Source: Enterobacteriaceae endosymbiont of Donacia clavipes
Lineage (GTDB): Bacteria > Pseudomonadota > Gammaproteobacteria > Enterobacterales > Enterobacteriaceae
Length of the DNA: 64,000 nucleotides
Assembly (NCBI RefSeq): GCF_012570365.1
Contig: NZ_CP046208.1
Location: 350,226-414,225, forward strand
Reading direction: 5' to 3'
In this document: positions 1 to 64,000 of the stretch, in pieces
Numbering within the stretch: position 1 is the stretch's first letter
Layout: every line of letters starts with the position of its first letter
Notes under the pieces: generated by a model
Told to the model about the DNA's origin: nothing
The model's database searches: none
Seen by the model: only the letters and a program-made list of their open reading frames with translations
Made by a program: the position numbers and the translations under genes

Positions 1-76
1 ATATACAAAATTTTAATAAAAACTAAAAATATAAATTTTATAAAAACAAATTTATAAGTTTAAAACTCTTATAAAA

Positions 77-114
77 GAGTGCCCTCAAAAATTTTTTATA
101 AATTTTAAAAGAAC
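77..114 (-). promoter_or_regulatory. rrn leader with boxA-like antiterminator
   Basis: Read on the minus strand, 101-114 gives GTTCTTTTAAAATT and 77-84 gives GGGCACTC. In the E. coli rrn leaders boxA (TGCTCTTTAACAATTTAT) is followed at nearly the same distance by GGGCACTC, so both the blocks and their spacing match. BoxA would load the NusB/NusE antitermination complex on an rRNA transcript. A small inverted repeat, ACTCTT/AAGAGT (65-80), overlaps the end of the motif. The comparison is from memory, and the 16S gene lies beyond position 1. Confidence 0.55.
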
Positions 115-129
115 TACAAAATGGCATTA

Positions 130-158
130 ATTATGTTACATATTATTTAAATAGTCAA
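130..158 (-). promoter_or_regulatory. Sigma70-type promoter, probably of an rRNA operon
   Basis: On the minus strand the hexamers TTGACT (153-158) and CATAAT (130-135) are separated by exactly 17 bases, a near-consensus sigma70 promoter in a genome where such spacing and match are rare by eye. Transcription would start near 123 and run out of the left edge of the window. In E. coli the gene after murI in this direction is the rrnB 16S operon, and a leader resembling the rrn leader follows here. The rRNA gene itself is outside the window, so the assignment is inference from position and leader similarity. Confidence 0.6.
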
Positions 159-176
159 GTTTTTTATTATTATTCA

Positions 177-986
177 TTAAATTTTTAACTTATAAATATA
201 TTTAAAATTTTGATTTAAAAAATAAATTTTTATTTTTTTTATATTTTCATTTTCTTGAGTATAGAAAAAAAAATTTTTTTTTGTATATAAAATTAATTTA
301 TTATAATTTATTAATTTTTTTAATTTTAAAAATATTTTTTTTTTAGAATCTAAAAAAATGATATTTTTAGGTAAAATTAATTTTAATTCATTTAATATTA
401 AAGAAAAATGTGTACAACCCAATATTATTGTATCTGGATATATATGATTATACCAAGAAATAAATATTTTTTTTATTTCATCTAAGATAATTTTATGTCC
501 TAATAATTTTTTTTCAGCTAAATATACTAATTCTTGAGAAGATATTGTTTTTATTATAAATTTATTATTTAAAGAATCTATTTTTTTTTTTATTTTAGAA
601 TTTTTTAATGTAGTTTCAGTTGCTAAAAAACCAATAATATTATTTTTAGTTTTTTTTATAGCTAAATTAATAACAGGTGTAGCACCAATAATAGGAAAAT
701 TAAAATATTTTCTTATTTTAGGTAAACTAGAAACACTAGCTGTATTACATGCAATAATTGCTAATGAAATATTATAATTATTAGAAATTTTTTTTAAAAT
801 TTTAAATAAACGTTTAAAAATAAATTTTTTTGATTTATTTCCATAAGGAAAATATTTATTATCTAATAAATATATAAAATTTATATTTAAAAAAAAATTT
901 TTAATATAATTAAAGATAGAAATTCCTCCTAAACCAGAATCAAAAATAAAAATTGTTATTTTTGAATTTAATAAAATTTTATTCAT
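177..986 (-). CDS. murI: Glutamate racemase
   Basis: Converts L-glutamate to D-glutamate for peptidoglycan precursors in the cytoplasm. The 269-residue product (E. coli about 285) shows the family landmarks: FDSGLGG with the conserved Asp16, YFPYG near 45-49, and the two catalytic cysteines in ACNTAS (Cys80) and GCTH (Cys191), which act as the acid/base pair. The start ATG matches the family N-terminus closely. It stands alone on the minus strand, with the probable rrn promoter just downstream, the enterobacterial arrangement. With murJ also in the window, it argues that a peptidoglycan layer is still made. Confidence 0.95.
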   Translation of the reverse strand: MNKILLNSKITIFIFDSGLGGISIFNYIKNFFLNINFIYLLDNKYFPYGNKSKKFIFKRLFKILKKISNNYNISLAIIACNTASVSSLPKIRKYFNFPIIGATPVINLAIKKTKNNIIGFLATETTLKNSKIKKKIDSLNNKFIIKTISSQELVYLAEKKLLGHKIILDEIKKIFISWYNHIYPDTIILGCTHFSLILNELKLILPKNIIFLDSKKKIFLKLKKLINYNKLILYTKKNFFFYTQENENIKKIKIYFLNQNFKYIYKLKI

Positions 987-1117
987 ATTAAAATATCCTA
1001 AACTTATTTATATAATAAATATTAATATTTATATTAATTAATATATATTATAATATGTATATAAATTTTTATAACATAAAATTTTAATTTTAATTAAACA
1101 GTAAAATAAATTATAAA

Positions 1118-2275
1118 ATGAAAAAATTAATTTATTTAGATTATGCATCTACAACTCCAATGGATAAAAGAGTTTTAAAAAAAATGAGTAATTATTTTAC
1201 CATAAATGGAATATTTGGTAATCCATCTTCTTTTTCAAATATATTTGGTATAGAAGCAAAAAATTCCGTTGAAAAGGCTAGATTTAATATAGCTAATATA
1301 ATAGGAAGTAAGAAAGAAGAGATAATTTTTACAGCTAGTGCTACAGAATCTATTAATTTAGCAATAAAAGGAATTATTACTATTAATAATCATTATAATC
1401 AAAAAAATATTATTACAAGTATTAGTGAACATAAAGCTGTATTAGAAACTTGTTATTATATGAAAAAATTAGGAATTAAAATAATATATCTAAAAAATTC
1501 AAATATAGGTTCTATAAATTTAAATACTTTAAAAGAAAAAATTACAAATAATACTATTTTAGTATCTATAATGCATATTAATAATGAAATAGGAACTATT
1601 AATGATATAAAATATATCGGAAATATTTGTAAAAAAAAAAATATAATTTTTCATGTAGATGCTACTCAAAGCATAGGTAAATATCAATTAAATTTAAAAA
1701 AAATAAATATAGATTTATTATCATTTTCTGCTCATAAATTTTATGGTCCTAAAGGAATAGGTGTCTTATATATAAGAAATAATCAAAAAAAATTTAAAAT
1801 AAATCCATTAATTCATGGAGGTGGACAAGAAAATGGAATAAGATCAGGAACTTTAGCTGTACATCAAATTATTGGTATGTCAGAAGCATTAAATATTTCT
1901 GTTAATGAAATAGATAAAGAAAAAAAAAGAATACAAAAATTAAAACAACAATTATGGGATGGAATAAAAAATATTAATGGAGTATATATTAATGGAGATT
2001 TTAAAAATAGTTCACCTTATATAATTAACATAGGTTTTAAAAATATTTTTAATAAAATACTTATGATAGAAATGAAAAATATTGCTATTTCAGCTTCTTC
2101 TGCATGTATTTCAAATACATATACATCTCATGTATTAAAATCTTTAGGTTTAACAGAAAATTTAATTCAAAGTTCTATACGTTTTTCTTTTGGAAGATTT
2201 ACTACAAAAAAAGAGATTAATTATACAATTGAATATTTACATTATATTATTAAAAAAATTAGAAAAAAATATTAA
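1118..2275 (+). CDS. iscS: Cysteine desulfurase IscS, lacking the C-terminal tail
   Basis: PLP enzyme that takes sulfur from cysteine for Fe-S clusters and for thiolated tRNA bases. Visible landmarks are the PLP lysine in SAHKFYGPKG (Lys207), the HGGGQENGIRSGT block, and the active-site loop SSACIS (Cys330). The 385-residue protein is co-linear with E. coli IscS (404) until SIRFSFGRFTTKKE, then stops about 20 residues early, soon after the RLR-equivalent. The missing tail is the part that docks the scaffold IscU. No iscR, iscU, iscA or hsc gene is adjacent. A job mainly in tRNA thiolation, with Suf doing cluster assembly, is inferred. Confidence 0.93.
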   Translation: MKKLIYLDYASTTPMDKRVLKKMSNYFTINGIFGNPSSFSNIFGIEAKNSVEKARFNIANIIGSKKEEIIFTASATESINLAIKGIITINNHYNQKNIITSISEHKAVLETCYYMKKLGIKIIYLKNSNIGSINLNTLKEKITNNTILVSIMHINNEIGTINDIKYIGNICKKKNIIFHVDATQSIGKYQLNLKKINIDLLSFSAHKFYGPKGIGVLYIRNNQKKFKINPLIHGGGQENGIRSGTLAVHQIIGMSEALNISVNEIDKEKKRIQKLKQQLWDGIKNINGVYINGDFKNSSPYIINIGFKNIFNKILMIEMKNIAISASSACISNTYTSHVLKSLGLTENLIQSSIRFSFGRFTTKKEINYTIEYLHYIIKKIRKKY

Positions 2276-2359
2276 ATGTTTTATATATAAAAATTTACTA
2301 ATAATTAAATTATTTTAAAATTTATAATAAAGTTTTAAAATTTTATTAAAATATATATA

Positions 2360-3775
2360 TTATATTATATGTACAGAAGTTGTGTTGGTAGTTCCACTAG
2401 GAACAAGTGCTCCTGAAACCATAACAATAAAATCTCCTGATTTAGCATATTTGCTTGATATTGCTATTTTTTTACCTATAATATAAAAGTCATCAGTCGA
2501 TGATATTTTCTTAACAAGTTTTGGTATAATACCTTTACTTAAAATAAGTTGTTTTGCAGTTTTTTTATTTGTAGTTAAAGCTAAAATAATAGCTTTAGGA
2601 AAATATTTCCTTATTGCTTTTGCCGATTTCCCCAACTGAGTAGCTACAATTATTAACGGAGATTTTAATTTTTCTGAAATTTCAACTGCACTACGACATA
2701 TCGCATCAGTAATACTCACATCTATTGTATCATTATCATAATAATAGATTCTATTTGTCATAGTAATATCTGTTCTTTCACAAATTGTTGACATAATAGA
2801 TACAGATTCTAATGGATATTTTCCTTTAGCACTTTCTCCAGATAACATAACAGCATCTGTTCCATCTAAAATAGCATTTGCTACATCACCAGCTTCTGCT
2901 CTAGTTGGTCTAGGATTTTTAATCATAGAATCTAACATTTGTGTTGCAGTTATTACTATTTTTCCTAGATAATTACATTTCTTAATTATCATTTTTTGCG
3001 CAAAAATTACATCTTCTACTGGTATTTCGACACCTAAATCTCCTCTAGCGACCATTATACCATCAGATACATCTAAAATTTCATCAAAATTATTTAATCC
3101 CTCTTGATTTTCAATTTTAGCTATAATTTGAATATTATCTCCTTTATGTAATTTTAAAAATTTTTTTATTTCTATAATATCTTTTTTTTTACGGATAAAA
3201 GAAGCAGCAATATAATCTACTTTATTTTTACATGCAAAAATTAAATCATCTTTATCTTTTTCTGATAAAGCTGGTAATTTAATAGAAATTCCTGGTAAAT
3301 TAATACTTTTATTTTCTGATAATTTTCCATTATTCAATACTTGACATAATATCTTATTGTTATTTATTTTTAATACCTTCATTGCTATTAAACCATCATC
3401 AATTAATACTTTATTTCCAATATTTATATCATGAATAAGATTAGAATATGTAACAGCAACACATTTATTATTTCCAATAATTGATTTATCAGTTGTTAAA
3501 ACAAATTTTTGTCCCGATTTTAAATATACATCCATATTATTTTGTAATTTCATAGTACGTATTTCAGGACCTTTAGTATCTAATAGAATTGCTATTTTTT
3601 GATCTGTTTCTTTTATTATTTTTTTTAAAGTATTAATTCTTTTTTGATGATTATAATGATTACCATGTGAAAAATTTAATCTAACAACATTCATTCCTAA
3701 ATTTAATAGTTGAGATAAAATTTTTTTAGATTCAGAACTAGGACCTATAGTACAAACTATTTTAGTTTTTTTCAT
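2360..3775 (-). CDS. pykF: Pyruvate kinase I
   Basis: Catalyses phosphoenolpyruvate + ADP to pyruvate + ATP, the last step of glycolysis. The 471-residue product opens [13 protein letters not shown] and has [13 protein letters not shown], the catalytic/K+ site stretch ([14 protein letters not shown]), and ends [18 protein letters not shown], which is the E. coli PykF (470 aa) rather than PykA pattern. In E. coli pykF lies just past the suf operon, separated by ldtE and lpp. Here it follows sufE directly with those two genes gone, so the pairing is an ancestral neighbourhood that shrank. No truncation or missing key block is visible. Confidence 0.96.
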
Positions 3776-3875
3776 AGAATTAATATTCTTCCCACAAATA
3801 TATTAAATTTTAAAATTTTTTCTATTTTAAAATAATTAAATTATATAGTAATTATAATTTTATAGAATAAGAAAT

Positions 3876-4331
3876 TTAATTGTATTTTATTTTATCTTTA
3901 TTATTTAAATGAAATATAAATTTTATTAATTTTTTTTTAATTGTTTTAATAATAGTATCAATACCTTGTATTCTAGAAACAGTTAAATATTTATCAAAAG
4001 ATAATTTTTTAAAACACAATCTAATATCAAAATGTATAATTTCATAACAAGTTTTTTTTTTATAAAAAATAAAAATCATTGTTAATAATCCTTTTACTAT
4101 AGCAGAATCACTATCTCCTTTAAATTCTACATTTTTATTTTTATTAATTAAAAATGAAACCCAAACATCACTTTGACATCCAGGAATAAAATTTTCTAAT
4201 GAATGTTGTTTTTGTGATAACATAGGTATTTTATTACCTAATTCAATTATATATAAATATTTTTCTTCCCAATTATTACAATTTTTAAAATTTATTTTAA
4301 GTTCATTTTTATTAGGTAAAATATATGACAT
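3876..4331 (-). CDS. sufE: Cysteine desulfuration protein SufE
   Basis: Accepts persulfide sulfur from SufS and passes it to the SufBCD scaffold. The sulfur-accepting cysteine sits in FIPGCQSDVWVS (Cys52), the family signature, and the helix with KIPMLSQKQH precedes it. At 151 residues it is slightly longer than E. coli SufE (138) through a Lys/Asn-rich C-terminal tail that probably reflects stop-codon drift. It is the last gene of the sufABCDSE operon; its ATG begins two bases after the sufS stop, so the two are translationally coupled. Confidence 0.93.
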   Translation of the reverse strand: MSYILPNKNELKINFKNCNNWEEKYLYIIELGNKIPMLSQKQHSLENFIPGCQSDVWVSFLINKNKNVEFKGDSDSAIVKGLLTMIFIFYKKKTCYEIIHFDIRLCFKKLSFDKYLTVSRIQGIDTIIKTIKKKLIKFIFHLNNKDKIKYN

Positions 4332-4333
4332 AA

Positions 4334-5563
4334 TTATTTATTTAATAAATTATTTATATATGTTAATTTTTCTATAAAATAATCAATATCATGAGTATCA
4401 TTATATATAGAAAAAGAAATTCTACACATTGATTTTACTTTAAAATGTTTCATAACAGGTATAGAACAATGATGACCAGTACGAATAGCAATACCATATT
4501 GATCTAAAAAACTTCCTACATCATAAGAGTTATAATTAACTAAATTAAAAGAAATTATACCAATTCTATTGTTAGAATATTTTTCTCCAAAAATTTTAAT
4601 ATTTGAAATTTTATTTAATTTTTTAAAAGTATATTTCGTTAAAAATTTATTATGTTTAATTACTTTTTTTATATCAAAAGATTTAAACCATGATAAAGCA
4701 ACACCTAATCCTATAATAGAAGATATATTAGGTGAGCCCGCTTCAAATTTCCAAGGTATTTTTTCCCAAATAGGTTTATTTTTGTATATATCTTTAATCA
4801 TTCCACCTCCACCTTGCCAAGGTGGCATTAATTTTAATATTTGTTTTGTTACATATAAGATACCAATACCAGTAGGTGCAAAAATTTTATGACCAGAAAA
4901 AACAAAAAAATCACAATTTAATTTTTGAACATCAATTTTTTTATTTGCAATGGCTTGTGCACCATCAATTAATGTTAAAATATTATTTTTTTTAGCTAAT
5001 TTAATAATTTTTTTAATAGGATTAATTATTCCTAAAACATTAGAAATGTATGTTATTGATATTAAACAAGTATTTTTATCAATTAGATTATTTATTTCAT
5101 GTAATTTTAATTTTCCATATTTATCTAATGGTATAATTTTTATATTAAATCCTATTTTTTTAGATAATAACATCCAAGGAATAATATTTGAGTGATGTTC
5201 CATATCAGAAATAATGATATTATTGTTTGTTTTAATATTATTAAAACCCCAAGTATTTGCAATAAGATTAATACTTTCTGTAGTTCCTTTTGTAAAAATT
5301 ATTTCTTCAGTATATTTTGCATTAATAAATTTTGATATTTTATTACGTATTTTTTCCATTTTATTTGTTGCATTTATACTTAAATTATATATACCCCTAT
5401 TAACAGAAGAATATTCGTTCTTGTAAAAAAAATTTAATGCAGAAATTACTTTTTTAGGTTTATGAACAGTAGCGGCATTATCTAAATAAATAAATTTATT
5501 TCCATTAATTTTTTTAGATAAAATAGGAAACTGTTTTCTAATATCTATTATATTAAAATTCAT
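4334..5563 (-). CDS. sufS: Cysteine desulfurase SufS
   Basis: Group II PLP cysteine desulfurase that feeds sulfur to SufE for Fe-S cluster assembly. The 409-residue chain shows the PLP lysine in FSGHKIFAPTG (Lys226) and the active-site cysteine in RTGHHCSIPVM (Cys366), followed by MCRISFSIYN as in E. coli SufS (406 aa). Full length and undamaged. It overlaps the end of sufD by about 11 bases and is followed almost immediately by its partner sufE. Together with iscS, the window therefore encodes both desulfurase classes. Confidence 0.96.
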   Translation of the reverse strand: MNFNIIDIRKQFPILSKKINGNKFIYLDNAATVHKPKKVISALNFFYKNEYSSVNRGIYNLSINATNKMEKIRNKISKFINAKYTEEIIFTKGTTESINLIANTWGFNNIKTNNNIIISDMEHHSNIIPWMLLSKKIGFNIKIIPLDKYGKLKLHEINNLIDKNTCLISITYISNVLGIINPIKKIIKLAKKNNILTLIDGAQAIANKKIDVQKLNCDFFVFSGHKIFAPTGIGILYVTKQILKLMPPWQGGGGMIKDIYKNKPIWEKIPWKFEAGSPNISSIIGLGVALSWFKSFDIKKVIKHNKFLTKYTFKKLNKISNIKIFGEKYSNNRIGIISFNLVNYNSYDVGSFLDQYGIAIRTGHHCSIPVMKHFKVKSMCRISFSIYNDTHDIDYFIEKLTYINNLLNK

Positions 5564-6857
5564 TAATAAAATTCTCTATTGAGAGATAACATGATATATA
5601 ATTTAAAATTTTATTTTTTATTAAATTAATATTACAAATATCTTTTAAGGAATCGAGTATAAATGCTGTAACTAATATATTATATGATTTTTTAAAATTT
5701 ATTCCTCTAGTTCTTAAAAAGAAAATTTGTTCAGAATTTATTTTTCCTGTAAATACACCATGTTTACATTTTACATTATTATGTAAAATATCTAATCCAG
5801 GTTTTATATTTATTTGTGATAATTTACTTAATAGTAAACTACTGTAATTTATTTGTCCATCAGTTTTTATTGCATCTTTATTTATTTTTAATAAACCAAT
5901 TAAATTTATAATAGCTTTATTTATGGTAATTGCTTTATGTGTTTGAATACTATAACAATTTTTTCCATTATGTTCTAAATAATTATTAATATTCATTAAA
6001 TTATTATTTTTAGCAAATGATATACTTTTATATATTAGTTTAGAGTGATTACCTATACATTGAAAATTATTATTTTGATTCATAAATTTATTAGACATAA
6101 ATAAATCGAATTTTTTTAAAAAAACATTATTATGTAAGTAATATTCATTATTAATAAAATTAAAATTTTTATTGTTATTTTCATTAGTAATAAATTGATA
6201 ATATTCTAATTTAGAATTATTATTTAATATTATAGTGTTATAAACATTATTAAAATGTAATTGATCATTATTTATATGATGTTCTAAAATAATAATATTA
6301 CAAATATTATTATTTATGTATATATAATTTCTATAATTAGACATAGAAATTTGATTAATATTTTTTTTATTATTATGATGAAAATATATTATATAAAGTG
6401 GTTTAATATTTTTAATATTATTAATATTAATATATATAATCTCTTTTGCAAGAGATTCAGATAAATGAGTATAAATATTATGTTTAACAAAATCATTTTT
6501 ATAATGAAGATTATTGTATTTATTTATTATTATTTTATAATATGGATTTTTTATATCACTTATATTTTGATCTAATTTTCCATTAATAAAATATAATGAA
6601 ATAGCATCTATTTTAAAAATTAAATTTCTTAATTTATTTTTATTTAAAAATAGTTTTTGAGAATTTTTTATAAATTTATTATTTATATGTTTAAAAAATT
6701 TTTTTTGAAAATAATCATATTTTTCTTTTTTTAATAAAAATTTTAATTTTAACCAATTTCTTTCTGATATATCAGAAAAATGATGTTTTTTATGATTTTT
6801 ATAAATATTTTTTAGTTGATTAAAAATATTATTTTGCATTAATCCATCCATATCCAT
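5553..6857 (-). CDS. sufD: Fe-S cluster assembly protein SufD
   Basis: Scaffold partner in the SufB-SufC2-SufD complex, needed for iron acquisition during cluster assembly. The N-terminal half is very Asn/Lys/Ile-rich and diverged, but the C-terminal beta-helix is clear: AIKTDGQINYSSLLLSK, VKCKHGVFTGKI (the conserved His of SufD is present), and IFFLRTRGI. Length 434 versus 423 in E. coli. The reading frame opens inside the end of sufC (29-base overlap); the in-frame ATG at 6839 would shorten the overlap to 11 bases and is an equally plausible start. Confidence 0.92.
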   Translation of the reverse strand: MDMDGLMQNNIFNQLKNIYKNHKKHHFSDISERNWLKLKFLLKKEKYDYFQKKFFKHINNKFIKNSQKLFLNKNKLRNLIFKIDAISLYFINGKLDQNISDIKNPYYKIIINKYNNLHYKNDFVKHNIYTHLSESLAKEIIYININNIKNIKPLYIIYFHHNNKKNINQISMSNYRNYIYINNNICNIIILEHHINNDQLHFNNVYNTIILNNNSKLEYYQFITNENNNKNFNFINNEYYLHNNVFLKKFDLFMSNKFMNQNNNFQCIGNHSKLIYKSISFAKNNNLMNINNYLEHNGKNCYSIQTHKAITINKAIINLIGLLKINKDAIKTDGQINYSSLLLSKLSQINIKPGLDILHNNVKCKHGVFTGKINSEQIFFLRTRGINFKKSYNILVTAFILDSLKDICNINLIKNKILNYISCYLSIENFINEF

Positions 6858-7572
6858 AATTCTCTAATTGAGAAATAATACTAAAGTTACCTGATTTTAT
6901 AATTTTTTTATTATAAAGAATATGGATATAATCAGGATTTATATAATCTAAAATACGACGATAATGTGTAATAATTAAAAATGATCTTTTTTTGTTTTTC
7001 ATAATATTAATTATTTTAGATACAATCTTTAACGCATCTATATCTAATCCTGAATCAATTTCATCTAAGATACATAATTCTGGTTCTAAAACAAACATAT
7101 AAAATATATCATTAATTTTTTTTTCTCCTCCAGAAAAACCTACGTTTACAAAACGTTGAAGAAAATTTTTTGATTTTTTTAAAATTTTTATTTTTTCATT
7201 AATAATTTTTTTATAAGCAAATCTATCTAATTCTTTTTTCTCTTTATATTTTTTTATTGCTTTTAAAGAATTATATAAAAAAATATCATTACTTACTCCT
7301 GGTATTTCAATAGGATATTGAAAAGATACAAAAATTCCCTCTCTAGCTCTAATTTCAGGTTTCATTTGTAATAAATTTTTATTTTTAAAATATATTTTTC
7401 CTTGAGAAATATTATATTCTTTTTTCCCGGCTAATACATATGATAAAGTACTTTTACCTGAACCATTAGGTCCCATAATTGCGTGAATTTCTCCAGGATT
7501 TATAGATAAACAAAATTCATTTAAAATAATTTTATTATTTATATCGACATTTAAATTTTTTATTTTTAACAT
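6829..7572 (-). CDS. sufC: Fe-S assembly ATPase SufC
   Basis: ABC-type ATPase that drives conformational change of the SufBCD scaffold; cytoplasmic, not a transporter. Landmarks in order: Walker A GPNGSGKST, Q-loop FVSFQYP, signature FSGGEKK, Walker B CILDEIDSGLD and switch His in ITHYRRIL, as in E. coli SufC (248 aa). In the Walker B region the usual DESDSG reads DEIDSG, but the catalytic Glu remains. Sits between sufB and sufD, overlapping the latter. Confidence 0.96.
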   Translation of the reverse strand: MLKIKNLNVDINNKIILNEFCLSINPGEIHAIMGPNGSGKSTLSYVLAGKKEYNISQGKIYFKNKNLLQMKPEIRAREGIFVSFQYPIEIPGVSNDIFLYNSLKAIKKYKEKKELDRFAYKKIINEKIKILKKSKNFLQRFVNVGFSGGEKKINDIFYMFVLEPELCILDEIDSGLDIDALKIVSKIINIMKNKKRSFLIITHYRRILDYINPDYIHILYNKKIIKSGNFSIISQLENYGYGWINAK

Positions 7573-7608
7573 AATTTTTTTATATTTAATAATATTAAAT
7601 ATATTATT

Positions 7609-9045
7609 TTATCCTATACTATTTTCTAAATGGATAGATAATAATTTTTGTGCTTCTACAGCAAATTCTAAAGGAAATTTTATAAAAATTTCTTTACAAA
7701 ATCCATTAATGATAAGGGAAATAGCATTTTCCATATCTAATCCTCTTTGTAAACAAAAAAATATCTGTTCTTCTTCAATTTTAGAAGTTGTGGCTTCATG
7801 TTCAACTTGTGAAGTATTATTTAGTATATTTAAAATAGGATATGTATATGTACTACATTTAGTACCAATTAATATTGAATCACATTGAGTAAAATTACGA
7901 GAATTATTTGATGATCTATCAATATAAACTAACCCACGATATGTGTTTTTACTATTTTCTGTAGAAATACTTTTTGAAATAATTGTAGATTTTGTATTTT
8001 TGCCTATATGAATCATCTTTGTACCAGTATCAGCTTGTTGATGACCATTTGTTAAAGAAATTGAAAAAAATTCTCCAACAGAATTATCACCTTTTAAAAT
8101 AACACTAGGATATTTCCAAGTAATTGCAGCTCCTGTTTCTGATTGTGTCCATGACATTTTGCTATTTTTTCCTTTACATATTGCTCTTTTGGTAACAAAA
8201 TTTAAAATTCCTCCTTTATTTTTAAATTGCCCAGAAAACCAATTTTGTACAGTTGAATAATTTACTTGTGCATTTTTATGTATAATAACTTCAACTACAG
8301 CAGCATGTAGTTGAGAATTTTTTCTAATTGGTGCGGAACATCCTTCTATATAATTTACATAACTATTTTCTTCAGCAATTAAAATAGTTCTCTCAAATTG
8401 TCCAATGTTTTTTTCGTTAATTCTAAAATAAGTAGATAATTCTATAGGACAATGTGTATTTTTAGGAATATAAATAAATGTACCATCAGATGCTACGGCT
8501 GCATTTAAAGATGCAAAAAAATTATCATCAGCAGGCACTACTGAACCTAAATATTTTCTAACTAAATCTGGATAATTTTGTATTGCATCATTTAATGAAC
8601 AAAAAATTATTCCTTTTTTTAATAATTTATTTTTATTTGTTGTAGTAACCGAAACAGAATCAAAAATAGCGTCAATAGCTATTAAATTATTTTCTTTAAT
8701 AGGAATATTTAATTTATTAAATGTTTTTTTTACCTCATTTGTAAGATATTTATCTTTAATATTATTATTTTTTTTAAACGGGTATGAAGGGGCAGAATAA
8801 TAAATATAATTTTGATAATTTAATTTTTTATAATACCCATTTAACCAATGAGGTTCTTTTTTTTTTATCCATGAATAATAACCTTTTAATCTAAAATCTA
8901 ACATCCATTTAGGTTCATTACGAATACTAGATATTTTGTGTATTATATCTAAATTAATACCAGGAGCAAATTTATTATTTTTTAATTTAGTAATAAATCC
9001 TTCTTTATAATTTTTTTTAAAATACTTTAAATTATTTTCATTCAT
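7609..9045 (-). CDS. sufB: Fe-S cluster assembly scaffold SufB
   Basis: Core scaffold on which the nascent Fe-S cluster is built with SufC and SufD. I place the start at the ATG giving MNENNLKYFKKNYKEGF, because KKNYKEGF aligns with the E. coli N-terminus and this start lies 4 bases after the sufA stop. The open frame continues upstream into sufA with unrelated residues. Length 478 (E. coli 495). The C-terminus is highly conserved: FTQCDSILIGTKC with the sulfur-handling cysteine, VEHEATTSKI, IFFCLQRGLD and NGFCKEIF. No damage visible. Confidence 0.95.
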   Translation of the reverse strand: MNENNLKYFKKNYKEGFITKLKNNKFAPGINLDIIHKISSIRNEPKWMLDFRLKGYYSWIKKKEPHWLNGYYKKLNYQNYIYYSAPSYPFKKNNNIKDKYLTNEVKKTFNKLNIPIKENNLIAIDAIFDSVSVTTTNKNKLLKKGIIFCSLNDAIQNYPDLVRKYLGSVVPADDNFFASLNAAVASDGTFIYIPKNTHCPIELSTYFRINEKNIGQFERTILIAEENSYVNYIEGCSAPIRKNSQLHAAVVEVIIHKNAQVNYSTVQNWFSGQFKNKGGILNFVTKRAICKGKNSKMSWTQSETGAAITWKYPSVILKGDNSVGEFFSISLTNGHQQADTGTKMIHIGKNTKSTIISKSISTENSKNTYRGLVYIDRSSNNSRNFTQCDSILIGTKCSTYTYPILNILNNTSQVEHEATTSKIEEEQIFFCLQRGLDMENAISLIINGFCKEIFIKFPLEFAVEAQKLLSIHLENSIG

Positions 9046-9049
9046 GTGA

Positions 9050-9442
9050 TTAATTCTTTTTATAGTTAATATTAAAACTTTTTTTACATCCGCAAAATTT
9101 TTTAATTTTATTATTAATAAATTGAAAAGATTCATGAAAATTATTTTTTGTAAAATCAATAATAGTTCCATCTATAAAAAAAAGATCCTTATTATTTAAA
9201 TAAATGAATATATTTTTTTTCTTAAAATAAATTTCATTATTAAAAAATTCTTTTATTAATTTAATTTTATATTTAAATCCGAAACAACCAGATTTTTTTA
9301 AAAATATTTTTATTCCTTTATAATTTTTATTCTTTTTAATTATTTTATTTATTTGTAAAAATGCAGATTTTGTTAAATATAAACCTTTATAATTATATTT
9401 TTTTTTACAAATAAAATGTATTAAATTTTTTTCTATTAACAT
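9050..9442 (-). CDS. sufA: A-type Fe-S carrier SufA
   Basis: Takes assembled clusters from SufBCD to apo-proteins. The three ligand cysteines are present: one in KKSGCFGFKYKI and two in the C-terminal CGCKKSF motif. 130 residues against about 122 in E. coli. First gene of sufABCDSE, all on one strand within less than 6 kb. The upstream gap to murJ (9443-9606) is almost pure A/T; I could not identify OxyR, IscR or Fur sites in it, so the stress control of the E. coli operon is probably lost. Confidence 0.93.
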   Translation of the reverse strand: MLIEKNLIHFICKKKYNYKGLYLTKSAFLQINKIIKKNKNYKGIKIFLKKSGCFGFKYKIKLIKEFFNNEIYFKKKNIFIYLNNKDLFFIDGTIIDFTKNNFHESFQFINNKIKKFCGCKKSFNINYKKN

Positions 9443-9606
9443 TATAATAACCTAAAAATATAATTTTTTATATATTAATATATGAAAAATTAAAATCATT
9501 AAACAATATTTTATTTAATAAATTAAGTAAATTTTTTTAAAAAAAAATTTATATTTTACATTAGTTAATTAAAATTAAAAATTTTATTAATGTAATTATT
9601 AAATTA

Positions 9607-11154
9607 TTATTTTGTAATATTTTTTAATGAAAAATCTCTTACACGAAATTTTAATAAAAATAATATAAATATATATAATAAAAAAATGAATAAACAAATA
9701 CTTGATAAACAAAAAACACGTATTTTAAAAGAAGATAAAATTAACCATTTTTCAGAAATTATTTTTGAAATAAATAATAAAATTATACCTAAAAAAAATG
9801 TAATTATAGTAATACGAAGAAAAAAATTAAACCATCCAGATTCTGGTTTATATATATTTTTTTTAATTAATGTATTAAATAATAAAATAACATTTAAAAA
9901 TGCCGCAAAACATATAGATATAGGAAATCCTATATGATGTAAAAAAAATATAAATATAGGACTAATTAGTTGAGTAATAATTAAAACAAATATAGCAATT
10001 TTAACAGGAGTTTTTACATCTTGTCTTGCATAAAATCCTATAGCTAATACCTTAGCTATTATTAAAAAAATTAACCCTATAGAATATATAATAATATTTG
10101 TTTGTGTCATTAAAACGTCAAAATATGTAAATGCTCCGTATTGGAATAAAGCAATTAATAATGGCCTAGATAAAAAACCTAAAATTAACGAACTAGGTAT
10201 TATTAATAAAAAACATAAACGTAATCCTATATCCATTAATTTATTATATTCTTTTTCTTTATTTTGAGTAAAAGCATCAGTTAAAGAAGGTAATAATACT
10301 ATTGTTAATGCTATTCCAAACATACTTATAGGTAATTCCATTAATCGATCTGCATAATAAATCCAAGTAATAGATCCTGTAATTAAAAAAGATGAAAAAG
10401 CAGAATTAATTAATAAAGATATTTGTGCAGCAGTTACTCCAACAATAGCAGTACCCATTTTTTTTAAAACCCTTAACACACCTTCATCAAAAGTTTTAAA
10501 ATTAGGTAAAATTAACATATTTAATTTCTTTAAATAAATTAATTGATAAAAAATTTGTGATAGGCCTCCGATTAAAACAGCCCATACTAAAATTAATATT
10601 GGAGGTTGTAATATATTAGGAAATATTACTATTGATAATATCATACAAAGATTTAATAGAACAGGAGTAAATGCTGGGACAAAAAAATTTTTCCAAATAT
10701 TTAAAATTGAACTAGCTAATGATGATAAAGATATAAATAAAATATAAGGAAAAGTCATTTTTAATATTTTAGATGTAAGTTTTAATTTAAAATCTGTATT
10801 TACAAATCCAGGAGCAATAATAGAAATAATTAAAGAAGAAAATATTATTCCAAATAAAATTATTATAGAAAGTATTATTATTAACATACCTGATGTAGAA
10901 GAAATAAAATTTCTAGTATCTATTTTACTTCTTTTATTTTTATATTCAGCTAAAATTGGAGTAAATGCTTGAGAAAACGCTCCTTCAGCAAATATACGTC
11001 TTAATAAATTAGGTAATTTAAATGCTATAAAAAAAGAATCACTATAAATTCCAGCACCAAAAACTTTTGCAATAAGACTATCTCTAATAAAACCTAGTAA
11101 TCTAGAAAATAATGTTATTATACTAACTGTGGTTAATGATTTTAATAAATTCAT
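9607..11154 (-). CDS. murJ: Lipid II flippase MurJ
   Basis: Integral membrane MOP-family protein that flips lipid II across the inner membrane for peptidoglycan synthesis. 515 residues (E. coli 511) with about 14 hydrophobic segments. Family stretches include FSRLLGFIRDSLIAKVFGAG (with the conserved Arg), LPNLLRRIFAEGAFSQAF, YYADRLMELP, LPSL and FYARQDVKTPVKIA. No truncation. It stands alone between sufA and the divergent ribA. Confidence 0.96.
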   Translation of the reverse strand: MNLLKSLTTVSIITLFSRLLGFIRDSLIAKVFGAGIYSDSFFIAFKLPNLLRRIFAEGAFSQAFTPILAEYKNKRSKIDTRNFISSTSGMLIIILSIIILFGIIFSSLIISIIAPGFVNTDFKLKLTSKILKMTFPYILFISLSSLASSILNIWKNFFVPAFTPVLLNLCMILSIVIFPNILQPPILILVWAVLIGGLSQIFYQLIYLKKLNMLILPNFKTFDEGVLRVLKKMGTAIVGVTAAQISLLINSAFSSFLITGSITWIYYADRLMELPISMFGIALTIVLLPSLTDAFTQNKEKEYNKLMDIGLRLCFLLIIPSSLILGFLSRPLLIALFQYGAFTYFDVLMTQTNIIIYSIGLIFLIIAKVLAIGFYARQDVKTPVKIAIFVLIITQLISPIFIFFLHHIGFPISICFAAFLNVILLFNTLIKKNIYKPESGWFNFFLRITIITFFLGIILLFISKIISEKWLILSSFKIRVFCLSSICLFIFLLYIFILFLLKFRVRDFSLKNITK

Positions 11155-11305
11155 ATAATTCCTAAAAATAATAGTTTATTATATAAATAAATTATTTTTA
11201 TAAAAAATTCAATAAAATTAAATTTTTTCTTATATAAACAAATATTTTAAAAATTATTTTTTTGAATAAAGTATTAAAAATATTTATTTTTATAGGTATA
11301 ATTAA

Positions 11306-11896
11306 ATGAATATAAAAGAAATATCTAGAGCAATACTTCCAACAAAATGGGGAGAATTTATTATAGTAGGTTTTGAAGAAAAAGATACAGGTAATAATCA
11401 TATTGCATTAATACATGGTATAAAAAAAATATATAGAACTTCAATCATTTTGACAAGAATTCATTCGGAATGTTTAACAGGAGATACTTTTTTCAGCTTA
11501 CGTTGTGATTGTGGACTTCAACTAGAATCAGCATTAAATAAAATATCTAAAGAAAATTGTGGAATATTAATTTATCATAGACAAGAAGGAAGAAATATTG
11601 GTCTTTTAAATAAAATTAAAGCATATAATTTACAAGATAAAGGATTAGATACTGTAGAAGCAAATTATGAATTAGGTTTTCATGCAGATGAAAGAAATTT
11701 TCTTTCTTGTATTAATATATTAAAAATATTAGGTATTTTAAATATTAAATTATTAACTAATAATCCTTATAAAATTAATATTTTAAAAAAAAATGGTATA
11801 AATGTTATATGTAGAATTCCATTAATCACTGGACATAATATTAAAAATTATAAATATTTAAAAACTAAAAAATTAAAATTAGGACATTCATTATAA
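11306..11896 (+). CDS. ribA: GTP cyclohydrolase II
   Basis: First committed step of riboflavin synthesis: GTP to 2,5-diamino-6-ribosylamino-4-pyrimidinone phosphate. 196 residues, the same as E. coli RibA. The zinc ligands appear as HSECLTGD and LRCDCGLQL (three cysteines), and the GTP site as [21 protein letters not shown] and LLTNNPYKI follow. The gene is convergent with sbcB with only 5 bases between stops. Retention suggests riboflavin is made, possibly also for the host; other rib genes are not in the window. Confidence 0.96.
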
Positions 11897-11901
11897 AATA
11901 T

Positions 11902-13326
11902 TTAATAAAATTTTAATAAATTTTTTATATATTTTAATAGATTTTTTAAAACTGAAATTTGTTTATTACAAAGTTTTTTTTGTAATAATTTTTTAATTTC
12001 ATAAATATAATTGTCAAAAAATTTTTTATTAAAAATATTTTTTATATATATATTCCATGTTTTTTTTTCTGTTTTATTTAATGTAGATGGAAAATTTCTT
12101 GCTTTATATTTAAATAGTAATATACTAGCTCTTATATCTTTAAATATAAATTTATTTAAATTTATATTAATTTTTTTTTGATCATATATTTTTTTAAATT
12201 GTAATAAATCTTTAGTTGGAAAAAAATTTTTATATAGTTGGCCATCAACATTATAAATATTTGTTTTTTCATATTTTTGTTTAAAATTTAAAAAAACATA
12301 TTTTATAATTTTTTGTATTTTAAAAAAATTTTTTTTTAAAATAAGAAAATTTTTTATATAAAATAAAATTTTAAATTTTAAACGCTTAATATCTTTATCT
12401 CTCAAAATATTTATTGGAATTAATAAAGGAGACTTATTAAAATTAATAAGTTGTATATGAGAAAAAATATTTTTTTCATATTTTTTTGTATTTTTTTTAA
12501 TTTGTAAAAAATTATATACATTATTTATTAAATTATATGATATTAATACATTTTTATTTTTTGGATGCCAGAATAAAGGTGTAATACAATTAATATTATT
12601 ATTTTTATTTTTATAAATACTACTAATATGAACAAAAATTTGAATTTTTGATAAATCTATTTTTTTAATTAATTTTTTTTTATTACTATATTTTAAAAAA
12701 TATTCATATAATAATGGTTGTTTTTTTTTAATTAATTTAGTTACAGATATTGTGGTATAAACATCAGATAATGCATCATGAGCATTTTTATTATATGGAT
12801 TTTTTATATTATTTATATTAGCAATTTTTTCGAGATTAAATATTGGAATATTATCTATTTTAGGCCAATAAACACCATTTGGTCTTAAAACATAACAAGC
12901 TCTAACTAAAGATAATATATCCCAACGACTATTATTATTTTTCCAAGACCAATCATACGGATCGTAAAAATTACGATAGAATAAAAATCTACTAAATTCA
13001 TCATCAAAATTTATATTATTGTAACCTAAAATACAAGTATTAGGACATAAAAAAATTTTATTAATAATACTAGCAAATTCATATTCTGTTTTTCCTTTAA
13101 AATTTACTAAATCAGGACTTATATTATGAATAATCATAGATTTAGGTTCAGGTAGATAATCATTAGATAATTTACAATAAAGTATTATAGGTTTATCTAT
13201 AATTTCTAAATTAATATTAGTACGTATACAAGCAAATTGGGCAATTCTATCTTTAATAGGATTTAACCCAAAAGTTTCATAATCATAAAATAAAAAATTA
13301 AATTGTGATTTTTTTTTAATTAACAT
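11902..13326 (-). CDS. sbcB: Exodeoxyribonuclease I
   Basis: 3'-5' single-strand DNA exonuclease of recombination and mismatch repair. 474 residues (E. coli 475). DEDDh active site: FYDYETFG (Asp, Glu), LGYNNINFDDE (Asp), and NAHDALSDV (His, Asp). The SH3-like and C-terminal helical parts are Lys/Ile-drifted but still show VDGQLYKNFF and ARNFPSTLN. Kept together with recB and recD elsewhere in the window, which is more recombination machinery than many reduced symbionts carry. Confidence 0.95.
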   Translation of the reverse strand: MLIKKKSQFNFLFYDYETFGLNPIKDRIAQFACIRTNINLEIIDKPIILYCKLSNDYLPEPKSMIIHNISPDLVNFKGKTEYEFASIINKIFLCPNTCILGYNNINFDDEFSRFLFYRNFYDPYDWSWKNNNSRWDILSLVRACYVLRPNGVYWPKIDNIPIFNLEKIANINNIKNPYNKNAHDALSDVYTTISVTKLIKKKQPLLYEYFLKYSNKKKLIKKIDLSKIQIFVHISSIYKNKNNNINCITPLFWHPKNKNVLISYNLINNVYNFLQIKKNTKKYEKNIFSHIQLINFNKSPLLIPINILRDKDIKRLKFKILFYIKNFLILKKNFFKIQKIIKYVFLNFKQKYEKTNIYNVDGQLYKNFFPTKDLLQFKKIYDQKKININLNKFIFKDIRASILLFKYKARNFPSTLNKTEKKTWNIYIKNIFNKKFFDNYIYEIKKLLQKKLCNKQISVLKNLLKYIKNLLKFY

Positions 13327-13388
13327 AATATAATAATATTATTATATTATTATTGTTTTAACAATAATTATTATATTAACTATATTAT

Positions 13389-13475
13389 GGTGAGATGGCC
13401 GAGTGGTTGAAGGCGCATGCCTGGAAAGTATGTATATAATAAAATATATCAAGGGTTCGAATCCCTTTCTCACCA
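13389..13475 (+). tRNA. tRNA-Ser (anticodon GGA)
   Basis: A full cloverleaf with long class II variable arm. The acceptor stem GGTGAGA pairs with TCTCACC (13468-13474). The D-arm is GCCGAGTGGTTGAAGGC, the anticodon loop CTGGAAA puts GGA at 13423-13425, the T-arm is AAGGGTTCGAATCCCTT, and an AT-rich variable arm of about 20 bases lies between. It reads UCC/UCU serine codons. The discriminator base is A (13475) rather than the usual bacterial tRNA-Ser G, and CCA is not encoded, so a CCA-adding enzyme is required. Confidence 0.95.
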
Positions 13476-13539
13476 AAATATATTTATTTTTTTTAAATAA
13501 TTAATATTAATTAATAATTATGTGTGAAAGAAGTAAAGT

Positions 13540-14106
13540 ATGTTAAGTACGAATATAATTAAAATAATAAATCATTATGGTTATATAATTATATTATTAA
13601 GTTCTCTTATTGAGTGGGAAACTTTTATTATAATTGCTGGTATACTTGCTCATAAAAAAATTTTATTTTTAAATAAAATTATAATTATTACTATATTAGG
13701 ATTAATCATAAGTAATCAATTATTATTTTATATAGGAAAAAAATATAGTAAAATTTTTTTATTTTTTTTTAAAAATTATAAATATAAAATTAAAAAATAT
13801 CATGATATTATTTTTAATTATCCATATATATTTATTATTACAAAATTTATTTATGGTTTTAGATTAATAAGTCCCGTTATTATGGGTATTGTAAAAATTT
13901 CTTACTTAAAATTTTTTTTATTAAATATTATTAGTTCTATAATTTGGACTATATTTTTTATAATGATAGGATATTTTTTTGGTGAAATTATTTTTATTTG
14001 GATAAAAGATTTTACTAAAATTATTAAATATTTTATATATTTTTCTTTGTTACTAATAATAATTCGATTTTTATATAAAATTATAAAAAATATTTTTAAT
14101 ATATAA
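13540..14106 (+). CDS. yohD: DedA-family membrane protein, YohD-like
   Basis: Small inner-membrane protein of the DedA (SNARE-associated/VTT) family; members recycle undecaprenyl phosphate or other lipids across the membrane. 188 residues, close to E. coli YohD (192). Aligned blocks are NHYGYIIILLSSLIEWETF (conserved Glu), LIISNQLLFYIGKKY, and FIYGFRLISPVIMGI with the family Arg in the GFR motif. Five or six hydrophobic segments, no signal peptide. GAAAG upstream of the ATG may serve as ribosome binding site. The exact subfamily is less certain than the family. Confidence 0.85.
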   Translation: MLSTNIIKIINHYGYIIILLSSLIEWETFIIIAGILAHKKILFLNKIIIITILGLIISNQLLFYIGKKYSKIFLFFFKNYKYKIKKYHDIIFNYPYIFIITKFIYGFRLISPVIMGIVKISYLKFFLLNIISSIIWTIFFIMIGYFFGEIIFIWIKDFTKIIKYFIYFSLLLIIIRFLYKIIKNIFNI

Positions 14107-14124
14107 ATTATACTTAATTTTTAA

Positions 14125-15597
14125 TTAAATATATTTTTCAATAATCTGAATAATAATTTTAGGATAAAAACCTAAAAAAATAGTAATTATTGCTAACAAA
14201 AACATTAATTTTTTAATAAAAATATAAAAATTATTATTTTTAATTTTACTTAAATAAGTATTTTTATTAATTTTAGATGGTATTAAATACATACTAATAA
14301 TTATACGTAAATAATAATATAATCCTATAGCACTTCCTATAATAATAGTACTAGTTAAATACCATAATCCAATTTTTATACTTAATATTATTAAGTAAAA
14401 TTTAGATATAAAACCAATAGTAATCGGAATACCAGCCAGAGATAATAACATGATTGTTAATATTAAAGTAAGTTCAGAATCATACCAAAATAATCCACGA
14501 TAATAATATAATTTATCTGTATGTCTTACATCTTGGTTAAGACTAGATATTATACTCATAATACCTAAAATACTTAAATTATTTATTATATAACTAATAA
14601 TGTATATAAACATCATTTCTAATGAAAATATATGTGTTATATATATCTGATTATAAATTAAAATTACAAACATATACCCCATTTGAGCTATAGATGAATA
14701 ACCTAATATACGTTTAATATTATTTTTTGTAATAGCAGCCATGATATTACCAAATATTATTGATAATATTGATAATAAAATTAATATTTTATATAGAAAA
14801 AATCTATTATTATTAATTTGTGAAAAATAAATTAAAAATTTTACTAAAAATATAAAAATAGATGATTTACTAAATGTGGTTAAAAACATTGTAACAGGCA
14901 TTGATGAACCTTGATATACATCAGGAGTCCATAAATGAAAAGGGACTATTGATAATTTAAAACCTAAACTTGTTAAAATTAAAAATATTCCAATTGTAGA
15001 TAAATATTTTATTGAATGTATATTATAAAAATAATGATTTATTAAATAAATAAAATTTAAATTACCATAATCTAAGTAAATAAAAGATATTCCAAGTATT
15101 AAAAATGATGACGATATTGTAGATAAAATTATATACTTAATACTGGCTTCTAATGAATATTTTGATTTAATTTGATAACCTATTAATCCACACATAGGAA
15201 TAGATATTAATTCAATTCCTATTAACATAGAAATAAAATTATTTGAATAAATTAATACCATACTTCCTAAAGTAGATATTATTATTAATAAATAAAATTC
15301 ATCTTTATTACATTTTAAAGAAGATAACCAAATATATGATATTAAACAAGTTAAAATATTGTTAACTAACAGTAAAATAATATAAAAAAACGAATAATTA
15401 TCTTTTAAAAATAAATAATTTTTTGTAAAATTAATATCTTTTGTATAAATAATAGATATTATAGTTAATATAAATCCTAAAACTGTAATAATTAAACTTG
15501 TTAAATTATTTCTTTTAATTGATATTTTCATTAAAAGGATAATTAATAAGAAAATTATAATAATAAATGGTACTAATACTACCAGTATTTTAGTCAT
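14125..15597 (-). CDS. nuoN: NADH-quinone oxidoreductase subunit N
   Basis: Antiporter-like proton-pumping subunit of complex I, inner membrane. 490 residues (E. coli 485), about 14 membrane helices. Conserved stretches: SIPMCGLIGYQ (with the discontinuous-helix Glu just before, GIELIS), SLEASIKYI (the key Lys follows in AS-IKYI), FKLSIVPFHLWTPDVYQGSSMPV, and GYSSIAQMGYM. Last gene of the nuo operon, convergent with the DedA gene. Confidence 0.96.
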   Translation of the reverse strand: MTKILVVLVPFIIIIFLLIILLMKISIKRNNLTSLIITVLGFILTIISIIYTKDINFTKNYLFLKDNYSFFYIILLLVNNILTCLISYIWLSSLKCNKDEFYLLIIISTLGSMVLIYSNNFISMLIGIELISIPMCGLIGYQIKSKYSLEASIKYIILSTISSSFLILGISFIYLDYGNLNFIYLINHYFYNIHSIKYLSTIGIFLILTSLGFKLSIVPFHLWTPDVYQGSSMPVTMFLTTFSKSSIFIFLVKFLIYFSQINNNRFFLYKILILLSILSIIFGNIMAAITKNNIKRILGYSSIAQMGYMFVILIYNQIYITHIFSLEMMFIYIISYIINNLSILGIMSIISSLNQDVRHTDKLYYYRGLFWYDSELTLILTIMLLSLAGIPITIGFISKFYLIILSIKIGLWYLTSTIIIGSAIGLYYYLRIIISMYLIPSKINKNTYLSKIKNNNFYIFIKKLMFLLAIITIFLGFYPKIIIQIIEKYI

Positions 15598-15656
15598 AAA
15601 TAAATTCTATTTTTAAATAAATTTTTTTAAACTATAAAATAATTTTTTATTCGTAA

Positions 15657-17162
15657 TTAAATAATTCTATTAACTATATTATTAATAGTATTATTTGATA
15701 TATTTAAAATAAATTGTGGATAAAATCCTATAATTAACAATAAAATTATTAGTGTAAAAAGAATAATTTTTTCTCTTAAACATATATCATGTGTTAAAAT
15801 TAACATTTTAGTTTTAGATCCATAAAAAATTTTTTGTATCATATTTAATGAATAAATACTAGAAAATAATAAACTAAATGCAGCAATACTAGCAAAAATT
15901 GGATAAGTATTAAAAATACCTAATAGAATTAAAAATTCTCCTATAAAATTTCCAGTTCCAGGAATACCAATACTTGCTAAAGCAAAAAATAAAAATGATC
16001 CTGGTAATATATTTATATAATTCCATATACCTCCCATTAATTTAATATTTCTAGTTTTTAATTTTTCATATATTTGTCCACAAAGAATAAATTGAGCAGA
16101 TGCACAAATACCATGAGATATCATTTGTATAATAACACCTTGATAAGCTATTTTATTATTACCATAAATACCCATTAATATAAACCCCATATGGGATATA
16201 GAAGTATATGCTATAATTTTTTTTATATCAGTTTGAGTACAAGCCATTAAACATCCATAAAATATACCTATTATACCTAATAATATAGCAATAAAAGAAA
16301 ATTTTAAAGATGACATAGGAAATAATGGCAAAATAAATCTTAATAAACCATAAGCTGCTGTTTTTAATAAAATTCCAGCAAGATCTACCGAACCAGCTGT
16401 TGGTGCTTGGCTATGTGCATCTGGTAACCATCCATGAAATGGAATTATAGGCATTTTTACAGCAAAAGCAATAAAAAAAGATAACATTAATAAAAATTCT
16501 GTTTTTATATTTATATGAGTATTTAATAAAATATTATAATCAAAAGTTAATTTTCCAGTGATTGTTTGGTTTAAAAATACTAATGATAAAATTCCAAATA
16601 ACATCAATAATCCACTAGATTGTGTATAAATAAAAAATTTAGTAGCTGCCTTAATTCTACTATAACCTTTTTTTATGTTTTGATGCCCCCATAAAGATAT
16701 TAGAAAATACATAGGTATTAACATAATTTCCCAAAATAAAAAAAATAAAAACATATCTGCAGATAAAAATACACCAATAACACCACTTAGTATCCATAAT
16801 AAATTTAAATGGAAAAATCCATGCCATTTTTTAATTTCATTCCAAGAACATAAAACAGCCATTATACCTAATAAGCCAGTAAGACTAATCATTAATAATG
16901 ATAATCCATCTATTGCTAAATGAAAACTTATTCCAAAATTAGGAATCCAATTTAACATAAATTCTGATATCCATAAAGGATATAATAATATTTTTTGATT
17001 AAAATAATGTAAATTTAAAATATATTCAAAAATTGATAAAATAAAAACACAACTAATAGAAATTAAAGCAATCCAACGAGGTATTTTAAAATATATTTTT
17101 TCACTTTGCCAACAAATAATTCCACTAATAAATGGAATTAATATTAACCATGGTAGTAACAT
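15657..17162 (-). CDS. nuoM: NADH-quinone oxidoreductase subunit M
   Basis: Antiporter-like proton-pumping membrane subunit. 501 residues (E. coli 509). Shows FFLFWEIMLIPMYFLI with the essential Glu, AATKFFIYT with the channel Lys, the quinone/antiporter signature PFHGWLPDAHSQAPTAGSV, and AYTSISHMGF. Fourteen hydrophobic segments. About 60 bases separate it from nuoL and from nuoN. Confidence 0.97.
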   Translation of the reverse strand: MLLPWLILIPFISGIICWQSEKIYFKIPRWIALISISCVFILSIFEYILNLHYFNQKILLYPLWISEFMLNWIPNFGISFHLAIDGLSLLMISLTGLLGIMAVLCSWNEIKKWHGFFHLNLLWILSGVIGVFLSADMFLFFLFWEIMLIPMYFLISLWGHQNIKKGYSRIKAATKFFIYTQSSGLLMLFGILSLVFLNQTITGKLTFDYNILLNTHINIKTEFLLMLSFFIAFAVKMPIIPFHGWLPDAHSQAPTAGSVDLAGILLKTAAYGLLRFILPLFPMSSLKFSFIAILLGIIGIFYGCLMACTQTDIKKIIAYTSISHMGFILMGIYGNNKIAYQGVIIQMISHGICASAQFILCGQIYEKLKTRNIKLMGGIWNYINILPGSFLFFALASIGIPGTGNFIGEFLILLGIFNTYPIFASIAAFSLLFSSIYSLNMIQKIFYGSKTKMLILTHDICLREKIILFTLIILLLIIGFYPQFILNISNNTINNIVNRII

Positions 17163-17223
17163 AAATAAAATTTCCTAATTATCTTTTTTATAATTTTATA
17201 CATAAATTTTAATTTTTAAATTA

Positions 17224-19098
17224 TTAATAATATATATGAATTAATATTATTAAATATAATAATATTAAAATTATTCCTAAATACATTAATGATATATACC
17301 AACGTATGTATCCATTTTCACTTATTAATAAGATTTTTCCTATTTGATTTATCGTTTTTATTACTAAATAATTAATAAATTTTGATATAGGATCATCTTT
17401 TATAATTGATAAAATTTTTATAAAATTATTAATAAAAATTTTTTCATAAATAAAGTCTATATAACATCCATTTAAAAAAAAATAGTTTATAAAAAAAAGT
17501 TTATTAAAATAATTTTTATTAATTTTTTTAAAAATAAAAATATTCTTATTATATAATTTATATAATAAAAAACTAATCATTGATATTATTATAGATGTAA
17601 TTTTTATTATAAAAAGATAATTATTATTAATTAATAATATTTTGTTAGGTAATAAAAAATTATTTTTTATTGGTAGTAATTTTATTCCTATAAAACTTGA
17701 TAATATACTTAGTATAAGTAAAGGAAAATCATGTATTAATTTATTATCTTTTATAAGATTAGGAATAACATTATTTTTTTTATAAGAAATTATATAAACC
17801 ATACGTATAGTATATAAAGAAGTAAAAAAACTACCTATTATACTAGTAATAAACAATAAATTATGTTGTTTTGCTATAATTTCATAAAGAATTTTTTCTT
17901 TAGTAAATCCACTTATAGTTAAGAAAGGAAAAGATAATAAAGATATTGCACCAAATAAAAAACAATAATATATGAAAGGAAAATATTTTTTTATTTTTCC
18001 TATTTTTAATATATTTTGTTCATTTTTATATGAAAAAATAATAGATGCAACACATAAAAATAATAATGCTTTAAAAAAAGCATGAGAAATAACATGAAAT
18101 AAAGCGGCATTCCATGAATTAATACCTAATGCTAAAAACATATATCCGATTTGACTCATAGTAGAATAAGCTAAGATATGTTTAATATTATTTTGAACTA
18201 ATGCACAACAACCAGATAATAATATTGTTATTGAACCAATTATACTAATTAAAAATAGTATATTATTATTCATTAAAAATAGTATATTATTACGTAAAAT
18301 TAAATAAATTCCAGCTGTAACCATAGTAGCAGCATGTATTAAAGCTGATGAAGGAGTAGGTCCAACCATAGCATTTATTAACCAAGTATTTAAAGGAAAT
18401 TGAGCAGATTTTCCTATTGCACCTATAATTAACATTATAGATATTATTTTTAAATAATATGATTTATAAAAAATATTAGATGATAAAATTAATAATGATA
18501 TTTTAGAAAAATTAAAAGTATGAAATATTTTAAATATTAAAAATATACCAATAATTAAAAAAACATCGCTAAAACGAGTTATTAAAAATGTTTTAATAGC
18601 TGATATTCCATTAAAACTTTTTTTATAAAAAAAACCAATTAGTAAATATGAGCAAACACCGACTCCTTCCCATCCAAAAAACATTAAAACAAAATTATCT
18701 GCTAAAATTAATAATGTCATACTTGCAATAAATAAATTTGTATATGCAAAAAATCTAGAATACCCTTCTTCATTTTTCATATACCAAATAGAAAATATAT
18801 GTATAAAAAAACCTATCCATGTCGTAATAAATAACATAATTAAAGATAACATATCTAAATAAAGACTAACATCAATATGTAAATTATCAATTTTCAATAT
18901 TTGCCATAAACATTGTCTATATGATAAAAAATTATTATGATAGAATATAAAACTTATAATTAATGTAATAATTGAACTTATTCCTACAAAACTAACTCCA
19001 ATTATTGAAATTTGAATTTTATTTAAATAGATTGAAAATAAGGATAATATTAAAAAACTGATTAATGGCATTAAAATAATTAAAAAAAGAAATTTCAT
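17224..19098 (-). CDS. nuoL: NADH-quinone oxidoreductase subunit L
   Basis: Largest antiporter-like subunit, ending in the long lateral helix that spans the membrane arm of complex I. 624 residues (E. coli 613). Landmarks: FFGWEGVGVCSYLLIGF (conserved Glu), SAIKTFLITRFSD, FPLNTWLINAMVGPTPSSAL, and AYSTMSQIGYM. The C-terminal third, carrying the lateral helix, is Asn/Ile/Lys-rich and diverged but not shortened. It overlaps nuoK by 4 bases (ATGA). Confidence 0.97.
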   Translation of the reverse strand: MKFLFLIILMPLISFLILSLFSIYLNKIQISIIGVSFVGISSIITLIISFIFYHNNFLSYRQCLWQILKIDNLHIDVSLYLDMLSLIMLFITTWIGFFIHIFSIWYMKNEEGYSRFFAYTNLFIASMTLLILADNFVLMFFGWEGVGVCSYLLIGFFYKKSFNGISAIKTFLITRFSDVFLIIGIFLIFKIFHTFNFSKISLLILSSNIFYKSYYLKIISIMLIIGAIGKSAQFPLNTWLINAMVGPTPSSALIHAATMVTAGIYLILRNNILFLMNNNILFLISIIGSITILLSGCCALVQNNIKHILAYSTMSQIGYMFLALGINSWNAALFHVISHAFFKALLFLCVASIIFSYKNEQNILKIGKIKKYFPFIYYCFLFGAISLLSFPFLTISGFTKEKILYEIIAKQHNLLFITSIIGSFFTSLYTIRMVYIISYKKNNVIPNLIKDNKLIHDFPLLILSILSSFIGIKLLPIKNNFLLPNKILLINNNYLFIIKITSIIISMISFLLYKLYNKNIFIFKKINKNYFNKLFFINYFFLNGCYIDFIYEKIFINNFIKILSIIKDDPISKFINYLVIKTINQIGKILLISENGYIRWYISLMYLGIILILLYLIILIHIYY

Positions 19099-19397
19099 CC
19101 ATTCATCTCACTAATTGAATCAATATTAATTGTATTATTATAATAATATAATTTTATTAATAAAATTAAACTTATACAAGTTTCTATAGCTGATATACTA
19201 ATTGATATTATATACATAATTTCTCCTTCTGTTTGTTTCCAATAATTACCAGAAACTATACATGATAATACAGCTGAGTTTATCATTATATCAGTAAAAA
19301 TTAAAATATATAATATATTACGTCTAATAATTATTCCTGTTAATCCAATAGTAAATATTATAACTATAAATGTTAAAACATAATGTAAAGGTATCAT
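19095..19397 (-). CDS. nuoK: NADH-quinone oxidoreductase subunit K
   Basis: Small three-helix membrane subunit at the base of the proton path. Exactly 100 residues, like E. coli NuoK. The family start MIPLHYVL is kept, as are the two essential membrane glutamates (in EGEIMYIISISISAIETCISL, read at the first and later Glu). It is translationally coupled to nuoL through a 4-base overlap. Confidence 0.95.
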   Translation of the reverse strand: MIPLHYVLTFIVIIFTIGLTGIIIRRNILYILIFTDIMINSAVLSCIVSGNYWKQTEGEIMYIISISISAIETCISLILLIKLYYYNNTINIDSISEMNG

Positions 19398-19434
19398 TTT
19401 ATTTTCTTTTATTTTTAAATTTTTAGTAAAAATA

Positions 19435-19935
19435 TTAATTATTTTTTTGCTTTCCTATATGTAAAACAATAATTACACCAGATAATAATAATATTGAAAT
19501 TAATTCTACAATAATTTTATATTTTGTAAATAAATTTATACCTATATTTTTAATATTAACAAAATTATAAATTATATATTTTTTATCACATAAATTTTTA
19601 AAAATATAAAATACAATTATTAAAAATAATAAGGTTAAAATTATAAGAATAATTAAAAATGATAATTTTTTAAATAAATAATATTTTTCTTCTAATTCAA
19701 CTTTTTTATAATTTAATAACATTAATACAAAAATAAATAATATAAGAATAGCTCCTGCATATATAATAATTTCTAGTGCTCCTGCAAAATAATCACCTAA
19801 AAGAAAAAACATACATGATATTGAAATTAATGAAATTAAAAAATATATTAATGTATAAATAGGATTAACACTTATAATTATAAAACATGTAAAAATTATT
19901 GATATAAACTCTAATATATAAAATATTTTTTCCAT
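19435..19935 (-). CDS. nuoJ: NADH-quinone oxidoreductase subunit J
   Basis: Five-helix membrane subunit linking the quinone module to the antiporters. 166 residues, about 18 fewer than E. coli NuoJ (184), the loss being near the C-terminus. The conserved third helix reads GDYFAGALEIIIYAGAILILF with its pi-bulge Tyr/Gly, and the last helix is followed by HIGKQKNN. Position between nuoI and nuoK supports the call. Confidence 0.94.
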   Translation of the reverse strand: MEKIFYILEFISIIFTCFIIISVNPIYTLIYFLISLISISCMFFLLGDYFAGALEIIIYAGAILILFIFVLMLLNYKKVELEEKYYLFKKLSFLIILIILTLLFLIIVFYIFKNLCDKKYIIYNFVNIKNIGINLFTKYKIIVELISILLLSGVIIVLHIGKQKNN

Positions 19936-19954
19936 AAAATACCCTTAATTTAAA

Positions 19955-20497
19955 TTATGGTAATATATTTTTAATATCTACTTCAATATTTGAATCTTTA
20001 GCAGATATTTTTTTTTTATTTAGAATATTAACTCCTGAAATATCATAATAATTATAATCAAAATATTTTCCTTGATTATTAATTAATAAATCATTTTTTT
20101 CATATATTAAATTTTTTCTATCAAATTCACATAATTCAAAATCTGGAATTAATTGTATTGCTCCTGTTGGGCAGGCTTCTTCACAAAATCCGCAAAAAAT
20201 ACATCTAGATATATTTATTCTAAAAAATAATGGATAAGATCTTCCATTTTTTTTTATTGCTTTTTTTAAAGTTATACAACCTACTGGACACACAACAGCA
20301 CAAAGACTACAGGCAACACATTTTTCATTATTATCTGAATCAGATGTTAATATAATTCTACCTCTATATCGTGGTGATAAATAAACTTTTTCTTCTGGAT
20401 ACATTATAGTTTCTCTTTTACTAAAAATATTTTTCCAGATTAAAAAAAGACTTTGAATTTGACTCATTACATCGAAAAAAAATTTTTTTATATTCAT
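19955..20497 (-). CDS. nuoI: NADH-quinone oxidoreductase subunit I (ferredoxin-like)
   Basis: Carries clusters N6a and N6b in the peripheral arm. 180 residues, the same as E. coli. Two CxxCxxCxxxCP motifs are intact: CVACSLCAVVCPVGCITL and CIFCGFCEEACPTGAIQL; RYRGRIILT lies before the first. Eight ligand cysteines are all present. Confidence 0.97.
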   Translation of the reverse strand: MNIKKFFFDVMSQIQSLFLIWKNIFSKRETIMYPEEKVYLSPRYRGRIILTSDSDNNEKCVACSLCAVVCPVGCITLKKAIKKNGRSYPLFFRINISRCIFCGFCEEACPTGAIQLIPDFELCEFDRKNLIYEKNDLLINNQGKYFDYNYYDISGVNILNKKKISAKDSNIEVDIKNILP

Positions 20498-20519
20498 TTT
20501 TTCATTTTTTACAAAAAAA

Positions 20520-21494
20520 TTATTTTAATATTACTATAAAAGCAGTAATAATTAAATTAATTAGTGTTAATGGTAAGCATATAAACCAACCAAAATACAT
20601 AATTTGATCATAACGAGGTCTAGGTAAAGATGCTCTTATTAAGATAAATAATGTTATTAATATTATAGTTTTAATTAAATACCATATTATAGATGGTAAA
20701 AAAGGGCCTAACCACCCTCCAAAAAATAAGATTACCATTAAAGATGAAAGTATGATAATATTAATATATTCTCCTACAAAAAATAGCCCAAATTTCATTC
20801 CGGAATATTCAACATGATAGCCATCAGCTAATTCTTGTTCTGTTTCCGGTTGATCAAAAGGATGTCTATGACATAATGCTATAGATGCTATAATAAAAGA
20901 TAAAAAACTAAAAAACTGTGGTATTATATTCCAACAATATTTATATTGTTGATTTACAATATCAAATAAATTAAATGATCCAGTTTGACAAATAATACCC
21001 ATTAATGACAAACCTAAAAAAATTTCATAACTTATTATTTGAGCTACACCTCTAATAGTTCCTAATACAGCATATTTATTATTACTAGCTAAACCTGCAA
21101 ATAATATTGAATATACTGAAATACTAGCCATCATAAAAAAAAAAAGTATTCCAATATTTAGATTAGATATCATTATATAAGGAGTAATTGGTAATATTGC
21201 AAATACTGATAATAATGAATTAAAAGCAATTAAAGGTGCTATATTAAATAATAATTTATTTGAAAAATTAGGATTCCAATCTTCTTTAAAAAGAATTTTT
21301 ATCATATCAGCTAATAATTGTAAACAACCATATAATCCAACTCTGTTAGGTCCATAACGATTTTGAAATAAACCTAACATACGTCTTTCTATAAAACTTA
21401 AAAAAGCGCCACTAATTATTAGTATAATTAATATTAATAATATTTTTAGTACATATATTAATTTTATTGGATTCAAAAAAGAAAATAAAATCAT
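20520..21494 (-). CDS. nuoH: NADH-quinone oxidoreductase subunit H
   Basis: Membrane subunit forming the quinone-binding cavity with NuoB and NuoCD. 324 residues (E. coli 325). Conserved: [42 protein letters not shown], and [22 protein letters not shown], the acidic loop facing the quinone site. Its ATG overlaps the nuoG stop by 4 bases. Confidence 0.97.
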
Positions 21495-24205
21495 TTTAAT
21501 ACCTTTATTTTTTCAATAGTTTTTCCTGAAAAAGATAATGGAATTTCTTTTATTCCTAATGGCATACTAATTAAACCTTGATGTAAAAATTTCGAAATAT
21601 AAGTTTTTAATATAAAAATATTATTTAAACAATATAATTTTACTAAATTATTATTTAAAATACCTAATTTTTTAGCATCTTTTTTATTAAAAAAAACATA
21701 ATGATTATAAAAGTATTTTTGTATTAAAAAAGATTTTTGAATTAAATTATTATTATAAAATAAGTGATGATATGAAACAATAACTAATTTATTAGAAATA
21801 ATAAATTTATTAAAATTGTTATTTTTTATTGTAATATTAATTTTATTATATCTTTTTTTATAAATTTTAAATCCTGTAGGTCCATATTTTGATGAAATTC
21901 CTATTTCTTTTTGGAACTTATGTAATGCTTGTGAAGAATTCCATCCTGGATACCATAAAAATGGTAAATGTGTACAATTAATATTTGAATTATAATTTCC
22001 TTCCATAGAAAAATTAAATATAGTATCTTTATCTTTTGGTTGTTCCGGTTCATTTACATTAATATTAGATAATATTGATGTTCTTCCACTATAACGGATT
22101 GGTGATCTTGCAAATTTTCGATTATATACTTTATAATTTGCTTTAGGAGCTGCTAAACTAATTCCTTTAAAAATTGAAATATTTTTTTCACATTTTTTAA
22201 TAACTTCATCTAAAGTAATATTACTATTTAAATTTTTTAATTTAGCATATATTTTATATATCCATTTCCAACTTGATTTTCTATAATTTTCTTTATTGTA
22301 AAAAGAAGGATTATATACTTGAAAAAATCTTTGTGCTCTACATTCATTATTAATAACAGTTCCACTACTTTCTATAAAATTTGCTGTAGGTAAAATTATA
22401 TGTGCCTTTTCCATAGTTCTACTATATATATGATCTAGTACAATTATATTAGAAATTTTTTTAAAAAAATTATTTAATTTATTTTTTTCTTCATAAAAAT
22501 ATAAATCGTTTTCCATAATAATAATTGTATCTATAGTTGAACAATTATTTATAAAAGTATTTTCTATAAATACTTTATCTAAAGATTTACCTTTTATTAA
22601 ACTTATCCCCATACTATTTACTGTATTTAATCCATAAAATAATCCTATATTTTTATTTTTTTTATTAAGTGCTTGCGCTATAGCATAAGATGCAGAAATT
22701 AATTCTAAAGAATTAGATCCTGTTCCTGAAATAATTAAAGGTTTTATTGAATTTAATAAAATATTTTTTATTTCAATAATTTTTTTTTTTAACGTTTGAT
22801 TTAATAAAAATACATTATCTTTCTTATTTTCAATATAATTTGCTAATGCAAAACCAAATTTAGATTGATTAATTACAGGAGCATAATAATTCCATGAAGA
22901 AATATCATCTAACATTGTTTCATCAAGACTTGTTATAAATAATGGATTTAATGATTGATTTTTAATATTTAAAATTGCATCGGAATGCCAATAAGGAATA
23001 TTTTTAGTAAATATATTTTTTTTTATTGCCTGTCTTACAGCTAAAGCTGCACGAGGATTTGTATTACTTAAATCTTCTCCTAAAATTAAAATAGCATCAT
23101 AATTTTCTATTTCTGATAAAGTTGGAAAATATATATTTGTATTTTTTAATATTTTTATTATAAAATTAATTTGTTTTTTTTCATTTTCTAAAATACCTAA
23201 ACAAAAATTTTTTTTCCCAACTAATTTTCTTAAAAGAAAATTACTTTCTATACTTGCTCTAGGTGAGCCGATTCCAATAATTTTTTGTGATTTTAATATT
23301 AAATTAGTAATTTTTTTAATAATTTTATTATTATCAAAAAATTTTTTTTTATGATAAATAATATTTATAGGATTATTTTTTAAATTAAGATAACCATAAC
23401 CAAAATAACCTTTATCACAAAGAAAATAATGATTTATTTCTTCATGATATCTATTTTGTATACTTGATAATTGGCCATAACGTTCTCCAACAAAAATATT
23501 ACATCCCAATGAACAATGTTGGCAAATACTAGGTGAATATTGAAGATCCCATTTTCTTGTAAAATTATTAATGTAAGTTTTATCAGTGAATACTCCTGTT
23601 GGACAGATTTCAATTAAATTTCCAGAAAATGGGTTTTCTAATATTCCATCATTATATCTTCCAAAATAAATATTATCTTTTGAAGAAAAAACATTAAAAT
23701 CTTTTCCACCAGCATAATTTTTATAAAATCTTATGCAACGATAACACGTAATACAACGATTCATCATATGAGATATAAATGGCCCCAAATATTGATTTTT
23801 ATATTTTCTTTTAGGAAAATCATATCTACGTATATTATGTCCAGACATCACAGTCATATCTTGTAAATGGCAACTACCTCCTTCATCACAAATAGGACAA
23901 TCATGAGGATGATTTAACATTAATAATTCAATAATATTTTTACGAAAATTAATAACATCTTTATCATTAATAATGATATGTGATCCTTTAGATGGTAAAG
24001 ACATACAAGACATGATTATATGTCCATTTTTTTTTTGGAAATTATCAAATTGTTTAATTGCACATTGACGACATGCACCTATACTCCCTAAAATGGGATG
24101 CCAGCAAAAATATGGTATATTAAAACCTAAAGATAAACATAATTTTAATAAATTATCTTTTTTATTAACTTTATATAATTGATTTTCTATATGAATATTA
24201 ATCAT
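21491..24205 (-). CDS. nuoG: NADH-quinone oxidoreductase subunit G
   Basis: Large peripheral subunit with several Fe-S clusters. 904 residues (E. coli 908). The N-terminal 2Fe-2S domain has [17 protein letters not shown]; then [14 protein letters not shown], the [10 protein letters not shown] stretch, and CQHCSLGCN with the later FLCDKG form the extra N7 cluster site found in the E. coli-type enzyme. The molybdopterin-like remainder is Asn/Lys-drifted but complete. A 98-base non-coding gap, the widest in the operon, separates it from nuoF and may hold only a weak translation signal. Confidence 0.97.
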
Positions 24206-24303
24206 AATACATATTCCACAATATTAATTTATAATAAAAATATTTTATTAATGAAATGTACAATATTTAAATTTATTTACTTTTATATAAAAAAATAACT
24301 AAT

Positions 24304-25584
24304 TTAATTGGCTATACCATATTCAAATTCATGTAAAAAATATTTTAAAGCACTATTTAAAGGAGCCATGGCACCTGGAGCATGTGCACAAAATGGCCCT
24401 TCATTTGTTAACAAATTACTTATATTTTTTAATATAGTAAGATCTTTAGTTGATCCTATTTTTTTTTCTAAATTATTTAATATTTTTACAATCCAAGGTA
24501 ATCCTTCTCGACAAGGAGTACATAAACCACAAGATTCTCTAGCAAAAAAAATTTCTAAATTTTTTAATAAAGATACCATATTAATACTATTATCTATAGC
24601 TATAGATATACCCGTTCCTAATCTACTTCCTGCATTATTAATAGTAATAAAATCCATAGGCAAATCTAAATGATTTTCCATTAAAAATGCAGTACCTGCA
24701 CCACCAGGTTGCCATGTTTTAAGTTTTAATCCTTTTTTCATTCCTCCAGCATATTTTTCTAAAATAATACGAGCAGGAGTGCCAAAAGGTAATTCCCATA
24801 ATCCAGGATTTTTTACATTACCAGAAAAACCAAACATTTTTGTACCACTATCATTTTTACTATTTGATAAATTTCGATACCAATTAGATCCATAATTTAT
24901 TATGCTAGGTATATTAAAAATAGTTTCAACATTATTTACACATGTAGGTTTACCCCATAATCCAATCATAGCAGGATAGGGAGGTTTAAAACGAGGATTG
25001 GCACGTTTTCCTTCTAAAGAATTAATTAATGCTGTTTCTTCTCCACATATATATCTTCCAGCACCAATATGAAGATATATATCAAGATTAAAATCTGTAC
25101 TTAATATATTTTTACCTAATATTCCAAATTCATAAGCTTCTTTTATTACCCTATTTAAAATTTTTGCACATTTTAGATATTCACCTCTTAAAAAAATATA
25201 TCCTTTATTAGCTTGAATTGCAAAAGCACTAATAATCATTCCTTCTAATAACTGATGTGGAATATGTTCTATTAAAAAACGATCTTTATAAGTACCAGGT
25301 TCCATTTCATCAGCATTACATAAAAAGTAACGGGTTTCTAAACTATTATTTTTTCTTGGCATTAAATCCCATTTTAAACCAGTATAAAATCCACCACCTC
25401 CTCTTCCTTTTAATTTTGATTTTTTCACAATATTAATTATTTCTTGTGGAGTATTTTTCTTTAAAATTTTTTTTAAAATTTTATAACCATCTTTTTTTAT
25501 ATATTTTTTTATAAATATTGTTGTATTATTATTAATACGCCATGTTAAAGGATGTGTTTCTGGATTAGGATTAATTATTTTCAT
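24304..25584 (-). CDS. nuoF: NADH-quinone oxidoreductase subunit F
   Basis: NADH- and FMN-binding electron entry subunit. 426 residues (E. coli 445). FMN/NADH site [17 protein letters not shown] and [14 protein letters not shown]; ligands of cluster N3 in [12 protein letters not shown] and GPFCAHAPG. The start ATG lies inside the end of nuoE (14-base overlap). The N-terminus [15 protein letters not shown] is family-like. Confidence 0.97.
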
Positions 25585-26080
25585 AAATATATTTATCCAA
25601 TATTTTATTAATACTATTAATTGTTAATGAATTATAAATTTTTTCATTAATCATAATAACTGGACTTTTTTCACAATGTCCTAAACAACATATAGGTATT
25701 AAAGTAAATAAATTATCAATAGTTGTTTGTCCTGAAATAATGTTTAATTTTTTTGTAATATGTTTTAAAATTTTTTCATATCCTGTTATATAACATACAA
25801 TACTATCACAATATTTAATTACATATTTACCTACCGGTAATCTGTAAATTTGACTATAAAATGTTGCTATACTATCAATTTCAGAAGGATGTATATTTAA
25901 AATATTAGAAATAATAATAATAATATCATTAGATATCCATCCGTATTTTTTTTGAAAAAAAATTAATATTTCAAGAATAGCAGCGTTATTACATTTATAA
26001 TGATTTTTAATTTTTTTAATAATCTTTAATTCATTTTTATTTAAAATTAAATTTATATTATTAAGTATTTTTTTTGTCAT
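25571..26080 (-). CDS. nuoE: NADH-quinone oxidoreductase subunit E
   Basis: Thioredoxin-like 2Fe-2S subunit next to NuoF. 169 residues (E. coli 166). The four ligand cysteines are present as CDSIVC and [26 protein letters not shown] is the conserved helical part. The gene follows nuoCD after 6 bases and overlaps nuoF. Confidence 0.95.
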
Positions 26081-26086
26081 ATTATT

Positions 26087-27916
26087 TTAACGATCTACAT
26101 CAGACATAACGAAATCAATACTACCTAAATAAGTAATAAGATCTGATATTAAGCTACCACAAATTACAGATGGTATTTGTTGTAAATGAGGAAAACTAGG
26201 TGTTCTAATTCTAGTTCGATAACTTATCGTATTTCCATCACTTATTAAATAATAACTATTAATACCTTTTGTAGCTTCAATCATTTGAAATGATTCATTT
26301 GCAGAAATTAATGGTCCCCAAGAAACTTGTACAAAATGATTAATTAATGTTTCTATATCTTTTAACATTTTATTTCTTAAAGGAGGTGTTGTTAAAGGAT
26401 GATCAATTTTGTATGATCCTTCAGGCATATAATTTAAACATTGTTGTATAATACGTAAACTTTGCCAAATCTCCTCAAATTTTAATAAAACTCTTGAATA
26501 AGAATCACTAATATTTTTACCTATAGGTATATCAAAATCAAAATTTTCATATCCGGAATAAGGACGCCATTTTCTAACATCAAAATTTAATCCAGTTGCT
26601 CTTAAACCTGCACCAGTTATTCCCCAAGATATTGCTTCTTGTTGATTATAAGATGCTATATTTTTAGATCGAGATATTAAAATGCTATTTTGTAATGCTA
26701 CTTTTTTATATATTTTTAACCTTTTAGGTAACCAAATAAGTAATTTTTTTACTAAAATATTCCATCCTTTTGGAAGATCTTGAGCTAATCCTCCTATTCT
26801 AAACCATGCTGGATGCATTCTAGCACCAGTAATAAATTCAATAATATCATATATTTTTTGTCTATCAGTAAATGCTAAAAAAACAGGAGTCATAGCACCT
26901 ACATCTTGTATAAAAGTAGATAAAAATAATAGATGACTATTAATACGAAATAATTCTGATAACATTATTCTAATAACATTAATTTTATCATTAACTATAA
27001 TATTAGCTAATTTTTCTACTGCAAGAATATAAGGCATTTCATTTATACAACCACCTAAGTATTCTATTCTATCTGTATACGGTATGTATGTATGCCATGT
27101 TTGTCTTTCAGCTATTTTTTCAGCACCTCTATGGTGATAACCTATATCTGGTATACATTGAATAATTTCTTCACCTAATAATTGTAATATTATTCTAAAT
27201 GCTCCATGAACAGAAGGATGATTAGGTCCTAAATTAAGAAACATATAACTATTATGTTTTTTATTATTATCTATTGATAAATTCCATTCTTTTGGATTAA
27301 AATCAGTAGAATGAATATCTGCTTTATATTTTTCTTTGTTCAAAAAATAGGGTTTAGATTCTGTAGCTCTAGAAGGAAAATCCTTGCGTAAAGGATAACC
27401 ATTATTCCAATTCTTGGGTAATAATAAATGATTTAAAAAAGGATGATTAATAAAATTAATACCAAACATTTCCCATATTTCTCTTTCATACCAATTAGCA
27501 TTTTTATAAAAATCAGTTATTGTATAAACATTTAAGAAATTTTTTTTTAAAGGAATTTTTATAATTATATCTGAATTTCTATTAATAGAAATTAAATGAT
27601 AAAATAAAGAAAAATCCATTTTATACATTAAATTAAATTTATTATAATGTAATCTTTCATCTATACCATGCATATCATATAACATATTATATGGATTATT
27701 AATTTTAGAAAAAAATTTTATAAATTTTATTAAATTTTTATCTTTAATCCAAATAATTAATGGCATTTTATTATTCATACTATTTTGTATAATGAAATCT
27801 TTAAAACTAAAATTAATATTTAATTCATCTATTATAGATTCTGTGTGTTCTTTATAAAAAAATTTATTATGTTTTTCTCCTATTTTTTGAATTATATTAT
27901 CAAAATAATTATTCAT
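26087..27916 (-). CDS. nuoC: NADH-quinone oxidoreductase fused subunit CD
   Basis: Fusion of NuoC (about residues 1-190) and the quinone-site subunit NuoD (about 215-609), as in E. coli and other enterobacteria (600 aa). The NuoC part has [12 protein letters not shown] and [10 protein letters not shown]; the NuoD part has [27 protein letters not shown], the quinone-pocket Tyr region [10 protein letters not shown], and the C-terminus [10 protein letters not shown]. The fusion itself supports an enterobacterial origin. Confidence 0.97.
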
Positions 27917-27947
27917 AATTAAATCCTATTATAAATTTCGTATAAAA

Positions 27948-28610
27948 TTATATATCATTATTTACTTTAAATTTAATATTTTTATTAAAAAATTTATTAG
28001 ATGATTTCATTTTGGCTTTATAAATACCTTGATCTCCGATAGTCCAAGATAAAGGACGTCTTTCATTAGTAATAGATTTTTGTAATAATAATAATGCTTG
28101 TATATATGATTCTGGTCTAGGAGGACATCCAGGTATGTAAATATCTACAGGTAAAAATTTGTCTACTCCTTGTACTACAGAATATATATCATACATTCCT
28201 CCAGAATTAGCACAAGAACCCATAGAAATTACCCATTTTGGTTCTAACATTTGATCATATAATCTTTGTATAATAGGAGCCATTTTTAAAAAACATGTAC
28301 CAGCTATTACCATAAAATCAGCTTGCCGTGGAGATGCTCTTAAAACTTCTGAACCAAAACGAGCTATATCATTAATTGATGTAAATGAAGTCGTCATTTC
28401 TACATAACAACAAGATAAACCGAAATTATATGGCCACAAAGAATTTTTTCTACCCCAATTGATTATTTTATGTGTAATTTTTTTTAAATTTCCTAAAAAA
28501 ATATTTTTATTAATTTGTTCATCCATAGGATCAGAATTAATAACTTTTTTATCTTCTAAAGGAAATTTTTTTTGATTATTGATATTAATTTTTGTAAGAG
28601 TATATTTCAT
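27948..28610 (-). CDS. nuoB: NADH-quinone oxidoreductase subunit B
   Basis: Holds terminal cluster N2, which reduces quinone. 220 residues, the same as E. coli NuoB. Cluster ligands in [10 protein letters not shown] (adjacent cysteines), [10 protein letters not shown] and [23 protein letters not shown] is also conserved. Confidence 0.97.
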
Positions 28611-28660
28611 TATATAATTTATATATTGCTAATTTAATATTATTAAGAATTTTTATATTT

Positions 28661-29026
28661 TTAGTCTAAAGCTTTCATTTTAAATAAATAAAATAAAGTA
28701 ACTAATATAGTTAAAATAAATAACATTCCTTCAATAAAACCTTCAAATTTTATAATTTTAATAGAAACAGACCATAAATATAAATATAATGATTCAATAT
28801 CAAAAATTATAAAAAATATCGCTATTAAATAAAATTTAATATGAATTTTAATTTGAGTATTACCATAAGAAAATATTCCTGATTCAAATGGAATATGTTT
28901 ATCTAAACCATATGAACGTCCTCCTAAAAATAACGATATTAACATCATTATACAACTAATTATAATAGCAAAAATTTGAAATATTATAAAATAATTATAA
29001 TTTAAAACTAATTTATTTATTACCAT
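28661..29026 (-). CDS. nuoA: NADH-quinone oxidoreductase subunit A
   Basis: Three-helix membrane subunit near the quinone channel and the first gene of the nuo operon. 121 residues against about 147 in E. coli; the missing part is mostly at the C-terminal end. Family signature: PFESGIFSYGNTQIKIHIKFY and IIFDIESLYLYLW with the conserved Asp/Glu. The region between it and thrC is 38 bases, so the nuo and thr genes may share readthrough transcription. Confidence 0.94.
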   Translation of the reverse strand: MVINKLVLNYNYFIIFQIFAIIISCIMMLISLFLGGRSYGLDKHIPFESGIFSYGNTQIKIHIKFYLIAIFFIIFDIESLYLYLWSVSIKIIKFEGFIEGMLFILTILVTLFYLFKMKALD

Positions 29027-29064
29027 AATGAATACTCTGTATTAAAAATAAATTTTATCAAAAA

Positions 29065-30369
29065 TTATATAACATAATTTTTTATTAAAAATTTTTTTAA
29101 ATAATAAAAATTATTAGGTAAAATATAAGATAAATTTTTTTTTTTTATACATTTAATTAATATATTGGGTAATACTATTTTTTTATTTAAAATATTAAAA
29201 ATATAATCTTGAAACTTAGATGGATGAGCAGTACCAAGAAATATATTAAATGTATTTTTTTTTGATATTTGTTTTTTTAACGCACAATAACTTACAGCTG
29301 AATGTGGTTCTAAAATATATTTATATTTATTATATACATCTATTATAGTTTTTGTTGTTTTCACATCTGTAATAACGGAAGATGTTAATTTATTTAAATT
29401 CCATTTTTGTTTATTAAAAATTTCCATAATTCTAGGCCAATTATTAGGTGAACTAACATCCATTGCATTTGATAATGTTGGTATAGTTTTTTTTGGAGAC
29501 CAATTACCCGTGTTTAAATATCTATAAACTGTATCATTTATATTAGTAGCTGCAATAAATTTATGTATAGGTAAACCAATTGCTTTGGCTATTAAACCAG
29601 CAGTTAAATTTCCAAAATTTCCACTGGGAACGGAAAAAATAACTTTTTTTTTTCGTTTTTTTAGAGGTATTTGTGCAAATGCCTCAAAATAATAACAGAT
29701 TTGAGCTATCAAACGACTAATATTAATGGAATTAGCAGAATTAAAAGATAAATATTTGTTAAGTTCTTTATCATTAAATATTCGTTTTACAAGATTTTGA
29801 CAATCATCAAAATCACCTTTAATAGCAATTGTTTTTATATTATTTCCTATAGTACAAAATAATTTTTCTTGTAAAATAGAAATTTTTTTATAAGGATATA
29901 ATATAACAACTTCAATATTATTCATTTTATTAAAAGCATGAGTAACAGCAGCACCAGTATCTCCAGAAGTAGCAGTTAAAATAATAATTTTATTTTTTTT
30001 ATTAAAAAAATTTAACATTTGTGCCATAAAACGTACACCAAAATCTTTAAATGCTAAAGTAGGACCATGAAACAATTCTAAACAAGAAAGATTTTTATCA
30101 ATTAAATTTAATTTTAATGGAAAATTAAATGCTTTTTTTATTTTTTCTTTTAAAATATCTAAAGAAATTTCTTTTTTATTAACAAATAGTGATAGTAAAT
30201 AACTACTTCTATCTATAAAATTATAATTTAATATATTTGTAATTATTTTATTATTTAATTTTGGTAAATTTTTTGGGAAAAATAACCCTTGATTTTTTCC
30301 TAAACCTATTTTTAGAACTTGATTAAATCTTTTTTGTTCTTTATGATAATTAAGGTTATAAAATTTCAT
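29065..30369 (-). CDS. thrC: Threonine synthase
   Basis: PLP enzyme making threonine from O-phosphohomoserine. 434 residues (E. coli 428). It opens MKFYNLNYHKEQ; the PLP lysine lies in GPTLAFKDFGVRF, and the phosphate-binding SGDTGAA and SVPSGNFGNLTAGLIAK stretches are clear. The start overlaps the thrB stop by 4 bases (ATGA), so translation is coupled as in E. coli thrABC. Confidence 0.97.
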   Translation of the reverse strand: MKFYNLNYHKEQKRFNQVLKIGLGKNQGLFFPKNLPKLNNKIITNILNYNFIDRSSYLLSLFVNKKEISLDILKEKIKKAFNFPLKLNLIDKNLSCLELFHGPTLAFKDFGVRFMAQMLNFFNKKNKIIILTATSGDTGAAVTHAFNKMNNIEVVILYPYKKISILQEKLFCTIGNNIKTIAIKGDFDDCQNLVKRIFNDKELNKYLSFNSANSINISRLIAQICYYFEAFAQIPLKKRKKKVIFSVPSGNFGNLTAGLIAKAIGLPIHKFIAATNINDTVYRYLNTGNWSPKKTIPTLSNAMDVSSPNNWPRIMEIFNKQKWNLNKLTSSVITDVKTTKTIIDVYNKYKYILEPHSAVSYCALKKQISKKNTFNIFLGTAHPSKFQDYIFNILNKKIVLPNILIKCIKKKNLSYILPNNFYYLKKFLIKNYVI

Positions 30370-31307
30370 ATTTTCTCCATAATTTTAGTACCTGTTTTAT
30401 TTATTTTACAAATATAAACAAAACCATTTTTATTTTTTATAAAATTTTTTTTTAACCAACTAACCATATTATTTGCAATATTTAAATTATTAAAAATACT
30501 AAATATAGTAGGTCCTGATCCTGAAATACCATAATTTAAAGCACCAAATTTTTTTGCTACATAAGAAATTTGTTCAAAATTAGGAATAAGAGATTTTCTA
30601 TAAGGTTCTGCAATAAAATCTTTCATTAATTTTAATGCTAATAATTCTTGTTTTGTATGACTGGCATGTATAAATCCTGCTAAATATTGACTTTGTTTAA
30701 TAAAAACTTCTTTTTTATATAAATTTGGTAATATTTTTCTAGAATCATATGTAGGTAATTTAATTCCGGGATATGCGACTACCCAAAACCAATTTTTAAA
30801 AATTGGAATATTTTGAATAATTAGATTATTTTTATTAGTTATTAATATTAATTTCATACCACCAAAAAAACAAGGAACTATATTATCATAATGGATATTA
30901 CCTGATAAAAAACCTTCTAATTCTCCCATTAATTTTAATAAATCATATTCTTTTAATGGATTATTACAAAATAAATTTATTGCTTTTAAAAAAGCAACTA
31001 CAGAACAAGCACTTGAACCTAATCCAGATGCAACAGGAACATTTTTTTCTAAAATAATTTTTAAGGGAATTTTTTTTCCAATTTTATTACAAAATTTCAT
31101 CCAACAATGAAAGATAATATTTTCATGTTTTTTTTTCGGTAAATCATTCAAAAAATAACCTTTGTTAATTAGAATAAATTTTCTAGATGAATAAATTGAT
31201 ACAAAATCTCCTAAAATACCTCCGTCTATTCTAGATAATGCTATTCCTAATGTATCAAAACCTACATTAATATTTCCAATAGAAGCAGGAGCATAAATTT
31301 TAATCAT
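30366..31307 (-). CDS. thrB: Homoserine kinase
   Basis: GHMP kinase that phosphorylates homoserine. 313 residues (E. coli 310). Motif 1 YAPASIGNINVGFDTLG, motif 2 PVASGLGSSACSV (ATP phosphate loop), and motif 3 YGISGSGPTIFSI are all intact. Middle gene of thrABC, 23 bases after thrA. Confidence 0.97.
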   Translation of the reverse strand: MIKIYAPASIGNINVGFDTLGIALSRIDGGILGDFVSIYSSRKFILINKGYFLNDLPKKKHENIIFHCWMKFCNKIGKKIPLKIILEKNVPVASGLGSSACSVVAFLKAINLFCNNPLKEYDLLKLMGELEGFLSGNIHYDNIVPCFFGGMKLILITNKNNLIIQNIPIFKNWFWVVAYPGIKLPTYDSRKILPNLYKKEVFIKQSQYLAGFIHASHTKQELLALKLMKDFIAEPYRKSLIPNFEQISYVAKKFGALNYGISGSGPTIFSIFNNLNIANNMVSWLKKNFIKNKNGFVYICKINKTGTKIMEKI

Positions 31308-31330
31308 AAAAAATAATTCCTTATTTTTAA

Positions 31331-33778
31331 TTAAACAAGATGTAGTAGATCAGTAAGTACTCCTGCAGCAGTTACATTGTTTCCAGCACCATATCCTCTT
31401 AAAATTAAAGGATATGGTTGATAATAATTAGTATAAAAAGCAAAAGAATTTTCTCCATTTTTTATTTTAAAAAAAGGATGATTTTTATCAATTTTTACGA
31501 TTTCTACCTTACAAAATCCTTGTTTATCTATACTACCAATATAACGTAATACTTTATTATCTTTTTTAGCTTCTTGAATTTTTTTTTTATAAATTTTATC
31601 TAAATCTAATAAAGATACAAAAAATTCTTCAATAGAAATTTTTTTATTATAAGTATTTGGAATAATAGATTCTATAGTAATATCATTTAATTCTAAATTA
31701 TAACCGATTTCTCTAGCTAATATGAGTAATTTTCTAGCTACATCTATTCCTGATAAATCTACTCTAGGATCTGGTTCTGTAAATCCCATTTTTTGAGCTA
31801 TTTTTATAGTTTTAGAAAAAGTAATTCCTTCTTCAAGTTTACCAAAAATAAAAGAAAGAGAACCAGATAAAATACCAATAAGATAATTAATCTTATCACC
31901 TGTTTTTAATAAATTTTGTAAAGTACTAATAACGGGTAATCCAGCACCAACATTTGTTTCATAAAAAAATTTTAAATTTAATTGATTTGCTAAAAAATGT
32001 ATTTGATTATAATAATCCATTTTAGATGAATTTGCTTTCTTATTAGCAGCTACTATATTTAAACCACAATTAAAAAAATTTACATATTGATTCGCAATTT
32101 CTTGTGAAGAAGTACAATCTATAATAACAGGATTAATAAATTTATATTTTTTAAAATTATTAAGTAATATTTTTATTATATTGATATTAGGATTATATTC
32201 TATATTTTGTTTCCAATTTTTTATATTAAGACCATTAATATTTATTAATGAATATTTAGTATTAAAAATACCGCAAATTTTTAAAATAATATTTTTTTTT
32301 TTAAAATAATTTTTTTTTTGATATATTTGTTTTAATAAAGTATTACCAATACCACCAGTACCTATAACAAAAATTTCTAGTATTTTTTCCTTATGAAATA
32401 ATGTTTTATGTGTTATTTCTATAATATTTTTTGCATAATTTTCTTTTATAATTACAGAAATATAGTTCTGAAAAATATTTTGTGATATAGCAAATATTTT
32501 TATTTTTGTTATTTTAAAAATATTTAAAAAGTCAGATATTATATTTTTCGAATTATTAATTTGATTACTTACTAGCGAAATTATTGATAATTGTTGAATA
32601 ATAGAAATTGGTTTAATTAATTTATGCTGAAATTCTAAATAAAATTCTTCTTCTAATAAAGATTTAACATATTTTAAATTTTTATCTAAAATAAAAATAC
32701 TAATATTACACATTTCAGAAGATTGTGTTATAAAATAGATAGATATTTTTAATTTAAAAATAAAAAATAATATTCTAGATATAATATTTTTAATTTGTTT
32801 ATTTTTTTCTCCATTAATATTTAACATTGATATATTTTTTAATTCAGTTATACCCTTTATTTTATGTAATGAATTTTTAATGTTATTATTACTAATTAAA
32901 GTTCCATTAGATTTTATATTTATTATATTTTTAATGATACAAGGTATATTATTTTTTAACATAGGAAATAAAGTTTTATAATGAATAACTTTAGCTCCAA
33001 AATATGCTAATGTTATTGCTTCTTGATAAGAAATAAATTTTAATAATTTTGTATTAGATATTAAATTAGGATCTGCTGTATGAATACCATTTACATCAGT
33101 CCAAATTTCACAATATTTAGCTTTTAAACAAACAGATAATATTGCTGCTGAGTAATCAGAACCATTTCTACCTAATAAAACAGTTTCTTTTTTTTTATTA
33201 ACAGCAGAAAATCCTGCCATTAGTATTATATCAATATTTGAAATATTAATATTTTTAATATTTTTTGAAGTTAATGAAATATCAACTGTTGATTCTAAAT
33301 AATTACCATATGCTAATAAGTATTTTTTTGGAGAAATTATATATATTTTATATTTTTCTATCTTTAATAAAGATTCTAATAAAATAATAGAAAATTTTTC
33401 ACCTTGTGATAAAATTTTTGCTCTGATTATATCAGGACAATTATTAATTAGATTAATACCATATAATAATTGTTTAATTTTATCAAAAATTTTATTAATT
33501 TTTTTTTTAGTAAAAATAATATCTAAATCATTTATTTGTTTTTTTAAATTATTAATTAAATTAATAAAAAATTTTTGTATATAGATAAAATCTTGTTCAT
33601 AATTTTTTTTTTTTATAGATTTTTCTATCATTATTTCTAAACTATTTGTAATAGTTGCTGGAGCAGATACAACAACAGCTATTTTACTTTTTTTTAAATA
33701 AATATTAATTATATTAGTTACCAATAGAAATTTTTCTGCATTTTTTAATGATGTTCCACCAAATTTCAATACTTTCAT
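31331..33778 (-). CDS. thrA: Bifunctional aspartokinase I / homoserine dehydrogenase I
   Basis: First and third steps from aspartate to threonine. 815 residues (E. coli 820). Aspartokinase domain about 1-290: KFGGTSLKNAE, GRNGSDYSAA, WTDVNGIHTADP. ACT region about 310-455, diverged. Homoserine dehydrogenase about 465-815: GTGGIGNTLL, CTSSQ, NKKANSS, GILSGSLSFIFG, TEPDPRVDLSG. In the ACT region the E. coli GPGMKGM-type stretch reads GEKNKQI and QGSSERS reads QNIFQNY, so threonine inhibition is probably weakened. First gene of thrABC; no leader peptide found upstream. Confidence 0.97.
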   Translation of the reverse strand: MKVLKFGGTSLKNAEKFLLVTNIINIYLKKSKIAVVVSAPATITNSLEIMIEKSIKKKNYEQDFIYIQKFFINLINNLKKQINDLDIIFTKKKINKIFDKIKQLLYGINLINNCPDIIRAKILSQGEKFSIILLESLLKIEKYKIYIISPKKYLLAYGNYLESTVDISLTSKNIKNINISNIDIILMAGFSAVNKKKETVLLGRNGSDYSAAILSVCLKAKYCEIWTDVNGIHTADPNLISNTKLLKFISYQEAITLAYFGAKVIHYKTLFPMLKNNIPCIIKNIINIKSNGTLISNNNIKNSLHKIKGITELKNISMLNINGEKNKQIKNIISRILFFIFKLKISIYFITQSSEMCNISIFILDKNLKYVKSLLEEEFYLEFQHKLIKPISIIQQLSIISLVSNQINNSKNIISDFLNIFKITKIKIFAISQNIFQNYISVIIKENYAKNIIEITHKTLFHKEKILEIFVIGTGGIGNTLLKQIYQKKNYFKKKNIILKICGIFNTKYSLININGLNIKNWKQNIEYNPNINIIKILLNNFKKYKFINPVIIDCTSSQEIANQYVNFFNCGLNIVAANKKANSSKMDYYNQIHFLANQLNLKFFYETNVGAGLPVISTLQNLLKTGDKINYLIGILSGSLSFIFGKLEEGITFSKTIKIAQKMGFTEPDPRVDLSGIDVARKLLILAREIGYNLELNDITIESIIPNTYNKKISIEEFFVSLLDLDKIYKKKIQEAKKDNKVLRYIGSIDKQGFCKVEIVKIDKNHPFFKIKNGENSFAFYTNYYQPYPLILRGYGAGNNVTAAGVLTDLLHLV

Positions 33779-34214
33779 TTCTTCAACCTATCTAAATTTT
33801 AAAATATAAAAATATGAATAATTATACACACATAATTTTTCTAAATTAATATATACTGATATTTTTATTTAAATTAAAAAATTGTAATTTATAATTGAAA
33901 TATAAATATTTTTAACTATATTTAATTAATAATTAATTCTTTGTAAAATTATTACAAATAATTTAAAAAAAATTGATTTTTATTTATATAATTTTTTTTT
34001 AAAATATTTTAACTTTACTTTAATTATATTGTAACATGAAAAAAAAATTTATTATTTAATAAATTTATTATTTAAATTAATTATATTTATTATATTAAAA
34101 TTTTTTATTTTTTATTAAATATACATAAAATATCTAATATAGTAATTTATTAAGTAAGTAAATATACTAAATTACATTTTTATGTAAATATTTTAAATAT
34201 TTAATAAATAAATT
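33779..34214. other. Gap between parC and thrA without recognisable gene
   Basis: 436 bases, almost entirely A/T. I looked on the minus strand for a thr leader: a short frame rich in Thr/Ile codons followed by a GC-rich terminator hairpin. I found neither. No tRNA, small RNA or conserved motif is recognisable. TAGGTTGAAG just before the thrA ATG offers a modest ribosome binding site. The stretch probably holds only the thrABC promoter and decayed sequence. Confidence 0.6.
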
Positions 34215-36467
34215 TTAACTGTTAGTTTTTTTTATAAAAATATTTTTAATATTATTAATATTTTTATATAAAAAACCTTTTTTACCTTTTATTGAATGAA
34301 ATATTTTTAATTTTTCATATGTTAATTTAAATTTTTTATTATTAGTCTCTATATAGACTATAGATTGTTTATTAATAAGAAATATCCATTCTAATTTATC
34401 TTTATTTTGAAAAAATTCTTTATTATTAATAAAAATTAATCTACTTCCTCTTCCTCTAGATAATCTAGGAATTTCATCTAAAGAAAATAATAAAAATTTA
34501 TTTAAAAATGATATAACCAAAACTTTATCATTTTTATCATTAATTACTAAAGGAGATAAAATTTCAGCATTACCTGTTAAAATCATAGATAATTTTCCAT
34601 TTCTATTACATGCAATTAAATCATTAAATTTACATATAAATCCATAACCAGAATTAGAAGAAAGAATAATTTCTTTACTATTAGATTCCATTAATAAACT
34701 TTTAATTATTGATCCTTGTGTAATATTTAATTTACCATTTAAAGGTTCCCCTTGACTACGAGCTGCAGGTAAAGTAGTAGAATCAATACTATAACTACGT
34801 CCTTTAGAATCTATAACAACTATAGTTTGGTTTTTTTTACCTTTTACTGAAATTAAGAATGAATCTCCTGATTTATAATGAAGATTTAATGGATCTATAG
34901 TATGACCTTTTGCACATCTAATCCAACCCATTTTAGAAAGGATAATTGTAATAGGTTCATCTGAAACTAATTCGTATTCATTTAATAATTTTGCTTCTGT
35001 TCTTTTTTTAATTATTGAACGACGATCATTAGCATAATTATCAGATGCAGATAATATTTCTTTTTTTAATAATAAATTCATTTTTTGTTTAGAAGATAAT
35101 ATTTTTTGAATATTATCATGTTCTATTTCTAATTTTTTTTTTTCATTAATTAATTTTTTTTCTTCAGTAAATGAAATTGAACGTAGTTTAAAATTAAGTA
35201 AATTTTCTATTTGCATATCAGTAAGATTAAATTTATTTTTAATAATAGGATTAGGATTTATATTTAATCTAATAATTTGTATAAATTTTTCTAAATTAGA
35301 ATATACGATTAATAATCCTTGTATAACATGTAATCTTTTTTTTAACTTATTTAAATGAAAATTTAAACGTTTTTTCACTATGTGACGTCTAAAAATAATC
35401 CATTCTGATAATATTTCTATTAAATTTTTTACAGCAGGTTTATTATTTAACCCTATCATATTTAAATTTATACGGTAACTTTTTTCTAAATCAGTAGTAA
35501 AAAATAAATGATGCATAATTTGTTTTATTGTTAAATAATTAAAATTACTACGAATAATAATAACTATTCTTGTAGGATTTTCATAATCAGATTCATCTCT
35601 AATTTCTTCAATCATTGGTAATTTTTTATTTCTCATTTGTACTGTAATTTGTTCAATAATACGTATTCCCGAAATTTGGTGAGGTAATGCTGTAATTATA
35701 ACTGTATTATCTTTTATTTTCCATACAGCTCTCAATTTAATTGACCCTCTACCTTTTTCATATATTTTATATATATCTTCTTTAGAAGTTATAATTTCGT
35801 TTCCTGAAGGAAAATCTGGACCTTGAATTATTTCTGAAAGATCAGATAATTTTATTTTAGGATAATCGATTAATTTAATTATAGCACTAGATATTTCTTT
35901 AATATTATGAGGGGGAATATCTGTTGCCATACCTACTGCTATTCCTGTAGAACCATTTAAAATTATATTAGGTAAACATGCAGGTAATATTTTGGGTTCT
36001 AATAATGTTCCATCAAAATTAGAAATGAATTGTACAGTACCTTTTTCTATTTCATTTAATAATATATCAGAATATTTTGACAAACGTGATTCTGTATATC
36101 TCATTGCAGCAAATGATTTAGGATCGTCTGGAGAACCCCAATTACCTTGACCTTCTATTAACGGATATCTATAAGAAAATGATTGTGCCATAAGAACCAT
36201 TGCTTCATAACATGCTATATCTCCATGAGGATGATATTTTCCAATAACATCACCAATAGTTCTGGCTGATTTTTTAAATTTAGATGAAGATTTTAAACCT
36301 AATTCAGACATAGCATATATGACTCTTCTTTGAACTGGTTTCAAACCATCTCCAATATGAGGTAAAGCTCTATCAGAAATTACGTAAATAGAATAATTTA
36401 AATAAGCATGTTCAGCAAATTTATATAATGGAATAGATTCTATTTTATTTTTTATTGTTTTACTCAT
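34215..36467 (-). CDS. parC: DNA topoisomerase IV subunit A
   Basis: DNA-cutting subunit of topoisomerase IV, which unlinks daughter chromosomes. 750 residues, as E. coli ParC (752) and unlike GyrA (about 875). ParC-type wording throughout: [41 protein letters not shown], the catalytic Tyr in [10 protein letters not shown], and [21 protein letters not shown]. The C-terminal domain lacks a GyrA box and contains [10 protein letters not shown] and GRGSRLIF blades. It is divergent from aroF. parE is not in this window. Confidence 0.95.
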
Positions 36468-36660
36468 ATTTTCTCCTAAAATTAATTTTTTATATAATTA
36501 ATTTTTAATTATAAATAAATTTTAAAATATTTTATTACAAAAATAAAAAAACCTTATTTATATATTTAATAAATTTTAATATGTGTTAAATAAGATTAAA
36601 CTTTATTAAATAAATATGTTATTTTTATGCAATAATATTTTTATTTATGGATATTTTATT

Positions 36661-37716
36661 ATGAAAAATAATAATTTTAATCATAATCAATGCTTAATAA
36701 CTCCAAAAGAATTAAAAAGTAAGTTACCAATATCTCAAAAAATAAAAGATCAAATTTTGATATCACGTAAAATTATATCAAATATAATTTCTGGAAAAAA
36801 TCATAGATTATTAATTGTTTGTGGACCTTGTTCAATACATAATATAAAAGAAGCAATAGAATATGGAAATTTTTTAAAAAAAATATCTTTAAAAATTAGT
36901 AATATATACATTGTTATGAGAGTGTATTTTGAAAAACCTAGAACTATTTTAGGATGGAAAGGATTAATTAACGATCCATATATGAATAATTCTTTTGATA
37001 TTAATAAAGGTTTATATTTAGCTCGTAAATTATTGATAAAATTATCTAATAATAATATTGCATTAGCAACTGAAATATTGGATCCTAATACATCAAAATA
37101 TTTAGAAGATCTTTTTAGTTGGATTGCTATTGGAGCACGTACTGTAGAATCACAAATACATAGAGAAATAGCTTCTTCATTAAAAATACCTGTTGGTTTT
37201 AAAAATAATACAGATGGTAATATATTTTCTGCTATAAATGCTATTCAATCTTCTTCTCAAGAACATCATTTTATTGGTTTAAATAATAATGGTAAAGTTT
37301 GCATAATAAATAGTATTGGTAATAAAAATTCTCATATTATTTTACGTGGAGGAAAAATTCCAAATTATCATAAAAATAATATAAAAAAATATGAAAAAAA
37401 TATTTTAAAATTAGGATTAAAATCAAAAATAATGATAGATTGTAGTCATGGTAATTCTAATAAAGATTTTAGAAAACAAATTTTAGTTATTAAATCAATA
37501 ATATCACAAATTAAAGAAGGAAATAATTCTATTATAGGAATAATGATAGAAAGTTATCTTAAAGAAGGAAATCAAATATTAGATATTAAAAATCCAGAAA
37601 AATTACAATATGGTATATCAATTACAGATGGATGTATAAATTTACAAACCACAGAAAATATTTTATTTTTTATAAATACTGAATTAAATTCAATACTTAA
37701 ATTTCGTTCTTTATAA
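36661..37716 (+). CDS. aroF: DAHP synthase, AroF type
   Basis: Condenses phosphoenolpyruvate and erythrose 4-phosphate, the first step of the shikimate pathway. 351 residues from the ATG I chose, because the N-terminus NQCLITPKELKSKLP then aligns with E. coli AroF; the in-frame ATG 45 bases upstream would add a non-homologous leader. Landmarks: VCGPCSIH (metal Cys), RVYFEKPRT, GARTVESQ, HIILRGGK, CSHGNSNKDF. The latter and VCGP mark AroF (Tyr-regulated) rather than AroG. At 140-148 LDPNTSKYL replaces LDPNSPQYL, a region linked to feedback control. It forms an operon with tyrA. Confidence 0.95.
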   Translation: MKNNNFNHNQCLITPKELKSKLPISQKIKDQILISRKIISNIISGKNHRLLIVCGPCSIHNIKEAIEYGNFLKKISLKISNIYIVMRVYFEKPRTILGWKGLINDPYMNNSFDINKGLYLARKLLIKLSNNNIALATEILDPNTSKYLEDLFSWIAIGARTVESQIHREIASSLKIPVGFKNNTDGNIFSAINAIQSSSQEHHFIGLNNNGKVCIINSIGNKNSHIILRGGKIPNYHKNNIKKYEKNILKLGLKSKIMIDCSHGNSNKDFRKQILVIKSIISQIKEGNNSIIGIMIESYLKEGNQILDIKNPEKLQYGISITDGCINLQTTENILFFINTELNSILKFRSL

Positions 37717-37745
37717 AAAATATTAAATTAAATAATTTAAATTTT

Positions 37746-38801
37746 ATGTTAAAAAAACTAATTATATTACGTAATAAAATAGATATTTTAGATAAAAAAT
37801 TACTAGAAATTATAAATAAAAGATTAATTTTAGTAAAAAAAGTAGGAATAATAAAAAATAAGCATAAATTACCTATTTATGATCCAAAAAGAGAAAAATA
37901 TATAATTAAAAGAAAAAGAAAAGAAGCAAAAAAAAAAGGTATATCACCTAATCTTATTGAAAAAATATTATATTGTATAATAAACGAATCATATTTATAT
38001 GAACAAAAAAAAAATTTTAAAAAATTAAATTCTGATATTTTAACTATATTAATTATTACTAATAATAAAATGGGACATTTTTTTAAAAAAATGTTAATTA
38101 TGTCAAATTATAGTGTTATTATCATAGAATTAGAAAATTTTAAAGTGAATAATAATATAAATGATTTATTTTTAAATATAAGTATAGTTATTATTAGTAT
38201 AAATATATCAATACCATATTTTGATATATTAATTTATAAATTAAAAAAATTACCTAAAAATTGTACAATTATAATTATTTCTTCTATAGAAAATATATTA
38301 ATAAAAAAAATATCAAAAATACATAAAGGACCAATTCTTGGTTTATATCCTTTATTTAATTTAAAAAGTATTATTTTAATAAAAAAATCTATATTATGTT
38401 GTTTTATACATAAATCTAAGTCTTATATTTGGTTTTTAAAACAAATGGAAATTTGGGGATTAAAAATAAAAAATATTGATATAATTAAATATAATAAATT
38501 TCTTTTTTTAAAATCATTGCAATATTTTTCTACATTAATAATATATAATATTTTTTTATTAAAAAAAAATGAACCATTAGAAAAACAATTATCATTATTT
38601 TCAATACCTTTTTGTGATTTAAATTTATTTCCTTTAAAAAAAAAATTTTTAAAAGATTTAAAATTATACATAAATACAATTTTATTTTCTAATAGTAATG
38701 AAAAAAATATTAGAAAATATTTAATTCATATGAATAACATAATTAATTTAATTCAAAAAAAAAAAATTAAAGAAATAATTAATATTTTTAAATATAATTA
38801 A
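37746..38801 (+). CDS. tyrA: TyrA: chorismate mutase with a degenerate prephenate dehydrogenase domain
   Basis: 351 residues (E. coli 373), 29 bases after aroF as in the enterobacterial aroF-tyrA operon. Residues 1-95 align well with the TyrA mutase: LRNKIDILDKKLLEI, INKRLILVKKVG and KLPIYDPKRE keep the catalytic Arg, Lys and Glu positions. The dehydrogenase part is co-linear (GPILGLYPLF, QMEIWGLKI) but lacks essentials: the NAD loop GGGGQMG is TNNKMG (105-110), catalytic His197 is Tyr201, the EHD motif is gone, and the last 20-odd residues are missing. Probably a working mutase only; function of the second domain is doubtful. Confidence 0.9.
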   Translation: MLKKLIILRNKIDILDKKLLEIINKRLILVKKVGIIKNKHKLPIYDPKREKYIIKRKRKEAKKKGISPNLIEKILYCIINESYLYEQKKNFKKLNSDILTILIITNNKMGHFFKKMLIMSNYSVIIIELENFKVNNNINDLFLNISIVIISINISIPYFDILIYKLKKLPKNCTIIIISSIENILIKKISKIHKGPILGLYPLFNLKSIILIKKSILCCFIHKSKSYIWFLKQMEIWGLKIKNIDIIKYNKFLFLKSLQYFSTLIIYNIFLLKKNEPLEKQLSLFSIPFCDLNLFPLKKKFLKDLKLYINTILFSNSNEKNIRKYLIHMNNIINLIQKKKIKEIINIFKYN

Positions 38802-38813
38802 TAATAAATTTTT

Positions 38814-38852
38814 AAAAAAAAACTTAATATTGAATAGGATATTAAGTTTTTT
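38814..38852. terminator. Bidirectional terminator between tyrA and bamD
   Basis: CTTAATAT (38823-38830) pairs with ATATTAAG (38839-38846) around an 8-base loop. Nine A precede and six T follow, so the hairpin has a U-tract in either direction. It sits between the convergent tyrA and bamD and can serve both. Confidence 0.8.
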
Positions 38853-38867
38853 ATAAAAAAAGTTATT

Positions 38868-39569
38868 TTAAAATTTACTAAAAGATTCTTGTAATATTTT
38901 TTTCACTAATTTAGTTTCTTTATTGTTAGAAGAGTAAAATTTTAAAAATCTTATACATCTGTTAATTGTCGAAATATACATTTTTTTTTTAAACAAAAAT
39001 TTAATAATATTTAAATCAAATTTTCTTACACGATTTTTCATTTTAATTAAATGATATTTTAAATATTTTATATAAATACTATTTGGATAATTTTTAATAA
39101 GAATATTTGTATCATTAATTGCAAGATTAGTATAAAAAGGATTATAGTGTGATCTTTCTATATTAAATAAATTTTGTATTTCATTATTTTGATCTAAAGA
39201 TATTTCTGACATAATTCTAATATAGAGAATATAATCCAAAAAAGGAGATTTATTATATGAAATGATAAATTCTTCTGTAAAATCTAAAACATTTAAAAAA
39301 TTTTTATCAATATAATTTAAATAAATTAAATATACTAAAACTTTCTCGGTATATTTATTATATGGATATTTTATATAAAAATCTTGAAATTTAAATAAAG
39401 CTTTTTGATATTTATGATCATATAAAATTTTTATTGATTCTAAATATTTTTTTTTTAAACAAAAATTTGAATTTATTTTATTATCACAACTAGAATATTT
39501 ACAATTAATTGTTAATATTAATATTAACATATTAATAATAAAGAATTTTTTTTTTATAAAAATATTCAT
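38868..39569 (-). CDS. bamD: Outer-membrane assembly lipoprotein BamD
   Basis: TPR-like lipoprotein of the BAM complex that inserts beta-barrel proteins into the outer membrane. 233 residues (E. coli 245). A short basic start and hydrophobic stretch (9-22) are followed by two cysteines, LTINC and YSSC; neither is a canonical lipobox. Aligned blocks: ALFKFQDFYIKYPYNKYTEK, FLDYILYIR, DTNILIKNYPNSIY and LIKMKNRVRKFDLNI. It lies divergent to rluD exactly as in E. coli; raiA, pheL and pheA, which sit between bamD and tyrA in E. coli, are gone. Confidence 0.88.
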   Translation of the reverse strand: MNIFIKKKFFIINMLILILTINCKYSSCDNKINSNFCLKKKYLESIKILYDHKYQKALFKFQDFYIKYPYNKYTEKVLVYLIYLNYIDKNFLNVLDFTEEFIISYNKSPFLDYILYIRIMSEISLDQNNEIQNLFNIERSHYNPFYTNLAINDTNILIKNYPNSIYIKYLKYHLIKMKNRVRKFDLNIIKFLFKKKMYISTINRCIRFLKFYSSNNKETKLVKKILQESFSKF

Positions 39570-39655
39570 ATTTGTTTTTTCTTTTAAAAGATTTATAATT
39601 AATATTAAGATAAATATATACTAAATATAGTTTTAAATTAAAGATATTTTAAAAT

Positions 39656-40611
39656 ATGAAAAATATTAAATTAATATTAAAAGTTTGTTCTATATATGAT
39701 AGAAAAAGATTAGATATATTTCTTACAAAAAAAATTATACAATTTTCAAGATCTAAAATAAAAAAATTAATAATAAATAATTGTGTTAAAATAAATAATA
39801 TTATTATAAATATACCTAAAAAAAAATATTTTTGGGTGATATAATTAAGATTAATGCAATAGTTTCTAGTAAAAAAATTAAATGGAAAGCACAAAAAATA
39901 CCATTAAACATAATTTATGATGATAATTATGTTTTAGTTATAAATAAACAATCTAATCTTATTGTACATCCTGCAAATCAAAATATGGAAAATACTTTAT
40001 TTAATTCTTTAATATATTATTATCCTTTTTTAAGAGATTTACCCAGAGCTGGTATTATACATAGATTAGATAAAGATACTACTGGTTTAATGATTATAGC
40101 AAAAAATATCAACTCTTATATTTTTTTAAGAAAAGAACTGAAAAAACATAATATTATTAGAGAGTATGAAACAATTGTAAACGGAATAATTAATAAAAAT
40201 GGAATAATTAATTATCCAATTAAACGTATATATAAAAAAAAAAATATTTTTATGAAAGTAAATTCTTTAGGAAAAAAATCAATAACAGAATATTTTATAA
40301 AAAATATTTTTAAAATTCATTCACATTTAAAAATTAGGTTAAAAACAGGAAGAACTCATCAAATTAGAGTTCATTTATCATATATAAATCATAGTATTAT
40401 AGGAGATCCTATTTATAAAAATAATAAAAATATTTTTTTGTGTAATGATTTTTATAAAAAAAATATTAATAAAATAATTAAAAGACAAGCTTTACATGCA
40501 TGTTATTTAAAATTTTTACATCCATTTTATAATATTTTTATAAAATTATATTCATCATTACCAAATGATATAAATCAATTAATTTATTTTTTAAAAAAAA
40601 ATATTTATTAA
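39656..40611 (+). CDS. rluD: 23S rRNA pseudouridine synthase RluD, frame broken in a poly(A) tract
   Basis: Makes pseudouridines 1911, 1915 and 1917 in helix 69 of 23S rRNA. The S4-like N-terminal part (RKRLDIFL, FSRSKIKKLIINNCVKIN) is read from the ATG but ends at 39844. The rest (GDIIKINA, PRAGIIHRLDKDTTGLMIIAKN with the catalytic Asp, TGRTHQIRVHLSYINH) is in the -1 frame. The break falls at nine A (39818-39826); ten would join both parts into 318 residues, against 326 in E. coli. A TTG at 39832 could start the catalytic part alone. Conservation after the break suggests slippage rescue or a sequencing error, not an old pseudogene. Confidence 0.85.
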
Positions 40612-40747
40612 CTAAAAAATAATTTTTTTTTATAAAAATAAAAAATATGAAGAATTTAAATTAATATATAAAATTAATTTTATTAATATTATAAATTAGT
40701 TTATAATTTAAAAATATAAATTAATAAGTTTATTAAAGAGAAAAACC

Positions 40748-41428
40748 ATGATAAATATAAATATAAAAAAATATATGTTATTTTTTAATATATTATTATG
40801 TTTAACAATATCTAGTGTTTGCTTTGCATCAGAATTACCTCAATCATTTTTTTATGATGTTTTAACTCCTAAAGAACAAGTATTATACAATAAAGAAATA
40901 TCACATAAAAAACCAATTGTGGTAGAATTTTTTTCATTTTTATGCCCTCGTTGTTATGAATTTTATTTAGGAATAAATCAAAAATCTTTAAAAGGTAAAA
41001 TGCCTAAAAATATAAAAATTTTTAGATATCACTTGAATCAATTTGATGATGATGATGGATTTGGAAGTTTAATAGGTTATGCTTGGATTGTTGCAAAAAT
41101 GTTAAATGTAGAAAATAAGGTAATTGGTCCTATTTTTGAAGGTATACATAAAAATAATTCTATTCATGATTATGAATCTATAAAAAAAATTTTTGTTAAA
41201 AAAGCTGGAGTTAGTAATCGTATTTTTAGTTCAGCATGGCATAGTTATATAGCAAAAATATTATTCATAAAAGAAACAAATTTAGCTGAAAAATTAGATA
41301 TACATATTGTTCCTAATATTTATGTAAATAATAAATATGAAATAAATCTTTCTGAATTATATTCTAGTTATTATGATAATTTTTTTAAATATTATATTGA
41401 TTTAGTAATTAAACTTTCAAAAAATTAA
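40748..41428 (+). CDS. dsbA: Periplasmic thiol:disulfide oxidoreductase DsbA
   Basis: Introduces disulfide bonds into periplasmic proteins. 226 residues: a signal peptide (basic start, hydrophobic core about 9-25, likely cut after CFA, residue 27) and a thioredoxin-like mature domain with helical insert. The active site is FFSFLCPRCYEF (Cys66, Cys69), so the usual CPHC is CPRC. The cis-proline loop reads IVPNIYVNNKYE (Pro189). Preceded by AAAGAG as weak Shine-Dalgarno. dsbA followed by polA is the E. coli order with yihF/yihG missing. Confidence 0.92.
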   Translation: MININIKKYMLFFNILLCLTISSVCFASELPQSFFYDVLTPKEQVLYNKEISHKKPIVVEFFSFLCPRCYEFYLGINQKSLKGKMPKNIKIFRYHLNQFDDDDGFGSLIGYAWIVAKMLNVENKVIGPIFEGIHKNNSIHDYESIKKIFVKKAGVSNRIFSSAWHSYIAKILFIKETNLAEKLDIHIVPNIYVNNKYEINLSELYSSYYDNFFKYYIDLVIKLSKN

Positions 41429-41473
41429 AATTGAATTTTTAATAAATATTTAAATATATTTTTATTATTAAAT

Positions 41474-42340
41474 ATGAAAAAAAAAATAATTTTAATAGAT
41501 GGATCATTTTATTTATATAGAGCTTATTATGCTTTACCTAATTTAATTAATAGTGAAGGATATCCTACGGGAGCAATATATGGTTTTATTAATATGTTTA
41601 ATAAAATTATAAAAATAAATCCAAATAGTTATTTTTTAATTATATTTGATAAAGGTGTTTCTTTTAGAAAAAAAATTTTTAATAAATACAAATCAACACG
41701 AAAAAATATGCCTAATAATTTAAATATACAAATTAATCCTTTGTTAAAAATTATAAAGGCTATGGGATATAGTGCTATTTCTATTAATAATATAGAAGCA
41801 GATGATATTATTGGTACTTTAGCATTACAAGCAGAAAAAAAAGATTATTTTGTTTATATTTTTAGTCTTGATAAAGATATAGCACAATTAGTAACTCAAA
41901 AAATTAAAATAGTAAATCCTATTAATTATTCTATTTCTGGACCAAAAGAAATATATTATAAATATAGAGTATTTCCTGAATTTATTAGTGATTTATTAGC
42001 ATTAACTGGAGATTCTATAGATAATATTCCTGGAGTTCCAGGAATAGGAAATATAATAGGTAAAAATTTAATAAATAAATTAGGAAATTTAAAATATATC
42101 TATAATAATTTAGATATTGTTAATAATATAAATTTTAGGGGGGGCAATAATATAAAAAAAAAACTTATAAAATATAAAAAATCAGTTTTTTTATATCATA
42201 AGTTAACAAAAATTAAAACTAATATTAATTTAAATTTAAATGATTTAAATTTAATAAATAAACCAAAAAAAAATTGTTTAAAATCTTTATTTAAAACTTA
42301 TAAACTTAATAAATGGTTAAAAAACATAAATAAGTCATAA
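41474..42340 (+). CDS. polA: PolA reduced to the 5' nuclease (flap endonuclease) domain
   Basis: 288 residues, matching only the first third of E. coli DNA polymerase I (928 aa). Metal-binding acidic motifs are present: LIDGSFYLYRAYYALP, IEADDIIGTLALQAE, SLDKDIAQLV and LTGDSIDNIPGVPGIG with its helix-hairpin-helix. The frame ends with a natural stop just after the domain (KTYKLNKWLKN); no remains of the 3' exonuclease or polymerase domains are visible in the 284 bases downstream. It probably removes Okazaki primers, with gap filling by another polymerase. The same reduction is known in Buchnera. Confidence 0.93.
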   Translation: MKKKIILIDGSFYLYRAYYALPNLINSEGYPTGAIYGFINMFNKIIKINPNSYFLIIFDKGVSFRKKIFNKYKSTRKNMPNNLNIQINPLLKIIKAMGYSAISINNIEADDIIGTLALQAEKKDYFVYIFSLDKDIAQLVTQKIKIVNPINYSISGPKEIYYKYRVFPEFISDLLALTGDSIDNIPGVPGIGNIIGKNLINKLGNLKYIYNNLDIVNNINFRGGNNIKKKLIKYKKSVFLYHKLTKIKTNINLNLNDLNLINKPKKNCLKSLFKTYKLNKWLKNINKS

Positions 42341-42624
42341 TTTATTATAAAAAATATTTATATATCTAATAATAAATTTAAATTTTAATTATATTAGTAT
42401 TTTCTTATTTGAAAAAAAATTAAAATATACTTATTAAAATTAAAATAATTTTAAAAATAACATTATTTTTAAAATAATAATTAAATTATTAATATTTTAA
42501 AAAATTAAAATTTAATTATATTCTTTTATATAAAACATTTTATTTTATTAAAAAAATTTATTTATATTTAAAAATAAAAAATTTATATAACTAAATATAA
42601 GTATATAATAATTAGGATTTATTT

Positions 42625-44469
42625 ATGAAAAAAATACGAAATATAGCTATTGTTGCACATATAGATCATGGTAAAACTACATTAATAGATAAATTATTAC
42701 AAGAATCAGAAAATTTTCAAAATACAAAAAATATTTTTAAAAATAATATAAATAGAATAATGGATAGTAATAAATTAGAAAAAGAAAAGGGAATTACTAT
42801 TTTTTCAAAAAATACATCTATATTTTGGAAAGATTATCAAATCAATATAATTGATACACCTGGACATGCAGATTTTAGTGCAGAAGTAGAACGTATTTTA
42901 TCTATGGTAGATTCTGTTTTATTAGTAGTTGATGCTGTTGAAGGACCAATGCCACAAACAAGATTTGTTGCATTAAAAGCTCTTTTATATAATTTGAAAC
43001 CTATTATTGTTATAAATAAAATAGATAGAAAATTTATTCGTCCTGATTGGGTTATAGATCAAATATTTGATTTATTTGTTAGTTTAAATGCTACTGATGA
43101 ACAACTTGATTTTCCTATCGTTTATACATCAGCTCTTAAAGGAACATCTGGGCATAATATAAATCAAATGTATAAAAATATGAACATATTATATGAAACT
43201 ATTATTAAATATGCATTTCCGCCTAATGTAAATATAAATAAACCATTTCAAATGCAAATTTCTCAAATAGAACATAATAATTATATCGGAAATATTTGTA
43301 CTGGTTTAATAAAAAGAGGAATTATTAAAATTAATCAATATGTTACTTTTATTAAAAATAATAAAATCATTAAAAAAATAAAAGTATTATATATAATATC
43401 TAATATAAGTTTAAAACCTGTATATATTAATAAAGCTGAAGCTGGTAATATTGTTGGTTTAGCTGGTTTAGGATTTGAAGAAATAAATATTTCTGATACT
43501 ATTTGTGATCTTAATCATCCTGATCCTTTACCTTTACTAATTATAGAAAAACCTAAAATTAGTATGTTATTTCATGTAAATAATTCTCCATTTTCAGGAA
43601 AAGAAGGAAAACATTTAACATCTAAAAAAATATTTGATAGAATTCGTAAAGAATGTTTACATGATATAGCTCTAAAAATAGAAGAAACTACTAATAATAA
43701 TATTTTTTATGTTTCAGGGAGAGGAGAATTACATTTAGTTATTTTAATAGAAAATATGAGAAAAGAAGGATTTGAATTATCTGTATCTAGACCACAAATT
43801 ATATCTAAAATTATTAACGGAATAAAAAAAGAACCATTTGAAATATTAATTTTAGATTTTGCTCAAAATAAAAAAGGTTATATAATTCAGTTAATTAGTA
43901 AAAGAAAAGCTATTATAAATAATATTATTTTAAATGATGTTAATAATAGAATTAGAATTGAGGCAATTATTTCAAGCAAAGGTTTAATTGGTTTTCGTAA
44001 TGAATTTATAAATGCGACATCAGGTACTGGAGTAATTAATTCTTTTTTTAGTCATTATGATATTAATACATATGATTTAATCGGAGAAAGAAATAATGGA
44101 GTTTTAATTTCAAATAAAGAAGGATATGCTGTTGCATTTGCTTTATTTAATTTACAATCTAGAGGTAAATTATTAATTACACCAGGAGAAAAAATTTACG
44201 AAGGACAAATTATAGGTGTACATAATAAATCTAATGATTTGACTGTAAATTGTTTAATTAATAAAAAATTAACTAATATGAGAGCTTCAGGAAGTGATAA
44301 TCCTATTAATTTAAGTCCTATTAAAAAAATATCTTTAGAAGAAGCAATAGATTTTATCAAAAATGATGAATTAGTAGAAATTACTCCAAAATCAATCAGA
44401 ATTAGAAAAAAATATTTAACCAAATCCTTGCGTAAATTTAATAAAAATAAAAAAAATAATTTTAAATAA
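42625..44469 (+). CDS. typA: Ribosome-binding translational GTPase TypA/BipA
   Basis: EF-G-like GTPase that assists 50S assembly and translation under stress. 614 residues (E. coli 607). G motifs: AHIDHGKTTL, GITI, DTPGHADF, NKIDR and SALKG; the C-terminal TypA-specific domain keeps GLIGFRNEF and GTGVINS. Highly conserved. It is preceded by 284 bases of A/T-rich sequence with no gene and is convergent with ssrA. Confidence 0.97.
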   Translation: MKKIRNIAIVAHIDHGKTTLIDKLLQESENFQNTKNIFKNNINRIMDSNKLEKEKGITIFSKNTSIFWKDYQINIIDTPGHADFSAEVERILSMVDSVLLVVDAVEGPMPQTRFVALKALLYNLKPIIVINKIDRKFIRPDWVIDQIFDLFVSLNATDEQLDFPIVYTSALKGTSGHNINQMYKNMNILYETIIKYAFPPNVNINKPFQMQISQIEHNNYIGNICTGLIKRGIIKINQYVTFIKNNKIIKKIKVLYIISNISLKPVYINKAEAGNIVGLAGLGFEEINISDTICDLNHPDPLPLLIIEKPKISMLFHVNNSPFSGKEGKHLTSKKIFDRIRKECLHDIALKIEETTNNNIFYVSGRGELHLVILIENMRKEGFELSVSRPQIISKIINGIKKEPFEILILDFAQNKKGYIIQLISKRKAIINNIILNDVNNRIRIEAIISSKGLIGFRNEFINATSGTGVINSFFSHYDINTYDLIGERNNGVLISNKEGYAVAFALFNLQSRGKLLITPGEKIYEGQIIGVHNKSNDLTVNCLINKKLTNMRASGSDNPINLSPIKKISLEEAIDFIKNDELVEITPKSIRIRKKYLTKSLRKFNKNKKNNFK

Positions 44470-44490
44470 TTTATGAAAAAACTTTTATTT

Positions 44491-44855
44491 TGGTGGAGCT
44501 GGGGGGATTCGAACCCCCGTCCAAAATTACTACATTTTCGGAACTACATGTTTATTTTTATTTTATAAATTTTAGTAATATTTAATAATAAAACAAATTC
44601 AATATTACATAGTCTATTTTATTTCTTTAATATATTATTTTAAGACTTATAATATACGATCTCTTTAAATTATGACCTGTTTACTTTTCATTAAAGAGCA
44701 AATAATAAGAAACAGGGCTTTTACAGTTTTTTATGCTGCTAAAGCATAGTTTTGATTTTTTGCAATTACTTAAAATACGGTTTTTTTACAAGGCCTACCG
44801 TTTCCTTGACATGCTCCTAAAATTTGATAATTATGTCAAATCCATAATCAGCCCC
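44491..44855 (-). ncRNA. ssrA: Transfer-messenger RNA (tmRNA)
   Basis: On the minus strand the RNA begins GGGGCTGATTATGGATTTGA and ends in a T-arm plus AGCTCCACCA; the ends pair as the alanine-like acceptor stem, and CCA is encoded. 365 nt, E. coli 363. The tag frame (44731-44763) runs from resume codon GCA to TAA and encodes AKNQNYALAA, keeping the NYALAA end seen by ClpXP and ClpAP. Pseudoknot regions are A/U-rich but the layout is kept. It rescues stalled ribosomes with SmpB, encoded immediately upstream. Confidence 0.97.
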
Positions 44856-44861
44856 AAAGTT

Positions 44862-45319
44862 TTAAATACTTCTTTTTAAAAAACGAGATTTTTTAATATT
44901 CCATTCTTTATTTTTTAATAAAATTCTTTTATCATATTTTTTTTTACCTTTAGCAATAGCAATTTTTATTTTACACCAAGATTTTTTCCAGAATAAACCT
45001 ATCGTAATTATAGTAAAATTTTTAAGTTTATTATAATTTTTTAGTAATTCTATTTCTTTTTTTTTTAATAATAACTGTTTTTTACGATTACAATCGTATT
45101 GTAAATGACTACAAATTGTTTTTAATGGATTAATATTTAAATTAAATAAATAAACTTTATTAGATATAATACTTACAAAACTATTATTTATAGATACTCG
45201 ATTTAATCTTAATGATTTAATTTCCCATCCTTTTAAAATAATTCCCGCATTCATTTCTTTTTGAATAAAATAATTATAATATATTTTTTTATTTAAAATA
45301 ATATATTTTTTTTTTCCAT
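44862..45319 (-). CDS. smpB: SmpB, tmRNA-binding protein, frame broken in a poly(A) tract
   Basis: Binds tmRNA and places it in the stalled ribosome. From an internal ATG at 45254 the frame gives 130 residues (MNAGIILKGWEIKSLR, SWCKIKIAIAKGKKKYDKR), but E. coli SmpB has about 30 more N-terminal residues. The same frame upstream reads YIILNKKIYYNYFIQKE, clearly homologous, and has no in-frame ATG. The ATG at 45319 is followed by G and ten A; eleven A would join MEKKK to YIILNKK. A one-base poly(A) loss thus separates start and body. It lies 6 bases upstream of ssrA. Confidence 0.85.
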
Positions 45320-45703
45320 TATATAAATAATTTAATAATTTTATTAGATAATATTTATAATATCAGATATATTTAATAATTTCAATAAATTATTAAAATT
45401 TTGTTTATTTTGAAATATATTAATAAAAAATTTGATAAATTTTATTAAAATAATTTATTAATTAAATAATTTTTAATATTTTTATTATATTATATAATCA
45501 TTAAAAATAAAAATTATCTTTAAACATATTTAAATTATAAAAATAATTTTTATAATATTTTTTATATTTTATTTTTAATAATAATTTTTATATTAATAAA
45601 ATAAAAATTTTTAATGTTTATGAATAAAAAAATAAATTATTTATAATAAATATTAAATTTAAATAAATTTATATAAAAAATTTTAATAAGGATACTAAAT
45701 TAT
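45320..45703. other. Divergent gap between smpB and grpE without recognisable gene
   Basis: 384 bases of nearly pure A/T between divergently transcribed smpB and grpE. In E. coli genes such as nadK, recN and bamE lie between their counterparts; no remains of them can be read here. Many TATAAT-like hexamers occur, but in such composition they carry little weight. AAGGA about 12 bases before the grpE ATG is a plausible ribosome binding site. Confidence 0.6.
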
Positions 45704-46408
45704 ATGAATAATAATAAATCATTAAAAAAAATAGAAGAAAAAAAAATAGAAGAAAAAAAAATAGAAGAAAAAAAAATAGAAGAAAAAAAAATAGAAGAAA
45801 ATATTAATAATAAATTAAATAATTTTAAATTAAATGATAATATAAAAAATAAAGATTATATTAAATCTGAAAATCAACATACAATTAAATATTATAAAGA
45901 AAAAAATGATAAGTATAAATTAGAAATTTTGGAAATAAAAAATAAATTAAAAAAATATAAAAACGATATTTGGGAATTAAAATTACGTTCTCTATCTGAA
46001 ATAGAAAATACTAGACGTAGATCTGCACTAGATGTTGAAAAAGCTTATAAGTTTTCATTAAAAAAAATTCTTCATGAATTATTACCAGTAATTGATAATT
46101 TAGAAAGAGCTATAAATTTAACAACAAAAACAAAAGATAATGTTAAATTATCTATAATTGAAGGAATTAAATTAACTTTAAAATCTTTATTAGTATTAAT
46201 AAAAAAATTTGGTGTTAATATTATTGATGAAATTAATATTCCTTTTAATCCATCTCAACATCAAGCAATGTCTCTTGTAGAATCTAATAAAATAAAAAAT
46301 AATTACATAATAGAAATTTTACAAAAAGGATATATTCTTAATAAAAGGTTATTAAGACCAGCTATGGTTGTTGTATCTAAAAATAAAGAAGATAAAAAAA
46401 ATATTTAA
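45704..46408 (+). CDS. grpE: Nucleotide exchange factor GrpE
   Basis: Releases ADP from the DnaK chaperone. 234 residues (E. coli 197). The N-terminus is five copies of KKIEE followed by a low-complexity Asn/Lys stretch; the long coiled-coil helix (about 65-125) contains RSLSEIENTRRRSALDVEKAYKF, and the C-terminal beta domain NPSQHQAMSLVES and KGYILNKRLLRPAMVVVSK are well conserved. The extra length is all in the N-terminal repeat, outside the DnaK-contacting part. Confidence 0.95.
   Translation: MNNNKSLKKIEEKKIEEKKIEEKKIEEKKIEENINNKLNNFKLNDNIKNKDYIKSENQHTIKYYKEKNDKYKLEILEIKNKLKKYKNDIWELKLRSLSEIENTRRRSALDVEKAYKFSLKKILHELLPVIDNLERAINLTTKTKDNVKLSIIEGIKLTLKSLLVLIKKFGVNIIDEINIPFNPSQHQAMSLVESNKIKNNYIIEILQKGYILNKRLLRPAMVVVSKNKEDKKNI
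45725..45799 (+). repeat. Five tandem 15-bp units inside grpE
   Basis: The unit AAAAAAATAGAAGAA is repeated five times in perfect register, coding KKIEE each time. Each unit has a 7-A run that merges with the preceding GAA to give a longer A tract, so the array is open both to unit gain or loss and to single-base slippage. Confidence 0.95.
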
Positions 46409-46415
46409 TATATTT

Positions 46416-46459
46416 AATAATATGTTTATAAATAATTATTTTATAAACATATTATTTTT
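46416..46459 (+). terminator. Terminator hairpin after grpE
   Basis: AATAATATGTTTATAA (46416-46431) pairs perfectly over 16 bases with 46441-46456 around a 9-base loop, and a T run ends at 46459. It lies 8 bases past the grpE stop. Only two G-C pairs, but the stem is long and exact for this genome. Confidence 0.75.
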
Positions 46460-46542
46460 AATAAAATTATTTAACATTATAAATTTTAAAAAATAACAAT
46501 TTTTTAAAATTTTTTTATAAATTATATTATAGAGAATTTTTT

Positions 46543-46764
46543 ATGACTAAAATATGTAAAATTACAGGGAAAAAAACTATAAAAGGTAATAATCGTTCAC
46601 ATGCAATGAATGCTACTAGAAGAAAATTTTTACCAAATATACATTATCATAAATTTTGGATAGAAAAAAAAAAAAAATTTATAACTTTAAGAATATCTAC
46701 AAAGGGAATGAGATTAATAAATAAAAAAGGAATAGAAAATATTAATTTTTATAATTATAAATAA
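46543..46764 (+). CDS. rpmB: 50S ribosomal protein L28
   Basis: 73 residues (E. coli 78). Opens [31 protein letters not shown] and keeps [20 protein letters not shown], matching L28 throughout; the few missing residues are at the C-terminus. AGAG precedes the ATG. It is followed by rpmG as in E. coli. Confidence 0.97.
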
Positions 46765-46786
46765 TTAAACAAGGATATATTGTTTT

Positions 46787-46954
46787 ATGGCAAAAAAAAA
46801 ACGTATTATAATTAAATTAATTTCATCAGCAAAAACTGGTCATTTTTATACGATTACAAAAAATAAAAAAAATAATACACAAAAATTAGAAATTAAAAAA
46901 TTTGATCCTTTTATAAGAAAACATGTTTTATATAAAGAAAATAAAAATAAATAA
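46787..46954 (+). CDS. rpmG: 50S ribosomal protein L33
   Basis: 55 residues, the E. coli length. The product starts [20 protein letters not shown], then [10 protein letters not shown] and [19 protein letters not shown], a clear L33; no zinc cysteines, so the zinc-free form. AAGGA lies before the ATG. Codons 2-5 contain a run of ten A (46792-46801), in frame here. It follows rpmB after 22 bases, the standard rpmBG operon. Confidence 0.97.
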
Positions 46955-46973
46955 AATTATTATTTAAATTTTA

Positions 46974-47017
46974 TATTAATCAATAATGTTTTTTATATTT
47001 ATCATTATTGATTAATA
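46974..47017. terminator. Hairpin between rpmG and rpmE
   Basis: TATTAATCAATAATG (46974-46988) pairs over 15 bases with 47003-47017, 14-base loop. It lies between the convergent rpmG and rpmE, so it can end both transcripts. The following T-tract is poor on either strand, hence lower confidence as an intrinsic terminator. Confidence 0.55.
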
Positions 47018-47051
47018 AAAAATATACATAAATAATATAAATATATTAATT

Positions 47052-47273
47052 TTATTCAAATATTTTAGAATTTTTAAATCTTTTTTTAAAATTTTCTACA
47101 CGACCTTTAGTATCTGTAATTTTTTGTTTTCCAGTATAAAAAGGATGGCATATATTACAAATATCTAAGCTTAATTCTTTATTATTATTTAAAGTTGATT
47201 TAGTATTAATAATATTTCCACAAGAACATTTAGCAGTAATATTATTATATTGAGGATGAATATTTTTTTTCAT
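47052..47273 (-). CDS. rpmE: 50S ribosomal protein L31 (zinc form)
   Basis: 73 residues (E. coli 70). The zinc ligands are present in KCSCGN and [15 protein letters not shown], and the end [10 protein letters not shown] is typical. Divergent from priA, which is the E. coli arrangement. No paralogous zinc-free L31 is in the window. Confidence 0.96.
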
Positions 47274-47379
47274 AATATACCAATAAATTAAATTTTTTAA
47301 AGATTATTTATTTATATATTGTATAAACATATTTTTTTATTACAAGATTTTTTTAAAAAAAATATAAGAATTAAAAATT

Positions 47380-49434
47380 ATGAAAATAGTTAAAGTAGTA
47401 TTTAATAATTCTATTTTATATCATAAATATGATTATATATTACCTAGTAATATAGTAGTAAATATTGGTTATAGAGTTATAGTACCAATAAAAAATAAAC
47501 AGTATATAGGTATAGTAATAGAAATAAAGAAAACTTCTAAAGTTATGCCCAATAAATTAAAATATTTATATAAGGTTTTAGATGAAAAATCACTTTTTAG
47601 TTTTTTTATTTGGAATTTTGCAAAAAAAATATCCAAATATTATCAATGTCCTATCGGAGTTATTTTATTTCAAATATTACCTATTTTTTATAGAAAAAAT
47701 AATAGATTTCTTATAAATTCAAAAGGTTTATATTCAAAAAATAATAAAAATATGTATAATTTTCAAATTAGATTAAAATTTTTAAAAAATAAAAAAATAT
47801 TTTTTGATAATAAAAATAATATTAAATTACAAATTTATCTATTATGGATAAATAATATATTTAAGATTATATATTATAAAATAAATTTTTTTAAAACCTG
47901 GGTTTTACAAGAAAATATAATCTTTTTTAAAAAAATTGATATTTATTTAAACTTAGTAAAAGTTATGTTACTTCATAAAAAACAAATATTAATTTTAGCT
48001 CCTCAAAAATATAATATTTTATATTTATATCAATTTTTTATAAAATTAAACGTTTCCATTTGTTTATTACATTCAAATATTTCTATAAAAAAACAATTAT
48101 TAACATTAGAAAATATAAAAAAAGGAAAAATATTAATAGTTATCGGTACAAAATTTTCTATTTTTACACAATTTTTTAAATTAGGTCTGATTATTATAGA
48201 TCAAGAAAATGATTTTATTTATAAACAAAATAATAAATGTAAATATAACATAAGAGATATTGCTGTTTTAAGAGCAAAAATGGAAAATATTCCCATAATA
48301 TTAAGTTCTAAAACTTTAAGTTTAGAAACTATAAATAATATTAATGTTAATAAATATAAATTTTTATTTTATAAAAACAAAAAAATATTATACAAAAAAT
48401 ATTTTAAATATATAATAATAGATATTAATAAAAAAATATTAAAATATAAATTATTTTCTCGTTTTTTAATAAAAATGATAAAAATTTATCTTAAAAAAAA
48501 AGAACAAATAATTATATATTATAAATATATAGGATATTCAACTATTATATTGTGTTATTTTTGTAAAAAAATATTAAAATGTATAGATTGTAATAAAAAT
48601 TATATTTTTTATAAAAAATTATGGAAATTATATTGTAAATATTGTAAAAAAAATATTGATATGGTTTTATATTGCCCGTTGTGTAAAAAAAATTTTTTTA
48701 TACCAATAGGTATTGGAATAGAACAGTTAAAAGAATTATTACAAAAATTATTTCCAAATATATTAATTTTTACTATAAATAGCAAAAATTTTTTAAAAAA
48801 AATTTCTTTGATACGTAATAATAAACCTTTAATAATAATTTCTTCACAAATTTTATATAAAGAATATTTTTTTATTTTAAAAAATAATTTAATAGTTTTA
48901 TTAAATATAGATAATGTTTTTTTTTCAAAAAATTTTCGTACAATGGAATATTTTTCTCAATATATTTTTAATATATTAAATAATCATTTAGATACGAAAA
49001 AAAAAACAATTATTATACAAACAAATTATCCACAAAATAATTTTTTAAAAAAAATTTTTAAAAAAAATTATACATATAATGATATTGCTAATTATATATT
49101 ATATGAAAGAAAAAAAATGTTATTACCTCCTTTTACTAATCATATTACTTTAATAATTGAATCTTATAAAAAAATAATTCTAATAAATTTTTTAAATAAA
49201 TTTAAAAAAATATTAAAATTAAAGTATATAAATGAAAAAAATTTTTTTATTATAGGTCCTGCATCATTAATACACAATAAACGAAAAGGATTATTTAGAA
49301 AAAAAATTATCTTACAACATTTATTAAAAATAAAATTACATTTTATAACAATGAATATTCGTTCTATTGCAAAAAAAATTGTAAATTTTAATAAAATTAA
49401 ATTGTTAATAAATGTTGATTCTACAGAATGGTAA
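47380..49434 (+). CDS. priA: Primosomal protein PriA, helicase motifs lost
   Basis: Replication restart protein. 684 residues (E. coli 732), co-linear over its length. The N-terminal DNA-binding domain is recognisable (YDYILPSN, YYQCPIGVILFQILPI). All four CxxC zinc pairs remain (Cys392/395, 401/404, 419/422, 432/435), followed by IPIGIGIEQL. The helicase core is eroded: Walker A GVTGSGKTEVYL reads ENIIFFKKIDIYL (178-190), DEEH reads DQEN (274-277), and the AGRAGR motif is absent. The C-terminus keeps ERKKMLLPPFTNH and FIIGPA. Probably a structural primosome loader without ATPase; that is inference. Divergent from rpmE as in E. coli. Confidence 0.9.
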   Translation: MKIVKVVFNNSILYHKYDYILPSNIVVNIGYRVIVPIKNKQYIGIVIEIKKTSKVMPNKLKYLYKVLDEKSLFSFFIWNFAKKISKYYQCPIGVILFQILPIFYRKNNRFLINSKGLYSKNNKNMYNFQIRLKFLKNKKIFFDNKNNIKLQIYLLWINNIFKIIYYKINFFKTWVLQENIIFFKKIDIYLNLVKVMLLHKKQILILAPQKYNILYLYQFFIKLNVSICLLHSNISIKKQLLTLENIKKGKILIVIGTKFSIFTQFFKLGLIIIDQENDFIYKQNNKCKYNIRDIAVLRAKMENIPIILSSKTLSLETINNINVNKYKFLFYKNKKILYKKYFKYIIIDINKKILKYKLFSRFLIKMIKIYLKKKEQIIIYYKYIGYSTIILCYFCKKILKCIDCNKNYIFYKKLWKLYCKYCKKNIDMVLYCPLCKKNFFIPIGIGIEQLKELLQKLFPNILIFTINSKNFLKKISLIRNNKPLIIISSQILYKEYFFILKNNLIVLLNIDNVFFSKNFRTMEYFSQYIFNILNNHLDTKKKTIIIQTNYPQNNFLKKIFKKNYTYNDIANYILYERKKMLLPPFTNHITLIIESYKKIILINFLNKFKKILKLKYINEKNFFIIGPASLIHNKRKGLFRKKIILQHLLKIKLHFITMNIRSIAKKIVNFNKIKLLINVDSTEW

Positions 49435-49487
49435 ATTATTAAAAATAAAAATTAAATATTTTTACTAAAATTTTGGTATATAATTTT

Positions 49488-51368
49488 ATGTCTAATTCTA
49501 ATAAATTTGATGTCATAGTTGTAGGTGGTGGACATGCTGGTATAGAAGCTGCTATAGCTAGTGCTAAAATGAAAAAAAAAACTCTTTTAATTACAAATAA
49601 TATTGATACAATAGGACAAATGTCTTGCAATCCAGCAATAGGAGGTATTGGTAAAAGTCATTTAGTAAAAGAAATAGATGCATTAAATGGTATAATGGCA
49701 ATAGCAACTGATTATTCTGGTATTAATTTTAAAATACTTAATAGTAGTAAAGGACCGGCTGTAAGATCTACAAGAGCACAAACAGATAGAGAATTATATA
49801 AAACTACAATAAAAAATATTTTAAGTAAAAAAAAAAATTTATTTCTTTTTCAACAAGAAGTAAAAAAAATTATTATTAAAAATTATAAAATAAAAGGTAT
49901 TATTACTAAAAATAATGATATTATAAATGCAAAAATTATAATTTTAACTACTGGTACATTTTTAAATGGGAAAATTTATATTGGATTAAATAACCAATAT
50001 AATGGTGGTAGAATTAATGATTATTCTTCAATAGAATTAGCTAATTTTTTAAGTGATTTACCTTTAACAAAAGGGCGGTTAAAAACAGGAACTCCTCCTA
50101 GAATTGATAAAAAAAGTATTAATTTTTCTAAATTAGAAATTCAACATAGTGATGTTCCTTTACCATGCTTTTCTTTTATTGGAAATAATAAACAACATCC
50201 TAAACAATTACCTTGTTATATTACTTATACTAATAAAAATACACATCAAATAATAATAGATAATATTGTTGAAAGTCCTATGTATAGTGGTTTAATTAAA
50301 AGTAAAGGTCCTAGATATTGTCCCTCTCTTGAAGATAAAATTATTAGATTTCCCAATAGAGAAAAACATCAAATTTTTTTAGAACCAGAAGGTATATTTA
50401 ATTCAGAAATTTATCCTAATGGACTTTCAACTAGTTTACCTTTTAATATACAACTTTTAATCTTAAAATCTATTAAAGGTTTAGAAAATGCATATATTAC
50501 TCGAGTAGGATATGCTGTAGAATATGATTTTTATGATCCTAGAGGATTAAAACCTACTATGGAAAGTAAATTTATAAAAAGATTATTTTTTGCAGGACAA
50601 ATTAATGGAACGACTGGATATGAAGAAGCAGCAGCACAAGGTTTAATCGCAGGACTAAATGCTTCTCTTTTAATCGATAATAAAAAACAATGGTTTCCTT
50701 TAAGGAACCAAGCATATATTGGTGTTTTAATTGATGATTTATGTACTTTAGGAACAAAAGAACCATATCGCATGTTTACTTCACGTGCAGAATATAGATT
50801 AATTTTAAGAGAAAATAACGCAGATATAAGACTTACTGAAATAGGACGTAAATTAGGATTAGTAGATGATATTCGTTGGAAAAAATTTAATGAAAAATTA
50901 GAAAATATTGAAAAATTATATCAAAAAATAAAAGATTTTAATATTAATTATAATAATAAAATAAAAATTAAAAAATTAAATTCTGTATTGAAAAATCCTT
51001 TAAAAAAAAAATTAAATGGAATTTCTTTATTGAAACGTTCTGAAATAAATCATAAAGATTTAATAAAATTAAAAATATTTAATTTTAATATAAAAAATAT
51101 AGAAATTATTGAATATATTGAAACTGAATTAAAATATGAAGGTTATATAAAAAGACAATTAGAATTAATAAAAAAACAACAAAAAAATGAAAATATTATA
51201 ATTCCAATAAACATAAAGTTTAGTAGTATAAAAAGTTTATCTAATGAAGCAATAGATAAATTTCATTTTTATAAACCTTACACTCTTGGACAAGCATCTA
51301 GAATACCTGGTATAACACCAGCAGATATTTCAATACTTTTAATTTATTTATTAAAAAATAAAAAATAA
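49488..51368 (+). CDS. mnmG: tRNA 5-carboxymethylaminomethyluridine synthesis protein MnmG
   Basis: FAD enzyme that with MnmE modifies wobble U34. I start at the ATG giving [18 protein letters not shown]; a TTG 15 bases earlier is in frame but unneeded. 626 residues (E. coli 629). FAD motif [10 protein letters not shown], then [39 protein letters not shown], ysine-poor linker, and the C-terminal HKP-like [21 protein letters not shown]. The same U34 also needs IscS-derived sulfur, consistent with iscS being kept. Confidence 0.96.
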
Positions 51369-51702
51369 AATTATTATATTAATAAATATTTATTAATAAA
51401 TTTTTTATTTTTATCTAAATTAATATAATTTATATATTATTATTTTATAATAAAAGTATTATTATACTTATGAAGAAATATAATTTTTAATATTAATATT
51501 TATATTAAAAAATAATATTTTTTATAATCTAATTAAATTTATTAATTTAAAGGATATTTTAATATAAAAATAAAATTTATAATTATTATTTATTAATTTA
51601 TTTAATATTTTTTTATAAAAAAATATTTTTAATTTCTATTTAATAAATATGATTTTGTATATATTATTAAAAAAATTTTAAATTAGTATAGGTATATTAT
51701 CT
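51369..51702. other. Gap between mnmG and nrdA without recognisable gene
   Basis: 334 A/T-rich bases. Just after mnmG the palindrome at 51378-51395 (TTAATAAATATTTATTAA) is followed by a T-rich run and may be a weak terminator. The remainder should hold the nrdAB promoter, but I cannot single it out. I see no NrdR box pair and no gene. Confidence 0.5.
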
Positions 51703-53985
51703 ATGAAACAAAATTTATTTGTTATAAAAAGAAATAAAAATAAAGAATTAATAAATTTAGATAAAATAAATTTAATATTATTTCGTGCTTCACAAAATTT
51801 AAAAAATATTTCTTTATCGAAAATAAAAAAAAAACTATGTTTACAATTATATAATAAAATTAGTACAATAGATATTCATAATATTATTATTAAAATTACA
51901 GCAGATCTTATTTCTGAAAAATATCCTGATTATCAATATATGGCAGCTAGATTAGTTATTTTTAATTTAAGAAAACAAGCATATAAAAAATTTGTGCCAC
52001 CTAAATTATATAATCATGTAAAAAATATGGTTAGTTTACGAAAATATGATAAATTTCTTTTAAAAAAGTATTCTAAAGAAGATTTTAATTTAATGGATAA
52101 TTTTATTGATCATAATCGTGATATGAATTTTTCATATGCAGGTATCAAACAATTAGAAGGTAAATATTTAGTTAAAAATAGAATAACAGGGAAAATTTAT
52201 GAAAGTGCACAGTTTTTATATATTTTAATTTCAGCTTGTTTATTTGCTAAATATCCATCTAATAAAAGAATGCATTATATAAAAAATTTTTATGATGCTG
52301 TTTCTACTTTTCAGATTTCTTTACCAACACCAATTATGTCAGGTGTTCGTACTACAACTAAACAATTTAGTTCATGTATTTTAATTGAATGTGGAGATAA
52401 TATTGACTCAATTAATGCTACTACGAGTAGTATTATAAAATATGTTTCTCAAAAAGCAGGTATAGGAATTAATGCAGGAAGAATTCGTGCTGTAGGTAGT
52501 CCTATTAGAAATGGAGAAGCATTTCATACTGGATGTATTCCATTTTATAAACATTTTCAAACAGCAATTAAATCATGTTCTCAAGGAGGTGTAAGAGGAG
52601 GAGCAGGTACATTATTTTATCCTTTATGGCATTTTGAAATTACAAATTTATTGGTATTAAAAAATAATAGAGGGATAGACTCTAATAGAGTTAGACATAT
52701 CGATTATGGTGTACAAATTAATAAATTATTTTATAAACGTTTAATTAACAACGAAAAAATAACTTTATTTAGTCCATCAGATGTTCCTAAATTATATGAA
52801 TTATTTTTTTCAAATCAGAAAAAATTTCAAAAATTTTATGAGAAATATGAAAAAGATATTAATATTAGAAAAAAAAAAATTAATGCTGTTGATTTATTTT
52901 CATTAATTATGCAAGAACGTACTTCAACAGGAAGAATTTATATACAAAATGTTGACCATTGTAATACTCACTCTGCATTTAATCCCAAAAAAGCACCTAT
53001 AAAACAATCTAATTTATGTTTAGAAATTACTTTACCTACTAAAATTTTAAATAAAATAGATGATCCTAATGGTGAAATTGGATTATGTACTTTAGCTGCT
53101 CTTAATTTAGGTAAAATTAAAAATTTAAATGAAATAAAAAATTTGTCAAATTTAATAGTAAGAGCATTAAATTGTTTATTAGATTATCAAGATTATTTGA
53201 TTCCTGCAGCTAAAAAATCAGCTTTAAAACGTAGATCTTTAGGTATTGGGGTAATTAATCTTGCTTATTATTTAGCAAAAAATAATGTTCGTTATTCTGA
53301 TAATAGTGCTAATAATTTAATTCATAAAACTTTTGAAGTTATACAATATTATTTATTAAAATCATCTAATGATTTAGCTAAAAAAGAAGGATGTTGTCCA
53401 TTATTTAATGAAACTAATTATTCGAAAGGTATATTACCTATTGATACATATAAAAAATATATTGATAATATTCATACAGAATCATTACATTGTGATTGGA
53501 ATTATTTAAGAAAAAAAATAAAAAAATATGGATTACGTAATTCTACTTTATCTGCTTTAATGCCATCTGAAACTTCTTCTCAAATATCTAATGCAACAAA
53601 TGGAATTGAACCTCCTAGAGGATTTATTAGTATAAAATTATCTAAAAATGGTATTTTAAAACAAGTTGTACCTGAATTTTTAAAATTAAAAGAAAAATAT
53701 GAATTATTATGGAATATACCTGATAATTCTGGATATTTAAATTTAATTGGTATAATGCAAAAATTTATTGATCAATCTATTTCTACAAATATAAATTATG
53801 ATCCTACTCGTTTTTATAATAATAAGATTCCTATGGAACAATTATTAAAAGATTTATTAATGGCCTATAAATTAGGTATTAAAACTTTATATTATCAAAA
53901 TACAAGAGATGGAGCAAAAGATATTCAAAATGAAAATATTTTAGAAAAAAATAGTATTTGTAAAAATGGAACATGTACACTTTAA
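51703..53985 (+). CDS. nrdA: Ribonucleoside-diphosphate reductase 1, alpha subunit
   Basis: Class Ia aerobic ribonucleotide reductase, large subunit. 760 residues, near E. coli (761). The N-terminal ATP-cone is diverged but present. Catalytic parts: TRQFSSC-like KQFSSCILIECGD, the active-site NLCLEITLPT and LCTLAALNLG cysteines, PSETSSQISNATNGIEPPRG, and LKTLYYQNTRDGA-type tail. The C-terminal redox pair is kept in CKNGTCTL. It forms an operon with nrdB, matching an aerobic lifestyle. Confidence 0.97.
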   Translation: MKQNLFVIKRNKNKELINLDKINLILFRASQNLKNISLSKIKKKLCLQLYNKISTIDIHNIIIKITADLISEKYPDYQYMAARLVIFNLRKQAYKKFVPPKLYNHVKNMVSLRKYDKFLLKKYSKEDFNLMDNFIDHNRDMNFSYAGIKQLEGKYLVKNRITGKIYESAQFLYILISACLFAKYPSNKRMHYIKNFYDAVSTFQISLPTPIMSGVRTTTKQFSSCILIECGDNIDSINATTSSIIKYVSQKAGIGINAGRIRAVGSPIRNGEAFHTGCIPFYKHFQTAIKSCSQGGVRGGAGTLFYPLWHFEITNLLVLKNNRGIDSNRVRHIDYGVQINKLFYKRLINNEKITLFSPSDVPKLYELFFSNQKKFQKFYEKYEKDINIRKKKINAVDLFSLIMQERTSTGRIYIQNVDHCNTHSAFNPKKAPIKQSNLCLEITLPTKILNKIDDPNGEIGLCTLAALNLGKIKNLNEIKNLSNLIVRALNCLLDYQDYLIPAAKKSALKRRSLGIGVINLAYYLAKNNVRYSDNSANNLIHKTFEVIQYYLLKSSNDLAKKEGCCPLFNETNYSKGILPIDTYKKYIDNIHTESLHCDWNYLRKKIKKYGLRNSTLSALMPSETSSQISNATNGIEPPRGFISIKLSKNGILKQVVPEFLKLKEKYELLWNIPDNSGYLNLIGIMQKFIDQSISTNINYDPTRFYNNKIPMEQLLKDLLMAYKLGIKTLYYQNTRDGAKDIQNENILEKNSICKNGTCTL

Positions 53986-54018
53986 TTTTAAAATTTTAAT
54001 AATAATTTGGATGATAAA

Positions 54019-55149
54019 ATGAGTTATACTACTTTTTCTAATAAAAAAAATAATCAATTAAAAGAACCTATGTTTTTTGGACAATCTGTTAATATTGCTC
54101 GTTATGATCAACAAAAATATAATTTTTTTGAAAATTTAATTGAAAAACAATTAAGTTTTTTTTGGAGACCTGAAGAGGTAGATATATCATATGATCGTAT
54201 TCATTATCAAAATTTACCAAAACATGAAAAACATATATTTATTAGTAATTTAAAATATCAAACTTTATTAGATTCAATTCAAGGACGTAGTCCTAATATA
54301 GCATTTTTACCATTAATTTCTATACCAGAATTAGAAACATGGGTAGAAACTTGGTCTTTTTTTGAAACAATACATTCTCGATCTTATACTCACATAATTA
54401 GAAATATTGTAAATGATCCATCAATAATTTTTGATGATATCATCACTAATAATAATATTATTCTTAGGACAAAAGATATTATTAAATATTATGATGAACT
54501 TATTGAATTAACAAATTATTGGCATTTATTTGGCGAAGGAATTTTTAGATTAAATAAAAAAAAAATTGTAATTAGTTTATATAATTTAAAAAAAAAATTA
54601 TATTTATGTTTAATGAGTGTTAACATTTTAGAAGCTATTAGATTTTATGTAAGTTTTGCATGTTCTTTTGCATTTGCTGAAAGAGAATTAATGGAAGGTA
54701 ATGCAAAAATAATTAGATTTATAGCTCGTGATGAATATTTACATATGATTGGTACTCAGTATATACTTAATATTATGCAAAAAGGAATAGAAGACAAAGA
54801 AATGGCAAAAATTGCTACTGAATGCGAAAAAACATGTTACAAATTATTTCTTGATGCATCTATACAAGAACAACAATGGGCTGAATATTTATTTTCCAAT
54901 GGAATTATGATAGGATTAAACAAAAATATTTTATGTAAATATATTAAATATATTACTAATATTAGAATGAATAAAGTTGGATTAAAAAGTCCATTTTCAA
55001 TTACTAAAAATCCTATTCCATGGATTAATTCTTGGTTAATATCAGATAATGTTCAAATGGCACCTCAAGAAGTAGAAGTAAGTTCTTATTTAATAGGTCA
55101 AGTTGATTCTACAGTAGATATTAAAAAATTTAAAAATTTTAAATTATAA
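54019..55149 (+). CDS. nrdB: Ribonucleoside-diphosphate reductase 1, beta subunit
   Basis: Di-iron/tyrosyl-radical subunit. Starting at the ATG that gives [20 protein letters not shown], the product is 376 residues, the E. coli length; a TTG 12 bases earlier is unlikely. The radical Tyr lies in [11 protein letters not shown], iron ligands in the ETIH and [17 protein letters not shown] helices, and the C-terminus ends KNFKL, close to the family tail that docks on NrdA. GGAT upstream may be the ribosome binding site. Confidence 0.97.
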
Positions 55150-55161
55150 TTTTATTAATTA

Positions 55162-55196
55162 ATGACTGTTATAAATACAATTTATATAACAGTCAT
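55162..55196. terminator. Hairpin between nrdB and the antiporter gene
   Basis: ATGACTGTTATA (55162-55173) pairs perfectly over 12 bases with TATAACAGTCAT (55185-55196). It sits 12 bases after the nrdB stop, between convergent genes, so it fits a shared terminator; U-tracts are poor on both sides. Confidence 0.6.
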
Positions 55197-55213
55197 ATAA
55201 GTGTCATATAAGT
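55192..55213. repeat. Perfect 11-bp tandem duplication
   Basis: GTCATATAAGT occurs twice in direct succession, the first copy beginning in the 3' arm of the hairpin after nrdB. It looks like a recent replication-slippage duplication. Confidence 0.85.
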
Positions 55214-55236
55214 ATGCTATATATATTTATTGTAAT

Positions 55237-56628
55237 TTATTTTTTAATAAAATAAATAGCATAAAAAGATATTATTAATAAAATAAAACAATAAAGTTTT
55301 TCTTTATTATTTAATAATAAAATATTTTTATTAGCTATTTTAGTTAAAATTAAAAATATTAAACCAAGAGTATATAAAATTAATGAAAATAATAAATTTA
55401 AAAATCCTGCTGCATATAATAACCAAATAGTATAAATACAAGAACCTAGACTAATAAATAAATTATATTTATTAAATTTTTTTATAGATATTTTAAATAA
55501 ATATGCTCCAACTAAAAAATATGGTATTAATATCATTTCAGATGCAATAGTTAATAAATTATTATAATCTAATTTAGTTAACCAAATTAACATTAGACAT
55601 AATTGTATACTAATATTAGTAAACCATAAAGCATATGATGGTGATTTATTTTGATTTTGTTTAGACATTATTATCGGAAATATTTTATTTTTTGCAGCTA
55701 TACATGGTACTTCTGCTGCCATAATTGTCCAACTAAGATAGGATCCACAGACTGATATAATTAATCCCAATATGGCAAATATATAACCCCATTTACCAAG
55801 TAATATTGTCATAATTCCTGCCATAGATGGATTTTTCATATTAGCTAAATCTAATCTATTCATAATACCAAAAGATAATAATGTTACTAATAAATATATA
55901 GATAATGTAATTATTATGGCTAAAAATGTTGATTTTTCTATATCTTTAAAATTTTTAGCTTTAGAAGATAAAATAATAGCACCTTCTACACCAATAAATA
56001 CCCATAAAGTAATTAACATAGTATCTTTTATTTGTTTTAAGATGGGAATATTTAAATTAATTCCCATTAAATCTATATTAAATTTTTTTAAATTAAAAGC
56101 AATAATCGATAAAAATATAAAAATAAATAAAGGAATTAATTTACATAATGTTACTATTATATTTATAATAGATGCAGTTTTTGTTCCTTTAAGTAATAAA
56201 AAATGAATTAACCATAATAAAATAGAAGATCCTAATATAGCTTGCCATGTATTACCATTTCCAAAAAAAATATGATTTGGAGTATCAATAAAAAAACTTA
56301 TAGCAGAAAATACAATAACTAAATAAGAAACATTAGCAATTACAGCACATAACCAATAACCCCATGCTGAATAAAAACCAATTAATTTACCAAAGCCATC
56401 TTTAGCATATGCAAAAATACTTCCTTGAAAATTAGGTTTTAATTGATTTAATAATAACATAGTTTTGGCTAAAAAAATAATTCCTAGACCAGTAATACTC
56501 CATCCTATAATTAATGCAATAGGACTTGCAATAGCTGCCATATTTTGAGGTAAGCTAAATACTCCAGCACCTAACATGGAACTAAGTACTAATGATGTAA
56601 GTGCTATAAGGTTTAATTTTTTATTCAA
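55237..56628 (-). CDS. ydgI: APC-family amino-acid antiporter, YdgI/ArcD-like
   Basis: Inner-membrane basic amino-acid/polyamine antiporter family; ArcD-type members exchange arginine and ornithine. 463 residues, about 12 membrane helices. Very close to E. coli YdgI: LSSMLGAGVFSLPQNMAA (the substrate-contacting first helix), SAWGYWLCAVIANVSYLVIVF, LITLWVFIGVEGAI, CGSYLSWTIMAAEVP and LTIASEMILIPYFLVGAYL. True substrate is not fixed by sequence. As the only dedicated solute transporter in the window it may serve exchange with a host (inference). Confidence 0.88.
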   Translation of the reverse strand: MNKKLNLIALTSLVLSSMLGAGVFSLPQNMAAIASPIALIIGWSITGLGIIFLAKTMLLLNQLKPNFQGSIFAYAKDGFGKLIGFYSAWGYWLCAVIANVSYLVIVFSAISFFIDTPNHIFFGNGNTWQAILGSSILLWLIHFLLLKGTKTASIINIIVTLCKLIPLFIFIFLSIIAFNLKKFNIDLMGINLNIPILKQIKDTMLITLWVFIGVEGAIILSSKAKNFKDIEKSTFLAIIITLSIYLLVTLLSFGIMNRLDLANMKNPSMAGIMTILLGKWGYIFAILGLIISVCGSYLSWTIMAAEVPCIAAKNKIFPIIMSKQNQNKSPSYALWFTNISIQLCLMLIWLTKLDYNNLLTIASEMILIPYFLVGAYLFKISIKKFNKYNLFISLGSCIYTIWLLYAAGFLNLLFSLILYTLGLIFLILTKIANKNILLLNNKEKLYCFILLIISFYAIYFIKK

Positions 56629-56759
56629 AATAATTCCTTTAAACTATATAAATTATTAATTTTTAATGATTTATTTAAATATTAATTTTTAAAATAAAAA
56701 TTTTATTTAAAGTAATAAAAAATATTTTATAAAAAAATTTTATATAATATAAATATATT

Positions 56760-57509
56760 TTATACTGGATTATATATATCTATAAAATTAGTTTTTAAAT
56801 TAAATTTTTGTTTTAACCATTTACCTAACATAATTACACCTCCTTTTTCAGTTGCATGATGTCCTGCACTAATAAAATGTATACCATATTCTTTTGCAAT
56901 ATGAATATTCATTTCTGATACTTCTCCCGTAATAAAAACATCTATATTAAAATTTACTATTTCTTCAAAAAATTTTTGTCCAGCTCCACTACACCAAGCT
57001 ATTTTATGAATTTTTTTAGATTTATTTTTACCAAAATGCAATGGTATACGATTTAATTTATTTGTAATTTTTAAAATAAAATCTTTTATATTAATTTTTT
57101 TTTTTAAATATCCGTAAAAAATAAAAGGATTTATTTTACCATGAATATTTATATCTAATAAATTTGCTAAATAAACATTATTTCCTATTTCAGAATTTAA
57201 ATCTAAAGGTAAATGCCAGCTATATAAATTAATATTATTTATTAAAATTGTATGTATTCTTTTTTTTTTATGACCTTTTATAATGGGAGATTCATTTTTC
57301 CAAAAATATCCATGATGTACTATAATAGCATCTGCTTTAAGTTTAACAGCAAAATTTAATAATTTTTGACAAGCAGTTACTCCCATTATAATATTTTTTA
57401 TATATTTTTTACCTTCTATTTGTAATCCATTTGGAACACAATCTTTTATATTCAATTTTATATTTAATTTATTATTAATAATTATTTCTAATTTTGTATT
57501 ATTTATCAT
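56760..57509 (-). CDS. ybgI: Nif3-family protein YbgI
   Basis: Dinuclear-metal protein of the Nif3/DUF34 family, hexameric in E. coli, with incompletely settled function (linked to cyclohydrolase-like activity or metal handling). 249 residues (E. coli 247). Metal ligands visible in VHHGYFWKNE and AGHHATEKGG; also DCVPNGLQIEGKKY, WHLPLDLNSEIGNN and FITGEVSEMNIHIA. Intact and well conserved, so still under selection. Divergent from ffh. Confidence 0.9.
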   Translation of the reverse strand: MINNTKLEIIINNKLNIKLNIKDCVPNGLQIEGKKYIKNIIMGVTACQKLLNFAVKLKADAIIVHHGYFWKNESPIIKGHKKKRIHTILINNINLYSWHLPLDLNSEIGNNVYLANLLDINIHGKINPFIFYGYLKKKINIKDFILKITNKLNRIPLHFGKNKSKKIHKIAWCSGAGQKFFEEIVNFNIDVFITGEVSEMNIHIAKEYGIHFISAGHHATEKGGVIMLGKWLKQKFNLKTNFIDIYNPV

Positions 57510-57719
57510 ATGTATTTTTTATAATTTATATATACTAAATTTATATTTTTAAAATTATAATAATAAATATTATATTTTAAAATTTTTTATTTTTTATTTT
57601 AATAAAATATTTTTATTTGTATAATTATAGATTTAAAATATTAAATTAAATTTATATTAATTATTTAAAATTTTAATTTTAAATTAAATTTAAAATTATA
57701 TTATATATAAGGAATTTAT

Positions 57720-59096
57720 ATGTTTGCTAACTTAAGTAAAAAATTATCTAAAACATTATTAAAAATCAGAAATTATGGACGTTTAACAGAAAAAAATATA
57801 AAAGAAACTTTAAATGAAATTTATATAAATTTATTAGAAGCTGATGTAGCTTTAGAAGTTATTAAAAAAATTATTAATAAAATAAAAAAAAAAGCAATTG
57901 GAATAAAAATTAATAATAGTTTTACTCCAGGTCAAGAATTCATAAAATTAGTAAAAAAAAATTTAATTAAAATCATGGATTCTTCACATAAAAGTATTAA
58001 TATAGCTACTCAACCTCCTGCAGTAATATTATTTACTGGATTACAAGGAGTAGGTAAAACAACAAGTGTTGTAAAATTAGCATATTTTTTGAAAAAAAAA
58101 TATAAAAAAAAAATTATTGTTGTTTCAACTGATATATATAGACCTGCAGCTATACAACAATTAAAAATTTTAGCAAAAAGTGTAAAAATAGATTATTTTA
58201 AAATAAGTCAAAAAAATTTTCCTATAGAAATATCTAAAAAAGTATTACATCATGCTAAAATTAATTTTTATGATATAATAATAGTTGATACAGCAGGAAG
58301 ATTACATATTAATAATGTAATGATGGAAGAAATAAAAAATATTCATAAAATACTTAATCCTATAGAAACAATATTTGTTATTGATGCAATGACAGGACAA
58401 GATTCAATTAATAGTGCTAAAAAATTTAATGAAATATTACCTATAACAGGAATTTTTTTAACAAAAGCAGATAGTGATACTAGAGGTGGTGCAGTTTTAT
58501 CAGTTAAATATATAATAAAAAAACCAATAAAATTTATTGGTACTGGAGAAAAAATTAATAATATAGATATATTCTCTCCTGAGAAAATTGTATCTAAAAT
58601 ATTAGGAATGTCTTCTGAATTAGCTATTATTAAAAATATACAAAAAAAAATTAATCTTAAAAAAAATAAAAAATTAATTCAAAAATTACAAAATAAAAAT
58701 CATTTAAATTTACAAGATTTTGTAGATCAATTAGAACAAATAAAACAAATAGGAAGTCAAAATATTAATATTTTATTAAAAAAAATGAAATTAAATAATA
58801 TACAACATTTTACACATCCTATAATGAATATTATTAATATAGATAATGAGACCATTATTAATATAAAAACTATAATGAATTCAATGACTAATTTAGAAAA
58901 AAAAAATATTGATATAATTAATTTTTCTAGAAAAAAAAGAATATCTTCTGGATCTGGTGTTTCTATTTTAAAAATAAATGTTATAATAAAATATTATAAT
59001 CAAATGAAATTAATTACTAAAAAAATGAAAAAAAATGGTAATATACATAGAATAATTAAAAATATAAAAAATTTTTTAGGAAAGAAATTTTTTTAA
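57720..59096 (+). CDS. ffh: Signal recognition particle protein Ffh
   Basis: SRP GTPase that brings membrane proteins to FtsY. 458 residues (E. coli 453). N domain 1-90, G domain with GLQGVGKTTS, DTAGRLH and TKAD, then M domain. The 4.5S RNA-binding SRKKRISSGSG is kept. The M-domain finger loop, normally rich in Met and Gly (GMGQIP-type), is shortened and reads Ile/Leu/Asn (GSQNINILLKKMKL), so the methionine bristles are reduced. Followed by rpsP after 25 bases, the E. coli order. Confidence 0.96.
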   Translation: MFANLSKKLSKTLLKIRNYGRLTEKNIKETLNEIYINLLEADVALEVIKKIINKIKKKAIGIKINNSFTPGQEFIKLVKKNLIKIMDSSHKSINIATQPPAVILFTGLQGVGKTTSVVKLAYFLKKKYKKKIIVVSTDIYRPAAIQQLKILAKSVKIDYFKISQKNFPIEISKKVLHHAKINFYDIIIVDTAGRLHINNVMMEEIKNIHKILNPIETIFVIDAMTGQDSINSAKKFNEILPITGIFLTKADSDTRGGAVLSVKYIIKKPIKFIGTGEKINNIDIFSPEKIVSKILGMSSELAIIKNIQKKINLKKNKKLIQKLQNKNHLNLQDFVDQLEQIKQIGSQNINILLKKMKLNNIQHFTHPIMNIINIDNETIINIKTIMNSMTNLEKKNIDIINFSRKKRISSGSGVSILKINVIIKYYNQMKLITKKMKKNGNIHRIIKNIKNFLGKKFF

Positions 59097-59121
59097 AATT
59101 TAAAATATAAGGAAAATAATT

Positions 59122-59355
59122 ATGGTTATAATTAGATTATCTAGAAAAGGAATAAAAAAAAAACCTTTTTATCAAATAATTGTTACAGATAATAGAAATG
59201 CTAGAGACGGTCGTTTTATAGAAAAATTAGGTTATTTTAATCCATTTCATATAAATAAAAGTAAAAAAAATTTATTTTTTAATAAAGAAAGAATTAATTT
59301 TTGGATATCTAAAGGTGCTATTCTTTCAAAAAGAGTGTATAATTTGTTAAAGTAA
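59122..59355 (+). CDS. rpsP: 30S ribosomal protein S16
   Basis: 77 residues (E. coli 82). MVIIRLSRKGIKKKPFY, VTDNRNARDGRFIEKLGYFNP and ERINFWISKGA are diagnostic. AAGGA precedes the ATG. First gene of rpsP-rimM-trmD-rplS, the complete enterobacterial operon. Confidence 0.97.
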   Translation: MVIIRLSRKGIKKKPFYQIIVTDNRNARDGRFIEKLGYFNPFHINKSKKNLFFNKERINFWISKGAILSKRVYNLLK

Positions 59356-59381
59356 TTTTTATTTTTACTTATATATAAATT

Positions 59382-59903
59382 ATGTTAAAAAAAAAGATAA
59401 TTTTAGGAAAATTTGGTAAAGTTTATGGTATAAAAGGGTGGATTAGATTATTTTCTTATACTCAAAATAAAATAGATATTTTTTTTTATAAAAATTTATT
59501 TATTTTAGATAATAAAAAAAAAATTTTATTTTTAAATTTTAACAAATATATTTTAAAAAAAAAAAGTTATATTGTTCAAGTTAATCATTTTTGTAAGAAT
59601 GAAGATACAATTAGTTTTGTTAATCATAAAATTTACATATTTAAATATAATTTAATTAAATATAAAAATAAAGATGAATATTATTGGAATGATATAATTG
59701 GATGTAAAGTAATTAATATTAAAAAAATTTATATTGGTATAGTTAATAATATTATGGAAACAAAAATTCATGATATTATTATAATTAAATCTAATCTTAT
59801 AAATATAAATAAAAATAATATATTAATACCATTTATTGAAAATAAGATAATAAAAAAAATAGATTTAATTAATAATTATATAATAATAGACTGGTATTTA
59901 TAA
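59382..59903 (+). CDS. rimM: 16S rRNA processing protein RimM
   Basis: Binds S19 and helps mature the head of the 30S subunit. 173 residues (E. coli 182). The N-terminal barrel starts ILGKFGKVYGIKGWIRLFSYT; the PRC-barrel half has DEYYWNDIIGCKVIN, then the C-terminal ILIPFIENKIIKKIDL. The middle is strongly Lys/Asn/Ile-drifted. Position between rpsP and trmD makes the call secure. Confidence 0.93.
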   Translation: MLKKKIILGKFGKVYGIKGWIRLFSYTQNKIDIFFYKNLFILDNKKKILFLNFNKYILKKKSYIVQVNHFCKNEDTISFVNHKIYIFKYNLIKYKNKDEYYWNDIIGCKVINIKKIYIGIVNNIMETKIHDIIIIKSNLININKNNILIPFIENKIIKKIDLINNYIIIDWYL

Positions 59904-59926
59904 TTTTGTGGTATAAAAAAATTATT

Positions 59927-60697
59927 ATGTGGATTAATGTTATTAGTTTATTTCCTGAAATGTTTCAAACAATTCTTAATTATGGTTTAATTAATAAAGG
60001 GATAAAAAGAAAATTATTAAATATTAATTTTTTTAATCCTAGAGATTTTACTGATAATAAAAATAGAAAAGTAGATGATTATATTTATGGGGGAGGAGAT
60101 GGTGTTATATTAAAAGCCGAACCATTAATAAAATCTATTTATCAAGCAAAATTAAATATGAAAAATAATGTTAAATTAATTTACTTATCTCCACAAGGTA
60201 AAAAAATTAATATTTCTTTAATTAAAAAATTAATGTTATATAAAAACATAATATTAATTTGTGGTAGATATAAAGGTATAGATGAACGTATCATTAATAA
60301 TTTTGTAGATGAAGAAATTTCTATAGGAGATTATATTCTTAGTGGTGGAGAATTACCTGCAATGGTTTTAATAGATATATTAGTAAGACAAATTCCTGGA
60401 GTATTAAATAAAATTTCATCAGGAAATACTGATTCATTTTTTAATAATGGTTTATTAGATTCACCGAATTATACTCGTCCTCAAAAATTAAAAAATTTAT
60501 TAAAAAATAAAGTTCCTTCTGTATTATTATCAGGAAATCATAAAAAAATAAAAGAGTGGAGATTAAAACAATCATTAGGTATTACTTGGTTAAAAAGATT
60601 GGATTTATTTAAAAAAAAAAAATTAACTCAAAAAGAAGAAATTTTATTTAATGAATTTAAAAATTATTATTTTAAAAAAAAAAATTTTTTGGAGTAA
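59927..60697 (+). CDS. trmD: tRNA (guanine-37-N1)-methyltransferase
   Basis: Methylates G37 of tRNAs reading CNN codons and prevents frameshifting. I start at the ATG giving [13 protein letters not shown], the family start; an upstream TTG in frame is unlikely. 256 residues (E. coli 255). The trefoil-knot SAM site is present: [47 protein letters not shown] holds the position usually GGGPG. The C-terminus [13 protein letters not shown] is typical. It ends 4 bases before rplS. Confidence 0.96.
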
Positions 60698-60701
60698 GAA
60701 A

Positions 60702-61064
60702 ATGAATAATATTATTAAATATATAGAACAAGAACAAATTAAAAATTATAAAAAATTTCCTTTATTTAGATCTGGAGACACATTAAAAATAAAAATATGG
60801 GTTGTTGAAGGTACAAAAAAAAGACTTCAAAATTTTGTAGGAACTGTTATTTCAATAACTAAAAAAAATAGTTTTAATTGTTCCTTTACTGTTAGAAAAT
60901 TATCTAATGGCATTGGAATTGAAAGAGTTTTTCCTTTATATTCTAAAATAATTAATTCTATTAAAGTGGAAAAAAAAGGTTATGTAAGAAAATCAAAATT
61001 ATATTATTTACGTCAATTAACAGGTAAAGCAGCACGTATTAAGGAAAAAATTAATTTTTCATAA
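60702..61064 (+). CDS. rplS: 50S ribosomal protein L19
   Basis: 120 residues from the ATG giving [12 protein letters not shown], preceded by GGAG inside the end of trmD; an in-frame upstream ATG lies within trmD and would add non-homologous residues. [37 protein letters not shown] and [17 protein letters not shown] match L19 (E. coli 115 aa). Convergent with recD, 17 bases apart. Confidence 0.97.
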
Positions 61065-61081
61065 TAAATTTTTTTAATAAA

Positions 61082-62932
61082 TTATTTTATATAATTTATT
61101 ATTTTTTTTTTTATATTAGAATATCTTTGTATTTTTATTTTTATTGATTTATAAAAAATTAGTTTATTACTATAAATTGTTATATTTTTTTTAGATCGTG
61201 TAATAGCAGTATATATTAGTTCTCTTGTTAGTAAAGGATAAAGTTTATTTGGTAATACTAAAGAAATATTTTTAAATTCTGATCCTTGAGATTTATGTGT
61301 TGTTATAGCATATGCTATTTCATGTGCTGGTAAATTTTTGATATCAACTATCTTACATTTTTTTTTATTTGATAAAAATTTTACTCTTAATTTTTTATTA
61401 TCTTTATCTAAATAAGTAATACCAATATCACCATTAAATAAATTTAAGAAATTATCATTTTGTATAATAATAATTGGTCTACCAATATACCAATTATTTT
61501 TTTTTGTATTATTATTGATTATTTTTTTATTAAAAAGTTCTTTTTCTATTAGATTATTAATTTCTTTTGTACCAAATAATCCATTTTTTACAGCACATAT
61601 TATTTGATAATGATTAAATTTATTTATAACTTTATTATTTTTATTATTATTTTTATTTAAATAATTAAAATATTTTTTATATTCATTAATGAAATTTTGT
61701 ATCATTAACTCATATTCCTTTATATTTGAAATATTAATATAATTTATATTATTAAATTTTTTTAATGAAAATAATTCTTTAATTTTTAAAATATTTCCTT
61801 GTTTTATTAATTCTGCTAATTTATTAATTCCTGAATTATTTTTATATCTATAATTATTTTTTAAGACAGTAATAAAATTACGAAAAAAAAATTTAGTTTT
61901 TTTTAAATTTTTTTTTATTTTATTGTTAGTAATTATTCTTAATAAAGAAAAATATTTTTGTGTAAAAAAAAATTTTTTAAAATAACATAAATCTTTAAAA
62001 ACATTTCCATATTCTATGGAAGGCAACTGATAATCATCTCCTAATAAGATTAAATGACATTTTAAAGGTAATTTTTTTAAAATAATATACATTAAATTAG
62101 AATCTATCATAGATGATTCATCTATTATTAATAAATTTACATCTAAGATTTTTGTATTATTAAATATAGTTTTTTTAGTATAAATATTTAATTTTAATAA
62201 ACTATGTATAGTAGTTGCTTTATTTGGAATATCTTTTTTTTCTTTTTCGTTTATTTTTTCTTTAGAAATATTTTTAAAAAATTTATTTATAGATTCTGTT
62301 AATCTAACAGATGCTTTTCCAGTAGCAGCAGCAACTTTTATTTTTAAAGATTTTGAAAAAATTTTAATAAATGTAAAAATTATTTTTGGTATTATACTTG
62401 TTTTACCAGTTCCTGGAGAACCAGTTATAATACTAATCCTATGTGTTAATGAAGCAAAAATAGCTGTTTTTTGTAAAATTTCATTTTTTTTAAATAAAAA
62501 ATTTAATATATTTTTAATTTTACCTTTTTTTATAAAAACATAATTATTTTTAATAAAATTATTAACTATAAAATTTTCTTCATACCAATTTTTATATAAA
62601 TATAAACAATTATTTTCTAATATAATAGGAGTAATTTTTTCTCCATTACTAACAATATCTTTATAAGATAATAAAATTTTCTTCCAATTTTTGATTTTAT
62701 TAATTTCTTGTATTTTTTTTAATAAAAAAGAATATTTTTTATTTTTAAGTTTTTTTTTAAAATATAATTTAGATATTGGTAAACAAGTATTTCCTTTTCC
62801 AATATTATTGCTAAGTAAAGTAACAGCAAACATTAAAAATTTATGTTTTTTAGAAACAAGTATAAGAGAAAAATATAAATCAACTAAACGAATGATTTTT
62901 ATTTTACATAATTTTTTTAAAAAATTATACAT
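61082..62932 (-). CDS. recD: RecBCD enzyme subunit RecD
   Basis: 5'-3' helicase subunit of RecBCD, which processes double-strand breaks. 616 residues (E. coli 608). SF1B motifs: Walker A ITGSPGTGKTSI, AATGKASVRLTES, LLIIDESSMID (Walker B), LILLGDDYQLPSIE, LLKNNYR-like motif IV, FNGDIGIT, and ITTHKSQGSEF with YTAITRSKKNITIY (motifs V and VI). N-terminal domain keeps LLSNNIGKGNTCLPISKL. Fully competent by motif, unlike PriA. Directly after recB with 32 bases between. Confidence 0.95.
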   Translation of the reverse strand: MYNFLKKLCKIKIIRLVDLYFSLILVSKKHKFLMFAVTLLSNNIGKGNTCLPISKLYFKKKLKNKKYSFLLKKIQEINKIKNWKKILLSYKDIVSNGEKITPIILENNCLYLYKNWYEENFIVNNFIKNNYVFIKKGKIKNILNFLFKKNEILQKTAIFASLTHRISIITGSPGTGKTSIIPKIIFTFIKIFSKSLKIKVAAATGKASVRLTESINKFFKNISKEKINEKEKKDIPNKATTIHSLLKLNIYTKKTIFNNTKILDVNLLIIDESSMIDSNLMYIILKKLPLKCHLILLGDDYQLPSIEYGNVFKDLCYFKKFFFTQKYFSLLRIITNNKIKKNLKKTKFFFRNFITVLKNNYRYKNNSGINKLAELIKQGNILKIKELFSLKKFNNINYINISNIKEYELMIQNFINEYKKYFNYLNKNNNKNNKVINKFNHYQIICAVKNGLFGTKEINNLIEKELFNKKIINNNTKKNNWYIGRPIIIIQNDNFLNLFNGDIGITYLDKDNKKLRVKFLSNKKKCKIVDIKNLPAHEIAYAITTHKSQGSEFKNISLVLPNKLYPLLTRELIYTAITRSKKNITIYSNKLIFYKSIKIKIQRYSNIKKKIINYIK

Positions 62933-62964
62933 ATTTTTTATTATTAAATTTTATTATAATTAAA

Positions 62965-64000
62965 TTAATAAAATAATTCACTTAATTCATTAATTAATTT
63001 GTAAGATGGTCTAATTTCCAAAATACCACTTTTTTTTTTTTTATGTATTCCTCTAATGTATAAAAATATAACTCCTCCGAAATTATTTTCATAATTATAA
63101 TTAATAATACGATAATTTAAATATTTATGTAAAGCTAAAGTATAAATTTGGTATTGTATATCATAACGGTTTAAACATATATCTTTTTTAAGATATTTTT
63201 TTTGATAATATTTATGATTATAACCTAACCAATTAGTTTTATAATCTATAATATAATATTTTTGATTCCATAAAAAGATTAAATCGATTACTCCAGTTAA
63301 AAATCCTTTAATTTTTTGAAAATTTAATTTAGTGAGTTTATTAGAAATAAAATCATATTTATTTATGATATTATTAAATTTTTCGGAAGAAAAAAAATCC
63401 TTTATTGATAAAAAAAATTCAAATTCTGTTTTTTTATTTGCATTATTTATTTTACTTAAAATAATTTTATTATTACCTAATGGAGTTAATAAAATATTAT
63501 TTAACCATTTTGTTAATATAATACTCCAAGAAGAATCAATATTTTTTTTTATTAATTCTTTTTTAATAAAATTATTTATAATAGGTTTTGTAAAATTTAA
63601 TTTTTCTAAAATATTATGAATTATAATACCTACATTTTTCCCAATAGGAAAAGTATATTGTGTTTTTTTTATATTTTTTTTATTAAAATTTAAAAATTTA
63701 TGTTTATAATTATTATTAGAGTTATTTAGATAGTTATCTTGTTCTTTTTTTATTTGTGAATAACTTAATAAAATTTTATTTTTATAGTTAAAATTTTTAT
63801 TTTTGAATTTAAGTAAATATTTATCTTTTATTTCTTTTTTATAAATTATATTTAATTTTATAATTTTTTTTTTTTCTATATTTTGAATCCAAATATCTTT
63901 ATTTTTTAAATTATTTAATTTTTTTTTTAAATTTATATTAGAATTATTATTTTTATTTTTAATTAAAAAATTTAAAGAAGTATTATATGATAAATATAAG
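62965..64000 (-). CDS. recB: RecBCD enzyme subunit RecB, C-terminal part (runs off the right edge)
   Basis: About 344 C-terminal codons, open to the window edge without a stop. The nuclease domain is intact: GVIDLIFLWNQKYYIIDYKTN carries the metal-binding Asp, Asp and Lys equivalent to E. coli Asp1067, Asp1080 and Lys1082; then RYDIQYQIYTLALHKYL and FGGVIFLYIRGI. Near the end, 13 consecutive A (63030-63042 on the plus strand read as T) encode a Lys run in frame. Upstream residues are Lys/Asn/Ile-rich. recB-recD order as in E. coli, with the helicase part beyond the window. Confidence 0.9.
   Translation of the reverse strand, partial: LYLSYNTSLNFLIKNKNNNSNINLKKKLNNLKNKDIWIQNIEKKKIIKLNIIYKKEIKDKYLLKFKNKNFNYKNKILLSYSQIKKEQDNYLNNSNNNYKHKFLNFNKKNIKKTQYTFPIGKNVGIIIHNILEKLNFTKPIINNFIKKELIKKNIDSSWSIILTKWLNNILLTPLGNNKIILSKINNANKKTEFEFFLSIKDFFSSEKFNNIINKYDFISNKLTKLNFQKIKGFLTGVIDLIFLWNQKYYIIDYKTNWLGYNHKYYQKKYLKKDICLNRYDIQYQIYTLALHKYLNYRIINYNYENNFGGVIFLYIRGIHKKKKSGILEIRPSYKLINELSELFY

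Follow-up and report, generated by a model that had tools for sequence, protein, structure and literature searches.

Chorismate mutases of the AroQ type are intertwined dimers with shared active sites, and the endosymbiont Buchnera keeps a bifunctional PheA. In Escherichia coli, pheA, pheL, and raiA sit between tyrA and bamD. Buchnera has lost TyrA (PMC1173090), and splitting of the E. coli TyrA into its two domains was reported to give low activities of both (PMC1173090, citing Chen et al. 2003). The prephenate dehydrogenase (PDH) of Haemophilus influenzae dimerizes via its C-terminal helices (PMC2954222). For the symbionts of reed beetles, Reis et al. (2020; PMC7289800) described a dehydratase gene located on a plasmid, and named it a bifunctional chorismate mutase (CM)/prephenate dehydratase (PDT).

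Here, a stretch of 64,000 nucleotides (the window; positions 350226-414225 of the main contig) from the symbiont of Donacia clavipes, whose genome of 463,028 bp consists of a main contig of 457,274 bp and a plasmid of 5,754 bp, was analyzed together with the genomes of 23 congeners; the symbionts of D. versicolorea and D. semicuprea, two of the 26 hosts in PMC7289800, lie outside the 24 genomes compared. The explanation that we consider likely is that TyrA serves as the cell's sole mutase in a pathway divided between two broken fusion enzymes on separate replicons, which would end in phenylpyruvate and phenylalanine and leave tyrosine to the host. In the main texts of the literature searched, PMC7289800 and PMC12508126 included, we found no account of reed-beetle symbionts with a dead dehydrogenase, with a plasmid PheA lacking its mutase, or with TyrA as the one mutase left; the plasmid location of the dehydratase is known already.

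The tyrA locus and the domains of TyrA

The features of the locus are as follows.

36616..37716, plus strand: aroF-type DAHP synthase gene (PRK12755 and aroFGH models over cut-off)
37746..38801, plus strand: tyrA, with the mutase half intact and the dehydrogenase half apparently dead but open (Pfam, NCBIfam, and alignment)
37767..38006, plus strand: CM_2 (AroQ) domain, residues 8-87, with R9, R26, K37, R49, E50, S82, and E86 kept
38022..38798, plus strand: former prephenate dehydrogenase half, residues 93-351, without a Pfam PDH match and under relaxed purifying selection
38058..38075, plus strand: TNNKMG at residues 105-110, in place of the NAD-binding glycine loop (alignment)
38346..38348, plus strand: Tyr201 (TAT) replacing the catalytic His197 (alignment)
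38802..38867, no strand: 66-base gap between the convergent tyrA and bamD genes, the place of pheA/pheL/raiA in E. coli
38868..39569, minus strand: bamD, the neighbor marking the vacated pheA place (Pfam, NCBIfam)

The tyrA gene is an uninterrupted frame of 351 amino acids, and a sequencing frameshift was ruled out, the frame being open in all 24 genomes. The preliminary description had given the gene as 37746..38867; the start stands, and the end includes the intergenic gap, the gene stopping at 38801. The aroF-type gene lies 29 bases before tyrA, and the two probably form one transcript; the aroF–tyrA pair recurs in loci L088, L089, and L096. In published transcriptomes of four species (PMC12508126), aroF is reported to be raised in the larvae of each; the main text of that paper makes no mention of tyrA or pheA.

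The mutase half, described beforehand as well conserved, was indeed found to be so: CM_2 matches residues 8-87 (E 6e-21, 74.9 bits against a Pfam cut-off of 27), and the catalytic residues of an AroQ mutase are present. With E values of up to 1 allowed, Pfam yields no match of PDH_N or PDH_C to the window TyrA. Residues 2-349 align with the full-length NCBIfam CM/PDH model (NF008400) at 257.9 bits, under its cut-off of 273, and the dehydrogenase half is open and co-linear, as had been claimed. Alignment also bore out the replacement of the NAD loop by TNNKMG and that of His197 by Tyr201, which aligns with the catalytic His200 of H. influenzae PDH (2pv7). Furthermore, the substrate Arg294 position is Lys, the SVP motif is lost, and the C-terminal tail is gone (351 amino acids against 370-376 in six intact congeners), so that the NAD loop GGxGxMG, the catalytic His, and the substrate Arg looked for in a T-protein are all absent. 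The position of the EHD motif reads KYN; its loss holds for the window gene and fails as a general feature, EHD being intact in eight, and HD in 13, of 18 dead copies in the genus. These sequence features support the reading that the window TyrA is in effect a chorismate mutase, with the tyrosine route apparently lost. To that extent the preliminary description is upheld; that PheA had lost a CM of its own was not foreseen in it.

As described, tyrA (ending at 38801) adjoins bamD (ending at 38868 on the minus strand) with 66 bases between, and pheA is missing from this place. The gap holds a 10-bp perfect inverted repeat (38821-38830/38839-38848) with an 8-base loop, followed by T's, which is perhaps a shared terminator; a terminator scan found none. 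A promoter scan gave 53 sites versus 45.3 expected. Beyond bamD, rluD (named by eye) lies in two overlapping frames of 62 and 259 amino acids (window 39656-40611), split just after a nine-A run (39818-39826), consistent with either a frameshift or a gene relying on poly-A slippage. In polA (window 41474-42340, 288 amino acids), the 5′-3′ exonuclease domain alone appears, by eye, to be left.

Mutase and dehydratase on two replicons

In all 24 genomes, profile searches placed CM_2 in one gene per genome, and that gene is always tyrA; the G009 plasmid consists entirely of N, and in G003 the match comes as two pieces of a single tyrA around a run of N. Each of the 24 TyrA sequences keeps the active-site residues of CM, with R9 of G003 falling in the sequence gap. 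No second tyrA, intact or otherwise, and no second mutase were found by profile searches of the window genome, where an intact second tyrA had been named as what would speak against the mutase-only reading. A scan of the genome contigs with the lone protein as query gave no relative. With respect to chorismate users, chorismate synthase is present in the window genome, and Chorismate_bind (TrpE-type) enzymes are absent from the 15 dead-type Donacia genomes and present in the other nine. In the window genome, as far as chorismate users of this family are concerned, a single outlet of the shikimate pathway seems to be left.

That a dehydratase is missing from the genome was ruled out. PDT (PF00800) has one match in the window genome, on the 5,754-bp plasmid, and it lies on the second contig in 22 of the 23 congeners, the remaining one being G009, whose second contig is all N. 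The preliminary description had proposed that the dehydratase step is encoded elsewhere, done by a host or partner, or non-enzymatic, and had called for a search for pheA in the rest of the genome; the search located the gene, and the first of these options holds, the others being unneeded if the PDT-only plasmid enzyme works.

The plasmid PheA is 215-236 amino acids long in the 23 readable plasmids of the genus and ends just past the PDT domain. Its N-terminus is a short, poorly conserved leader where a mutase domain would be expected, and in the alignment both CM and ACT domains are gone; PDT is the sole Pfam domain over cut-off in the four copies scanned (160 bits against a cut-off of 25.2). 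None of the 23 readable copies has the N-terminal CM of a bifunctional CM/PDT, and TyrA is the only mutase found because the plasmid PheA has lost its own. Five of six PheA reference sequences were left out of this alignment, and L036, L038, L039, and the PheA of G058 were read separately. By eye, all readable copies keep the Thr of the dehydratase motif TRF; its Arg survives in the Neohaemonia copy alone, so that the dehydratase activity is putative. The gene is under purifying selection (omega 0.08-0.12). On domain content, the mutase part of the published name (PMC7289800) is unsupported. The plasmid also encodes a 961-amino-acid inverse autotransporter (L032:1-2886; IAT_beta, Ig-like, and adhesion domains), and of the other 22 readable plasmids, 21 carry a plus-strand ORF of 846-1001 amino acids at the corresponding position, and G013 one of 673 amino acids.

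The dehydrogenase half across the genus

The alignment of TyrA with related symbionts that had been suggested was carried out, with the free-living reference loci G027, G035, and G036 left out. By motif, PDH looks alive in six of the 24 genomes, namely those of five Plateumaris symbionts and the symbiont of D. tomentosa, and dead in 18. The six living copies keep GGxGxMG, SVP, Ser176, His197 (HPMF), and the tail (370-376 amino acids), whereas in all 18 dead copies the catalytic His has become Tyr, and the glycine loop, SVP, and Arg294 are replaced. The motif losses in the window are therefore not chance, since NAD loop, SVP, and His197 are all lacking in 18 genomes and all kept in six. PDH_N is over its cut-off in exactly the six living genomes. 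The full-length CM/PDH model scores 471-500 bits in the living copies and 242-334 in the dead ones, and its cut-off of 273 is passed by 20 of the 24 genomes; as these include 14 of the 18 dead copies, this cut-off is a weak test of bifunctionality. The TyrA of D. tomentosa, called intact here, has Lys at the substrate Arg294, and its PDH may be weakened. In addition, all 24 TyrA sequences, intact copies included, carry Tyr at the position of E. coli His257. The H. influenzae counterpart, His260, sits by the tyrosine inhibitor (PMC2954222), and the living TyrA copies may thus be insensitive to feedback, as may the ACT-less PheA.

The six PDH-intact genomes were also reported to have kept methionine synthesis, with two separate methionine losses proposed (PMC7289800). 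Our four-gene tree shows the two-loss topology with support of 74-76, and a single loss is not rejected by it (AU p=0.27). Four of the 25 BamD entries in the tree (G002, G017, G020, and G029) are short fragments of 58-63 amino acids, and BamD therefore says little on Haemoniini. In the Haemoniini loci L030, L086, and L087, minus-strand frames of 58-63 amino acids stand alone at the expected bamD place, and either the gene was missed by the script or the neighborhood is different. An aromatic aminotransferase specific to the six intact genomes was ruled out, the extra Aminotran_1_2 protein being nearest to PatB C-S lyases (over the family cut-off in G011; 308.9 versus 340 in G006), which suggests a role in methionine synthesis.

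Loss and retention were compared over columns invariant in 12 intact TyrA sequences (six of the genus, G029, and five larger-genome relatives). Retention in the dead copies is 97% for the 20 CM columns, 16% for the 11 active-site columns, and 65% for the 58 other PDH columns. The columns lost in at least half of these copies number 0 of 20, 10 of 11, and 19 of 58, respectively (active-site against other PDH columns, Fisher p=4.6e-4). The active-site list includes judgement calls (Ser149, Trp133), and the test was repeated with three stricter lists, of which 8/9, 6/6, and 4/4 columns were lost (p=0.003, 0.004, and 0.028). Active-site residues are lost preferentially, and eleven PDH columns outside the active site are unchanged in all 18 dead copies.

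Omega was estimated with our own codon model, the likelihoods of which fell within 0.5 of those of IQ-TREE for two Plateumaris sets. The PDH of intact genomes has an omega of 0.066, compared with 0.202 for the dead copies of Donacia (p=6e-9) and 0.143 for those of Haemoniini (p=0.013). When dead Donacia were set against the intact genomes, no difference was found for CM (p=0.22); AroF gave p=0.075 and PheA a slight rise (p=0.046), so that part of the PDH relaxation may be general. For the dead PDH, an omega of 1 is rejected in either dead clade (2dlnL 246.8 and 64.8) as well as in each of the six closely related dead pairs tested (2dlnL 8.1 to 36.5; PDH dS 0.26-0.84). Among these pairs, D. clavipes–D. 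dentata shows the largest omega, 0.39; of the two intact pairs, P. pusilla–P. sericea overlaps the dead ones at 0.154. In a neutral simulation on the dead Donacia tree (15 tips, last 20 codons ignored), no tip was open in 200 runs. Overall, the dead half is under relaxed but real purifying selection.

A dead half kept under selection probably serves the mutase as a scaffold, and its removal would have been prevented because, in the enteric TyrA, the mutase probably depends on the second half for folding or dimerization. Within the dead half, the helical C-terminal part has an omega of 0.286 versus 0.147 for the Rossmann part (p=0.001), and this weaker constraint argues against a pure dimerization role, which predicts the reverse. 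A stronger version, by which the dead half would have gained a new role as an obligate partner, keeping the mutase in its proper shape and providing a docking site for the plasmid dehydratase—one phenylpyruvate-making complex assembled in trans, with a convergent counterpart in a second symbiont family—seems to us improbable.

Slimmer still is the chance that the second half is a pseudogene portion in decay, untruncated so far, with no selection on it. The lost catalytic residues, the lost tail of the window gene, a PDH omega two to three times the intact value, and the 0.39 of the D. clavipes–D. dentata pair would all fit decay; however, each dead clade, like each of the six close dead pairs, has an omega well below 1, the unchanged non-active-site columns point to constraint, and all 18 dead copies are open when neutral simulation left none so.

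Purifying selection on the second domain had been named beforehand as evidence against a loss of the dehydrogenase. It was indeed found (omega 0.20 in dead Donacia), but is not read as PDH activity because the catalytic residues are preferentially lost. It is very unlikely that the dehydrogenase is active with unusual residues and that tyrosine is made in all four host genera. In favor of this are the statement by Reis et al. (2020; PMC7289800) that the tyrosine pathway persists in each of the four, the remaining purifying selection, and the dead copies that exceed the full-length cut-off (14 of 18) or keep EHD (eight). Against it, His197, the GGxGxMG loop, SVP, and Arg294 are replaced together in every dead copy, with losses concentrated on active-site columns, and the His197Ala change in E. 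coli significantly decreased dehydrogenase activity (PMC2954222). AT-rich drift alone is also insufficient, as the 0.40-Mb G029 and the five Plateumaris symbionts keep the loop, SVP, Ser, His, and Arg, and Pfam sees PDH_N in them. Least probable of all is that the mutase owes its retention not to phenylalanine but to a different use of prephenate, such as the carboxy-SAM made from it for tRNA modification (CmoA) in enteric bacteria, given that a dehydratase under purifying selection is kept in all 23 readable genomes.

The proposed pathway and its counterparts

In the preferred reading, with TyrA as sole mutase, the shikimate pathway would supply chorismate, the N-terminal half of TyrA would convert it into prephenate, and the stand-alone plasmid dehydratase would convert prephenate into phenylpyruvate, which either a host aminotransferase or the symbiont's HisD-HisC fusion would convert into phenylalanine. 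Tyrosine would not come from the symbiont by the TyrA route, and the beetle presumably uses its own phenylalanine hydroxylase on phenylalanine. As for the order of events, we infer that in the common ancestor PheA first moved to the plasmid, with its mutase and ACT domains lost; TyrA would have become indispensable as mutase because the plasmid PheA had lost that domain. The dehydrogenase would have died later, once or twice (in Haemoniini, and in Donacia after D. tomentosa).

The search for an aromatic transaminase proposed in the preliminary description yielded two PF00155 matches in the window genome, one being the HisC half of the fusion and the other a weak match of 26.8 bits in a 413-amino-acid frame. 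The fusion is 800 amino acids long and lies between hisG and hisB (L098:1201-3603; 114400-116802 of the main contig), and it also occurs in L099 and L100. Both halves pass curated NCBIfam cut-offs in the two copies scanned, and in all 24 genomes a PF00155 match falls within an open frame of 802-869 amino acids. The published reading is that the host performs the final phenylalanine step, and hisC is listed among the missing genes (PMC7289800). The fusion may explain that absence, and a HisC-like enzyme could make phenylalanine from phenylpyruvate.

The same outcome is repeated in other symbionts. G058 (348,580 bp) and G060 (334,746 bp), of one genus in a different family of the same order, have an aroF–tyrA pair in which the PDH motifs are lost and the CM residues kept (G060 by eye), together with a PheA without CM, and CM_2 matches once in each genome. 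Their TyrA sequences score 280 (over the cut-off) and 250 bits on the full-length model, and of the six genomes of that family that were searched, the remaining four gave no TyrA match. Since the TyrA of Plateumaris is intact, this arrangement appears to have arisen independently. Elsewhere, G029 has an intact TyrA and no PDT match, and G033 has a PheA with its mutase (by eye) and no TyrA match. In G030 (599,419 bp), a 99-amino-acid stand-alone CM, PheA-like by eye, lies after a bamD-like gene (L097:2909-3208); PDT and full TyrA have no match in this genome, which thus shows the opposite remnant.

If borne out by assay, the nutritional role of most reed-beetle symbionts would be phenylalanine, not tyrosine. 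The loss of redundant domains from two fusion enzymes could lock a genome into keeping a half-dead protein, and whether the TyrA mutase needs its PDH half is directly testable because the 24 genomes hold living and dead versions and a second family repeats the outcome. Furthermore, gene-name tables, and even curated full-length cut-offs, can misreport what a symbiont supplies.

Compared with known systems, the window TyrA resembles the enteric T-protein (AroQ-TyrAc-delta, NF008400) in its co-linearity over residues 2-349, its mutase active site, and the aroF–tyrA pair, and differs from it in lacking the NAD loop, the catalytic His, the substrate Arg, and the tail, with a score under the family cut-off. 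The plasmid gene corresponds to the dehydratase part of the enteric P-protein PheA; unlike that protein, it is without mutase and ACT domains, is plasmid-borne, and would be fed in trans by the TyrA mutase. The published account of the same genomes (Reis et al. 2020; PMC7289800) already reports the plasmid location of the dehydratase; however, in calling the gene bifunctional and the tyrosine pathway retained, it is contradicted by our reading of the domains and motifs. The solution would be like that of Buchnera in that the symbiont makes phenylpyruvate and tyrosine is left to the host, but here the mutase apparently survives on a dead TyrA, not on PheA.
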